The notes beneath the pieces were generated by a model, which saw nothing but the letters and a program-made list of their open reading frames with translations, was not told the DNA's origin and searched no databases. From positions 682,001 through 746,000 of the forward strand of contig CAJQUW010005362.1 of the NCBI GenBank assembly GCA_907163375.1: 64,000 bases of DNA, written 5' to 3'. This document shows, in pieces, positions 1 through 64,000 of this stretch. The stretch comes from Prostheceraeus crozeri (taxonomy: Eukaryota > Platyhelminthes > Polycladida > Euryleptidae). Position 1 is the first letter of the stretch. Each line of letters starts with the position of its first letter. The translations under genes were made by a program, and so were the position numbers.

Positions 1-955
1 TTGTGCAACTTCGTTATAGTTTGCGGAATTTTTCTTGTAATATTTCTTCTTCTTTCAAGGAGTTTTCGTAGAATTTTTGGAGCTCTTGAACGATTCTTTT
101 TTCGGCAATTACAAGGGAAATTATGTGCAAAGCAGCTATGTATAGTTAAAATAAAGAAATCCCACGCAGTTTCAACATCTACAGAACCATTCATGATAGG
201 TGACCAGTTATTGCTACGAAGGTACGTGTACGTGGACTGCCATTCGTGGATTCGGAGGACTATGAGTGCTCGGCGACAGGATAGAGAATTCAACAGACAA
301 GTGATCGCAAGAAGTAAGGAAGGAAGGGGAAACTCTGTTTTAGAAACAATATTCGGACAATTTGTGAGCACGAGATCTAGGATGGCGTTTCCTCGAGTTG
401 GAGTTTCAGCCAGTTGTGTAGGATTATTCGGAAATACTGTTTAAGAACGTCTCATGAGCAGCATCAACTAAGTTTGTGGGAATGGACAAATCGATATGTG
501 GCAGGTCTAGATCTCCACATAAGAAAGTAGGTTTCTTTGGGTTGATCCACAGATCTAGTAAATCAGTTAAGGAACTGATAATGTTTGAGAAGACAGGGGG
601 AGGAAGATACAATGAGACAAATCCATAAGATGCTCCCTTGGGTAGATCAATGTCGAGACATAGAATATTCAAGCAGGCAGTTGATTGAGAGGTTCGACAA
701 TTCAGAGAAAAGGAGTCTCGCACAAAAATTGCAACCCCACCGTAACCATCAGAACGATCACAACGCACTCCTTTGTAGGGTGTTGCACTGGTAAGAAGGC
801 TATTTGAAACATTGAAAAGTATGTAGTTGCCAGAGATAAATCAATTTGTTTTTTAATGATTAATGATCTCGCATTATTCATGATGCACTTTACAACAGAG
901 TTACAAGCAGAACTGCTTTGGCTTACTGTGGGAGTAATGTTTTGAGAGTTGCTGG
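1..955 (-). pseudogene. LINE ORF2 remnant: AP-like endonuclease (EEP) domain, partial
   Basis: Reverse-strand translation gives pieces of a non-LTR retrotransposon endonuclease. Near 870-920 an early motif reads NNARSL (the usual NARSL of these proteins). Around 740-770 it reads SDGYGGVAIFVRDS, and around 345-375 TRGNAILDLVLTN. Toward position 1 a stretch resembles the endonuclease to reverse-transcriptase linker, including a DVETAWDFF segment. The frame changes near 425 and part of the early endonuclease is missing near 840, so it is broken. The reverse transcriptase would lie left of the window. The style resembles the L2/CR1/Jockey group, but the clade is not settled. The open frame on the opposite strand at 1-444 is treated as a shadow. 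Confidence 0.75.
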
Positions 956-2657
956 TGTGAAATAGGTTATCAGGTTTCAGTTTAATCAGGCGAGATCATT
1001 TAAGTTAACAGCGAGATCATTCAGCTTAATATCGGCGAGATAATAGCCGTGCGCCATGTACAGCAACAGCTTACTGCATGTATTGTACTGTATGATAAAA
1101 ATAATTCGATAGGAGCTCTGCCAGAAATGAATAGTGAAAGACGGCGCACACTTCTGAGCTGAGAGATTACATTTGCAACCAGCTGAGTGAGGCTTCGGAA
1201 TTATGACAAAAGCATCTTAGATGAAATGCTATTAGGAAGTTATTCAAATATGTTATCTAATGAATGACATAGAAAATTCACCTGCTATTTGCAAATCTAG
1301 CAATCCTATCTCAAGATCCAAAAGATGTTTTTAACATTCGCTTTGTGCAAAATCTCAACTATGAAAGATTTGATAAGTTTCCTAAAATCTTAATTTTTCC
1401 TACATCTACAAGCAGATAAGAACCAATTAAAAGTTTGAAGGCTTTACAAGTAATTATCAATTTCTGAAATCAATTAAATAGGAAATAATATGGAGCTTGT
1501 AATAGTTCGTTTTCTTGATATGTATGTCATTACAATAGATGTGAGAAAGTGTTTACATTTGGTTAGGCATATTCATTAATGCGTATATTACTAAATAAAA
1601 AGAAGATGCGAGGATCCGAAGACCTCTAGTTCTAAATGAATTCATTTATATGTTGAATATTTTCTGAAAGGTTATAAACAATGTCAAACTACGCACGTAG
1701 CCATAGCACTTTCGATATTCAACTTGATGCATCAGAGATTATGACAATGCAAACATAACACCATGTTAGAGACTACGATGAAGAAAACATGCGTTGAAAT
1801 CCATGCCGTTTTCTGGCAATGAGAAACCTACCTTCTAATACAGCAGACATGTCCTTTTTGGGAATTATACAATTATTCAACAAACAGGTACGATGTCCTC
1901 GACTCCGATTCAACATTCAGATTAAAAAATATGCCATGATGCAAACCTGTTTTTCGTGATCAACGACCCCTCTTAACTGCCAAAAATATCCAATGCTCGG
2001 ATTTATTTTTATGATCGATATTCAAAATGGACGCCTTTTTGTTAAAGAGGGTCTTCTCTTTACGTCTCAGCATGTTTTCAAAGCATATACTGATAGTCAC
2101 AATATTTCAATTACCATTCTAACTTCCTAAAATCTGCTGACTTGGTAGCATTTCAAAGTTTGATATTGACTTAACAGTTATGGATTATTTTTCAATTAAT
2201 ATAAAGATGTGAAATACTATTGCACGATTTCTGAAATTATGTCTGTAATTTTTTTTGATCAATCATTTTTTTATGCTGATAGGTATATTAATTACATAAG
2301 GGCTGGTAGGAATGTTAATTACTTAAGGGTTAATATTCATTTCTTCTTAATCAATATGTAGGTATTCTATTATTAGAACAGCAGGGCTAAGTTGTCACTT
2401 CACGATTTCGGAAATTATTAAAGATTCATAAGCCGATAATTTGGCTGTGAGAATGATGTTGCAACTCATATTATTGAAACAACTTTTTAATGCATTCTAA
2501 GTACATGTTATCTACTCATGTGAGTACTCGTATTATTACGCTTTCCAGCTAATAATAACCACATTCGCACTACTTGATAGAAAATTGAGATTGTAGACTT
2601 TTCCTCAATCATTGATGTATTCGGGAAATAAGTCTCGCAGTACCTTGAGTGAACAAT
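956..2657. other. No recognisable gene
   Basis: AT-rich sequence with no long open frame. A short motif GCGAGATCAT recurs near 990-1030. Nothing else recognised. Confidence 0.5.
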
Positions 2658-2786
2658 CCCGTACGAAAATAATTTTGCAATTCATTAATGTTTCATGTAA
2701 TGAACATGTAATGTTTCATTAATGACTAATGAAATTTCACCATTTCATGATAAAGCATTAATGAAAATACTAATGGTTCATTAATG

Positions 2787-3111
2787 AAACATTAATGTAA
2801 GGTTCATTAATGAAAACTGCAATGGTTTCATGTAATGTTTCATTAATGAAACATTAATGTAAAGTTCATTAATGAAAACTGCAATGGTTTCATGTAATGT
2901 TTCATTAATGAAACATTAATGTAAAGTTCATTAATGAAAACTGCCATGATTTCATGTAATGTTTCATTAATGAAACATTAATGTAAAGTTCATTAATGAA
3001 AACTGCCATGATTTCATGTAATGTTTCATTAATGAAACATTAATGCAAAGTTCATTGATGAAAACTCCCATGGTTTCATGTAATGTTTCATTAATGAAAC
3101 ATTAATGTACC
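2787..3111. repeat. 62-bp tandem repeat, about 5 units
   Basis: Units begin with GGTTTCATGTAATG-like sequence at about 2821, 2883, 2945, 3007 and 3069, giving a 62-bp period. Each unit contains the palindrome TTTCATTAATGAAA followed by CATTAATGTAAAG, so each could form a hairpin. Units differ by a few substitutions. Confidence 0.85.
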
Positions 3112-3139
3112 ATTCTATATTTAGAATCCTTGCCTTGGA

Positions 3140-3600
3140 TTATTCATGCTTCCCTATTGTGTGTCACCGCAGTGACGTCATGTCACGACAACGCGTGAGC
3201 CGTCAGTTTCTTCCGATGCGCATTTATCGACTTTCCTCGGAGTTTAATGCTATCGTCTCTATTGGGTAATCGACATGCAACGCGGAAACACGGACCATTT
3301 CATCAATGCGATGGACGTAATTCAGAATTTCATAGTGACCTTTTCGCCTCGTCGTTGTCGTCTCATCGCTATATCATACACAGTCGCGTCTAATCCCGTC
3401 ATTGTCGAAAAACAGCAGAGGAAAGTCTAGAAACTTTGAAGTTGCTACAAAAAAGTGTAATGACTTCTTACAATTTTTTCAAACAATGTGACCCAAGATC
3501 CAGAATGTAACAAGAAATCTGACAAACCGCATAGAGTGAAAAGAAAACGAAGTGACGCGAAAGATCAAGGAATTACGAAAGGAAAACGGTAAGCAGTCAT
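3140..3600 (+). promoter_or_regulatory. CpG-richer segment with CRE octamer and exon-like end
   Basis: Between the two satellite arrays the composition changes and CpG becomes more frequent. The exact cAMP-response octamer TGACGTCA is at 3173-3180. Near 3500-3590 a short basic reading frame ends in AAACG followed by GTAAGC, a good splice-donor match. This could be the promoter and first exon of the element's original gene, but no downstream exon was found. Confidence 0.25.
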
Positions 3601-4679
3601 AATGCTTTTACTATTATAGTACAGTAGCGTGGCTGCAATTTTGTACCAACTACTACCAACCTACTACCTACTAGCTCAATACCAAAGTAGTCAAAGGTGT
3701 TTTCTTCTGTTTTTCTGTAGCTGGCTTAATGGGAATAGACTCTTACATCAATTGAAAATTACTTTTAAATTGTAAACCTGCTGACAAATAGCAACGTGCA
3801 TTGAAAACATGCATGCATGTAGGCCTACTGCAGTTCACATGCAGACCTACACACCGTATAGTGCACTTAGTTATAGCTGAAGTAATGTGTCATTGGCACA
3901 CAGTATTGTGACAAAATATCATAAATAGAAAACACTATTGCAAAGAATACTAACATTTAATATGATCACTAGAAAAAAATTGTAGTTTCCGGTCGGCCTA
4001 AAATCAAAAATAATTGAACAAAAATATGCAAATTGGGTTACCGAGAATTAATGACCCAATTTTTTTACTTCTACAATAAACTGAAATAAATTCTTAAATG
4101 TATGTAATTGTGATGTATGTGTATGTGATTACATTTGTGCGTGCTAATGTAGGAACATGCACATACATGTAACAGTTGTAGGTTTTCATCCTATCTGATA
4201 TCGAATATCAAATGGATTTTTTGGAAGAAATTCAAATTTCAATTTTAGCTCAAAAGCACTTCGTCACAGCATTTAAACGCATGATCGTCATACCAGTGAT
4301 TTACCAAAAAAGTGTATTAAAAAGGGTTCCGTCTTCTTTTCAGCAACATCAAAGTCGACATTAAGAGACTTGAAAGAACCGGCAACCGAGGAATTGTGAG
4401 AACATTGGACGCATGCTGTCTGTATTTGTAATGGGTAACTCTTTTAGAGACTAGTGGATAGATAGTGTTAGGTAGATAAGCAGATACATGTACTTTGGAA
4501 TAAAAAGTGTCATACAAACTTGATGATGGTATTCTTTTTGTTAATAATGACACATTATATAATGTAGGATCATTCTAGAAATAATTATGGTGCATTGTCG
4601 CAGACCACAAATGAAAGTACCGGGAGCATTAATGAAACATAACTAAGAACATTTATGAAATAGCATTAGGAACAACGTT

Positions 4680-5372
4680 GAAGCAGTACTGGGAACACTA
4701 ATGAAACAGTACTGCGAGAATTAATGAAGCAGCATACTGTGAGAATTAATGAAACAGTACTGGGAACATTAATAAAACAGTCCTGTGAGCATTAATGAAG
4801 CAGTACTGTGAGCATTAATAAAGCAGTACTGTGATCATTAATGAAACAGTACTGGGAACATTAATGAAACAGTACTGTGAGCATTAATGAAACAGTACTG
4901 GAAACATTAATGAAACAGTACTGTGAGCATTAATGAAACAGTACTGGGAACATTAATGAAACAGTACTGTGAGCATTAATGAAGCAGTACTGTGAGCATT
5001 AATGAAACAGTACTGGAAACATTAATGAAACAGTACTGTGAGCATTAATGAAACAGTACTGGGAACATTAATGAAACAGTACTGTGAGCATTAATGAAGC
5101 AGTACTGTGAGCATTAATAAAACAGTACTGTGAGCATTAATGAAACAGTACTGTGAGCATTAATGAAACAGTACTGGAAACATTAATGAAACAGTACTGT
5201 GAGCATTAATGAAACAGTACTGTGAGCATTAATGAAACAGTACTGTGAGCATTAATGAAACAGTACTGTGAGCATTAATGAAACAGTACTGGGAACATTA
5301 ATGAAACAGTACTGGAAACATTAATGAAACAGTACTGGAAACATTAATGAAACAGTACTGGAACATTAATGA
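4680..5372. repeat. 23-bp tandem satellite, about 30 units
   Basis: Unit is ATTAATGAAACAGTACTGTG plus AGC, with common variants GGAAAC and GGGAAC at the unit end. The period is 23 bp with few indels. Degenerate flanking copies extend left to about 4620 and right to about 5530. Units directly abut and have no spacers. Confidence 0.9.
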
Positions 5373-5595
5373 ACCATGCGCATGCTCCATGAAATGTAAA
5401 TGCTAATGAAATGCTAATGGAAATACTAATGAAACATTACATGAAATACTAATGGAAATACTAATGAAACATTAATGAAAATACTAATGAAATGCCTAAA
5501 TTTCCGTAGACAAAACATTAATGTTTCATTAGTGGTTTCATTATACTGTTTCATTATATTTTACATTAATGTTTTCCAAAAATTTTTTGTACGGG

Positions 5596-7604
5596 ATATG
5601 ACAATGTCCTCACAGACATCATGTTTTATGAATTTATTTAGCGAGAATATTAAAAGCATATATACAAAGCACTTATCCCTGCTCAAATAAAGTTAAGCTA
5701 CAATTCAAAAATCAAAATATGCTAGTCGCAGTCTGAATACAGCTGACATTAATTGCCTGCCATCTTAATTGATTCTAGTGCCTCAAATTTTATAGTAATC
5801 CCACAAGCAAAAAGGTACAATGCGGCGATCCCGAAGTCTTTTCACTCCACAGTGAAGTCCCATGCCCTTCAAAAAACGAGTTTGATGTTGTAGAAGATCA
5901 CAGCATCAGTCATAAAACGTCGCTTCAATTTCAACTTCCCAAAATTAAGTAAATTAAAGCTGAATTAATTTTTGCGTTGTCATATCTGCTGATGTTTGGT
6001 CATCATAGTGCCAAAATGTGTATATCCTTAACATATGGGATTATAGAATTTAAAAATAGTGATATTGAAGGGCTGAAGCAATTTAGCCAAGATTCGTCAA
6101 GTGGATGTTTCAACAGTTCTTCCAATTTTGGGAACGTTCTCGATAACACTAGAAGTGTAGAGTCAGCAGTAATGAATCTCGTATGGCTTCAGACACCTTA
6201 ACTCCAAAATTGACAATAAATGCTATTTTGAATATTGTAGATTCAAAAAGCTATCAATTCAAAAAATACAATGCAAAAACAGTATTGATAATCGGAGAAT
6301 AAGCATGACATTTTTGTATGAATTACTTCTCTTACATGTTATGCAAATCAGAAAAACTTACTCGATTAACTTTGTTTTTTCGCAGACCTTCAGGTATCCA
6401 AGGGCTTCCCACATCACGCAAATCAGTCTAGAACATCAAAGAAGAGATAATAACCCAATGATCGTGCAATAGAAATCCTTGATATTGGTGACCTAAGTCT
6501 AAAACTCGAGAATTTGCTGCGATGTTTAGGAAGTCATTTACAGTCAATCCCTAATGATCCTGTGCAATATGAACATGGATCATCGTACATCAAATTAGTT
6601 GACCATCGATGATTTCAGCATTTAAGAATTGCTAGTCCAATTGGAATGTTCACATTAATCCATTAAGGTCCAAGCCATTTTCAATATTTTCAAACACGTT
6701 CTAGGCATTGTACGAGGTGTCTATTCACATATTTATTAATTGTATTCATTTTGACCATATTATTTCAAACCATACTTATTTCATTACTAGGTTTCTTCAT
6801 TAATGAACACTTTAGAATTATCAATTCTTTACAATTTTTATTCATAATTGTTATTTTATGATGGCATCGATCCACTTATATATTATGTAAATAAAGAGTA
6901 CCGCAAGCTGTTGATTCATAATTCTCTATCATAACGCTAAATCCGAGCTTATAATTCGGATGCACCATCATACTGAAGTTAAGTTTACTCCATGATGAAG
7001 ATGACACATCAACAACTTGCGATGCTCTTTACTTACATGATTATTCGATGATATTGCTTCAAACAATGAGTAGGGTCCATCGTCAATTCACACCTATTGA
7101 CGAATCGGATGCTCTAACATTGTCATTCACTACAGCGAAAGAAAATTTCACATTTGTCTGTACAACTACGGCATATATCTAATAATACATATCTTACCTC
7201 AAGTAAATGTTTAGTGATTTCATCCATTTTAGTGAAATTGCTTGTCAAATCATTCAGTGCCTCTGGTGACAAATGCCTAAATGGAAGAGAGATAAAATTA
7301 TTAGCAAACACTGCTGCTGACGATTGACATGCATCCACCAGTGACTGTCTTCATAAAGTAAATATTTCTTCAAAGTTTCAATTTTACACATTTAGTGATG
7401 TACACGCACATGGCACCGCACTTTCTATTTTCTGGTTTTTCATGCTAGCTGATATAATCCTAATTACGAAAACACCACTAATACTTCAAGTGAATTATTT
7501 AAGAAATAACTGAAGACTATCGGAGGGGTATATATTCCCGGGACTTTCAATTGGAGAAACTTCAAGCAATTTTTCATGTCAACAAGACAGTTTAGGGAAT
7601 ATGC
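5596..7604. other. No recognisable gene
   Basis: AT-rich sequence. Open frames here are all under 80 codons and show no motif I recognise. Confidence 0.5.
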
Positions 7605-8350
7605 CTTGACTGTTGTGCATAAATGAAAATAAGTTTGGCAGATAGTCAAGCTTTTTATTGCTATGTTATCGCGCAAAAAAGTCAATATATTTCGACTATT
7701 TGCACCATAGCCATTATCAAGAAAAGACTGAGATAGGCAAAGTCCATGTTATATACAAACGATTTTAAATTTGACGTAAAGAATCATGGAATGAGCACCG
7801 CATTGACTTGGAAGCATGGATGATATCTATTATGCGTAGAATGGAAAGGTATATTAGCAGAAATGTGCTACTAGTCCATCTCTCCTCAACCTCCGATCCA
7901 AAAATTCTTTGTGAAATATATAAAACCTGATTTAAGACTCAAAGAATCTATCTCCATACGGAAAGTTAAGCCCTCGATAAATAGTCGAGCTGAGTGTGAA
8001 AGGCTGAAAGAATTTTTATACATGTACATGTAGTTTTTAAATATTTTAACGAATTTTGGATCAGAGTTTGAGAGGTGGGTTAGCAGCACATTTCTGCTGA
8101 CAGATATATTTCCATTCTACTAATGATAGATATCATCAATGCTTCCAAATCAATACGGTGCTAATTCTATGATTATTTGCGTCAAATTTTTATCTCTTGT
8201 ATATATTATACCATGAACTTTGCCTATCTGTCTTCTCTTGATAATGGCTATGGTATAAATAGTCAAAATATATTGACTTCTTGTACGATAATATAACATT
8301 AAAAAGCTTGACTATCTTCTGAACTTATTTTCAACAAGACAATGACTGGA
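7605..8350. repeat. Long imperfect inverted repeat (foldback)
   Basis: The left arm (about 7605-7930) and right arm (about 8030-8350) are reverse complements along nearly their whole length, with scattered mismatches and small indels. Matching blocks include AGATAGTCAAGCTTTTT, the ATAGCCATTATCAAGA segment, and GATATCTATTAT-like and GGATCAGAG-like pieces. The loop is about 100 bp. No protein is encoded. It could be a head-to-head pair of retroelement ends, as seen for the PLEs elsewhere in this window, or a foldback transposon. Confidence 0.75.
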
Positions 8351-11300
8351 TGTACTTCTATTTAAGTACCAGTATTTATCGCTTCACCCAGAGCTGGAAA
8401 TTGATAATTATCAAAATGTCCAAAAAATTTTAAATGTCTGAAATTCTTCCCTTGTCACGTAATTCAGCTAAGGAAGTTTAACAACGAGTAGTCACTGGCT
8501 CAAAGTTAACAGCCACAAGCAAGCAGAATCCTCTGTCGTCTTCAACGAGTTCACTTATGCCAAAAGCCAAAAATGCACACTTACATTGAATATTGAAATC
8601 ACCTGCACCGGGTTAGATGTACGCAATACATCATACACTATAATACATTGACAAGAGAAGAAAGCATATCTTTTATGATCTTGGTATCGTCGATGCTTCT
8701 GTTCTAGGATTGATCAGCGATAAACATTAATCGACGTTTGACAATGACTAGTAGGGCTGCCACGAAATTCCAAATTCCAAAGCCCCGAATAACAATTGAT
8801 ATCAAATACTGCATACAAAAACGTAACCTCGTAAGAATACATGGATCTTACTGCATTACAATCTACTTATTATCGGTACATGATATAGTAAAGAACGGAA
8901 GGATTTTAATATTGAATGTTGGCATGATTCTTCAAAAACCGAGTTGCAATCTTAGAAGTAAAAACCATGAAAGCTTCAAATGCATGGTTATGCTTATCAT
9001 GAAACACGATTGTGTATTATAAAAAGTTGACTGGTTGTCATGATTATAGTTAACAAAGACGAATCTTTAAAAAACATGGTAGCAAGCCGACAAAACCTAA
9101 CAATACATGGAATAAATAAGAAAATTTGATAAACGATGGTAAACTTCTTGTCAGTTATCTTAGTCACACTAAATATGGAGAGAGAAAAAATCTTTTAAAT
9201 GCATAGTTCGGTCAATTTCAGATAAGAATTTCACCTCTGAAAATTAAAGTATTCAACCACTACGACGATTTCCTGTCATTTTCCCACTTATCTGTTTGTT
9301 AGTTTGTCAGCAAATTCATGTCAAATATTCATGATGACGTCACAGCTGCCAATTCACGCTTACTGAGAAGCAGAGCGCAGCGCACGAGGTTCACTGTGAT
9401 TGACTGATAGAGGAACCCTGTAGCATGCAAGCAAATATATCTCCGCAAATCTCTAAATGGACCAAAAGTAGCTGGATTACTCTTGAATAAAATAAATCAA
9501 ATGATCATAAAATGAAATACATGTGGCCTAGGAATCACACTCACGCCTAGGAATCAAAATACAACAACGCATTGTACTACGAGACCTGAGTGCTCTGTCT
9601 ATTAGCTGTCAGATTCTAATATGCACTCTTGCTGCGAGTTTCAGAAATACACGATGTCTACAGGAAATATACACGTGCTGCAATTGAAAACTAAAAGATT
9701 TTTGATTAATTGGAAAATCAAATAAGTTAGGTTAGACTGACTAGAACAGCTGAGTTGGCTAACTTGGCTCTCTTCACTTTCTTGTCAAGCATCACCAATT
9801 TATCAAAATGCGCACACTATTCATCGAGAAAAATCTCAAGTTCGACTCGCGAATCAATTGGCAGTTCCATCTCTAATTTGGTCCGATTTTCATTCAGTTT
9901 TTCTGGGCAACTCTTCTTTTTGCGAGAGAATATTGCTATCAATTTGCCCATCTATGTCATCAATCCCACTTTCCAGTATAGTGCAGCTTCCGTACTAAAG
10001 CAGAATGAAGGCTATCTGATTTTGCACTGTTCCTTCAGCATGTTGTATCATAGATTTTCCATTTCAGGCGCGTCGGTTTAAAATGAGCTCGTCTAATGCA
10101 TAATACATCATAATTTATCAGTCCTTTGTCTTTCGAAGGCAATATCTATAGGATCGTCCTTTTCTTGAACACTTGTATACGCAGCAGTGTTCCATTCATT
10201 TTGGTGATTTTACATGTGTTCAGAGAACATAAACAAGTGACTTCTTGTTCATTGTCTCCCTGTGCGTTGATGGTCATACGCATTGCTGATTCGTCACGAA
10301 GTATGCTAACAGTGGCGCATCAGATCACTGGCAGAAGTGACGTCATCATGTCTCCTAAATTTCATGATTGCGGTTAACTGAGGCATCATAAGTGCGTCTA
10401 AGCTAGCAAGCATGAGACATAGTTGCAAATTAGATCGAGCTACACCTTTAAGCATGCAATATGATCAATCCAACGAGGAGTTATTCAATTATATTTATCC
10501 ATTAAATTCAAACTTTTGATGTGTGTATCGCAAAAATGAAACTTTTAAAAATCACAGCTGTGAAACAATAGATGCATTTCCTGATACTGAGAAAATATGT
10601 AAACAAAGTGACGACAATTTGATAATTCATGTTCATCATGATATATCATTTTAGGCCACGAATTTCCAATTCCCCGGACTTCGGAATCTTATAGTGACTA
10701 CTGCGTACTGTTGATCCCTTTTTTGCAAAGATATACAGTATCTTAGTATTCCAGCGGCCAGCGCTACGTTTTTTGGCATCCAGCAACATCGTAACATTCT
10801 GGAGACTGCCTGAAGTAGAGTTGTCGAGACGTTTGGCCTTCTTGCATAGTAATTTGTAGGCTCCAGAGACATAGTTTCGAATCTTTCTATAATTCATGAT
10901 GCCTTCAGGCATTGAATTTGTTAATGATTTTGAAAAAGAGAATAAAAAATAAGAGCTTCGTTTGTTGTTATATGTATACATATTTTACATAATTAACTAA
11001 AACCGCTTCGTCCGCCACATGCTTAGTACATAGTCATTCCTTGCCATTTTTAATTTATGTATTTTTAGAAACTTTTTAATCTGTTTTCGTCTGGCTTTAA
11101 AGAATACCCTTAGAATCATCGTAGAGACGTACGGATGAAGTATGATGATGGTCGCTTACAAGTATTAGAGTGTAGGTTTGTTTCAAGTTCTTTGGCAAAA
11201 TTGGAATTTTCTTAGTACTTTATAAAATTTGCATTGAATTCCAGAAAATATGAACATTTATCATAAAGGACCATATCTTCAAGACTGTGAAGGACCATCA

Positions 11301-11740
11301 CGGGACAATCTGTAACACGAAACAAATTGTATTTCGGATATACTTCAATATGTGGTTCTTTCAAATTTTCGGTGCAACGGTGCGAGCAGGTGCGGCTATC
11401 GCACAGCCCTAATTTGTAATCTACAAGTTAATGATAAGTTAAAGCTTCGATTCGATTCGACTCGATTTGCAATTCCTCAGGTCACTACTACAAGTGCACA
11501 GTCATGTACCTGATATCATACAATGAATGCTATTGTAGTAGCTTTTACATGTTTTCCAAACTTCATCACAACACATCAATTTTTCTTGATGGACACACGC
11601 GCTGAAGAGCACCAAAATCACAACTTTTTTAGAGGAAACGTTTATGTGTATAACATGTAGTCAGAAGTTCTCAGTTGAGCAACCACTTTTGAAGGGAAGC
11701 AAGTTTTCTCCTGTTCCGCGTAGCAATATTTAAAAAATAA
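8351..11740. other. No recognisable gene
   Basis: Contains a few open frames of 80-110 codons, for example 9755-10081 on the forward strand and 10646-10981 on the reverse strand. The latter is Lys/Ser-rich. None shows a family motif, and splice or promoter support is not evident. Confidence 0.5.
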
Positions 11741-11744
11741 AATT

Positions 11745-12360
11745 TGATGTCAATGAATATATGAGGGAGTTAAGACTCCGAGATTATTTTTCTGAATCAG
11801 AACATCAAGCAAATGAGCTTAAATTAAACTGTGATAGATCGGATTTCATTCCTAGTAAGGGAACAATATTCAATAACACAACCCAATCACCATTATTGAG
11901 ACACAAACACAATGTGTGATGATGAATATCATTATCGAACAAAATTTAGTATTACGTCAAAGAGAGAATGTTTTGAAAGCAATACAAACCTTCGCAATGT
12001 CTTAATTAGATAAAAGTGACAAAAGTGGCGCGCTTATTGTGTTGGATTATGTATTTTATAAAAAGAGAATGCAGAACAGCATCTCTAAGATGCTAGTACA
12101 TACAAAATTGTTGATGTGTACAATAATTCAAAGATTACAAATATAATTATAAATTCATATAAAATGCATAGAAGTTGCTTTATGAACAGAGAGATTATCA
12201 CCTCACTAAGTTTTAATCAAAGACACCGTTCTTGTGAGGACTGCCAAAGCCCCATAAGGATGAAAATTATCTTAAACATACAAAGTCTGATCTATATAAT
12301 TGTGTACGAATCAAAGCTCCTGATGACTTAAAATTCCGTCCGATTGTCTCACAGGTGTCT
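11745..12360 (+). pseudogene. Decayed Penelope-like element reverse transcriptase fragment
   Basis: Forward translation, with frame changes, matches the PLE protein encoded at 26.1-27.7 kb. The segment near 11750-11860 reads LRLRDYFSES then DRSDFIPSKG, the counterpart of LRLQDYF and KSDFLPSKG there. Around 12005-12070 a DKSDKSGALIVLDY-like stretch matches the TADKGGALAIL motif. Near 12310-12350 APDDLKFRPIVS matches APLDLKFRPIIS. Several stops and frameshifts are present, so it is a dead copy, more diverged than the 26-kb one. Confidence 0.7.
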
Positions 12361-12924
12361 GCAGAACTCTTGAAAAATGTCACGCTTTCCCTGTCAGTCT
12401 AGGCTACGTTTCCGGTTTTTTTGCGTCTATTTGCAAAGACCAATGGTTTCTTTAAAGTATTTAGAATGTTCCTTTAAGAGACTTGATCTCCTCGAAGATG
12501 TAATCAGTGAGTAACTTCCACAAATTAGTGCATTTAGATAAAACTCAGACGATGCAAAAAAGATGTTGTTATTCGACAAAAAAGTTCAACAAAATTTCCA
12601 ATGAAATGCTTTTAACAAATTCGGCAACAAGATGAACCTAAAAGGCACGTATATTAAAGTACAAAAAGTTTATAAGGCCATCCAAAAACTTGACTCTGAA
12701 ACGCATATCAAGGTGTAGGCATTTCACAATTTATGTGGGCATCATACAAATTGATTGACGCAACAAATTAAGGAGTTCATCTGGAGAGGAAAATAACAAA
12801 AGTAAAAAAGAAAGATTTTTTGAAATATGCTTTTGATGTGGAGCACGATCTGAACCAGACATTCCATTATAAAATCCTTTTATAAGGGATTTATAAATTA
12901 ATGAAATACAAGTACATACGCGAA

Positions 12925-13000
12925 GATGACAAATGCAGGTGCGGAGAACGAATGACGATGGAGTCGTTCTCATCCACTGCAATGTCGGTTGCTTCCAGCA
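12925..13000 (+). pseudogene. Possible LINE C-terminal zinc-knuckle remnant
   Basis: A forward frame reads DDKCRCGERMTME. After a one-base shift it continues VVLIHCNV, giving a C-x-C-...-H-x-C arrangement like the C-terminal knuckle of many LINE ORF2 proteins. The match is short and frameshifted, so it could be chance. The overlapping open frames on both strands are otherwise unrecognised. Confidence 0.35.
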
Positions 13001-13173
13001 CCATGCACTCAGCACGACCTACACCAGTGGACGGACGTGGAAATACAATGCGCACAGCATGGGCAAGGCCGCGTGTGACGTGGATACGCCATGTAAGTAA
13101 TAAGGAAATCATTCTTAGGATTATCGAAACTCTTGAAAATAGATTCTTTACTTTTTGGTGGCAATGGAAATGA

Positions 13174-14043
13174 TGTCAAATGTCACTCGAGGACTCGGTG
13201 CTTATCATCAAGCGCGATGGATAGCTAAAAGGTGATTTGCACTTCTAAAAAGACATAATTCGCTGGACAACTAGAATTGTAAAACTTAATGCGAAAAGAA
13301 TTTCAACACAAGACACTTTTGTCTGCCTCATGTATGTGTGATTTTCGTATGACGGAAATTATTCTTAAAAAGGCAGCTAAGAACAATCTGGATAGTGAAA
13401 GCTTTGCTACAGCAATCTATTCGTGAAGTCAAGCTGGAAGAAAGAGCCATCCGATGACGCGTTTGGTGTTTGCCTGTTTCTATTTCTTCTTTGTCCAGAG
13501 ATTCGATAGAAGTCATTAATAAGATAATATCCCCGTGTTGTGAACCAGCTTTTGAGTCGAAACTATTAGATGGAAACTTATCTATGTAGTTTTCGCACAA
13601 GATGATTTAGATAGATTTGCTGCAACTCTGTATTATACTGATGTTTAACACTAATCTTCAATAAACAAGAATTCTGCAATCAAATGCGTGTGTTATTAAG
13701 GTCATGAATGACGTCAATGAGTGGCATGACACATACTCAGCGAGATGTCATTATGAAAAGTAAAAGCAACTATCATAAAATAGCATAACTTTCAGGCATA
13801 CTCGCACTAAGCATGAAGCTATTTCGAAGTTTCTGTAAAATCAATAAAATAAATTAGGCCTACAGTGGGCCTTTATTGGGTATTATTGAATTATCATCAT
13901 ATGTACTATGTAAATCTATTTAGGCCTATCTATAAATCACTTCTTTATTATTATTATTAAGACCGCTTGATAAAAAAATTTTTGATAAGCTCATTTGTAT
14001 TAGTTTGTGCTGCATAGTTGCAGCTAATATTTTCAATTATTTA
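13174..14043. other. No recognisable gene
   Basis: AT-rich sequence with a short ATT microsatellite near 13945. Nothing else recognised. Confidence 0.5.
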
Positions 14044-14052
14044 GTATGAGCC
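14044..14052. repeat. Left target-site duplication of P-like element
   Basis: GTATGAGCC directly precedes the left TIR and is repeated at 19996-20004 after the right TIR. Confidence 0.85.
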
Positions 14053-14128
14053 AAGGACGTACTTTATTAAGTGAATATACCAGGACGGTGGACTGCCGAT
14101 TTAGTGCAAAATGTTTTGAAGGCCGATT
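14053..14128. repeat. Left 76-bp TIR of P-like element
   Basis: Begins AAGGACGTACTTTATTAAG and is a perfect inverted copy of 19920-19995. Identity ends at GGCCGATT. Confidence 0.95.
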
Positions 14129-14468
14129 GTCTGTCAGCTCCACCTCTGTCGACAAGCTGCTGCGCGCTATCACACAACGCAATTCTGTGTGCACAGTGTG
14201 CACGCTTGGTATCTTTAAGAATCGATTGCCATTAAGATGCATTATCGCTGCATGCTCCATTCGAGATGCCGAACAAATGCAGTGTTAATATAAAACTCTC
14301 CCTCAATTTATAGACGATTTTTATTTAACAAAATAAAGATCCCCGACGAGTTTCGTCACGGTGGACAGTCTCAAGGGTCCAAATTACAGGCAGCATCATG
14401 ACTTTTCTGATCTGTGGAATATTGGATCCATCGGTATTACAGATAGGTATAGATCGGTATTACAGAGG

Positions 14469-15174
14469 TGGCTTCCTTCTGCGAGAGATTGTAGAGATTG
14501 CTCCGACAATTCGCGATGCCGCTCGCCTATCGGTTTTTCCCTAATTCCCTAAGACAGCATGAGTGGCGTAAACAAAGTCACCCGGCCAAGTCAGTGAGAA
14601 TCACTTACCTTTGAGACTGTGATAATCTTACATGAACAAATTTTCTGTATACTCCATTGCTGCACCAAAGTTATTAAACGAGGTGAATTGTCATACGAAG
14701 CAGGAAACATTATTGACTTTAAAATAGTTGACTATGACATCATTGGACACGAACAGGCGTCAATGAAAGATCGGACCTACCGGGTGACGTTGGACTTGAT
14801 GAGCAGGGGTCCCCAAATTCCTCTACATGTGAATGTTGCAATGGCATGTATAAATACAGCCACATGGCTGCCCTCTTCATCTACGCAATAAAAAGGAGTC
14901 TTCTATCATAAAGGCCTTGGCGGCAACTTAATGGACGAAGCATTCTTCTTCTCTGAGATTAAGGTGTCACCTGTGGATATTCAATGAACAGATTTGTTTA
15001 CGATTGAACAGCGTAATTGTCGATATTGGCATCTCTTTTTTTCGAGGTCGAATTACTGCAAGTAATTTCGGCCTTGTATTACAGAAAATCCACCGGTCAC
15101 GAACTGAACTTCCTCCGTCTTTCATGAAGACAGTGCTCGGTGACTACAATCTCTCGCAGAAGGAAGCCACCTCA
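14469..15174. repeat. 30-bp perfect inverted repeat flanking a 646-bp interval
   Basis: GAGGTGGCTTCCTTCTGCGA and the following ten bases at 14469-14498 are the exact reverse complement of 15145-15174. The right copy lies inside the YqaJ-like coding segment. Similarity does not extend beyond the 30 bases, so it is either a template-switch duplication or the ends of a small element. Confidence 0.75.
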
Positions 15175-15264
15175 TGGGGTGCTAATGAAGCTGCATGCTC
15201 ATACAAACGCGAAACCAATCGCTTTTGGATAATAGAGTGTCGAATGTTAGGTGCGATGGTGTAA
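14600..15264 (+). pseudogene. SWIM zinc finger plus YqaJ-like nuclease fragment
   Basis: A frame at 14619-14850 includes MKDRTYRVTLDL. After a frame change, ECCNGMYKYSHMAALFIYAI resembles a SWIM zinc finger (C-x-C ... C/S-x-H), which in many transposon-encoded proteins precedes a YqaJ (lambda-exonuclease-like) domain. The frame at 15004-15264 then reads RITASNFGLVLQ, LPPSFMKTVLG and EATSWGANE, which resemble the start of YqaJ. The downstream catalytic part is missing and frames are broken. It sits between the P-element TIR and its THAP domain and is probably a nested remnant. The source element is not identified. Confidence 0.5.
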
Positions 15265-18200
15265 ATGTCCCAGACATTGAACTTGTTCTGTGCACCCATT
15301 CTTTCAATAAAGTTGGGTCAGATCAGATATCAACCCTATGTGCCCATCTATTCACTCCCATCTGATCCTATTGAGAAAGAACGCTGGATAAAAGCCTTAC
15401 CTAACCGTCCGAACAGTGACAAAGTTTTCGTCTGTGAAAAACATTGGCCCGTTAACTGTGAAATGGTGAAAGTGAAAAGATTTTTTCGTCCTAAACATCC
15501 TCCGTCGATTTTCGCCGATATACCACCAGCTTTTTGTATTCAACAACAACCTGCGCCGCCGAGGAATGCTACGCTACGCAAAGTCACCTCTGAAGGTAGG
15601 AATATCCTTGAAGACGGACTCTCAATCTTTAATGCGAAGGATAAGATTCCTGACAGCTGGAATACATTTTGCGAGGAATGTTACCGCTATGCGAAGGATA
15701 ACAATTTGCACTATTATGCAAATGAAACCTCTTGCAACATGGTGTCGCTGAATCAAACTCTAGCATCCGTTTGTTATTCAATCAAAGTAAGTTTATATCA
15801 TACATGAATATATGTAGTAATCTTTGATATCTGTTATTAATTAGTTTAATTAATTAATTTGGTACTAAACAATTTACGGGATTCGTAACATTTTTCATTA
15901 TGTAAGTAACACTGACATTAAATCTTGAAGACGTATATCATTTAGAAAGGACATACGTACATACTCTCTTAAGTAGGCATAATGCCTATACGGTTATCGG
16001 CACTCCTGTACTTTACTGGTCCCTAATGGGTTAGGGTTATGGACCAGTGAAGTACAGGAGGTCGTTTCCAGTAAAGTACAGGAGTGTCCGGTTATAGGCC
16101 TATACCTTCTAGTACTTTCCATTTTTCATTTTACATTTCCATTAGTACATGTACTTGTCACAAAACTAGTGATAGTCTTTTTCAGAAAATATGACTATAG
16201 TATTATTAATAGGCCCTACGAACTAAATTTGACTGCGACTGAGATGAAAGCCTATACACCTACGTTCAGAACATGAATTGGTGTTCATTGCAGCGTAGCT
16301 TGAAGTAGCCTGAATAGGCCTATCGGTAATAAATTTGATAACGGCTTAACCCCGTTATGGTTGCGCGCAACGATTGAGTGCAACAATTTATTCATCGTCC
16401 TTGATTGAGTTTTTGGAGTTCGAGAATGTATAATTCAGTATAATTCAGTTGACTCCCCCTGGTAATACTCGCATTTTTTAGTATGGCTTAGGCACCGATC
16501 AAGTGCTGTGTCCATGATACAACTCTGGAGGCGGCTAGATCATGGTATTGCAATGACCAAGCCGCCTCCTTATCTACGAAATCCATCATAAGTCACATAA
16601 GATTCTTTTCTGATCGCCTAAGGAATGATTCGAAATAATTGTTCAAGAAGTTTTTCTCTTTTTTTCTCTGATAGCACTTGAAATGCCGTATATTCCTGAC
16701 ACTGTCTTAATAGAAATCATTTGCTGATGCAGCCTGTCTTAAAAGATCATTTCATTTAACTTCTGATAAGAAAATCAAATGGAAAACATGTCTTATTAGA
16801 GGGCGATGTTTTATAACTTTCGCCAATTTTGCTGGATGTCTTATTAGAGAGAGTGTCTTGATAGAGGGAATATGCGGTGCATTAATACCTGAAATATGAC
16901 TTCTAATACATTATAATTAGAAATTTCGAATTCATTCTTTGTCATTCAAACGTTTATGTAGGCAGTTGTGGTAGGGTAGAAGTGCGTATCCAAGCTTGTA
17001 TGAAATTACATTACTACTGGTATGCAGTAATATTACTCGTATTCTAGACTGATCAACTTGGAAGGTAGTGAACCAACAGGCACCAGGTTGGTGCATTTTG
17101 GACCCATGTCTTGGAGTAGGCTATGCATGTGTAGTATGAAAACCGCATACACGTATTAGGACACTAATATTTAGACGACAAAAGTACATTCATGGGTCGA
17201 TTTCCTCATTTCAGATTTTGTAGATCGCATTCGCTATTAAGCTCTTATTTTATCAAATTTTCGTTCTACTGCTTGTAACTAGTTGCCGTAATTTGATAAC
17301 TTAACGATTTTGATACCATGTAAGGCACGTGATAACGAAATTAGACGATGTATAGAGATAGGCCGCCTACTAGCACCCCACTACTGCACGGTATTTGCAT
17401 TTCAGATATCGAAATCTCTGAATGTTTCGGCCAACAAGCGGGGGACTCCTGTTCTGCTGAGAGACTTGCTGGGCTTTCAACATCATCTCGAGCGGTGGTC
17501 TCAGCTAGCTGAAGTGATCAACAGAACGAAAACGTAAATTCCGTCTCCCAATGAATCTGTATCCAGGCTTATCAACGATTTGAAAGACGACTTTAATGAA
17601 TCAGGATTAGTAGATGGTAGGGTTGACCTCCTTTGCGAGCAATTACAGCTTCTAAATGTTTCTTCCACTCGACGTCGCCTTTCGCAGTTAACAACTAGAC
17701 TTGCCACAGAGGTATTTCTTTCGAGTCGCAGTGGTTATAGGACTCTGAGATCCTTTCTTTGTCTTCCTCATGTATCAACTCTAAAGGAAAAAGTCGGTTC
17801 ATTCAAAGATGTAGGCAGTATTGAAGAGGCAAGTGTCACTTAGAAAAATGTTTTCGAAAGATATGAAGGTTTACAGAAACTAGTGACGTTGAAAATTGAC
17901 GAAATTTATGTGAAGCCTTCCATTCGGCATCGTGGTAATCATGTTATCGGGAATTCTGTTGATGATCCGACTAAGCCTGCTAGAACAGTGTTGGCAATAT
18001 TGCTTGATCCTTTAATGGGAGGTGAATCTTTTGTATTACGTCTGATTCCAGTGTTTTCACTCACTGCTGAGTTTATGCATGACCAAATCATGCAAACTTT
18101 GAAGCTTATTCATGATTGTGGTGGTAGACTTTTGGCAATGATAACGGATTCTCTTTCCACTAACGCAAAATTCTTTAAACTTCTACAAAATGATTGGTCT

Positions 18201-19563
18201 GAACCTCCGTCCACTCCATGGAAAATCAGAGATCCGTACGAAGAAAAACCAATCTTTCTGTTGTTCGATCCCACGCACATATTCAAAAATGTCCGCAACA
18301 ACTGGATTTCAGAAAAATGCAAAGAAATAGACTGTAAGCCTCCTGGTTGCGAGGAAAAAGTAACTGCACGTTTTAGTGATGTCATTGCTGTATACATGAG
18401 GGAGACAACGTTCTAAGGAGCACTCGCTTAACAGAAAGAGCCTGTTATCCAACTTCGATTGAGAGACAAAATGTTTTACTTGTTTCAGTTGTCTTTGCAG
18501 ACGCTGTCGTTAGCGCCCTGACGTTACTTGGGAAAAGCGATACTGCTAGTTTTTGTCATATGATCTGCAGATTGTGGAAAATTCTTGATGTAAAACGACC
18601 TGATGCGCACATTCGCTTCAATGATGTGAATTGTAAACCTATTGAAAAGGTAGAAGATCTGAGCTTCTTGCGAAAAGTTGTGGAAACTCTCTCTTAGATG
18701 CCAGGTGGGAAAGGAAACACAAGGATACAATCCTTTACAACACAGACCAGAGACGCGGCAATACACTCTTTGAAGTGTATAACAGAAATCTCTGAGTATC
18801 TTTTGAACGATTCGGGTGTGAAGTATGTCTTGCTTGGACAATTTCAGAATGATAGGATAGAGGGAGAATTCGGAGTGTACAGATAATTGAGCGAAGGGAA
18901 CTATCACATAGCGGTCGAACAAATATTAAGTAGTGCAAAGTTCAGGCGCCTTGATCTTTATAACAAGCTGGAGATTGAACTGGAGAAGTCGGAAATTCCA
19001 AGGAGTGAATGCTGTACTTCTGATTTCACTGAACTTGAGTTACTGTCCATGGATGATTCGATGCTTGTTGATGTAAATTCTGATTCGCGCAGCGACAGTG
19101 AAAAATCCGTGCTCTTCTATATAGCTGGATACATTGCTTTCAAGCATGAAGACCTCAAACGAAATTCTACGTTAGATGACAGTATTGATAGCTCCTCAGA
19201 ATTTACTCTTCTACTCTCTCGCGGAAAATTATCCATGCCTTGTGAAAGTCTGTTGCAGTTGTGCCACATCTCCTACGAATACTTTCGTCTTATGTCACCA
19301 GTGAAATGTAGCAACAGACTTGTTCGAGCTCTTCTTATGCTTATGCAACAGACTTATGCAACAGACTTGTTCGAGCTCTTCTTATGCTTATGGAATCGAT
19401 CTATTTTCATACAGTTTCTGATCGCGAACGAGTTGTTCGTCGTTTAGCTAACATCCTAATGAAAGGAATGGTTACCCGTGATTCATATACGATTCGATCA
19501 TTAAAACGGAAACATTCACCGGATCGAAAGAGCAGTAACCGGAAAATTATGAAATTCACTTGA
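15265..19563 (+). pseudogene. P-element-type transposase (THAP9-like), inactivated
   Basis: At 15345-15540 a THAP DNA-binding domain is visible: YSLPSDP, ERWIKALPN, VCEKHW and HPPSIF, lacking its first Cys pair. A possible displaced start, MPNKCSV, is at 14268. At 17640-17840 a helical segment reads VFLSSRSGYRTLRSF and LPHVSTLK. The RNase-H fold follows: DEIYVKPSIRHRGN, then LLAMITDS, then LLFDPTHIFKNVRNNW. The C-terminal part has LTERACYPTS, VLLGQFQNDRIEGEFG, GNYHIAVEQIL and LFYIAGYIA, ending near 19563. In-frame stops occur at about 17840 and 18885, with frame changes near 18416, 18695 and 19440. A 49-bp-scale duplication lies at 19315-19400. No intact product is possible. Confidence 0.88.
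15985..16095. repeat. Small palindrome with repeated GTACAGGAG words
   Basis: CTCCTGTACTTTACTGGTCC (about 16003) pairs with GGACCAGTGAAGTACAGGAG (about 16042), and a further direct copy, CCAGTAAAGTACAGGAGTG, follows at about 16069. It lies in non-coding sequence of the P-like element. Confidence 0.7.
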
Positions 19564-19919
19564 CTCACTATTAGATAACGTGTAAGTGATCATCGCTTTG
19601 TGATTCAAAATAAATTTTTTTTTGTAGACTACTTATTGATTCCTCATGTCCCAGAAGAACGATACATTCATTGTCTTGTTAACAATATATTTGTTGAAAA
19701 TACAAGCACTTCGTTTTTTTCAATAATGGTCTGTACATATGAATTTTTGCGAAAAATGCACATGTGCACATGTACATGTTTTTAAATGAATTATGTAGTA
19801 TGAAGATGAGGTAGTTCGACAAAACTAATACCGCCATTGGAAAGTTCATGCTCGAAATATGGCTACCTGTTATTTTTGTCTTGTTCAGAGTAGTTGTCTG
19901 AATTTCTCTTATTCAGAGT

Positions 19920-19995
19920 AATCGGCCTTCAAAACATTTTGCACTAAATCGGCAGTCCACCGTCCTGGTATATTCACTTAATAAAGTACGTCCTT
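19920..19995. repeat. Right 76-bp TIR of P-like element
   Basis: Perfect reverse complement of 14053-14128; followed by the GTATGAGCC duplicate at 19996-20004. Confidence 0.95.
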
Positions 19996-20004
19996 GTATG
20001 AGCC

Positions 20005-21215
20005 TACATTTATATTTGTTAACACGAGGACGCATGTAGTCCATTTACTAAATCTTGTTCTTCAGAAATCCGAACATTGTATAGTTACAAATATTAATAA
20101 TTGTATTACAGTAATGCTATTTTCACAATCTATTTAGATAGGTCCGCATTGTATATACTGCCCATATGCAAAAATTAATGAAAAACCAGGCAAATTGTGC
20201 AGAATTGCGAGACCTCGAAACGACATCCAATCCGTCTCAAATTTTGCAGTTGTATCTACTTCTGCCATGTAAACAAAAAATGATCAGAGAGATGCAATTT
20301 AAAAAGTTTCATTTTCTCCCCTTGTGATGTGAAAGCACAGAGTAAATATATTAGGTAGAGTAGCAACTCAGTATTAATTAAAGCCCCAATGTGAATACAG
20401 TTTCGATTTCACTAAATGAACACAATTGGGTATTGTTACCGAGTGTGAGATATGCAAATTTTTGCAGTTTTGAAGAAATCACCATAGAATTGACTGATCA
20501 TGGTAGCAATGGAGAAGAAATAATAGTATTTTACAGATCCTCCGTGTCATGACTCATGACAGCCTTGGAGAAGCAATGTTTATTAAATCAGTAATTCGAT
20601 AGGTTGCCATTAATTTCATGCTGAGCCTTCTTAATAAGAGTATTTTCTTTAGCGCAAACATATCACAAGCTATCTGCCACTGGTAGAGCAAAATAAAAAT
20701 CAAAGACAATGGTCATAATTAACTTTAAAAGATGTAATAATCGCGTCCATATTACTATTCAGATTCAAGAAATCAAACATAAATTTAGTGAATCATGGAA
20801 TCATACCGATGAAAACAGAATTGAAAACTTTAAATTTCAGTCAAGAAAGCACAACAAAATCTCGACTTTTTCATGAAAACTTGCATTAGAATGCGGTTCA
20901 TGAAATTTCCTAGATAATCAGCTTAATTTCCGTTAAATTAAAATGCTTACTAGAAAATGTTCATTCCTTCTGATATACAACATACTTCATACTACTTATT
21001 TTGTGTTAACGTCAATAGAATACAAGCACAGGTCAGGAAAAATTTGCAAAAATTTATCTTATTAAAAAGTCATCAAATTTTTTTTTGGATCGCAGGACTG
21101 TAATCTCCGCAAAAACCTGAATATTTTCACATAAATAGTTTCACTGTATACAGATACTTTTTTGAGTCCACAATCTACCTTCTATATACTCACTCTATGT
21201 GCGAAACTATATGCA
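20005..21215. other. No recognisable gene
   Basis: AT-rich intergenic sequence. Nothing recognised. Confidence 0.5.
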
Positions 21216-21217
21216 TA

Positions 21218-22909
21218 CAGGGTGGCGCACGTAAACCGCCGGATTTTAAACTTTTATTACTCCTCAAATATTCATCCGATCGTCATGAAATTTCGACTCA
21301 TACTAGTTTGGAGCATAGGATTTATGATGATTATACCTGTTGTACTGAGAATTGTCAGAACATTCTGATTCTATTGACCGAATGACATGTACTCATTTTG
21401 TTGACATCGAAAATCTAGATCAAGTTAATTAACTTAACATGAATCGTATTCTGCACAACGAATTGTGCGCAGTCTTGAAGTGAATATTGTTCAGTTACTT
21501 CCATGTCATATAAAATACCATTCGACGATTAAATCACTATCTGAAAAGAATCGAACATAGAAGAATGGATGATAATTCGGTTGCAGAACGAGCAAAATGC
21601 GCGGCTTGGTACGAATGGCTCAAGAGCACCGGATGCCCGTACCATAAAGCGGTGGTATCCAAACCTGTTGGCCAGTGGTAGTGTGGTGACTGTCAAGCGG
21701 GACCGGTCATCTTCTGAACGAACGGAGCATAATGTGGAACGAGTTGTGCAACACTTCGAGGAGGACCCAAACACATCTACCCGTCGTGCATCGAAGGCTC
21801 TTCAAGTGAGTCGCCGCACTATCCAGCGCATCCTCCATGACTATGGATGGCATCCGTACAAGGTCCAGGTGGTGCAGCGATTACACGAAGAAGATCTGGA
21901 AAACCGAATGGAGTGCGCAGAACAGCAGCTACAGCGCATCCAAGCCAAACCGAGCCATTTCGTGGAACTAACCTGGTCCGATGAAGCTCACTTCCATCTG
22001 GTGCTGGTGTGAATCGCCACAATTGCCGTTATTGGGCCAACCAGAACCCTCACTGGATCAAGCAAGAGTCTATGCACTCGCCACGCACCACCGTCTGGGC
22101 GGCAATCAGTCAATCAGGTATCTACGGACCGTTTTTCTTCGACACCTCCGTCAACAAGGATCGGTATCTCAAGATGCTACAGGAGGAATTTTGGCCAGCG
22201 GTGCAGTCGGACAGAAGAGGCAGGAGCATCATATTCATGCAGGATGGTGCACCTCCACACTGGGAACTTCCTGTGCGTGTGGTTGAACAAGATGCCTAAC
22301 AGACGGATAGTACGTGGATCTCCTAACATGCCCTGGCCACCGCGTTCACCTGACCTGACGCCTTGCGATTTCTTCTTGTGGGGTTTTGTCAAGTCCAAGG
22401 TTTACCATACACGGCCAACATCCATGCAAGACCTGAAGGACAGCATCATACAAGCATTTCAAGAAGTGACAACTGAGATGTGTCGAGAAGCTGCTCTGGC
22501 CTACCAAAAGCGACTCGAATCCGTCCTCGAGAATGGAGGAGGACACGTTGAAGTTCGATGACTACTAACACTTTTTTCTTATGTTTTTCATTTAATAAAT
22601 GTTTTCTATGACATTTACCTTAATTCGTTTTGGTCATTATTGATAAAGACGTGGGGGAAATAAAGGGAAAAGTTTATCATTAAATTTTACATGTTAAGAT
22701 ACATTGTTGGTATGTCAATTTTACTACATGTCATTCGGTCAATAGAATCAGAATTTCAACAGGTAATAGTTTGTTTTCTCAGTACAACAGGTATAATCAT
22801 CATAAATCCTATACTCCAAACTAGTATGAGTCGAAATTTCATGACGATCGAATGAATATTTGAGGAGTAATAAAAGTTTAAAATCCGGCGGTTTACGTGC
22901 GCCACCCTG
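21218..22909 (+). mobile_element. Tc1/mariner-superfamily element with long TIRs and TA duplication
   Basis: Both ends start CAGGGTGGCGCACGTAAACC. The inverted repeats run about 135 bp with two mismatches, then, after a short unmatched stretch, resume through a TTCTATTGACCGAATGACAT block. The element is 1,692 bp and is flanked by TA at 21216-21217 and 22910-22911. It inserted beside a TA-rich microsatellite. It carries one frameshifted transposase gene. Confidence 0.93.
21569..22561 (+). pseudogene. Tc1/mariner transposase, DD41D-like, two frameshifts
   Basis: The protein has an N-terminal helix-turn-helix region, with STRRASKALQVSRRTIQRIL near residues 70-90. The first catalytic Asp is in WSDEAHF, the second in FMQDGAPPHW (codon at 22243) and the third in SPDLTPCDFFLWG (codon at about 22367). 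The nucleotide distance between the second and third Asp is about 40-41 codons, which fits the DD41D group rather than classic mariner DD34D. The frame shifts near 22005 and back near 22260-22285. Without them the length would be about 330 residues, usual for the superfamily. This copy cannot encode a working enzyme. Confidence 0.88.
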
Positions 22910-22911
22910 TA

Positions 22912-23010
22912 TGTATATATATATAAAATAAATAATAGATGTAATTGAAAATGGATAAAACTATAAGATGAAATTATATAAATATATATAAATTTCATTT
23001 ATATATATAT
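22912..23010. repeat. TA-rich microsatellite
   Basis: Two TA runs (22913-22925 and about 22976-23015) lie between the mariner end and a PLE end. TA tracts adjoin most PLE ends in this window. Confidence 0.8.
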
Positions 23011-23040
23011 ATATAATAAAAGTTAAAAGTTCTTCAATGC

Positions 23041-23092
23041 GTAACTATAAGTACTATAGTTTCACTACCATTCGACCGATATTCAAACGTTA
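23041..23092 (-). ncRNA. Hammerhead-like fold with altered core
   Basis: On the reverse strand, GTAAC and GTTAC can form an outer helix. A TTGAATA box stands where CTGANGA is expected, then a hairpin around GAAT, then GAAA and the self-complementary ACTATAGT. Two core bases differ from the hammerhead consensus, so activity is not expected. The hairpin is weaker than in the partner at 24121. Confidence 0.35.
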
Positions 23093-23192
23093 CAACTATG
23101 GAAAGAAACATTTTAAAGTCAGTATGAGAGATGGCAAGGTGTAGAGATAGAATAGCTGTAGATATGTAAATGTTCATAGATGTTTCACAAGA

Positions 23193-24115
23193 TTATTTCA
23201 TTGATGACAATAGGTATTTCTTTCTATGCCTGCATGTTGAGATGATCTCCGTCTTCTTGTTCAACATTTCCTTGCACTCCTTCGTTAAGATCTGGTACTT
23301 TTCTTCGATACAAAGCATGCCCTTTCGTGTTCCACATTTGTATTTTTTTGTTGTTCGCAAGGCCTTCCATTTGATGTTATATTCCTTGTTCCTTTCTTTC
23401 AGAGTCCAAACATATTTCGATAGTGTAGTTTCATTCTTATATCTTGTGTTTGCAAATGACTTTTCATGATTGTTGTATCTTGTTTTGAATTCTTCTTCCG
23501 TTTGTCCAATGTAAATTTTCTTTTCGTCTTCTGTTGTTACAGTTGCTTGATAGACAACACATTGCTTGAGGCAATTACCATCTAAAGGGCACGATTTTTT
23601 ATCTCTACAATTACATGTTCTTTCTTTTTGATTTCTGTCTTCCTTTGGCTCCAACATTTTTGCATTGTGTTGATTGATTATTTGTTTCATGTTTTGCATG
23701 CAACTGTAGCTTACTTTTATTGTATTTCTGTTAAACAGCTTTCTGTATCGGTGATTCGTTGGGAAAAATTGATCTACCAATTTCAGGAATTGACGTCCTA
23801 TATTGGTTTTCACGCTTTTGCTGTATGGTGGGTTGAACCACATTATTTTTCGCTTCCTTTTTGATTTTGTTTCACTCTGTTGATTGAATTTCAAGGTTTT
23901 GTCATATCCACCTTTTTTTGAGTGCGTTTTGATAGTAGTCTTTGACTTTGTCGAATTCATTGATATCAGATGACAATGTTGTGAGTCTCGCTTCTATCAT
24001 TTCGGGAAGATTTCTTATGATTATTGGTGGGTGGTTAGAATTTTTGTCCACATATATTGTTGTATTGTTTGGTTTCACATATGGTCGGTGTTTACCGGAT
24101 AAATGTTTCTTTCCA
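23193..24115 (-). pseudogene. PLE C-terminus: linker plus GIY-YIG endonuclease
   Basis: The reverse strand from 24115 reads the PLE linker, with NSNHPPIIIRNLPEMIEARL and, after a frame change near 23960, WFNPPYSKSVKTNIGRQFL and NTIKVSYSCMQN. These are hallmark segments downstream of the PLE reverse transcriptase. A Cys-rich cluster (CNCRDKKSCPLDGNC) precedes the GIY-YIG domain, VVYQATV...KKIYIGQTEEEFKTRYNNH, with ETTLSKYVW and a later Glu-containing helix. The PLE endonuclease nicks target DNA for reverse transcription. The reverse transcriptase itself is absent, so this is a partial copy. Confidence 0.9.
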
Positions 24116-24120
24116 TTGTT

Positions 24121-24173
24121 GTAACGTTTGAAAATCGGCCGAATGGCCGTGAAACTATAGTACTTATAGTTAC
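24121..24173 (+). ncRNA. Hammerhead-like fold with altered core
   Basis: Same architecture as the inverted copy at 23041: GTAAC/GTTAC helix, TTGAAAA in place of CTGANGA, a perfect CGGCC-GAAT-GGCCG hairpin, then GAAAC and ACTATAGT. Stem changes relative to the other arm partly covary. Core substitutions at the C3 and G8 equivalents argue against self-cleavage. Confidence 0.4.
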
Positions 24174-24282
24174 GTATTGAAGAACTTTTAACTTTTATTA
24201 TATTTATATTTAATAGCTCTATTTAATAATATTGAGCACTTTGATAACCATTTCTTCAATCAAAACATAAAGCTCCAAATAG

Positions 24283-24483
24283 TTGAGCACTCTGGTTTTA
24301 CAAATAATGGATCTTCAACAAAAACACTATGACTATTCAATGAAAAACATCCCAATACCATCAAAAGAGTCTTACACAAAATGTTTAATATCGAAAGTGG
24401 AGAGTTTTATCATGCGAATAGGATGGAAAGTTTATTTTTACAATCAACCTGAAAGTGATGAGCAAGATGTTACCATTGTTGAA
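24283..24483 (+). pseudogene. Possible PLE N-terminal fragment
   Basis: The forward frame reads HYDYSMKNIPIPSKESY, then KVESFIMRIGWKVYF, resembling the N-terminal region of PLE proteins upstream of the reverse transcriptase. It runs into a TA repeat near 24500. It is not continuous with the ORF at 25.2 kb. Assignment is tentative. Confidence 0.4.
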
Positions 24484-24519
24484 ACAAACAAAAAAAAAAT
24501 ATATATTATGAATATATAT

Positions 24520-24600
24520 ATATATATATGTAATAAATGATTAACCCAAATCAAAAAATATATATATATATATAATAAATGATTAACCCAAATCAAAACA
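24520..24600. repeat. Short tandem duplication with TA microsatellite
   Basis: AATAAATGATTAACCCAAAT occurs twice, each copy preceded by a TA run, with a period of about 45 bp. Confidence 0.8.
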
Positions 24601-24755
24601 ATCCAAGTGTTTCCCTACCGGTATCGTCTCTTCTCAAGACTTTTCAAGGGAATAATGATTTATTTAAAAATGAGGCTACATCAAAATAGAAATCTACAAA
24701 AATATCAACTTATTACATGGCTACATTTGAGCATAGAGATTAAACGAAAAATAAT

Positions 24756-25165
24756 TCACGAATCAGAATTAAGGTCTGGCTTAAGCATAGCGATGAAATA
24801 TTTTTCTTTTTTCTCCATAGCAATCCTATTGCTACTTGGTGGCATCTGGTAAAAGGGAGCCGCTCTGAACTTAATTTCGAGATCATTGGCGCAATTTGCA
24901 ATGTGTTTGCTTACTGTTAATACGGCATAATGTCTGTTGTTGATATGTTGCCGGTGTACGGTTAATCTGTTTCTAAACATGTCACCGGATTGGCCAATAT
25001 AATACTGATTACAACCGTTGCAGAATAGAGCGTAAATAATGTTATGGGAAAGGCAATTCAGATTTTGTTTGATTTTAAACGTTTTCATTTTACCATTTTT
25101 GAAATTAATTGTTTCACCTTCTATGATAATGGAACAGCAGCTACATCGTTTATCACCACATTTCG
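24756..25165 (-). pseudogene. PLE GIY-YIG endonuclease fragment
   Basis: The reverse strand encodes a Cys-rich cluster (CLTKCGDKRCSCC), then the GIY-YIG core NIIYALFCNGCNQYYIGQSG, followed by RNRLTVHRQHIN and VSKHIANC. A C-terminal Glu/Lys segment (MEKKEKYFIAMLKPDLNSDS) matches the end of this domain. It meets the forward-strand ORF at about 25165, where a 22-bp inverted repeat (25168-25190 with 25319-25340) marks the junction. The upstream reverse transcriptase is missing, so it is a truncated copy. Its sequence differs clearly from the other GIY-YIG copies here and represents another PLE family. Confidence 0.85.
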
Positions 25166-25167
25166 TT

Positions 25168-26070
25168 AAGCAAATTTGCGCTGACTTAAACTTCAAAAAA
25201 GACTTAAATGTTGAAATACTGAAATTGAAAACAGAAATAGAATCAAAGTTTAATGGTATATCTGCAGAAATGGTAAACAGTTGTAAACATGGCATTCAGG
25301 ATATTGAATGGAACAAAAGTTTAAGTCAGCGCAAATTTGCTTATTATGAATCTCTGCGCAATGAAACGATTGCGATTATATACGAAGAAGCACTAAATGC
25401 TGAAATACCCAAAGTTCCAAAAATTTTTTTCAAAACCCCTAAATTTCAACAATCTTTCATGGAAAGGGAACTCGAGAAAGAGTTAATGACAAAGGAAGTC
25501 GCACAAGAGATTTTGCGACTTCGCATGATGTCCTCTGTGAAAAAAGATTACGTTTCCCGAATAGATGGTGAAATGGCAGCAAAGATAAATCAGAGCCATG
25601 ATCCGATAAAAGCGCAAGAACAGCTTGCTAAATGGAATTTGGACGCTGAAAAGCAAGAAAACATCAGTAAGTTAGTTTGGGAGAAGAAGTGCTCTTTCTT
25701 CCGTTCTGATGCACACCTTTTACCAATGGACGGTTCCCCTAAAAGTGTAAGAAGAAACTTTAATGAGCCCAGTTATAATACAAGGCCCAATTTTCAAAAT
25801 CTCCGTAACCCAAATAACCGCTTCAGAAATTACCAAAATAGTAGAAATTATCAAAATGCAAATTATTCAAGGACTAATTATAACCGATTTAATCAACGTA
25901 ATAGAAATTTCAGAACAAATAATGCTAGAAATCAAAATTTTCTTAACAATAACGTCGAGCCTATAGTAAATTCCAATGAGAATTCAAATTATAACTATCA
26001 TCGAGATAATGTTTACGAACATGATTATAACGTACCGCAGAATATGACAAATAATTCTTTTTTATATTAG
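25168..26070 (+). CDS. Asn-rich ORF1-like protein preceding PLE reverse transcriptase
   Basis: The open frame runs from the inverted-repeat junction to a stop at 26070. The first two thirds are charged and helical, with FMERELEKELMTKEVAQEIL and EQLAKWNLDAEKQE. The last third is low-complexity Asn/Arg/Tyr, with repeats such as NYQNSRNYQN, a composition typical of nucleic-acid-binding proteins. The reverse-transcriptase frame starts in an overlapping frame right after it, so the two probably belong to one element. The long ORF appears to start at 25039, but 25039-25165 is antisense to the adjacent GIY-YIG piece, so the true start is unknown. No known domain is recognised. Confidence 0.5.
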   Translation, partial: KQICADLNFKKDLNVEILKLKTEIESKFNGISAEMVNSCKHGIQDIEWNKSLSQRKFAYYESLRNETIAIIYEEALNAEIPKVPKIFFKTPKFQQSFMERELEKELMTKEVAQEILRLRMMSSVKKDYVSRIDGEMAAKINQSHDPIKAQEQLAKWNLDAEKQENISKLVWEKKCSFFRSDAHLLPMDGSPKSVRRNFNEPSYNTRPNFQNLRNPNNRFRNYQNSRNYQNANYSRTNYNRFNQRNRNFRTNNARNQNFLNNNVEPIVNSNENSNYNYHRDNVYEHDYNVPQNMTNNSFLY

Positions 26071-28190
26071 ACAGTGTCTCTGTTTACAATTTATTTAATG
26101 AACATCTCAATGATGACTGCAAAATGCTTTTATCCAAGGGGAATAAGTTTGCCCCTATACCTAAAAGAAATGTGAGCGAATTAGAGCTAAATTTAGATGA
26201 ATTCTACAGAAGACTTCGTTTGCAAGATTACTTTCATGATACTGATGACAAGGATGGTTACAGTATTTGCTACAATAAGTCTGACTTCCTACCCTCCAAG
26301 GGTCTCAACGTAGATTTGGATCATGTAATACAATTAATGGAAAATCAATCTAAATCCGTTATCAGTAACACTCAGGGTGGCAGGAAGTACAATATGACTA
26401 AAAGAGAGTCTGATGCCTTAATCGTATTGCGAAATATGACGCATCTTCATTTTACTACAGCAGACAAAGGCGGAGCGCTGGCAATTTTACAATATGACTT
26501 TTATAGTAATCGTATGAAGCAGGAACATTTGTCTGACACTAGTACTTACCAAAAGGTCACATTATATAATTGTCAATCTACTTTAAATGAAATCTTCTCT
26601 TTTTGCAAGCAAAATAATACGTGCTTGACTTCTACTGAAATAAAATATCTAACTAAGTTTCATCCTAGATTACCGTATATGTACGGGTTACCGAAACTAC
26701 ATAAAGAGATGAAAAATATTTTTATTATGAAAAACAATGAACACTAATGTACGAGTAACAGAAGTTAAATATTCGATGTAAAAAAAGGCAAAAAAAAGGA
26801 ATTAAAAAAGCTAGAAATTAACAAATCATTGTCCTACGAAACTCCGTTAAAACAACCCCTATAGATAAAAAAGGCACATAAACTGTGAGAAAAGAAAATC
26901 TGGCTCAGAACCTAAGAGGTTTGCCAGCAATGGCAAGCTCTTCCTGTCCAATTATGCATTCCTTGTGTGCCAGAAGAGATCGGGCATTACAGCGCATCAA
27001 GGCCACCAGAAGCTTTCTTATTATTGCAGCTCTGACCTCAGAAAAGCGGGATCCAGTCAACATGGATAATTTTCTACCAATGCGCGAAAATACATCCTTC
27101 GACTCCTTCCCCCATTCTCCGAAAACAGACACCGCCATTGGTAGACATCTCCACCCGAGTTCTGCACATTTCGAGTCGTTGGAGGAGTGCTTGCGACATT
27201 CAGCGATGTCAAGGAAAGATCTCATGGTTGTACTCGCTACGGAAATATTGTTTGTAGAAAGCGGGTGTACCACCGTGAGATCAATCGCTCCTGGTCGTCC
27301 AAGGCTCCAGTCTGGAAGCAAGATGTCGGCAGGTCGTCTATTTATATCTGTCACCCCTAAGCCAGCACCCCTTTCAATGCTCGGTCGCAGATTCGCCCAC
27401 TGGCATACCTCGCGAAGTTGGTCTCTAACAGTATTGTGTCTTGAAATCACATCGGGACTTCTTTTGCATGTTAGGGCGTGTAGTCCAAATGGGTCCAGTG
27501 CTACGTCTGGGCATTTGAGTATCATCTACGTCATAAAGAGATGAATTATTTTTCTGATATGGTTCCTGATAAATATGGCTATATCTCGAAATCAGCTCCT
27601 CTTGATCTCAAGTTCCGTCCTATCATTTCTAGCTGCTACTCTCCGACCAGTCATCTCAGCAATTTACTTAATGAAATTTTGAAACTACTTATACCTAATA
27701 TCAGCAGTCATTGCAGAGACACTTTCCAATTCTTAAACAGCTTACCAAAGACGATGGAAGATGACCTTTCGTTTATAACATTTGATGTGGTGTCTTTGTA
27801 CACTAATACACCGCATGATCTCGGGTATAGAGTCATAGACTATTGGATTGAAAATTATAAAGACAGTATCCCTATCCGCTTTAATAAGAACATGATTTTA
27901 AATGGCCGGAAGCTTGTGCTCGAGCGGAACTATTTTTCATTTCAAGATGAAATATTTTTACAAGTGGCTGGTACTGCGATGGGAACGAAAGTCGCCCCAA
28001 CGTATGCTTCGTTGGTTATGGGATTTTTGGAAATGCAAATGTACATGAAGCTTCGGGAAATTTACCCTAATGCAGCTTATGAGATAGAACATTCTTGGCT
28101 GCGCTATTTAGATGATTGCTGGATCATCTGGAGAAGTGAATACGGGGACTGTGATAAATTTTATAACATTATACTATATAACATTATATC
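26070..28190 (+). pseudogene. PLE reverse transcriptase, split by a LINE and 3' truncated
   Basis: The frame beginning near 26070 reads SVSVYNLFNEHL, KMLLSKGNKFAPIP and FHDTDDKDG. The reverse-transcriptase motifs follow: TADKGGALAIL and MYGLPKLHKE. At 26714 a LINE is inserted. The protein resumes at 27532 with APLDLKFRPIISS, motif A ITFDVVSLYTNTP, motif B AGTAMGTKVAPTYASL and the catalytic YLDDCWIIW. After that it runs into a TA-rich stretch at about 28180 and lacks the thumb and GIY-YIG. PLE proteins use the Asp pair of motif C for polymerisation. Removing the LINE leaves a continuous match, so the element was fairly young when it was hit. Confidence 0.9.
26714..27531 (-). mobile_element. 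5'-truncated LINE insertion with 14-bp target duplication
   Basis: CATAAAGAGATGAA occurs at 26700-26713 and again at 27532-27545, flanking the insert inside the PLE gene. The reverse-strand ORF (26905-27525) has DPFGLHALTC (a His/Cys knuckle), RHNTVRDQL, then RRPADILLPDW and AIDLTVVHPLS, a pattern like a PD-(D/E)XK restriction-like endonuclease, and later KCAELGWRCLPMAVSVFGEW. This is a widespread C-terminal retroelement module. The A-rich 3' side faces left, as expected for reverse orientation. The polymerase part is missing through 5' truncation. Confidence 0.75.
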
Positions 28191-28244
28191 TATATATATA
28201 ATTCGGAAATAGCCCAAAGTTATTGAAATTGAAAACAAGATTGT

Positions 28245-28297
28245 TAGGAGCGCACAACATGTTTCAGCAAATCATTTGCCATCTTCAGGTGAAATCA
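28245..28297 (-). ncRNA. Hammerhead ribozyme candidate at PLE 3' end
   Basis: Reading the reverse strand: GATTTCAC, the core box CTGAAGA (28288-28282), a stem-II hairpin GCAA/TTGC, then GAAA, a very short self-complementary stem III ACATGT, T as the cleavage-site base, and GTGCGCTC. Stem I pairs CAC with GTG and GA with TC around an internal loop. PLEs are known to carry short-stem-III type I hammerheads. Cleavage is predicted between 28256 and 28255. Confidence 0.7.
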
Positions 28298-28434
28298 AGC
28301 AAACAAAGTTAAAACAATCTTTAAATACAAAATTACAAGTCATTAGGTCACCGAGATAAAATCACTGAAGTCAATTCTGAAGGTCACTTGCAATGGAAGT
28401 AGCTACGCAATAGAATACACAATAGAGCCATGAA

Positions 28435-30901
28435 TTACAAATCTAACAGCGTATTAATGGAGCTTGCCCTTTCATTCATGAGAGTGCTAAAGTCAGACTT
28501 CTTTATTATAATTGATTCCAGAAATCTAGGGTATTCAGTACAGGCAATGATATCGAAATTTTCTTTCTTTGGTGGATGTACATGCATCCTTATTTCGGTT
28601 GGTGTTGGATACGCTTTCAAATGTTCGTTGATTCTGGTAGCAAAATGGCGGATAGAGCTGTAACAGCCCACGTAACACTTTTCACAGTGATCACATGTGT
28701 ATTTGTACACAATATTAGACTTTAATTCGGGCACAACTTTATCCTTATTAGAGAAAAAATTGCTAGTTTTCAAGGTTTTAAAAACGGGGCGAACTTTCAT
28801 GTCAGGCGGTAAAAGCTTATTGATGTCTTTGACACGAGAAAGAAGATTTTGTTCACTCTCCGAAATGTAGGGGAAGCTCCATGTTATAAATTTAAAGTCG
28901 TCATGAGCGTTTGGTCGAGCAACGTTGGCTTTGTGTCTTGCCTCAACTTTTTCTCGCATGCGCAAAATAGTTCTTTCAGAAAATCCGTTTTTTTAAAAAG
29001 AGCTTGAATAGCAGAAACGGAGTTTTGATAATTGTTAGGATTGGAATTCAATTTCAAGGCACGATAAAAGAGTGAATTCATAGCAGCCAAGCGATAACGT
29101 TTGGGAGCATAAGCAGAATTAGGGATGTAAATGCCAGTATTTGTTTCTTTGAGGTGCCAAGCGATATAGAAGGCATTCTCACTTTTGGTAACTTTGGTAT
29201 CTAAAAACACAAGACTTCCATTGACTTCTCGCTCCATCGTGAATTTGATATCAGGATGAAGGGTATTCAGAAAGTCATGAAAGGCGGAAGCATCGGAGCT
29301 TTTGTCAAAAATGCAAAATATGTCATCAACGTAACGTTTATAATAGACAGGGAGAGAACCGTTGAAGTTTTTCATGCGCAAGTATCATCATCAACGTAAC
29401 GTTTATAATAGACAGGGAGAGAACCGTTGAAGTTTTTCATGCGAGTTTCTATCATTTCCATGGCAAAAGAGGCCATAGTTGTGGCAAGACACGATCCCAT
29501 AGACATTCCATCGGTCTGCACAAATAGCTTGTCATCAAATGAGAAGAGGATGTTCGTGCAGGCTAGCCTCAAAAGTTCACGAAGGGCCTGCTTTCTGATA
29601 GGGAGCTGATCCTCATTGATGGTGTAAAGGACATGATCAATTGTATCCTCAATAGGAATGCTCGTGAAAAGATTTTTCACATCGTAGCTAATAAGTTGTG
29701 TATTCTCTGAACTTAATCCATTCAGAGAATCCACAAACTCGAAAGTATCTTTGACAGTATGCGTTTTTGGAATGAGAGGTTTGAGAACATTGTCCATCCA
29801 CTTGGCTAATTTGGAAGGATACGAATTGATCATGTTCAAGATCGGACGATAAGGAGGGTCTTCCTTGTTTTTGTGGATTTTAGGAAGCCCGTAAAGTCTC
29901 GCCGGTTGAGAGCCAACCGGTTTGACAGTCTTAAAGATAGCATCAGAAGTTGGGCGCCTCGTTTTCATTTGAGTCAGCTTGCGAATAAATCTATCCTCTT
30001 CGAGGATGAACGGATCCTTCTTTGATCGGGCACAATATGAATATGGTTTGAAACGACTGCTGTCACTGAGCAGAGTGGTCATTTTTTCAACATAAGAACT
30101 GCGTTTGTCAATGACAACGCCATTGCCTTTGTCGAATTTGCTGATGTATAAATGCTTTCTAGAAGATAGGTTTCGAAGAATCTTTAACTTAGATTTCCAA
30201 TATTTGGAAACTTTATGACGAGAGAAATAAGACTTAAAAGTACCTCGAAATTTGTGTTTCAAAGTATTCAAAGTGTCTTCAGTAAGAGAAGAAATGCAAG
30301 CAATCTGACTAAAGACAGCCTCAGCTTCAGCCTTTTCCTGGTCAATGGAAATTCGTTCCCTTGGCCACGACATAGAAAATCCAAGGCTGAGTAATTGAAT
30401 TTCCTCGCTATTGAAGCTATCTTCAGAAAGATTTATCACCGAATGAGATGCTGCATTATCAGTCACATGATCTCTTACGTTATCGGAAATCAATGAAGTC
30501 AACTTTTTTTCGTGAATTCCACGAATAGATTTGCCTAATTTTAGCAAATGGTGCCTCATGATTGTCTGATAAAGGATCCGTTCATCTTCGTTAAAGGACT
30601 GCAAGAAGTTCTGCAACTGTTTTTCTTTTGTTTTGTTATCACTTTTAGCACTTCTTAATTCATCTTTCAAAACTTTAGCTTGTGTCTTTTGAATGAGAGA
30701 CTTACAGTTTTGGAGATTTGCAGGAATCGAAAACTGCAGGAATTTTGGAATCACTTCAGCATCTTTGCACGACTGTAGGAACTCTACGCGGAAGGTTGAT
30801 CGCAGATGTTTTTTCCCAAATGAATTTAGGCCCTCCATCTTCTCATGATTCAAATTTGGCAAGGACTCCTCTTTTTGATATGCAACCGTACCGAGGCGAT
30901 G
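28435..30901 (-). pseudogene. PLE reverse transcriptase plus GIY-YIG protein, frameshifted
   Basis: The N-terminal region is followed by reverse-transcriptase motifs FDKGNGVVIDK, LYGLPKIHKN, RPILNMINSYPSKLAKWM, motif A ISYDVKNLFTSIPI, motif B DGMSMGSCLATTMASF, motif C YKRYVDD and LVFLDTKV. A linker follows, then GIY-YIG: NIVYKYTCDHC, CYVG, RINEHLKAYPT, with Glu in PRFLESIIIKK. Two breaks are seen. A 65-bp tandem duplication at 29324-29443 disrupts the frame exactly at YVDD. A second frame change near 28900-28965 is shared with copy 2. The apparent Met start at 30943 comes from sequence of the other copy across the junction; the true start is not visible. Confidence 0.92.
29324..29443. repeat. 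65-bp-period tandem duplication in PLE
   Basis: A 55-bp segment starting CATCAACGTAACGTTTATAA occurs at 29324-29378 and 29389-29443. The 65-bp shift is not a multiple of three and breaks the reverse transcriptase. The orthologous place in copy 2 (about 31245-31310) is single. Confidence 0.95.
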
Positions 30902-30904
30902 CAA

Positions 30905-32059
30905 TGTTCTCAAACCTCTCATTCCAAAAACGCATACTGTCAAAGATACTTTCGAGTTTGTGGATTCTCTGAATGGATTAAGTTCAGAGAATACACAACT
31001 TATTAGCTACGATGTGAAAAATCTTTTCACGAGCATTCCTATTGAGGATACAATTGATCATGTCCTTTACACCATCAATGAGGATCAGCTCCCTATCAGA
31101 AAGCAGGCCCTTCGTGAACTTTTGAGGCTGGCCTGCACGAACATCCTCTTCTCATTTGATGACAAGCTATTTGTGCAGACCGATGGAATGTCTATGGGAT
31201 CGTGTCTTGCCACAACTATGGCCTCTTTTGCCATGGAAATGATAGAAACTCGCATGAAAAACTTCAACGGTTCTCTCCCTGTCTATTATAAACGTTACGT
31301 TGATGACATATTTTGCATTTTTGACAAAAGCTCCGATGCTTCCGCCTTTCATGACTTTCTGAATACCCTTCATCCTGATATCAAATTCACGATGGAGCGA
31401 GAAGTCAATGGAAGTCTTGTGTTTTTAGATACCAAAGTTACCAAAAGTGAGAATGCCTTCTATATCGCTTGGCACCTCAAAGAAACAAATACTGGCATTT
31501 ACATCCCTAATTCTGCTTATGCTCCCAAACGTTATCGCTTGGCTGCTATGAATTCACTCTTTTATCGTGCCTTGAAATTGAATTCCAATCCTAACAATTA
31601 TCAAAACTCCGTTTCTGCTATTCAAGCTCTTTTTAAAAAAACGGATTTTCTGAAAGAACTATTTTGCGCATACGAGAAAAAGTTGAGGCAAGACACAAAG
31701 CCAATGTTGCTCGACCAAACGCTCATGACGACTTTAAATTTATAACATGGAGCTTCCCCTACATTTCGGAGAGTGAACAAAATCTTCTTTCTCGTGTCAA
31801 AGACATCAATAAGCTTTTACCGCCTGACATGAAAGTTCGCCCCGTTTTTAAAACCTTGAAAACTAGCAATTTTTTCTCTAATAGGGATAAAGTTGTGCCC
31901 GAATTAAAGTCTAATATTGTGTACAAATACACATGTGATCACTGTGAAAAGTGTTACGTGGGCAGCTCTATCCGCCATTTTGCTACCAGAATCAACGAAC
32001 ATTTGAAAGCGTATCCAACACCAACCGAAATAAGGATTTCACCTGAGGATGGCAAATGA
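30905..32059 (+). pseudogene. PLE reverse transcriptase (C-terminal half) and partial GIY-YIG
   Basis: The frame begins at the junction with LKPLIPKTHTVKDTFEFV and includes motif A ISYDVKNLFTSIPI, motif B DGMSMGSCLATTMASF, an intact YVDDIFCIF and LVFLDTKVTK. The frame shifts near 31670-31745, at the same A-rich place as in copy 1. It continues with SFPYISESEQN, VPELKSNIVYKYTCDHC and CYVGSSIRHFATRINEH, then stops after PTEIRISPEDGK. The downstream helix with the catalytic Glu is deleted, so the endonuclease would be inactive. Confidence 0.92.
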
Positions 32060-32084
32060 TTTGCTGAAACATGTTGTGCGCTCC
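32034..32084 (+). ncRNA. Hammerhead ribozyme candidate at PLE 3' end
   Basis: Stem I strand GGATTTCAC (32034-32042) pairs with GTGCGCTCC (32076-32084) through CAC/GTG and GGA/TCC around a TTT/CGC internal loop. The core CTGAGGA is at 32043-32049, stem II is GCAA/TTGC, GAAA is at 32066-32069, stem III ACATGT is self-complementary, and T75 is the base before the predicted cut at 32075/32076. The variable seventh core base differs from copy 1 (G versus A), which the consensus allows. Confidence 0.75.
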
Positions 32085-32087
32085 TAA

Positions 32088-32184
32088 CAATATATATTAA
32101 TATATAATTATATATATACAATATAACAATAATATATAGATTTGATAAATTTATTAATTGCCAGGTTACTTGTCTAAATATATA
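32088..32184. repeat. TA-rich tract between PLE and mariner
   Basis: Short TATATA runs follow the PLE 3' terminus and lead into the mariner insertion site. Confidence 0.7.
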
Positions 32185-33922
32185 CGTGGTGTGATCCAAA
32201 ATGTCCCGGACTAACCTACTTGCAGATAACCTGTGATAACGAATACTACTTCAGATGTAAATTTAGGTCTTTAAGGCATGAGAAATATGGTTGCCGAAAT
32301 TTTTCCGGTCAGTTTTCTATTTTTTCAAAATTTTCAAACATTTTTGTCTGAATTTCAAGATTTTCCTATAAATTCTAGCGATTTAGAATTAATATATTTA
32401 GATTAACTTGACAGTTAAGCTATCACTAATAACCTGACTAATAATTAACGGAAAAACAAATGTTTTGTTCCAGAAAACAGTTTACTTTTCAATGTATGAG
32501 CCGTTAGCATTCGTCACTTTTTGCCAACGAAGTCTCAATTCACAAAAAGCTTTATGAAAAAATTCCGGTGTCAAAGAATCAAAAAACTCAGTAACTGCAT
32601 CCCGCAGTTCAACTGGCGGTTCAAAATGGTGTCCACGAAGATGCTTTTTGAGGAATCTAAATAGATAGAAGTCACTTGGGGCCAAGTCAGGTGAATAAGG
32701 AGGATGGCTCAATAGTTGAAATCCGTTTCTCGTTAAGGCATTGGTTGTCTCCTGCGAGGTGTGAATCGGAGCATTGTCATGAAGCAAGTAGAGGGGAATG
32801 TTTCGTGGCTTTCTTATTTTCTTCCTCGCTTCAGATAACAGATTGGAATAATATTCGCTATTGATTCTTACTCCTTTATCCGCAAAGTCAACCAGTTGGA
32901 TTCCCGAAGCGTTCCAAAAGACCGTCAGCATCAACGACCGGCGATGTGATGTTCCGGATCGCATTTTCAAAGGGGCAGACTCGCCTGATTTTCGCCACTC
33001 TGCAGATTCTCGCTTACTTTGAGGCAGATACAAACTTAAAGGTGTTTCATCCTCTGTAAGGATGCAGTTCAGAAACTGATCTCCGTGCATTTCGAGGAGA
33101 TCCAAATTTGACTGTGCCGCCAGAAGTCTGTTCTCCTTCATTTCAGGTGACAGAAACTTCGGTACGAAGCGTGATGCCAGTTTGCGATATCCAAGTCTTT
33201 CGATGATGTCATGACAGGAGTGATAACTGATTCGCAACTCTCTTGACAACTCACGGATGGTTATCCTTCTGTGTGCTGTAATCACTTCATCGCACTGACT
33301 CGATTTCTCTTCCGGAATCTCCTGCGGCCGACCAACAGTAGAAAAATCTTGTTCCACAGATTGTCTTCCGCGTTTAAATTCGCTTATCCAGAAATAAGCA
33401 GTAGTTCTCGATGGAGCTTTGCTTCCATATGCCAGGCTTAATTCCTTTAGAATGTCACCATTAGCGAAGCCGCGGATCAGGAGGTATCGTATCACACTGC
33501 GATATTCGACTGAAGACACGCTTGTCACATCCATCATGAAAACTGATAGAACAAAGAACCATCGTTGACACGGATTTCTTAATGAATGCGTGCTGAATGA
33601 ACTTCACTGATTGATATCGTAACACATGAAGCAATTAACAAAAGACGTGCAATATTCATGGCAAAGATATCCGTCAAATAAGGTACAAATCAAAATCAAT
33701 CTAACTATAACAATAAGACAAATCGGATCTCGATCAATTCAGAAAATACAGAAATTCATGTTAAAATGTAAAAATATTTTTTAAAAATAGAAAACTGACC
33801 GGAAAAATTTCGGCGACCATATTTCTCATGCCTTAAAGACCTAAATTTACATCTGAAGTAGTATTCGTTATCACAGGTTATCTGCAAGTAGGTTAGTCCG
33901 GGACATTTTGGATCACACCACG
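32185..33922 (-). mobile_element. Mariner (DD34D) element with 141-bp TIRs
   Basis: The ends start CGTGGTGTGATCCAAAATGT. About 141 bp are inverted (32185-32325 with 33782-33922) with one clear mismatch. TA flanks both sides (32183-32184 and 33923-33924). The 1,738-bp length and one uninterrupted transposase make this the best-preserved transposon in the window. It sits between TA-rich tracts. Confidence 0.95.
32482..33537 (-). CDS. Mariner transposase, 351 aa, uninterrupted
   Basis: Single-exon frame with stop codon, of normal mariner length (about 345-350 residues). Residues 1-120 carry two helix-turn-helix segments (RYLLIRGFANGDILKELSLAYG, and ITIRELSRELRISYHSCHDI). The catalytic triad is Asp in TEDETP, Asp in LLHDNAPIHTS and Asp in SPDLAPSDFYLF. 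Exactly 34 residues separate the last two, the DD34D signature. The enzyme cuts and pastes between its TIRs at TA sites in the nucleus. The usual linker motif WVPHEL is replaced by FVPKFLS, which might affect activity. The Met chosen follows the 5' TIR by about 245 bp, which is normal spacing. Confidence 0.95.
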   Translation of the reverse strand: MMDVTSVSSVEYRSVIRYLLIRGFANGDILKELSLAYGSKAPSRTTAYFWISEFKRGRQSVEQDFSTVGRPQEIPEEKSSQCDEVITAHRRITIRELSRELRISYHSCHDIIERLGYRKLASRFVPKFLSPEMKENRLLAAQSNLDLLEMHGDQFLNCILTEDETPLSLYLPQSKRESAEWRKSGESAPLKMRSGTSHRRSLMLTVFWNASGIQLVDFADKGVRINSEYYSNLLSEARKKIRKPRNIPLYLLHDNAPIHTSQETTNALTRNGFQLLSHPPYSPDLAPSDFYLFRFLKKHLRGHHFEPPVELRDAVTEFFDSLTPEFFHKAFCELRLRWQKVTNANGSYIEK

Positions 33923-34115
33923 TATATATATATATATATATATATATTGATGATGAATTTCGCCATTGACCGGTAGAATGAACAAATAAAAGAAAGACGA
34001 GGCCAATAAATAAGATATTATTATGACAATATTTCGACTGTCTCTTTTACAAGTCTGATGGTAAAAAGAATTCTTTCAACACATTTACATACAAAATTTG
34101 AAAAAAATTATACAT

Positions 34116-34712
34116 CTATGGATTTTGGTTGAGTATTACATTCATAGCTGGTGAATTCACTTTGATGTAATATTTCTCTGCTGTCTTTCGTTCATAGCGG
34201 TTGGAAAAATTGTGTTGGGGCACTAATATTTTGAGCTTATCAGATGTTAAACAGATGGAGGCGTGAAATGAATGAACTTTTGAAATGTTTATACACATTG
34301 CTTTCTTTCATAGTAAGATGTTGATGCATTCTTCTTCTTATAGTAAATTGAGATTCGCCAATATATGATTCATTGCAAATGTTGCATTTTATTTGATAAA
34401 CCGTATTTTTCATAAAGCAGATATTCTCGTTGTTACAATAGCAGTTGTTATGACACGGGAAATTATATGTCGTTCTTAATTGTCTCGTCAACGGTTTGGG
34501 TGTTACAAATGATGGTATGATTTTGGCTACAGTTATTTTTCTCAATTCATCTCGAACTTTTCTAGCTTGAATTTCGTTTATGAATGGAATTCTAAGGAAG
34601 ATTTTATTTCTATCATTTCGTTGTTGTTTCACCTTAGGTTTCTCAGTGTTGACATACTTATCGATGATCGAATCAGGATACCCGTTATTTCGAAATCTGT
34701 TTTTGATAAAAG
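34116..34712 (-). pseudogene. PLE linker plus GIY-YIG fragment
   Basis: The reverse strand from 34712 reads TFIKNRFRNNGYPDSIIDKY, a typical PLE post-RT linker, then IPFINEIQARKVRDEL and the Cys cluster PCHNNCYCNNENIC. GIY-YIG follows: TVYQIKCNICNESYIGESQ, RRRMHQHL, VYKHF. After a frame change near 34270 the end reads DKLKILVPQHNF, KTAEKYYIKVNSPAMNVI, which holds the Glu of this family. The 5' side is cut at 34712, directly against a truncated Tc1 transposase. A downstream segment near 34030 (ATATTTCGACTGTC) looks like PLE non-coding end sequence. Confidence 0.88.
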
Positions 34713-35165
34713 TTATTCATCAGTCCACAAGACTTTCTGCCAGTGATGGTCATTCCATGAGCGATGGGCATCACACCAGGCAACTCGTCTTCTGCGGTGC
34801 TCAAAACTCAATGGAATTAGGACAGCTGGTCGTCGCGATTGAATTCCAGCTTCTCGCAATCTTCGGTAAGCCGTTCGAACGCTACAGTCTATATTTGAGG
34901 CACTCTTCCAGTGTGCGACTAGCTTTGGGACTGACACAAATCCATTCCTCTTTGCAGCTAAAACTAGACGTGCGTCTGTCATTCCTGCAGACTTTCTTGG
35001 TCGAACAGATCCCTTCTTCTTTTTAACATCTCCTTCTGTTTTCCATCGACACCACCTCCAAACAACGACTCTCGATAGTTGCAGCTCTTCGGCAACACTT
35101 GCACAACTTCTACCACAACGAATCATTTCAATAGCCATACCTCTGGTAAACTGATCGTGTGCCAT
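34713..35165 (-). pseudogene. Tc1-like transposase N-terminus, truncated
   Basis: The reverse-strand frame begins MAHDQFTRGMAIEMIRCGRS and contains paired-type helix-turn-helix DNA-binding segments (CASVAEELQLSRVVVWRWCRRW-like, and VRTAYRRLREAGI). A GSVRPRKS segment resembles the GRPR AT-hook linker. It ends at the first catalytic Asp, in VLWTDE, where the PLE fragment begins. The second and third catalytic residues are absent, so it is non-functional. Its TIR was not located with confidence in the upstream 35.2-35.5 kb. Confidence 0.88.
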
Positions 35166-36341
35166 TTTATTTTACAAAAGCTGGATTTCAGTTCACGTTT
35201 ATGTTCAATTTGTAAAAGCAATTGTGAGTTGTATCGATATCAAAATTTGAAATTTGACCACCATAGATCTTTCTCCATTCTCTAATGTGTTGAATGGTAA
35301 TAAATAGAAAGCGAGATATTGCATCATACCTGAGAAAAAAATGAAACAAACTTCAATTCAAGCCAATGATAGTTTGTTTCATTAATTGTGTCAATGAGTA
35401 TATATAGCCTGACTTTATTACATGCTTGGTAAATTGACTGAATATATTTATTGACCTTAAGTCCTAATTTTCTGAAAAGTTATTATCAAAAGGTTAATTG
35501 CGGCTCCAAATTATGTAGGTCAAATGGCTAGCAGTTGTTCCAAATTCTGGCTTTCAGAGCATCGTTGTGTGATCATGCAGAAATAATTGAAAATGTCGAA
35601 AGTGTCCAGTATCCAATATATTCCGGTTAACTCGTGACACTACTTATAAAATCAGGAATTAGGAACTTGAAGTTTGAAAATTCTACGAAATAACAGAGCC
35701 AATTTTTGCACTCATAGCGAAAACTGTCAATGGCTTTTTAACACATGAATTCACCTTCTCATAGCCGCTTCCCAGTACTTACGATATGTATGGCTGCCTC
35801 AATGCTTTCAGTGTTGAGGCCATCCGAATTAAACAGCTTTATTTTAAACACAATTCTTCAGTCGTTTTCGATAAGTTCTTGCACAGAAAGGGTAACATTC
35901 GATTGCGATTTTTAATAACGAAATCAAAAATTAGCACAGCTAAAATTTACAGACAGTGGGCACAATTTATGCGTTGAAAGATATAGTTTTACAAAATAGA
36001 CAATACTCACCACCCATGTCTCTTGAGTTGTCCCTCATCAATTTTCATAGCCTGGAAGCAAACAAATGTAGAGACTTAGAGTTATGAATGATCTTTTCGA
36101 TTAACAGATTGGCTGATTTAATTTTAACTTTAACAGTATCGTTTAAATAAAGTTTGAAAAGTGGCATTGCACGCAAAAAAGTTAAACATGTAGTTGATAT
36201 GATGGGTAGGCTATCAAGTTATTAATTAGTAACTGGTGTCCTCAGTGAATGAATGAACAGCACTTTCGAAGAATCAATTACAAAAAAGCACATATTTTGT
36301 TCAAAAAGAACATCACAACCAAAGTAAAGATCCCTGCTAAG
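35166..36341. other. No recognisable gene
   Basis: The first few hundred bases are probably the 5' part of the Tc1 element. The rest is AT-rich with no recognised motif. Confidence 0.45.
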
Positions 36342-37160
36342 TAGGGTTGCAACGGATAGTGGTTTTGCCATCCGGTAACCGGATAGTTCATATGTTAACC
36401 AAATATTATGTAATGACATTGTGTATTGTACATCTACACGCATGTTGATCATTTTACCGTAGATATCCTAAAAAAATGATTCTCTTCATTCAATTTTCAT
36501 CACACCAGCAGCCAGAAATGGCTGGAATTTTCATTTAGTGAATGAACACGGAGGCCCTGCAGGGTAAGATCAAAAAGTTCTCCCAAAACATGGGTAGTAA
36601 CAAGTTTTTCTTGCGATTCGGTCACTCTACTCACATTATTTGGAATAGAGAGAAATTGATTAGACATTATTTCAAGCAGAGGTTTCCCTCATTTATTGAC
36701 ATAGAAAGCGTTTATTTTCAAGGAGTACCGAGAAATTACTCTTTTTGCATCACAATTTAAAGTGACTGTCTTCAATCTAATATATTGGACTGTTGATCAG
36801 AGTGAAAATTATGACTGAATAAGTTTAATAGTTTTGAATTTTTAAAAGTGTTCAATATAATAGAGTTTTGATGTAATAAAGTTTTTGATTAACAAGTTTT
36901 TGATGTTGTATATGCTTGCTTGAGCGAAATTAAGAAAACATGCTAATTGCGTATGAGAGGCTCACTACTTATGCATAGTACTGCATTATGAATCTAAATC
37001 ATGTATCTGCAATATTTATTGCTATTTATATTATCTTAAGATATGGTTGCGCAAAAGTCAGGCAATGAATATGCAAGGTTTTCATGGATGCACTATCCGG
37101 TATCCGGTACCGGATAGCTAAATTTTCAGTATCCGGCACCGGATATCCGGTGCAACCCTA
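36342..37160. mobile_element. Non-autonomous hAT-like element (MITE), 819 bp
   Basis: The left end is TAGGGTTGCAACGGATA and the right end, reversed, is TAGGGTTGCACCGGATATCC. The flanking octamers CTGCTAAG (36334-36341) and CTGCTCAG (37161-37168) match at 7 of 8, fitting the 8-bp target duplication of hAT elements. Several ATCCGG/CCGGAT words cluster at both ends, typical of hAT subterminal sites. No transposase is encoded. Confidence 0.78.
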
Positions 37161-37304
37161 CTGCTCAGTACATGTACTTTTATTGGGATAAAAGCATAAA
37201 AATGGCTATTGACTTCAACCCTATTAATTTTTCTTTAATTCGTTTTCATACTAACTGAACGACGAGGAGTTTAAATATGCATCTTTCACCTCGTGCGGCT
37301 CCAG

Positions 37305-38775
37305 GAGTGGTCGGACCAGCTTAGACGCGAAAATTTACGCAGAGGCCAATAGACGCAATGGTATAGATAAATAGGACAGTGCGAGTGTACAAGAGTCGGA
37401 GTGAGACACGTATTTGGCAATAGTTAGCCCAGATAAATTTAGATCAGAGTAAGCGGCTGTCCTACCCTAGAAAAATTTTGCTTCACCCGCCATGCAGGAA
37501 CTCCAAAGTATTATTAGCACTTTTTGATGCAAAGTATTCAACTCAATTGCACATAATCATAAACTCTAAAACACACCAATGATTAGAAGCGTTTTTTTGA
37601 CGACTGAAAATCATCTATGACACATTCAGAGTGCAGTTTAGAACTTCCATTTAGGTTTGCCGTTAGGTTGCTATTAGTAAGGATGATATACAATTTAGCA
37701 TGTTAATATCAGCGCTTGAATGGCAAAAATTGAGTTTGATGATGCCAATTAAGTCGCGTTCAATGAATGCAGAAGAACTTTTATACCGAATGCATAATTA
37801 CATAACATTCAAAATGCATGAATTAAAAAAAATCCTATGCTGTATGACTAGCGTGTGCAATAACCTCATAATCATGCTACATGTACCTACCGCTTCTACA
37901 GTATGATCACCAGTTTCCTAAAGAAAAATCGAAAAAAAATCTTGATTTATAACGAGAGCACTATAACTACATCAAATGGGAGCTGATAGAATGCTGGACT
38001 AGAATTACAAACAATAAATTTGGAGACTGTGTCATTATCAAGAGTATGATGGATTCAATCATAATCATTGCGTGCATAATTGTTAACGATGTTTAAAAGG
38101 CACCGCTGTGATTAATTGAGGCACGGGGAGCAAAGGGAATTCGTTTTTCTATCTTCTTCTGGAATCTGTTTTGGTTAGGCATTCGTGCATGATCTCATTC
38201 AAGGGAGTTGAGGACATATTCTTCGTTAGCACACATATGGATGGAGTTTCGCCGCCAATTGCAAATGTACAGCCTGAATTGAGACTTCAAAAAAGATGGT
38301 GTAGGTCAAATCAGTACATGGAATTGAAATGACAAATCTAAATTGCAGAAATAGCTTATATTGTATTATAATAGCTGTTGCGATTCAATACATGTATTAA
38401 CAAATTACCTGCAAAACAAATCGTCTGAAATCAAAATAAGACGCAGCTTCAGCATGGCGATCACGAAAACATCTGGGAAGAAAACAAAGACCGAGGTTGT
38501 TCAGACTTAATGCTCTATGAAAAAATTCACGCTCGTTGCGATAAAGTTTCCAATATAAAAACTATTAGAGTCTACAGATCGATTTTCAAAGGAGCTTATA
38601 TAAAATATCTTGAAATATCCTCAAACAACATTTTCAGCACGAGAATTTCGAAAAGCAGTAATATGATTTCATCCAAGAAAATTTACGCAGCAGGACATGA
38701 AAAATTTACGCAGGGAAGGCATTTTTTTACCACATTTACGCAGTGCGCAAATTTACCCAGTTGGTTCGACCACTG
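37305..38775. mobile_element. Possible second non-autonomous hAT-like element
   Basis: Left GAGTGGTCGGACCAG and right, reversed, CAGTGGTCGAACCAA form a short inverted end pair. Candidate 8-bp flanks GGCTCCAG and AGCACCAG match at 6 of 8. The word AAATTTACGCAG recurs near both ends. The evidence is suggestive only; the interior has no coding sequence. Confidence 0.35.
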
Positions 38776-39150
38776 AGCACCAGTTTGGAACAACAGGGCT
38801 GCCAGACATCTAGGAAGCAAATAATTTGTGATGCCTGATAAGAAGTGCCGCATTTCGTACATTTAGTAGTATTTTCTCTATAAACCCCAAATATTACAGG
38901 CGTCTTAAGAGCCGTAAACTAATCCTACGAGTATCTTCGAAACATTCTTCTTCAGATCATTCACGATGCTGACATGAGATTTAAGGTAAGAAAGAACTAC
39001 TTAGAAAGATAAGAAAGGTCATTACTGAGCAATTTGGCAATTTGGTTTGAAAAACAGTTTTTCTGTTGAAATTAACTATTCGACCATGCGCAAAATATTT
39101 TGTAATAGTGTAATAGTCTTTCTAAAAGTCTGTGTCTTTCACATCATCAA

Positions 39151-39400
39151 ATGAATATCGAAAGAGAATGACAGCTATTAAGTCAATACAAGACGCCAAC
39201 ACCCTTGATTCCTCGACAGCACTCGTCCGACCTAGGAATCGAACCGAAGTCCGCGATGGAAACGAGCTCGCACCTTCATCACTAGGCCACGCTGACCAAT
39301 CAAGGGGTCAATCGGGGAATCAATGGTGTTGGTGCCTTGTATTGACTTAATAGCTGTCATTTTCTTTCGATATTCAATTAACTACGGTAGACCTTTGTTG
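39151..39400. repeat. Inverted repeat enclosing a tRNA-like SINE head
   Basis: GACAGCTATTAAGTCAATAC at about 39170 is inverted at about 39338-39357; together with flanking GAATATCGAAAGA it gives arms of 50 bp or more. A further forward copy of the right arm lies at 50764-50835. The enclosed part contains the tRNA-like sequence described next. Confidence 0.75.
39223..39303 (-). repeat. tRNA-derived SINE head (A and B boxes)
   Basis: The reverse strand contains TGGCCTAGTGATG, fitting a polymerase III A box, and 42 bases later GGTTCGATTCC, a near-perfect B box. No full cloverleaf was recognised, so this is read as a SINE promoter rather than a tRNA gene. Confidence 0.6.
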
Positions 39401-39555
39401 TCAATCTACACTGTGACGTAGTCGCATGACATGCTGACATGCTGTCTCGCTACAATATGAACGCTGGATAGCGTTCTGTCAATAATAATAGGACAATACG
39501 CTGTCGATATCAGTTAGAGATGACTTCTGCCTTCACTTGCATTCCTTTTGAACCG

Positions 39556-39600
39556 TCAGCGTGGCCTAGTGAAGAAGGTGCGAGCTCACGGGTGTTGGTG
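39556..39600 (+). repeat. Second, truncated SINE head
   Basis: GTCAGCGTGGCCTAGTGAAG and following bases match the A-box half of the SINE at 39223-39303. It lies immediately before the 67-bp repeat and the LINE ORF1. Confidence 0.6.
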
Positions 39601-39601
39601 A

Positions 39602-39668
39602 GACGAAAAATCGAGGTCCAGAACGTATCTAACAACTTCACGTTTCTCATTAATCGATTCTATTACAG
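39602..39668 (+). repeat. 67-bp direct repeat, left copy, before LINE ORF1
   Basis: Matches 50240-50306 with two mismatches. It contains GGTCC-GAACGTATCTAACAAC and ends in TTCTATTACAG. The ORF1 ATG follows two bases later. Confidence 0.9.
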
Positions 39669-39670
39669 AG

Positions 39671-40800
39671 ATGACTGAAAAGAAGACAACATCAATTGAA
39701 ACAATCACTGGACAACCAAAGAGCCCGATGACAACGGAAAAGTGCAAGGCGTGTCATGAAAACCTTGAAGATCTAGAGGTGAACTTAAAGTGTGACAAAT
39801 GTAAAGACTCTTTCCATACTAAAGTATTTGAAACATAATAATAAAAGGAAATTCCAGTGCAAAAATTGTATCAAAAGTTTATATCCTTCAGAATTACAAC
39901 ATATAACAAAGCACACAAAGAACAGAATACATTCAGAGTCAACCACACAGAACACAGAAATCATAGAAGAGAGAAACAAATACCAAAGAAAAAGCGAAGA
40001 TCTCATCAAAATAGCTGGAGCACTCAGGACCGAAATCGAAGAAAGTGCAACGAAAATACAAGCTCTTGAGCAAAACTTAGCACGAAGTGAATGTGAGCTG
40101 ACACTGGCATATGAAAATATTAGAAGACTAGAAAGAGAACTGAACGAAGAACGAAGGATAACCAACTTCAACAACAAATCTGATGACAGTGACGATGATG
40201 AAGAAACAGAACCCGAGGATGAAAACGATTAAATAATGGAAAAATTGTGCAAAATATCAGAAAAAGTGGATCAGATAGGACAACAAAAGCAGATGAATGA
40301 AAAGCAACAACAACAACAACACCAACTGGAAGAACAGCGCCAACTAGAAAAGCTGCGTCAACAAGAACTTCAAGTAGAACATCGTCAACAGAAGATAACC
40401 AACATCGCTGGCAAGCACCACAACAACCAATAAGAAGGAACATTACCTGTTTCTACTGCGGAAGACGTGGTCACCCGATGCGAAACTGTTATCATGCACG
40501 CTGGAATCGACACTATAACGACGGTTATAGTAGAAACAGGCACAACAACTACATCAATGCGAACACAAGACCAAGATACGAACAGCAGCGTAGAAGATAT
40601 GACCAAACTAGATACGAAAATCAAAACAGATACGAGAACCAAAGATATAGAGAAGACAGAAGACGCAATTTTGAAAGAGAACGAAGAGAAAGAGAAGAAG
40701 ATAGATATCGAGTATCCAGAACGGACAACGGAAACGGTCCAATTCAATACACACCAACACGCATCCTCAATCAACAAAACAACAGACATCACTCACAAGC
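39671..40800 (+). pseudogene. LINE ORF1: PHD finger, coiled coil, CCHC knuckle
   Basis: From the ATG at 39671 the frame reads CKACHENLEDLEVNLKCDKC then DSFH, and after a frame change near 39825 KFQCKNC, together a PHD-type zinc finger. A coiled coil follows (EERNKYQRKSEDLIKIAG through about 40230), then an acidic tail and stop. A Gln-rich coil is at 40236-40433. After another frame change comes QAPQQPIRRNITCFYCGRRG then HPMRNC, a CX2CX4HX4C zinc knuckle, and an Arg/Tyr-rich tail ending near 40819. Such proteins bind the retroelement RNA. At least two frameshifts break this copy. PHD-type ORF1 proteins are known in some CR1/L2-like LINEs. Confidence 0.75.
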
Positions 40801-40839
40801 AATACAACCTTATTTTTAGCACATTAAAGGAAGGAGAGG

Positions 40840-43571
40840 ACGATGAACATGATTTTGATAAAATCAGTGACCTCAAAATAAGTTACATAAATGTGAACGG
40901 CTTAAATGAAAATAAAATAAGTAATTCCGATATGATCAAAGATATGGACAATGCTGATATGCTTTGTTTTGTTGAAACGCACTTAAAAGGTGAAGACAAT
41001 CTGCCAGTTATTAGAAATTACACAGGCTATCATTCAATTGGAAGAAAATCTTCAAAATTTGGAAGAAATATCAGATGTATATCACTGTATGTAAAAGAAA
41101 ATATAAAGAATTTAAATCTAGAAAATATTGTCAATGAAAACGGAAGAATATTGATCGTTAAAATAAGGGAACATACATCAAATATTTTCATAATCATATG
41201 CTACAGAAGTAACAGAGAATCTAGATATAAAGACAAAGAATTCTATGAAAATATAAAAAGCTACATACTTCAATACAACATGGAAAATGTAATATTAATA
41301 GTAGATCTAAATGGACGAATTGGATTAGAAAATGATAATAAAAATCTTGGTCTTTCAAACAGAAAATCTGATGATTTAACCCTAAATAGCTATGGACAAG
41401 AAATATTAAGGTTCTGTCATAAAACCAAATTAATAATAGCAAATGGAAGATTTGAAAATAAAGACTCCATTGGAAAATCTACGTATCACTGTATTCAAAA
41501 TGATGAAGTTAAAAAATCAATGATAGATTATTTGATCGTATCCGAGTCCCTTTTGAATAGGCTAAATGAGTTCGAAATTGGTAATCCAGTGTTGTATACT
41601 GACCATTCGCTTCTCAAGATAAAATTGAATATTGCATCAGATAAAAAAATCACTACAAAAAATAAGAAACATCAAAGTAAAAAAATAATTCCGTTTAAAT
41701 GGACAAAAGAAAAAGCCTCAAAATTTGATATAGATAAATTTTGACTTAAAATGTACTGCATTATCAAACAAATTGATTACTCAGAATATGAACGCAAATG
41801 AAATATATACTGAATTACTAGAAATAAGGAATAACTCAACTGATTGCAATTATAAACCTCAGACATCAAAATATTCTGAAAATATTACAAACTTACGGAA
41901 AGTTTATAGAAAGGAGGTTGCCATGTTCAAAGAAGATAAATCAAATAGTAATTTGAATAGATTGAAGTTATTGAGAAAGCAACTGCAAAAGCAAATAAGG
42001 AAAGAAACAAGAAAAATTAAATCTAATCATCTGAATAAATTGATAATTGCAAAAGAAAATAATAATCACAAAGAATATTGGAGCTTAATCAATGGAAAGA
42101 AAAGGACCGCTATTACTTCTACTCTGAATATTAATGATTTCAAAATCGAAATGATAAATTCTGATTTATCTAGACGTTGAGACTTGTATTACCGCAGTAA
42201 ATAATGAAACTTTCAATATGGTAGAACAATCGGATGAAATCCTTAACGTTCAAATTACTATGAATGAGCTCCAAAGTAATTTTAAAGATACAAAGAACTT
42301 AAAATCAAGTGGTCCCGATGAATTTGTAACAGAAATATTTAAAATAAATGACAAAACATTGCCTATACTACTGAATTTATTTAACGAACTCGTGCACAAT
42401 CATAATGAGGTAATCCCATTTTCTGAAAGTTGGGTAATACCTATTCATAAGAGAGGCGACAAAAATATGGTAAAAAGTTATAGGCCAATAAATTTAAGTT
42501 CGAATATAGAAAAATTGCTAACCAAAATAATGAATAATAGACTGGCTAAGTGGATGAAAAAGAATTGTATCATCCATCAATGCCAAACAGGATTTATGAA
42601 GGGAAGCTCTACAATGGATAATATATATATAGTTAAGGAAATGGTGCAACTTTACAAAAACAAAAAATCTCCATTGTGTATGTGTTTCATTGACTTATCA
42701 AAGGCTTTTGATACGGTTCCGAAAAACATTCTTATTCACAAGATTGGCAGTATACTTCCTCATGGCAATTTTCTGCACCTTTTGAAACGACTGATCAACG
42801 AGAAAAGTTTCAAAGTTTTATATGATGGCAATGAATCCTGCAAATTTACTTTGAAAAATGGAATACCCCAAGGCGACAGTTTGTCACCAACGTTATTTTC
42901 AATTTTTATAAATGACTTGTCAAAGGAGATTGATGCTAATCTTGGAAATTTGAATGCAGTGAATATCGGTGAAACTCAAATACCTTTTTTAATTTATGCT
43001 GATGATATACTTCTGATGAGTAACGATATAAACAGTCTAATGAACCAAATACAGATAGTCAATGAATATTGTAAACGCAACAGCCTGGATATGAATTTCG
43101 ATAAAACTAAATTAATTTTTCAAAATATTAGATATGAAAATGATCACATAGAACTTAATTTGAACAATGAATTGAAACGAATTGATATAGTGCGCGAATA
43201 TAAATATCTTGGATTTTGGATAGGAAATAACACTAAAAAACATTTGTCTTCACTAACTAAGAATGGTAATAAATCGGCATATCTAACTGCTAAAAAACTA
43301 AAAGAAATAGGATGTGCGAATGGAACAATAGTGAAAAATACCTTTGAAATGTTGACATTATCAAAAATGCAATATGGTGGTGAATTTTGCTTCTACAATA
43401 AATTATCCGAATTGAATAGGATACAATTTCAATTCTATAAACGTTTATATCATCTGATAACTACCACTGCAAATTATTGTTTGATAGGGGAGTTTGGACT
43501 ATTTCCTCTCGAATATCATTTTGAAAAAGCTGCAATCAACTTATGGATTAAAATTATCTTTAATGAAAGTA
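40840..43571 (+). pseudogene. LINE ORF2: endonuclease and reverse transcriptase (first part)
   Basis: The AP-like endonuclease is seen at 40860-41640: SYINVNGLNENK, CFVETHLKG, ILIVDLNGRIG, STYHC, SMIDYLIVSESLL and TDHSLLKI. The usual GDFN is replaced by VDLN. Frames then change near 41745 and 42180. Reverse-transcriptase motifs follow: SGPDEFVTEIF, WVIPIHKRGDK, YRPINLSSNIEKLLTKIM, GFMKGSSTMDNI, motif A CFIDLSKAFDTV, motif B GIPQGDSLSPTLFSIF and motif C LIYADDILLM. The protein is cut at 43571 by a transposon; the reading resumes at 49537. Frameshifts make it inactive. Confidence 0.9.
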
Positions 43572-43763
43572 CACTCTTTCCCGTTCAAGTTTCCACTCTT
43601 TGCATTGATATTTCCAATATTTGCATAGAAATTTCCAAACTTTGATCTCACAAATCCAAATTTTGCATTCAACTTTCCAATATTTACATTGATATTTCTT
43701 CTCTTTGCGATCAAGAATCTATGATTTGCAGATAGCTTTCCAATATTTGCAATCAAGATTCAA
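43572..43763. repeat. Left 192-bp TIR (also repeated in tandem copies)
   Basis: Inverted partner of 49343-49534. Further copies begin at 45448 and 47324 through the triplication. Confidence 0.93.
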
Positions 43764-44342
43764 TTTTTTTCGATCGTATTAGATCTGAATATTTGACCAT
43801 TCTTTTCGATATTTAACGCAAAGGGATCATGTTATATTTTGTGATCTTCATTAATATAATGAATGTGAGAGATTACCAATTCAATTGTTCAATAATAATG
43901 GTGAATTGATGAAATGCGTGGCTTTACTTACAGCACGACTGTGAGGAGTTATACGTGCAGTAGAACGCCCTAACTTTAGCCAGGCGTCCTAACTTTAGCC
44001 ACCGGTGGTGCATGACTTCAATCTTATTTTTTTCTGATATGATGCATTTACGATGCACCACTACAGCTTGAAATATTCATCTGATACCATAGTACTGCAA
44101 AACTACTCTCTATCTTGTCATATTTCAAGTTATGACTTCATGGCTGAATCTTTTCCAAAATATGCATTTTTGGCAAAAAATTTGAATTTGAAAATGCACC
44201 CCTGAACGGTTTGAAGCCTAGACATGTGGAATCGGTTGAAACGTCAAAACGTTGCTCATGCACTGTTCATGCACAAATTCAAAGTCGATATATCAATAGC
44301 TAGACTAGTCTAATACCTATTCATAAGAGAGGCGACAAAAAT

Positions 44343-45521
44343 ATGGTAAAAAGTTATAGGCCAATAAATTTAAGTTCGAATATAGAAAAATTGCTAACCA
44401 AAATAATGAATAATAGACTGGCTAAGTGGTTGAAAAAGAATTGTATCATCCATCAATGCCAAACAGGATTTATGAAGGGAAGCTCTACAATGGATAATAT
44501 ATATATAGTTATGGAAATGGTGCAACTTTACAAAAACAAAAAATCTCCATTGTGTATGTGTTTCATTGACTTATCAAAGGCTTTTGATACGGTTCCGAAA
44601 AACATTCTTATTCACAAGATTGGCAGTATACTTCCTCATGGCAATTTTCTGCACCTTTTGAAACGACTGATCAACGAGAAAAGTTTCAAAGTTTTATATG
44701 ATGGCAATGAATCCTGCAAATTTACTTTGAAAAATGGAATACCCCATGGCGACAGTTTGTCACCAACGTTATTTTCAATTTTTATAAATGACTTGTCAAA
44801 GGAGATTGATGCTAATCTTGGAAATTTGAATGCAGTGAATATCGGTGAAACTCAAATACCTTTTTTAATTTATGCTGATGATATACTTCTGATGAGTAAC
44901 GATATAAACAGTCTAATGAACCAAATACAGATAGTCAATGAATATTGTAAACGCAACAGCCTGGATATGAATTTCGATAAAACTAAATTAATTTTTCAAA
45001 ATATTAGATATGAAAATGATCACATAGAACTTAATTTGAACAATGAATTGAAACGAATTGATATAGTGCGCGAATATAAATATCTTGGATTTTGGATAGG
45101 AAATAACACTAAAAAACATTTGTCTTCACTAACTAAGAATGGTAATAAATCGGCATATCTAACTGCTAAAAAACTAAAAGAAATAGGATGTGCGAATGGA
45201 ACAATAGTGAAAAATACCTTTGAAATGTTGACATTATCAAAAATGCAATATGGTGGTGAATTTTGCTTCTACAATAAATTATCCGAATTGAATAGGATAC
45301 AATTTCAATTCTATAAACGTTTATATCATCTGATAACTACCACTGCAAATTATTGTTTGATAGGGGAGTTTGGACTATTTCCTCTCGAATATCATTTTGA
45401 AAAAGCTGCAATCAACTTATGGATTAAAATTATCTTTAATGAAAGTACACTCTTTCCCGTTCAAGTTTCCACTCTTTGCATTGATATTTCCAATATTTGC
45501 ATAGAAATTTCCAAACTTTGA
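44343..45521 (+). pseudogene. Duplicated LINE reverse-transcriptase fragment (copy 2)
   Basis: A 392-codon open frame starting MVKSYRPINLSS, identical to copy 1 except M for K in IYIVMEMVQ, L for M in AKWLKK, and H for Q in motif B (GIPHGDSLSPT). It keeps YADD. It has no endonuclease, promoter or LINE start, and its 3' end runs into transposon TIR, so it is a by-product of the tandem duplication rather than a gene. Confidence 0.9.
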
Positions 45522-46218
45522 TCTCACAAATCCAAATTTTGCATTCAACTTTCCAATATTTACATTGATATTTCTTCTCTTTGCGATCAAGAATCTATGA
45601 TTTGCAGATAGCTTTCCAATATTTGCAATCAAGATTCAAATTTTTTCGATCGTATTAGATCTGAATATTTGACCATTCTTTTCGATATTTAACGCAAAGG
45701 GATCATGTTATATTTTGTGATCTTCATTAATATAATGAATGTGAGAGATTACCAATTCAATTGTTCAATAATAATGGTGAATTGATGAAATGCGTGGCTT
45801 TACTTACAGCACGACTGTGAGGAGTTATACGTGCAGTAGAACGCCCTAACTTTAGCCAGGCGTCCTAACTTTAGCCACCGGTGGTGCATGACTTCAATCT
45901 TATTTTTTTCTGATATGATGCATTTACGATGCACCACTACAGCTTGAAATATTCATCTGATACCATAGTACTGCAAAACTACTCTCTATCTTGTCATATT
46001 TCAAGTTATGACTTCATGGCTGAATCTTTTCCAAAATATGCATTTTTGGCAAAAAATTTGAATTTGAAAATGCACCCCTGAACGGTTTGAAGCCTAGACA
46101 TGTGGAATCGGTTGAAACGTCAAAACGTTGCTCATGCACTGTTCATGCACAAATTCAAAGTCGATATATCAATAGCTAGACTAGTCTAATACCTATTCAT
46201 AAGAGAGGCGACAAAAAT

Positions 46219-47397
46219 ATGGTAAAAAGTTATAGGCCAATAAATTTAAGTTCGAATATAGAAAAATTGCTAACCAAAATAATGAATAATAGACTGGCTA
46301 AGTGGTTGAAAAAGAATTGTATCATCCATCAATGCCAAACAGGATTTATGAAGGGAAGCTCTACAATGGATAATATATATATAGTTATGGAAATGGTGCA
46401 ACTTTACAAAAACAAAAAATCTCCATTGTGTATGTGTTTCATTGACTTATCAAAGGCTTTTGATACGGTTCCGAAAAACATTCTTATTCACAAGATTGGC
46501 AGTATACTTCCTCATGGCAATTTTCTGCACCTTTTGAAACGACTGATCAACGAGAAAAGTTTCAAAGTTTTATATGATGGCAATGAATCCTGCAAATTTA
46601 CTTTGAAAAATGGAATACCCCAAGGCGACAGTTTGTCACCAACGTTATTTTCAATTTTTATAAATGACTTGTCAAAGGAGATTGATGCTAATCTTGGAAA
46701 TTTGAATGCAGTGAATATCGGTGAAACTCAAATACCTTTTTTAATTTATGCTGATGATATACTTCTGATGAGTAACGATATAAACAGTCTAATGAACCAA
46801 ATACAGATAGTCAATGAATATTGTAAACGCAACAGCCTGGATATGAATTTCGATAAAACTAAATTAATTTTTCAAAATATTAGATATGAAAATGATCACA
46901 TAGAACTTAATTTGAACAATGAATTGAAACGAATTGATATAGTGCGCGAATATAAATATCTTGGATTTTGGATAGGAAATAACACTAAAAAACATTTGTC
47001 TTCACTAACTAAGAATGGTAATAAATCGGCATATCTAACTGCTAAAAAACTAAAAGAAATAGGATGTGCGAATGGAACAATAGTGAAAAATACCTTTGAA
47101 ATGTTGACATTATCAAAAATGCAATATGGTGGTGAATTTTGCTTCTACAATAAATTATCCGAATTGAATAGGATACAATTTCAATTCTATAAACGTTTAT
47201 ATCATCTGATAACTACCACTGCAAATTATTGTTTGATAGGGGAGTTTGGACTATTTCCTCTCGAATATCATTTTGAAAAAGCTGCAATCAACTTATGGAT
47301 TAAAATTATCTTTAATGAAAGTACACTCTTTCCCGTTCAAGTTTCCACTCTTTGCATTGATATTTCCAATATTTGCATAGAAATTTCCAAACTTTGA
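46219..47397 (+). pseudogene. Duplicated LINE reverse-transcriptase fragment (copy 3)
   Basis: Same 392-codon frame as copy 2, with the same IYIVMEM and AKWLKK changes but the ancestral GIPQGDSLSPT motif B. The last residues (PVQVSTLCIDIS onward) are read from the transposon TIR. No independent start or regulatory signal is seen. Confidence 0.9.
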
Positions 47398-48414
47398 TCT
47401 CACAAATCCAAATTTTGCATTCAACTTTCCAATATTTACATTGATATTTCTTCTCTTTGCGATCAAGAATCTATGATTTGCAGATAGCTTTCCAATATTT
47501 GCAATCAAGATTCAATTTTTTTCGATCGTATTAGATCTGAATATTTGACCATTCTTTTCGATATTTAACGCAAAGGGATCATGTTATATTTTGTGATCTT
47601 CATTAATATAATGAATGTGAGAGATTACCAATTCAATTGTTCAATAATAATGGTGAATTGATGAAATGCGTGGCTTTACTTACAGCACGACTGTGAGGAG
47701 TTATACGTGCAGTAGAACGCCCTAACTTTAGCCAGGCGTCCTAACTTTAGCCACCGGTGGTGCATGACTTCAATCTTATTTTTTTCTAATATGATGCATT
47801 TACGATGCACCACTACAGCTTGAAATATTCATCTGATACCATAGTACTGCAAAACTACTCTCTATCTTGTCATATTTCAAGTTATGACTTCATGGCTGAA
47901 TCTTTTCCAAAATATGCATTTTTGGCAAAAAATTTGAATTTGAAAATGCACCCCTGAACGGTTTGAAGCCTAGACATGTGGAATCGGTTGAAACGTCAAA
48001 ACGTTGCTCATGCACTGTTCATGCACAAATTCAAAGTCGATATATCAATAGCTAGACTTCATTGTACACTGTACATTCAACTTGTACATGTACCGATGTC
48101 AGCTTGACCGGTATATCTAATTACACGCATAAAAAAATGCTATTCTATACTGTTTCCCCAACTTTGCTCACGTTTTGATTCTGAAGAATTGAATTGCTGT
48201 CATAACGGCAAAGTTGAGTTACCTGAATTGGGAGAGTATCCGGAAGAATTGAAGGAATTACTAATTGGCGTTGATGTATTGAGTCACAATTTTCAAAACA
48301 ATATTCGACGTTATAATTCTCTTTTTGCATTTGCGTCAATGGGATGTCAATTTTGCTGCGAAATCGAAAGGAACTTTGCTGCGAGCAGTTTCCTTTACAT
48401 TTATAATTTGACTG

Positions 48415-49274
48415 TTAATCGGCGGTGATGCTTAATTTCTTTTTGATCATGGACTTCAGTAAAGAAAATGCTTCTTCTATGGGGTTCAACATAGGAGACC
48501 ATGGCGGCAAATGTTTCAAGATATGGTGATCTCTAGAAGAAGACGAATTCCGATGACATGGTACATTATCAAAGATGATGTAAGTCTTTTCACGTGGAGA
48601 ATCATCTTCAAGCTTCTGGCTCAAGTCGTTGATAAAATTCTGAAAAGTTTCTCGAGTGACACTACCAATGTGTTCGCGGTGCATTATCAAACCACCATTG
48701 GAGCTCACGGCCATTATGATGTTGACATTATGGCCACGCTGTCCACCAACAATCCGAAAACACTGTAAACCCGTGATGGGGTTCGTGATGTCCACAAATT
48801 AAAGTTGGTTTCATCGACATACACACATTTGTGATAATTTGCCTCATCGAGAAACCAAGTAGCGTATTCCTTTCGGGCTCTTATGACATCAGGCTTATTC
48901 CTATCCGTGGGTAAGTTGCGAACATTTTTTACGGTGTACAACATGCCGTCCAGTGTTCTTGATATTGTACTTAAACTCAAAGAAGGTTTTTGAGGCAAAT
49001 CTGACTGCAAGCCTTCTTGCATTTGCTGCAAGGTTGAAGACGGATTATTGGAAATCATTTGTTCCAAATAGGTTTTGACTTCGTCATCGACCTTGTGGTG
49101 TGTCTTGCCACCTTGCTTACTTTTTGTCACACGACCAGATTTTATAATCTTTCTGGCAGTGTCATGTTTTATTCCTAAAGATTCTGCAACTGTCAGGAAA
49201 TCACCGTCGGCGTTATACGAATCAAATATTCTTTTTCTATCCTGGTTGCTAATTCTATTGTAAGTACGTGTCAT
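48415..49274 (-). pseudogene. Tc1/IS630-type transposase of the nested element
   Basis: Starts MTRTYNRISNQDRKRIFDSY, with helix-turn-helix segments GDFLTVAESLGIKHDTARKI and a LSLSTISRTLDGM region. The first catalytic Asp is in CVYVDETNFNLW. The frame shifts near 48800, then continues IVGGQRGHNVNIIMAVSSN, the second Asp in YIIFDNVPCHRN, and the Glu in LPPWSPMLNPIEEAFSLL. About 30 residues separate the second Asp from this Glu, short of DD34E, so either a small deletion or an unusual family. It ends at KKKLSITAD or continues in a decayed tail to about 48145. Confidence 0.85.
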
Positions 49275-49342
49275 ACTGCTTCAATTTTGATAAAATGAAC
49301 ATCTTTTGCCAGTAAGTTGAATATTCGTATAGACTTTAAAAT

Positions 49343-49534
49343 TTGAATCTTGATTGCAAATATTGGAAAGCTATCTGCAAATCATAGATTCTTGATCGCA
49401 AAGAGAAGAAATATCAATGCAAATATTGGAAAGTTGAATGCAAAATTTGGATTTGTGAGATCAAAGTTTGGAAATTTCTATGCAAATATTGGAAATATCA
49501 ATGCAAAGAGTGGAAACTTGAACGGGAAAGAGTG
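49343..49534. repeat. Right 192-bp TIR of nested transposon
   Basis: Reverse complement of 43572-43763, ending GGGAAAGAGTG before the TA duplicate. Confidence 0.93.
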
Positions 49535-49536
49535 TA

Positions 49537-50179
49537 GTAGCATCATGAAAAGATGCTATAATCATGTTTCAAATAATTTAGACAATAGCAATTATTCATA
49601 TACATGGTGCTGGAGAATAAAGCATCTTTTAAAGCAAATTAATTTATCACATCTTTGGTTAGATCAAGACAGTTAGAGATAAATAAGCGCAAATGTAAAA
49701 TTATAGTAAAAACGAGACTAATGGAGCATTTTAGAGCCATTTGGATAAATGATACCAAGAAAAGTAGAACCGGAATAGACTACTTGGAGTCAAGTAAATT
49801 CGATTGCAGCATGAAAAGTTATTTGACTCTGAATCTAAAACTAAATATTATAGCACATTTGTTGAAATTGTGATGTAGGAATCATGACCTAGCAGTTAAA
49901 ACTGGATGTTATAGAAATCGATTGAGCTATGACGAAAGATTGTGCAGTTTATGCGATGATAGAACAGTTGAAACTGTATACCATTTCATTTGTAAATGTG
50001 CATTGTACAATGATATCAGGCTGCACTTCACACCATTCTTTGTAGATATCTCGAAGCAAGATTTCTATGTAATGCTAGAAACTTTGGAAATAGGTAAAAT
50101 TGTAACATTAACCAAATACATAAACAGTGCAAATAGCATCAGAGCAGATAAATTGCGTCAGCGACCAATGACATCGTGA
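49537..50179 (+). pseudogene. LINE ORF2 C-terminus resuming after the transposon
   Basis: Directly after the transposon, a frame reads SIMKRCYNHVSNNL then YTWCWRIKHLLKQ. After frame changes it continues INKRKCKIIVKTRLMEHF and finally LSYDERLCSLCDDRTVET then YHFICKCALYND. The last is the CX2C-H-X3-C knuckle found at the end of many ORF2 proteins, followed by a short tail to 50179. Rejoining position 43571 to 49537 keeps the frame, supporting one interrupted gene. Confidence 0.85.
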
Positions 50180-50239
50180 TAAGTATTCAGATGTATTAAA
50201 GGTTTTGATAGCGCAACATATCGTTCAATGCGAATTAAA

Positions 50240-50306
50240 GACGAAAAACCGAGGTCCGGAACGTATCTAACAACTTCACGTTTCTCATTAATCGATTCTA
50301 TTACAG
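50240..50306 (+). repeat. 67-bp direct repeat, right copy, at LINE 3' end
   Basis: Matches 39602-39668 with two mismatches. Here TTCTATTACAG is followed by GTAAG, a splice-donor-like sequence; on the left it is followed by the ORF1 start. Confidence 0.9.
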
Positions 50307-50763
50307 GTAAGATGATGCGAATTACTGAATTTTCTAATGATCACAATATGATATTCTTGTTTCATGCATGTATATCACCTATCGTTCCGGACCTCTTAAT
50401 AAGTAGGACTTAATAATTAGACAAGACGAATGCTGGCGTGCGTTATTAATTTTGAATACATATTCCGATCTGCTCTGATATGCCGTTTTTATCAAACCTT
50501 AACATTTTTCATTGCAAAAGTATGATGATGCATAACTTTAAAAGATGAAATCATGACTTGCTTAGACATATTAAATATGAATGAAAATGTCCTCTCCTTC
50601 CAGACAGTGTCATCTCGTATTTCAGTGTCATTACTTAATCTCACCTCCATTTTATTATCATTCTGTAAATTTCTCAATCGCCTTGTCATCAATCATCTCA
50701 TTCATTCTCTTTTGTATACATATACGTGTTTTTCAATTGAAAAAATAAACGTTCTGATATTCT

Positions 50764-50835
50764 GGTGTCTTGTATTGACTTAATAGCTGTCATTCTCTTT
50801 CGATATTCAATGAACTACGACAGACTTTGTTGTCA
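50764..50835 (+). repeat. Copy of the repeat flanking the SINE
   Basis: Contains CTTGTATTGACTTAATAGCT and TTCGATATTCAA, matching 39338-39400. It shows that the LINE is bracketed by copies of one older repeat. Confidence 0.8.
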
Positions 50836-53800
50836 AAACATGATCAATTGCGTTGATTTAATGATAATCTGACTTCAGCATGCTTCTACAAAGGCATCAG
50901 TTCTTCATAATGTGAGTTATTAATCCTATATGCGTGGTCTACGTTCCAGGAATGTAGATGCATTGTATACGGTTTGAAGGACTACCTTAAATTAATTCAT
51001 AATCGAAATTTTAAAATAAAAACATAGTTGGCGAACCGGTATACCGATCAGACCTCTGCAACGATTTAACCGAATGTGATTTTATACTTAAACTATACTT
51101 TACTAAGCTTATACTTTGACTTTACACCTTTTTAAAAAGAAAGCATGTACTACATTTTAAATGTTGATATCTCAGTAAGTGCGAGCGACATCAACCTGCT
51201 TCTTTCTGGTTTACATCACTCAGGGTATGGGATTTCACAAAATCGAATACAAGTATCATGAAAATATTCGGGGAACTCTCTGATTGCCGAAATCAGATAT
51301 TCCTTTCTCCAAAGTGTTGAACTCTGTCTATTACTTCGCTAATACGCTCTCTCCCTCATTTTGTTTTGAAAACAGGATCGCGTATTGGGGATATTTAAAG
51401 CCTCTGCATGAAGTCTAGTTCGAATCTTTGCTCACTTCTCCCCAGCATTCGTGAATCGTAGCCGAGGTTCGCAATTACCAAACTGTAATCCGATATCAGC
51501 TCCTAGGTAAATGCAACAGTTCCGTATCGAGCTCAAGGAACGACGTTCAATCAATATTTGGCCGATAATGTCCAGCAGCTGTAAGTCACGTCCACTTTCT
51601 ACCTCTCTTTTTTCAAAATCGACTGCCCACATCGATTTGCAATTACAATTTTGACACCTATTAAAATGTCTCCGTCTGTTGACATTCGTCATTGATTCTT
51701 CTAATTGCCAGTGGAAATTTCACTAACCTCTGTGGTGGCGGTGGTGTCAACCCACCATTCCCTGCTACTGGGAGGGAATACAACAGGCCGTCAGGTGTAG
51801 AGTGGGCCAATCATTCTCCAGCCTTGGCTGCCCCAGAGTCAGACCACTAAATAAGTAAATAAAACGGTTGTACTTCCGAGTACCAACGCCATTGTACCAA
51901 CATGTTTTCATTCTGCTAGCTCCTATTTCTTCACGTTTTGATTCTTATTTTGCTGCTTCAAATTAGCCGGTCGTGAGCATCTGCAGACAGCTTTTCTAAG
52001 TCATCATCTATTGGGAAGCTAAAGGCAGTACATTTGCATCCTGCGGCGTATACTTGCCTACACAAAGCACGGATAGTGCCTGGAAGCAAGCAAACAGGTA
52101 TTTGTAAAGATCTTCGAAAATTCAGGTTGTTCTCATAGGATGGGCATGAGTTTCAGGTATAATTTGCATGATCGGGTTCGTTTTCCATTTATTCGTTCCG
52201 AAATCTTACCCGAGTCCAACTACTGAACTCCTTACCGCACCCACAACAAAACCGGTCCCAAACATCCCAATGCTGTTCCTATACAGCCCCCGGTTGCTGT
52301 GGATGTAATTTACTGAAATAATGCCAAGAATGAGAGCTTTGTGTGTTTCCCTTAGCACATATCATGTTCGGTTGAATAAACTTTCGAATTGTCTACGCTA
52401 TGTCAGTGATAGTGCCATGTCAGCTAAAGATTCGGATTTTGCTTGTTTATAACAAGCCTGCAAACGGGTTCTCCATGAAAAACACATCCATCATTATCTA
52501 GTAGCACCACATGAAATCCGTCATGGCAAAGTCATCAATCGTTGACCAACTAGCAACATGAGGATGTTATAAGGAACATTTATTTATGCATTTGTTGCAT
52601 CAAGAAAAACATGATGAAACCATCATTCAACCAATGCGAGTGCCCATCAGACTGCGGAACGCGTCGAAAAAAAGAAGCAACAGCTGATTGTTGAAGTTAA
52701 ACAAAAGTATTAGTTACTAACATTGGCCAAATTATCACAAATATTGCTGACAAACATTACCTCAACAAAAAAGTTGGATGCTTGTGAAAACCAATGCTTG
52801 ATGCACCGAACACACGATAGTGAATACTTTTGATGCTTTTGACTTATTTCGATTTATTTCGAAAATGGTCAACGCATCTCTTTCGATTCACAAACATATT
52901 CATCTGTCAAAATAATTTGTTGACTTTTGACCTTGAATTTTTAAATTCTTTACAAAGTTCAAATAAAATTAATAATAATAGTAAAATTAAAATTTCTTTT
53001 TCAGCAATTTATAGATTTGTTTGTCTTTTGACCTTTCTTCTTGGGCTTCATTGCTTTTATTGATGTGCTACAATAAATTGTTGTATGTAAATAGAAGTGA
53101 CAATAGTAAAGACCTGATTTTCTTGACATCGTATTCGTTGGTACATATCGCCGGCCACTTCACGCATATCATATCACTCACATTCACTCATTGGGCACCC
53201 TCTGGTTGTCTCGATATACCCGAGAGATAGGCTGCAGGTCCTTCTTGCAACTCCATGACTTTCTTTTCTGAGCTTTCATGCTGTTGATCTCATGAGCACT
53301 GAAATGTGAGATCTATCTTCTCCATGATTCAAATCGTATTTGGAAAACGATTGAATTACTACGATCTCACGTGATAGTTTAATCTTCACATCAACCGTTC
53401 TATTTGAAATTCAAACACAGACATTGTTTGTTCTAGAAGTTCAATACTCTCAACAGCTTTAAGCACATTTTAAATTATTGTTTCGAATTGATCATGAACG
53501 TGGTTTCGTCGTTCTTATGTAAATTGAAGGTAAATTGCAAGTCTGGATAGTGTCAGAAAGACGAAATGCTTCCCGCTTTATGCGCTCATGGCATTATCGT
53601 CTTGATGGCTAAAACAATTGTCATTTTACTCAATCAACTCAACTGATAGCCGAGTAATGCATTACATCTGGTAATAATGATAATAATTGATTTTATCAGC
53701 TTTATGCAGAGCGGTACTGGGTTGCAATTTACAATAGAAATCATTCAAACACGCACAAACAAATAAATATCAACAAATTAATAAAAAATATAAACAAAAA

Positions 53801-55168
53801 AACAAACAAACAATAGTCAGAGCAGCCAAGAGAAGTGACTAATTCTTTTGCTTTAATAGGATAGACGCAGCTGATGTGATAAAAGTAGACGGAAATGTAC
53901 AAGAGAATCAAGGAATTTGTGGAACATGAAAAATGGTATGAGTGGGTGGAAACAGGATTATCACCGATTTTCTTTAAATATTTTTCACAAATTTCAAACG
54001 TTCCATTCATGCCGGGGAGAAAAACTTGTTGGCCCATTAACAGGCCCTCTTGATGCTCAGGACCTTGGCCATGTCGGAGGCAGGGAAGTTGCGGTTTGGC
54101 CAGCAAATGACGATGACATGTTAACTGTGGGAGATGTATGCTTTCCAAATCGCTCGAGCGTTTGAGTCCCTCAAAGCCACAGTGATTTAATCAGAATCAT
54201 GTTCCTGCTTGCCTTAATGATCATGTCATTCTGAAGAGTCCATTCAGTACAAGCCCAAGGAGCTTGATATCGGACACTTCTCTGATGAGGACTGATGATT
54301 CTTGCACTTTGGCATTGATTGTTGGCTGTTTGTCAGCTGCCTGTGTCAGGAATTGGTCGAATTGATATCACGCGTTGGCGTCTGCTTGATAGAAAGCAGT
54401 TTAGAAAGTTGATGATGACTTCATAGCATCCAAATTTGCTTTGCAGAAACTTGAGGCAAGAAAACCAAGCTGGAAAGGTTTCACCAACGAGCGGACAGAT
54501 GGATCGAGTACCAGTTTTTTTCATTAATCAGCAGAAAGGAATAATATTAACACTACGACTGATGATTCAACTTTTAATGTTGCGCTTTATTGACTGTTGG
54601 AGCGCAATTAGTGTTACAGAAGGTCTAGAAATGTTCGCCTCAAAAAATGAATATCTTATTGTCGCAATACACGGGTCAACGTTGGTGGACAGCTAATTTC
54701 GGTAGAATTGCAAAAGTGGCTCCAAAAAAGGTCGTAATCAAAGAAACAAAAAGATTTTGATAGACTCAAAAGTTTATAGGAGCTGAAGTGGTCAGCTGTC
54801 CTTTAAAATGGATTGCGTAAGTGCTGATTGATCGAAGAATAGTGCTGACTGCGACGTAGTCCTGAACTCATGCCAACTTCTAGTTGTGTGTATCAGTGTT
54901 TCGTTGACCACGGTTTCAAAGGCTACCGGTACCTCACAGGATGCCATTCCGATGACACTCGGAGTAGAAGTCAACGTTCGTGACTCGAATACGATTGTAT
55001 TTAGTGTCGTGTTCGTGTTCGTGTTTTGTCATTCGTGTTCGTGTTTTTGGGACAAATAGAGTCGTCTTATTTTCGTGTTCACAAGGAATTATTCAAAATT
55101 TCAGATTTTGAGATAATTCGTCATCTGATTTAGAGTAGATACCTTGATGACTTGAACTGTTCTTACCA
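50836..55168. other. No recognisable gene
   Basis: Low coding potential. A 51432-51692 reverse frame and overlapping frames at 53741-54165 on both strands show no known motif. The 53.9-54.2 kb segment is less AT-rich than its surroundings and might be a decayed exon, but I cannot assign it. A GTGTTCGTGTT-type repeat lies near 54995-55080. Confidence 0.45.
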
Positions 55169-55255
55169 GGGCTGGGGTGTCGTGCTTTTTTTGACCGACA
55201 CCGGGTTCGAGCACGACACCGGATTTTGAAAAGCACGACACCGACACCGGATAAC
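55169..55255. repeat. GTGTCGTGC inverted/direct repeat cluster
   Basis: CAGGGCTGGGGTGTCGTGCT is followed by several GCACGACACC and GACACCGG words in both orientations. This looks like the terminal or subterminal region of a hAT-type element and might be the 3' end of the hAT gene downstream, but the matching other end was not found. Confidence 0.4.
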
Positions 55256-55697
55256 AATAATAATAAAATTGACTGAATTGCCCGACTTTTCTTTACTTTT
55301 GCTTTGTTTTGTGTCCCTGACACAATGATTTTGATGGAAATAAAGGTTATTTCTCATAATAATAATAATAATCCTCGAAACACTGCAGGTCATACACTCC
55401 TTTCAGGAGACCTATGATCACGAAAAAACATCATTTTCTAAACAAACTGCTTTTCTAAAATAATGACAACAAAATGACTCTGAAATTGAAAGTGATGCGA
55501 TGAATAATGAACAATGCTTATGAAACGTGGTGAAACAATGGATATGATGACTAATTGAATAAACAGTGAATGATGACAAAAATGAGGATGCTTATTATGA
55601 TTACATGTGATAAGGTGATACCGTACCACTCAAAACAATTGATGGGCTTAAAACAATCAAAAACACTCAAAACAATTGATTCAGCAATCCACTCAAT

Positions 55698-58183
55698 TCA
55701 TTCCCAATTCGTGTGAAGGAAGAGGGAAACGTTCACCAAATCCTCCGCCATTGAACTTCTCAGATCGGATACAATGAAATGTAGAGATGAAAATAGGCGC
55801 TCTACAGATACTTGTGTTGGCGGGAGGCAAGACGCAACTCTGGCAGCTTCACGGATGTCCACCGGGTACATATGGATGATTTCCCACACATCCTTGCCTT
55901 TGAGCCGCCCAATGGACTCCATTTCAGTGATCAATTCATCAATTCTGGAGTTGGCTTTCTTCGACTTCCCTGCCTTTTCGAGGCGATCAAGTTCTCGAGC
56001 AAAATGGTCACTTTCCTCCTCATCCGAGTTGGTCAAATTCACCACAACATCAGCAGGCCTATGAGCCATATGAGACACGGAGGATCGTGCCGACTTTATT
56101 CGACTGTGAACCTCTTGAAGTCCCTCTCGGCCCCGCTGCAGCTGCATCTCAGTAAGCAGGAGTCGGTACCGGGCATCCACTAGGACGCCAGCCAGGAAAA
56201 TGTTATTGTCAAAAAGCGCTTCCTCGCGGCGCTTCATGGAGGCCACAATTTCCTCGGCGATCATGCCACCTTGGCGTTCAAGACAATAGATGAGTCCTTT
56301 CCATTCCTTCAAGAACGCGCCAGGAGTCGAAGACGCAGATTGAAGTCGAAGTGTGACATGATAGGGTTCTGCGAGGAGTTTGACAAGGCGTTCGACATCT
56401 TCCCATTGGGCCTCAGTGAGATAAACAGCCTCCGCACCAATATTCCGTATAACAGTCTTCAATTCGGTTAGACGCAGCACCATAAGGTACGTGCTACCCC
56501 AGCGAGTGTTCTGGTCAAGGATTGCTCCCTTCTTGTTCTCAGAGTTTCGTCGCACAATTTCGTCGAGATGAGGCACGCGAAGTGCAACCGCGATACCTCG
56601 GAGCTTCGCGATGAGACGACGAGCGCATTGACCCTTCAGTCCATCTCGAATTGCCAATTGAAGGGTGTGAATGGCGCATCGCATGTGATGGATCTGGAAA
56701 GATTCCAAGGCAGCCTCTTCTGTCCCCTCTGTACCGTCGTCGTCGTCCTCCTCCTCCATATCTGCGAAAAATGAAAAATTCGTGGTAATTGCGGGGTTAG
56801 ATCATTGATAAGACAAGTTTGCAAGCTTGTCTAGATAAGCCTAATTTTAGGCATGATCTAAACCATGCGACAACTGTATAGCCCATGACTCAAACCGGGA
56901 CAGAGAGTCTTAGTGAAACATATAAAATTCCTGGGCTTTAATTGGTTGCGATTATGGATATTAAGGTTTTGAATTGTATGGTGTACACTGTACATGTATG
57001 ATTTTAGTAAGGACAATCTTAAAAACAGTGAATAAGCTACATGAACATAAAACTTAGACGACAGGAACAATACTTCATATTGGGGGATCTCCACTTCAGT
57101 TGCAGCTATAAAAATCAATTTTCAAGTACCAGGTAACGAATTATTTTGTTAAATGCTTACCGATTTCTCCTTCAAGATCTTCTTGGTCTTTTTCATTGAG
57201 CCGTTGTACTGTCTTCGTCATATTGGAGGCATTGTCTACCACACAGCAGAGAACATTTTCTTTGTCGATGTTGAACTCAGCTAGACATTCCGTAAGAATT
57301 GCAGTGATGGCTTCAGAACCATGCCTCTGATTGGTGTCCCGAACTCCGAGTGTCTTCATTACGGCCTGTAGAGAAGTAGACACCAACGTGTAAAGATAAA
57401 GAAAGGTAAATGGGCTTATATATTTTGATGCACATGATTTGTATGATGTACTATTGAGGACATCAATTATATAGATTTATTAATTACAAGTTTAAGATTA
57501 TACAAAGTAGCATCGGAATGCAACCCTTCTGCAATTAGTTAGTCAAAACAAATTAAGTGCTAAGTTTATTACTTATCTCTGCATGTACATTGTAAAACTC
57601 TACTGTGTCACACTAATAGGTAGGCCTATGATTAGTTGTCTGGAGAATGGCTCACCTGTCCATCCTTGCAAAATTGTACGTTGACTCCAAGATAATTCTT
57701 CCTGTGTCTTGTGCATGCGTCAGTCTTCAAGAAAACACACTTATCTTTGAGATCTTGTTTAAGGTTTTCTTTTCGGGTGTTTGCTTCACGTATGACAAGT
57801 TCTCGTACCGAGTGCCGATCCAGAGAGACATTCAGGGATGCAGCTAATTGGCCACTGATTTTCCGAAATCCAGGAGACGAAAAAAAAGACAAGGATGCAC
57901 CACCACGGACGACCATGTCAATAATGCCATCTTTAAACTCCTTCTTTGTCATCTTGACTGTTATTGTGTATGCGACTGGAGTGAAGAAGGACTTGATTGA
58001 TTGCTGTGTTGTCTTTATCTTCTTATTGACAGGCTGTTGAGTATCCTCTTTCTCCTGTGCGACTACCTTTGCCGCAGTCTTCGTATGACATCGCTGTAGA
58101 TGCCTCATCAAGGTGGCCCCGCGTGATCTTGATGTAGAGTGGTGAGCCAAGTGCAAAGATGCAGAAATGCACTCTCCAAAATT
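55698..58183 (-). CDS. hAT transposase with three exons, open frame preserved
   Basis: Exons on the reverse strand: about 58183-57656, 57365-57161 and 56761-55698. Splice sites are canonical (CAG|GTGAGC, CTACAG|GCC, ATCG|GTAAGC, CGCAG|AT) and phases join without a stop. The first exon holds most of a BED zinc finger (SRSRGATLMRHLQRCH) and a GGASLSFFSSPGFR segment. Exon 2 has the RNase-H strand CCVVDNASNM. Exon 3 has an acidic stretch, then MRCAIHTLQLAIRDGL, DQNTRWGSTYLM and the hAT dimerisation region CLPPTQVSVERLFSSLHF, ending NWE. Earlier BED residues must come from an upstream exon; ATG-CCC-CCT with a donor at 58964-58945 is a candidate start. It could be a transposase or a domesticated ZBED-type gene. 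Confidence 0.85.
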
Positions 58184-58550
58184 CTGAGTACTACGTATAT
58201 TAGGCTGAACCTGAACTAGTTCAATTCTACGCAGAGTAGCGAAACAATGCCTGGAGTTACTCAGTTAGATATTTTTTAAGTATAATGATTTAAGTAACTT
58301 AACTTAACTTTACTCAATCATGTTGAGTAACGCTGTTGAGTACGATGTATAAGCCTACGGACTGATGGCCTACATCTAGAAAAGCTGATTCAAGCTTTAG
58401 TTCATATAAAACATACTATAGCTACCCAATATAGTCTACAGTATTTAATCAATTGCAGGGCGCTAGACGACAAATGGTAAATAGTAGGGTAAATCTTAAT
58501 AATAATACGTTTAAAAACTTTAACAACTTAAGGCCTGCATACAAACCTAG

Positions 58551-58600
58551 TGGCCCGCCTTACTTAAGGAAAGTGGTCCTCCAGGACCCTTGCGGGCCAC
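58551..58600. repeat. GC-rich hairpin
   Basis: GTGGCCCGC and GCGGGCCAC pair across about 30 bases, in the region upstream of the hAT BED exon. The role is unknown. Confidence 0.6.
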
Positions 58601-59318
58601 TTAAAGCGGCCCACTCCCTTAACCTGGTTGCCAACCACTACTCTACAGTATATAGAGTATAGAATGCAGACTATCCATTAACTTAATTAAATGTAAAATA
58701 CAAAAAGTCTGCATTTTTCAGCTGTTTAGTTACGGTGTTTGTTCATGAGATGAAGCTCCGTTTGGCAGCCACATATAACGTAAGACAACTGGCGATGCGA
58801 TGCTCACGGGTGTCGACAAAAATGTGAGTGAGCGAGAGCGATGAAAGTAATTTTACTCTACACTGATTAATTACAAGTTACAAGTACCGTATACAATGTA
58901 GGCATAGCCTAAGTAGGAATTTAAAACAATAATGATTAAACGTACCTTCTGGCTTAGGGGGCATTTTCGTTTCCACCGTGACGTGTACCTGAGACGTTGA
59001 GACGAAGTGGGACGATGAGATGCCGTAGATAATTGTTAAAATTATTTAATTATTATTTAATTAGTTAATGCCGTAGATAATCCGTAGTTTAATTCTGATT
59101 GCAAACGGTAATTCATCGCTTGATGATCGCTTATCATCATGTCTTGAATAAGCGCTTATATGATTAGTATTGTACCATAACTGCTCTTGATTCGTAAACT
59201 TTGTACCAGTTAGCTCGCCTATCTGGTAGTTCGTGTACATGTCAATCAATCTTCGTTAACAACTTTGTTTCAAATTTATTATTTTTCCGAAATTCGAAGT
59301 AGTGATTTATATTTTCAG

Positions 59319-59520
59319 CCTCTGACATGGATTTCAACTTCGCAACGCCTTCTTCACTTATCGAACAGTCAGAGTACAAGGTGGAAACTTCCAGAATGCC
59401 TATACAATGCTCCTGAGCCAGAACTTCATCTCAGCACTCCACCCCATCACAATAATCCTGAAATAGAAAAACTTCTGAGTGAGGATTTGGGAGGATATCC
59501 TCCTTATCAACAACAGAGAA
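59319..59520 (+). CDS. Candidate internal exon, possibly of the MRPS14 gene
   Basis: Open for 67 codons plus one base between a good acceptor (TTATATTTTCAG) and donor (AGAA|GTACGT). The reading is PLTWISTSQRLLHLSNSQST, then a Pro-rich part with PEPELHLSTPPHHNN and LLSEDLGGYPPYQQQ. The phase-1 end fits the phase-1 start of the exon at 61477. The Ser/Arg-rich beginning would suit a mitochondrial targeting region. I do not recognise it as part of known uS14m proteins, so it may belong to another gene or be chance. Confidence 0.4.
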
Positions 59521-60739
59521 GTACGTTTATTTGCTGCTTCAATTTCAAGTAGACTTTTACACTTAGCACTTTTTGTTATAGATCAATGTATGTGTGATCC
59601 AATGTAATCGACGTGAAGTCGCATACCAACACATTTTGTAGTGCTTACCCTGTACACCACTTAATTAATCGTAGTAGGTAGCAAGTTTGAGTATGTTTTC
59701 GACACATTCTGCGAAAAATATTCTTGAAAGTAACATCGCCATGTTGAAAGAAATTTTAATATAAAAATAGGCACGTACGTGTATGCACTACTGTTAGATA
59801 GCACGCTAGCCGAGTTGTCTAGCTTTGCATGGAGTGATGGAGCATGGAACCTAGTGTTCATGCATTCATCCTGAAATTGTCTATAGTGGATATAAAAAGA
59901 AAAATGATCCTGTAGGCTGACGAAATTTTAGCACCATTTGCATTTGTTTGTGTATTTCCTAGTATGAAGATTCTCCAGATATTGAGTGATGTTCGCTCAG
60001 ACGAAGACAATTTCTATTAAGCTGAAAATCCCGCAACTTAAAATGATTATGAGGCTATCCTTCATTTTCAGCAAAATGTTGTTGAATAGACTTTTAAAAG
60101 CATGGAATAGTGGATTCAGATTTGGTGTAAGATTCGTAATTGCCTCGTAGAGAAAAAAATTCTGCATCATTTTTTGTTGAACGAAGAGTTATTTTCAATT
60201 TTTCATTTTAGCATTATTTCACATGTTTTACAACCACATATACTGTAAATATTTCACGTGCAACAAAAGATCGACAAGTGATGTCACCATGTTGAACGTA
60301 GCTTCCCTGAGAAATTTTTATGATTTATTCATTCAAACATCTGTGATCCTCAAAGTGGATATGATACATTTTGTGTCTGGCTTTTTTTATATCAATCTAA
60401 AAATGATCAGCCCTTTCTCTGAGTGAATTGATTATAGCTTAAAAAGTTGTGACTTTATTATTAGAATGTGAAAGCATTACAGTTTCTTGAAATAACGTTT
60501 CTGCGGAAGAAGGAGCCGATTAAAGCTGTTAATCGCCTTTGGATAAACTAGTTTCCTTCGATTTGAAAATGAGGTTACACTGCATTACTTATATAAAATT
60601 GCATTACACGGTTAAGGCATAAACCTAAGCATCTATTCGACTGAAATGTTGAATTGTGTTTTTTTCCATTCAATTATATAGTTAAAGTATTTTGTTTTAT
60701 ATTTTATTTGATCCTATTTAAAGTATTTTTATTGGATCC

Positions 60740-61440
60740 TCTTGGATATCTCCTGTTTCCTCTGCTCGATGCTTGGGAGTCGACATTGATTCAGAACTAT
60801 CTTATCAAGTTCATATAAATAAACGGGCTGCCGCCTGTTTTTCGATGCTAAGAAAAATCCGGTCCATTAAAGCGTCATTACCTCGTTCAGTTTTAAGGAA
60901 TGTGATCTCTTCCTTGGTGATACAACGTCTGGATTATTGTCTCTCTGTAGGATATGGCTTGCCCTCTTGTCTTAGACGGTTGCAATCAGTTCTGAATGCT
61001 GCGGCCCGTTTGGTGAATGGTACCTGTCGTTATTGTGCAATCACTCCCCTGCTCAGGGATCTTAAATGGTTACCAATTGAGAAACGCATTGACTATCGAT
61101 TGTGCACTCTTGCCTTCTCCTGTCATCATCAACTGGCGCCTACTTAGCTTGTCTCGGATTTTCAAAAAGTGTCATCAATATCTCGGGGATATCAACTTCG
61201 CTCTTCTGATGAGCGACTTTTTCTGGTTCCAACGATCTTTAATCGTTGCTGCAGTACGTGCCTGGAATGGTCTTCCTTCTCATCTCAGGCAAATTGACAG
61301 TCTTTGTGAGTTCAAGAAACATGTTAAGAATCACTTTTATGAACTTTCATTCTTTTAGTCTGTGCTTTTATTATTATTGTAAAGTGGTCTTGCAGTCCTG
61401 TAACTAAATGCCACTAAAATATAATTCTCATGAAATTGAA
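60740..61440 (+). pseudogene. L2/CR1-like LINE reverse-transcriptase C-terminus and 3' tail
   Basis: The frame at 60745-61147 reads CLGVDIDSELSYQVHINK, CFSMLRKIRSIKASLP, LDYCLSVGYGLPSCLRRLQS, NAAARLVNG and TPLLRDLKWLPIEKRIDYRL, the classic thumb and C-terminal region. After a frame change near 61130 it continues VAAVRAWNGLPSHLRQIDS and FKKHVKNHFYEL. The 3' end has short GAAATT repeats near 61430. The copy is 5'-truncated and dead, and lies in the intron before the MRPS14 exon. Confidence 0.9.
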
Positions 61441-61476
61441 ATTGAAAATTGTTACAGTTCAGTATTTTTGCTTCAG

Positions 61477-61607
61477 TAAAGAAAGGATGGTTGGATTGGA
61501 AAATGATTCGTGATTACAAACGAAGATGTATCGCTCAACACTTTGCTCCTCTTCGACTTCGCTTGAATGCCATTAGGAAGAATACGATCATACCAAAGGA
61601 AGTCCAG
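61477..61607 (+). CDS. MRPS14: Mitochondrial ribosomal protein uS14m, internal exon
   Basis: The exon between acceptor TTTTTGCTTCAG and donor CAG|GTAAGT encodes KKGWLDWKMIRDYKRRCIAQ, then FAPLRLRLNAIRKNTIIPKE. This matches the conserved first half of uS14m (W-x-D-W-x-M-x-R-D-x-KRR and LR-x-N-x-x-RKNT-x-x-P). The protein is part of the mitochondrial small ribosomal subunit. The exon starts in phase 1 and ends in phase 0, at the place where the vertebrate gene also appears to be split. The C-terminal exon with the RNA-binding CVMT/RPRG segment was not found downstream and may lie past the window or be lost. Confidence 0.8.
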
Positions 61608-61624
61608 GTAAGTCAACTTAGTTT

Positions 61625-62585
61625 TGACAATGTCAATGATAAATTGTATTGAAGAACTTTAGACTACGTCTTTGTCAATTCAATAAACAACAACTACCTG
61701 AAGCAGAGCATTAAAAAAAAGGAAAATGTTTTGATAGTCTACTTTAATGTCGTTAACAGATGGAGGTAATCGATATTTTGATAAAAAATGCTGGTGAACA
61801 AGGCTGGTATTGCAATTAAGATGTTCTTGGATTCTCCTCATGGTGCATTGTGTTTCACCAATGTAATTATCATTTCATTAATTACATGTGATCTTGTGAA
61901 CAACATTTTTCAAATAATGAATATGACTATTTTTACAAAGGCAGGACTTACAAGGAATTGATTCCTTCTTTTTTATTTGTCAGTTTCCGTAACACCACCA
62001 AAAAAATTCTAGTAAGTAAAATAAAAAAGAAAGAATCAATTCCTTGAAAGTCTTGCCTTCGTAATAATGGTCACATTTGTTATTTGAAAAACGTTGTTTA
62101 CCAGATCGTATGTAATTAATGAAATGATAGTTATTTTGGTGAAGCGCAATGCACCATGAGAAAGAGAATCCAAAAACATCTTAATTGCAATAACAGCTTT
62201 GTTCACCAATATTTTTATCAAAACATCGATTGCCTCCATCTGCTAATGGCATTAATGTAGAAATCTTACAACGCAATTTTATTAATGTTTGCGAACGCAA
62301 AATTTGTAAGAGATATTTCATCTAAGCCAAAAGATCTGGAATCAATGTGATGTATAGTTGTATGTAAAATGACGTCTTGTATAAAATTCACCATAGTATT
62401 CAGTTTGCATCCCATTTTTGAAAATTTTCTGTGGTAGACTGTCGAAGACATTTTCCTTCTATTTTCTTTCTTCTTTAATGCTCTGTTGTAAGCAGTTGTT
62501 CTTTTATTTACCTAACAAAGACGTAGCAGAAAGCTCTTCAATAGAATTTATCATTGACCTTGTCTTCGTTTTCAAAATTAAGCAA
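61625..62585. mobile_element. Head-to-head inverted pair of PLE 3' fragments
   Basis: The left arm (61625-61978, reverse strand) and right arm (62018-62585, forward) are inverted copies with a 39-bp spacer. Both encode decayed GIY-YIG sequence. The left arm reads NYIGETQCTMRRIQEHLNCN then LVHQHFLSKYRLPPSVN, preceded by a Cys cluster; the right arm reads YFGEAQCTMRKRIQKHLNCN. The right arm keeps about 180 bp (62244-62425) missing from the left, with ERKICKRYFI and GINVM of the domain's end. It lies about 20 bp inside the intron after the MRPS14 donor. Confidence 0.8.
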
Positions 62586-63272
62586 TTATGTCAATGGTGA
62601 ACCGAATAAATAAGTCAGCTTAGGTATTGACTGAGATTAAAATATTTATCTCATACGAGACTCGTGTTAGGGAACAAAATATCCAACGTATGATTTAGAG
62701 CAGTGGTAGGCAAACTTTTCCCATTCATGACCACATTGAGGATCTAATGAGCCTCGCGATACAAAGGTTCCAATATACAATTTCAGATTTAGTGAGACTA
62801 TGAAAGTAGACTATGTACGGTATTGTTGCTGTCTGTGAAGAGACTCACTTCAGTCATTACCATATAAGCTCATAGGCATCCTTCTCGCAAAATTACTGTT
62901 AAATTTTAGTACACCAAGTACTGATTTCGAGCATTGGGTCAATTTGAGAAAATTTCTTGTCTAGCTTGACGTGGTAATTAAAATGCATCTAGGTTTGTTA
63001 ATTTTCTTCTAGTACAATTACTTTTATTTAAAGAAAATTATCCACAGTGGTTCTTAAACTTTTTTTAGGTGTGACCCATTTACTGGTCTAGTGAACACTT
63101 CGCGACCCAACCTTTTCTATAAATTTATTTGTACAATATGTATTAAGTATATGGGCCTTTGTACCTGGGCTCGTAATGTATATATGAAGTATAAACAAAC
63201 GCTCAATTCAAGCTATTTATTCGCAAGCAAGACAAGCCATTATAAACGGCATGTACCTACGTGTAATGTTAG
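62586..63272. other. No recognisable gene
   Basis: AT-rich. I looked here for the last MRPS14 exon and saw none. Confidence 0.5.
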
Positions 63273-64000
63273 TTAGTGAGACGTGTGGTTCTGCTTCATC
63301 TGGTCCATTATTTTATCAATTCGAAGTTCCACTTTGCTAAGTGCAAGACGCAAGTCATGTAAAGGCTCAAGCCTGTTTCGTGATTTTGTCTTGATGGCAG
63401 TGAGAGCTGAAAATCCTTGTTCGCAGAGGAATGTTATTAAAAAAGGAATTAGGATTTTCATAGTTTCAGTGCCGATTACAGGCTTTTCCTGTTTGACCTG
63501 TGTCCAAAAGGCACCCAATGACACTCTACCATGCAGTCGACGCCACATCTCCTCATTCTTTAACTCCAAAAGGTTTTCCTGAAGCCCTTGAAAGTCCTCA
63601 GATAAGTCCTCAGCGTCAATATGAAAAGGGTTTCTGACCCAATACTGCGAAGATAGATCCTTGTCTGGGATATAGTAATCAAACTGAGCAATCAGATTTT
63701 GTAGATGTTCCACCAGAGACAGCTTGATTGTGTCGAAGTCGAATTCTTCGAATTGCTCCAAGTACTCATTCAGTGATGGAAAGGAAGCTGTTCTCCCACG
63801 ATCAAGCTTGCTCTTCCACAGACGTTGTTTGTCTTTGAAGGTAGTGAGTTTTTCGGAGAGCACGACGATGCTGTGGTCCCTGCCCTGCATCGAAATACTG
63901 AGTTAATTCACTGCCATGAATATGTCGTTCAGGTAGCACACGTTGAGCATCCATGACTTATCTTGTAATCTGGTAGCAAGACGATGGTTCTTTTCATTCA
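63273..64000 (-). pseudogene. ZBED5/SCAND3-like hAT transposase, C-terminal part
   Basis: The reverse-strand frame from the window edge reads NEKNHRLATRLQDKSWMLNV, CYLNDIFMAVN, a stop (63903-63905), then LSISMQGRDHSIVVLSEKLT, ASFPSLNEYLEQF, WVRNPFH, ELKNEEMWRR, LIPFLITFLCEQGFSALTAI, KTKSRNRL and DLRLALSK. This order is that of the hAT-derived ZBED5/ZBED8/SCAND3 family, and FLCEQGFSAL lies in the dimerisation domain. The premature TAA replaces a normally charged residue before the LSxxMQG segment, so this is probably inactive. It is partial because the window ends. Confidence 0.85.

Follow-up and report, generated by a model that had tools for sequence, protein, structure and literature searches.

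At this locus in the genome of the flatworm Prostheceraeus crozeri, a kilobase-sized segment that straddles the boundary between two mobile elements is repeated three times. How did this array arise, and in which order did the steps take place? We analysed a 64-kb window (the whole stretch of DNA under study) that contains it.

Architecture of the array

As assembled, a 1,872-bp segment (first occurrence 42435-44306) is present three times head to tail. The period is 1,876 because a new 4-nt linker, AGTC, the same at both internal junctions, separates the copies. The third copy is shorter by the last 4 nt because the linker lies outside the duplicated segment.

42435..44310, + strand: copy 1, with LINE reverse transcriptase (42435-43569), TA (43570-43571), the left part of a transposon (to 44306) and AGTC (44307-44310)
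44311..46186, + strand: copy 2, with its AGTC linker at 46183-46186
46187..48058, + strand: copy 3, 1,872 bp without linker, seamless into the remaining transposon
44301..44312, unstranded: first internal junction, TAGACT-AGTC-TA, a perfect 12-nt palindrome
46177-46188, unstranded: second internal junction, same sequence as the first

The preliminary description of a near-identical 1,876-bp triplication at 42435..48058 proved correct to the base in offset self-comparisons and BLAST. An offset of 1,876 gave one matching run, and offsets of 1,875 and 1,877 gave none. The repeat match spans exactly 42435 to 48058, with no similarity outside either edge, and the array compared with itself shifted by one unit is 99.81% identical over 3,748 bp (BLAST). 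A chance origin of the match is excluded. The few bases by which the copies had been said to differ are five sites, at unit positions 120 (A, T, T in copies 1, 2 and 3), 202 (A, T, T), 437 (A, T, A), 1330 (T, A, T) and 1602 (G, G, A).

The array is a genuine tandem amplification of recent date, and the mobile-element DNA in it is inert; no function is expected and there is no sign of one. With three copies and a junction 18-mer at one locus, it is neither a many-copy array nor spread over several loci, as satellite DNA would be. A literature search found no publication naming the locus, which is not proof of absence.

The nested transposon and its host LINE

As proposed beforehand, every unit consists of LINE reverse-transcriptase sequence followed by the left end of a DNA transposon nested in the LINE. 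The elements and scars around the array are as follows.

40301..43569 (nominal start), + strand: left part of the LINE, with reverse transcriptase, a zinc-knuckle-like motif (by eye) and an endonuclease match at E 0.27 only
43570..43571, unstranded: left TA target duplication; the right one is at 49535-49536, and LINE copies elsewhere represent the empty site
43572..43768, + strand: left terminal inverted repeat of 197 bp in copy 1; likewise 45448-45644 and 47324-47520
44268..44272, unstranded: scar of a ~201-bp deletion, in all three unit copies and absent from the three long-form relatives read
48165..48377, unstranded: foreign filler of 213 bp, replacing ~1.4 kb of the long-form element
48415..49280, - strand: decayed DDE_3-type transposase, in two overlapping frames (48714-49280 and 48415-48798) that differ in phase
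49338..49534, - strand: right terminal inverted repeat
49537..50764, + strand: right part of the same LINE

We compared the LINE with 27 copies fetched from the same 2.05-Gb genome. The match ends at 50764 or at most 6 bases from it in 23 of them, and the insertion site is empty in 26; the remaining copy, L029, diverges before the site. Thus, the transposon entered the LINE first and the amplification came later, as the preliminary description had it.

The TA target duplication, terminal inverted repeats and DDE transposase place the transposon in the Tc1/mariner superfamily. The transposase matches DDE_3 at E 4.7e-16. Its N-terminal part has helix-turn-helix matches only, below Pfam cut-offs, and yielded a single match in a PDB search (E 0.29). 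Copies of the transposon at 92-98% identity are found on at least 37 other contigs, which places the activity of the family in the fairly recent past. In viral contigs, a search for transposase relatives gave four pattern matches and a search for LINE reverse-transcriptase relatives gave one, none of them confirmed. The inverted-repeat 23-mer had no occurrence in prokaryote genomes, and the 64-kb window contains no Rfam families at gathering scores and no tRNAs.

The deletion and the filler are two further repair-like scars in the same element. At the deletion scar, ~35 bp from the right unit edge, TCATGCAC is present twice, 11 nt apart (by eye). As the deletion is found in all three copies, the inverted repeat that it removed was most likely lost before the duplication. 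The filler has relatives elsewhere in the genome (best 96%). A filler-related fragment also recurs at 12 places in an array of ~2.72-kb period in the same genome, and an older array of the present kind may look like this.

Junctions and outer edges

The left outer edge is unbroken in the fetched LINE copies (GTTGGG-TAATACC; L027 has single-base differences there), and the right one in three other transposon copies (TAGACT-TCATTG). By comparison with these relatives, the outer edges are ancestral continuous sequence, and new sequence is present at the internal junctions only. In the 2.05-Gb assembly, the only two occurrences of the junction 18-mer lie within the array, and the reversed control pattern does not occur. 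Between the two unit edges, we found no match beyond chance over ~50 bases, for upstream or downstream pairs, and no BLAST hit connecting them.

The linker and the next two bases together (AGTCTA) form the reverse complement of the six bases immediately preceding the break, with the TA coming from the acceptor end. Templating of the linker is statistically weak: among random 4-nt linkers, 8.3% produce a 6-nt match no more than 20 nt from the retained ends, and 14.6% do so if the lost sides are counted. A linker identical to the terminal four bases in reverse complement came up in 0.3% of draws, in a test picked post hoc. A hairpin-opened end would yield the same palindrome.

Variable sites and growth of the array

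Outgroups were the 27 LINE copies for sites 120 and 202 and three long-form elements for site 1330. All 27 LINE copies have A at site 202, making the T of copies 2 and 3 shared-derived, and T at site 120, where the change is private to copy 1. Site 1330 joins copies 1 and 3 in a state that is derived relative to all three long-form outgroups, in conflict with the other sites. It lies at the edge of a homopolymer (A/T run), and element copy L043 has the same state, which shows that the state is also present elsewhere in the family.

The claim of stepwise growth holds, mainly as both junctions carry the same linker. The reason originally given, changes shared by copies 2 and 3, does not suffice alone because with three copies each two-state site is a singleton; of the two changes invoked, the one at site 202 is indeed shared-derived, and the one at site 120 is not. 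After a single unequal crossover, the middle copy should resemble copy 3 in its left part and copy 1 in its right part. Sites 202 (2=3) and 1602 (1=2) fit such a mosaic; site 1330 (1=3) does not, and would have to reflect a recurrent change or conversion by the right inverted repeat. Support for the mosaic is thin: sites 120 and 1602 are singletons and could be later private changes. We discarded an excess of A/T changes as a signal, the sample being too small: four of the five sites are of this type, compared with 14 of the 53 differences counted across eight further local repeat pairs (site 1330 itself is one of these differences).

Origin of the array

The best explanation of this real amplification, and in our judgement a probable one, is theta-type end joining of over-extended repair ends, followed by unequal exchange. 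After the insertion of the Tc1/mariner-type element at a TA in the LINE, a single end-joining event would have linked the transposon at 44306 to the LINE at 42435, with AGTC inserted between them. The likeliest route would be a failure of synthesis-dependent strand annealing: the broken ends would have been extended too far along the sister chromatid, and their joining by polymerase theta would have duplicated the copied stretch. The two 1.9-kb copies may finally have become three by unequal homologous exchange, and all internal junctions are identical, as expected of such exchange. Since the junctions, including the linker, are identical and the assembly has their 18-mer at no other place, one end-joining event suffices. 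The seamless outer boundaries and the absence of long homology at the two boundaries are those of an end-joining duplication. Theta-mediated tandem duplications in Caenorhabditis elegans helq-1 mutants are reported to measure 0.1-10 kb, with a median of ~1 kb, and occasional templated insertions are described as a hallmark of this joining (PMC8654963).

Several readings were rejected. Simple unequal crossing-over or slippage, two of the mechanisms among which the preliminary description did not choose, fails for the first duplication given the linker and the lack of edge homology. Two independent duplications are at odds with an identical linker occurring twice, alternative transposition with unit edges that differ from the ends of the element, and tandem insertion of several element copies with the same LINE flank in each unit.

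Other origins must be weighed against end joining followed by exchange. Excision of the transposon might have broken one chromatid, the left end then being extended on the sister into the element to 44306 and the right end across the element as far as LINE position 42435, so that joining of the overlapping ends would leave a duplication straddling the left edge of the element. The unit does include the excision site, as this model demands, and the family was recently active; class II elements have been linked to animal gap-filling duplications (PMC8277862), and one was considered as a potential origin of the break behind a tandem duplication in Drosophila simulans (PMC3276153). However, a break at either unit edge accounts for the structure equally well, and in an element-rich genome a 1.9-kb duplication should often span an element edge by chance. 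No comparable duplication was present at 29 other family loci (L034-L062, flank up to 1.5 kb), and the animal single-copy cases are described as mostly transposition-independent (PMC8277862). We regard excision as the source of the break as unlikely, though conceivable. Replication-based template switching (FoSTeS/MMBIR-like) at the element centre could also have generated the first duplication, and the right unit edge, close to the deletion scar, lies in mildly structured DNA (z -2.07, 5 of 200 shuffles equally stable). The left edge is unstructured, however (z 0.09, 98 of 200), the deleted inverted repeat had most likely gone by then, and end joining is the more usual source of a short insertion that lacks longer microhomology, making template switching improbable.

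We give similarly little credence to an extrachromosomal circle, in which the 1,872-bp segment, closed by AGTC, would have been reintegrated by homology as a dimer or twice, or as rolling-circle copies. It yields identical junctions and the same layout, and a rolling-circle origin is cited for the Tc1/mariner cluster Bari1 of Drosophila melanogaster (PMC9659126), but it requires more steps, no sequence feature demands a circle and the junction is absent elsewhere in the assembly. Finally, three is the count in the assembly, and some of the five differences, e.g. site 1330 at its A/T-run edge, could be consensus errors. Repetition of a single unit by the assembler is nevertheless very improbable, as overlap errors do not make a new 4-nt linker at both junctions, five sites differ among the copies and the array lies inside an 880-kb contig.

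Relation to known systems and significance

The failed-annealing duplications of C. elegans helq-1 mutants are likewise head-to-tail, 0.1-10 kb long and end-joined with occasional templated insertions; as reported, they appear in mutants and only rarely in wild-type animals, whereas this natural genome has three copies and probable homologous growth (PMC8654963). The maize CRM1TR and CRM4TR repeats, with units of ~0.7-1.4 kb, also derive from parts of mobile elements and are described as the product of illegitimate recombination followed by growth through homologous repair. In contrast to our three copies of a LINE and class II chimaera, those arrays are large, (peri)centromeric and built from LTR-element parts (PMC3648361). 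The Bari1 cluster within Stalker is another tandem amplification of a Tc1/mariner element inside a retroelement, but with 80 repeats, ascribed to rolling circles, and here the unit is a partial element plus LINE flank (PMC9659126). The 213-bp filler resembles the animal Pack-TIR and gap-filling duplications, where repair at a TIR element brings in foreign filler. According to that source, Pack-TIRs hold captured sequence internally; here, the element edge and its flank are duplicated in tandem (PMC8277862).

It is unlikely that cut-and-paste transposons seed arrays of their own edge and host flank through excision, sister-templated overshoot and end joining; if true, class II transposition would directly give rise to new satellite-like arrays. 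The array is ordinary in kind but unusually well polarised, and it illustrates clearly the early stage of a known process; by itself it changes no general view. It stands at the stage of three copies, with the prior steps (LINE, insertion, scars, duplication and growth) readable from relatives in the same genome, and such cases show the beginnings of kilobase tandem arrays.

Structure of the array and its junctions

When the window was compared with itself at an offset of 1,876 nt, a single match run was obtained, starting exactly at 42435 and ending at 48058; offsets of 1,875 and 1,877 produced no match runs. The near-identical 1,876-bp triplication at 42435-48058 proposed in the preliminary description is thus borne out. 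The array extends from a LINE into a nested transposon; the features of the locus as a whole are as follows:

42435-43569: LINE reverse transcriptase segment (RVT_1, E 5.4e-39 for the open frame running through copy 1)
43570-43571: left TA target
43572: start of the Tc1/mariner-type element
43572-43768 and 49338-49534: inverted repeats, 197 bp each
48165-48377: foreign filler of 213 bp, replacing ~1.4 kb of the long-form element (the longer relatives of the transposon)
48415-49280, minus strand: decayed transposase (DDE_3, E 4.7e-16)
49535-49536: right TA, beyond which the LINE resumes

The closest solved-structure relatives of the reverse transcriptase are LINE-1 ORF2 and R2. Copy 3 and the sequence to its right make up the uninterrupted complete element. 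Two pairs of ~75-bp direct repeats flank the LINE, 39330-39404/50763-50836 (92%) and 39601-39674/50239-50315 (93.5%); the right member of the former begins at the LINE's common 3' end, and that of the latter lies inside the LINE.

The duplicated segment proper comprises 1,872 bp (42435-44306). The linker AGTC is confined to the two internal junctions (44307-44310 and 46183-46186), and copy 3 is therefore shorter by 4 nt. The fetched LINE copies have the left edge (GTTGGG/TAATACC) as part of their normal sequence, with single-base differences in one of them (L027), and the right edge (TAGACT/TCATTG) is likewise normal element sequence in each of the three long-form copies read, on contigs C9084, C2439 and C12012. 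The sole new junction is TAGACT/AGTC/TAATACC. The two occurrences of the junction 18-mer in the assembly both fall in the array, and its reversed control is absent from the assembly. The identical linker at both junctions is best explained by a single end-joining event whose product was then copied once by homology.

Relatives in the genome and order of events

The window belongs to an 880-kb contig of the 2.05-Gb assembly (14,165 contigs). A search with the unit, in which 40 of 1,445 candidates were scored, returned the three array copies and many LINE copies; with the transposon (40 of 191 candidates scored), copies were found on at least 38 contigs, including that of the window. We fetched 27 LINE copies as outgroups. 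The insertion site is empty, with a single TA, in 26 of them (small adjoining changes in L017 and L021), and the remaining copy, L029, diverges before that site. Thus, the element inserted into this LINE copy, and since the repeat unit includes the LINE/element edge, tandem amplification came later, which confirms the order of events initially put forward.

Self-comparison of loci (direct repeats of at least 100 bp, E 1e-20) revealed no comparable tandem duplication in the 27 LINE loci or in 29 other element loci, the latter taken with up to 1.5 kb of flank, which leaves several long-form left ends outside. It did detect a 122-bp repeat at the inverted repeat of L049 and repeats in the flanks of L037, L047 and L053.

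Polarity of the variable sites and age

Five sites, numbered here within the unit, vary among the copies. All 27 LINE outgroups have T at site 120 and A at sites 202 and 437; A at site 120 is private to copy 1, T at site 437 is private to copy 2, and T at site 202 is a derived state shared by copies 2 and 3. The earlier claim that these two copies share changes absent from copy 1 therefore holds for site 202 but not for site 120, where the change is copy 1's own. At site 1602, the three long forms have G, and A is private to copy 3. Site 1330, which borders an A/T run, is A in the three long forms and in 50 of 53 motif matches over the element loci (overlapping loci and copy 2 included); the three T matches are two from the array and one in L043. 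By this comparison, the T of copies 1 and 3 appears to be the derived state, in conflict with site 202. A/T transversions account for four of the five inter-copy differences (sites 120, 202, 437 and 1330), and for 14 of 53 differences in eight further pairs of local repeats, one of these differences being site 1330 itself.

At sites 209, 210, 553 and 1013 of the LINE part, the three copies agree in changes that the 27 other LINE copies lack, save one sharing the 553 state; judged from this distribution, these changes are older than the amplification. Some five or six changes across the three 1,872-bp copies postdate it. By change counts, the array would be roughly fourfold younger than the LINE copy, with a wide error.

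Mechanism of duplication and growth

There is no homology at the unit edges, and hence the first duplication was not homologous. The likely route is failed synthesis-dependent strand annealing with subsequent end joining by polymerase theta, which, according to PMC8654963, yields tandem duplications of ~0.1-10 kb that show microhomology and, occasionally, templated insertions. Together with the two bases that follow it, the linker is reverse-complementary to the six bases preceding the junction. A random linker has a 6-nt match no more than 20 nt away from the retained ends in 8.3% of cases, or in 14.6% when the lost sides are included; identity with the reverse complement of the four terminal bases, a test chosen post hoc, arises in 0.3%. 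A palindromic linker generated by hairpin opening is equally possible. With two 1.9-kb copies in place, unequal exchange could have given three, with a middle copy predicted to have a left part like copy 3 and a right part like copy 1; sites 202 and 1602 agree with this mosaic, and site 1330 disagrees. The break could have occurred at either unit edge or at the excision site inside the unit.

Other scars and repeats

Relative to long-form copies, all three units carry a ~201-bp deletion; by eye, in the alignment with long forms, the lost piece carried a long inverted repeat. The 213-bp filler is a piece captured where the transposon has an internal deletion, with relatives at C6434 (96%) and at 25 places in C998 (about 87-89%). 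Given these two further scars, this transposon copy has probably gone through more than one round of breakage and repair, as PMC8277862 describes for gap-filling at class II elements. The scars lie ~35 and 106 bp away from the right boundary of the unit; for an element of 2.2 kb this is, by rough reckoning, no significant clustering.

In the long-form copies L031, L063 and L064, element position ~388 (copy 1 coordinates from 43957 onward) is the site of an insertion of ~1.3 kb, which holds several CTAACTTTAGCC-type inverted repeats and seems to have spread along with the element.

In C998 (157954-191015), the filler's relatives are arrayed in tandem at 12 full places and 13 shorter ones between and beside them, with a period of ~2,722 bp and one interval of 3,045. 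Sampled neighbouring units are 99.5% alike, and end units are about 96.7-98.3% alike to middle units. From our reading of the peptide, we take the fragment carried by this array to be Helitron-like; its version in the window has no Pfam matches.

Elsewhere in the window, two near-identical fragments (98.4-99.8%) lie inverted head-to-head at 28586-29792 and 30902-32037. They have RT-like frames and a GIY-YIG match (E 0.0025) below the Pfam cut-off, and on our own reading are presumably Penelope-like. Short-period tandem arrays are present at 2771-3109 (62-bp period, 96% matches) and 4679-5493 (23-bp period, ~30 copies).

Significance

We found no evidence of function for the array. Tandem repeats derived from parts of mobile elements are already well known, as reported for CRM1TR and CRM4TR (PMC3648361) and for Bari1 and many satellites (PMC9659126). 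The array is a young new example of such mobile element-derived tandem repeats.
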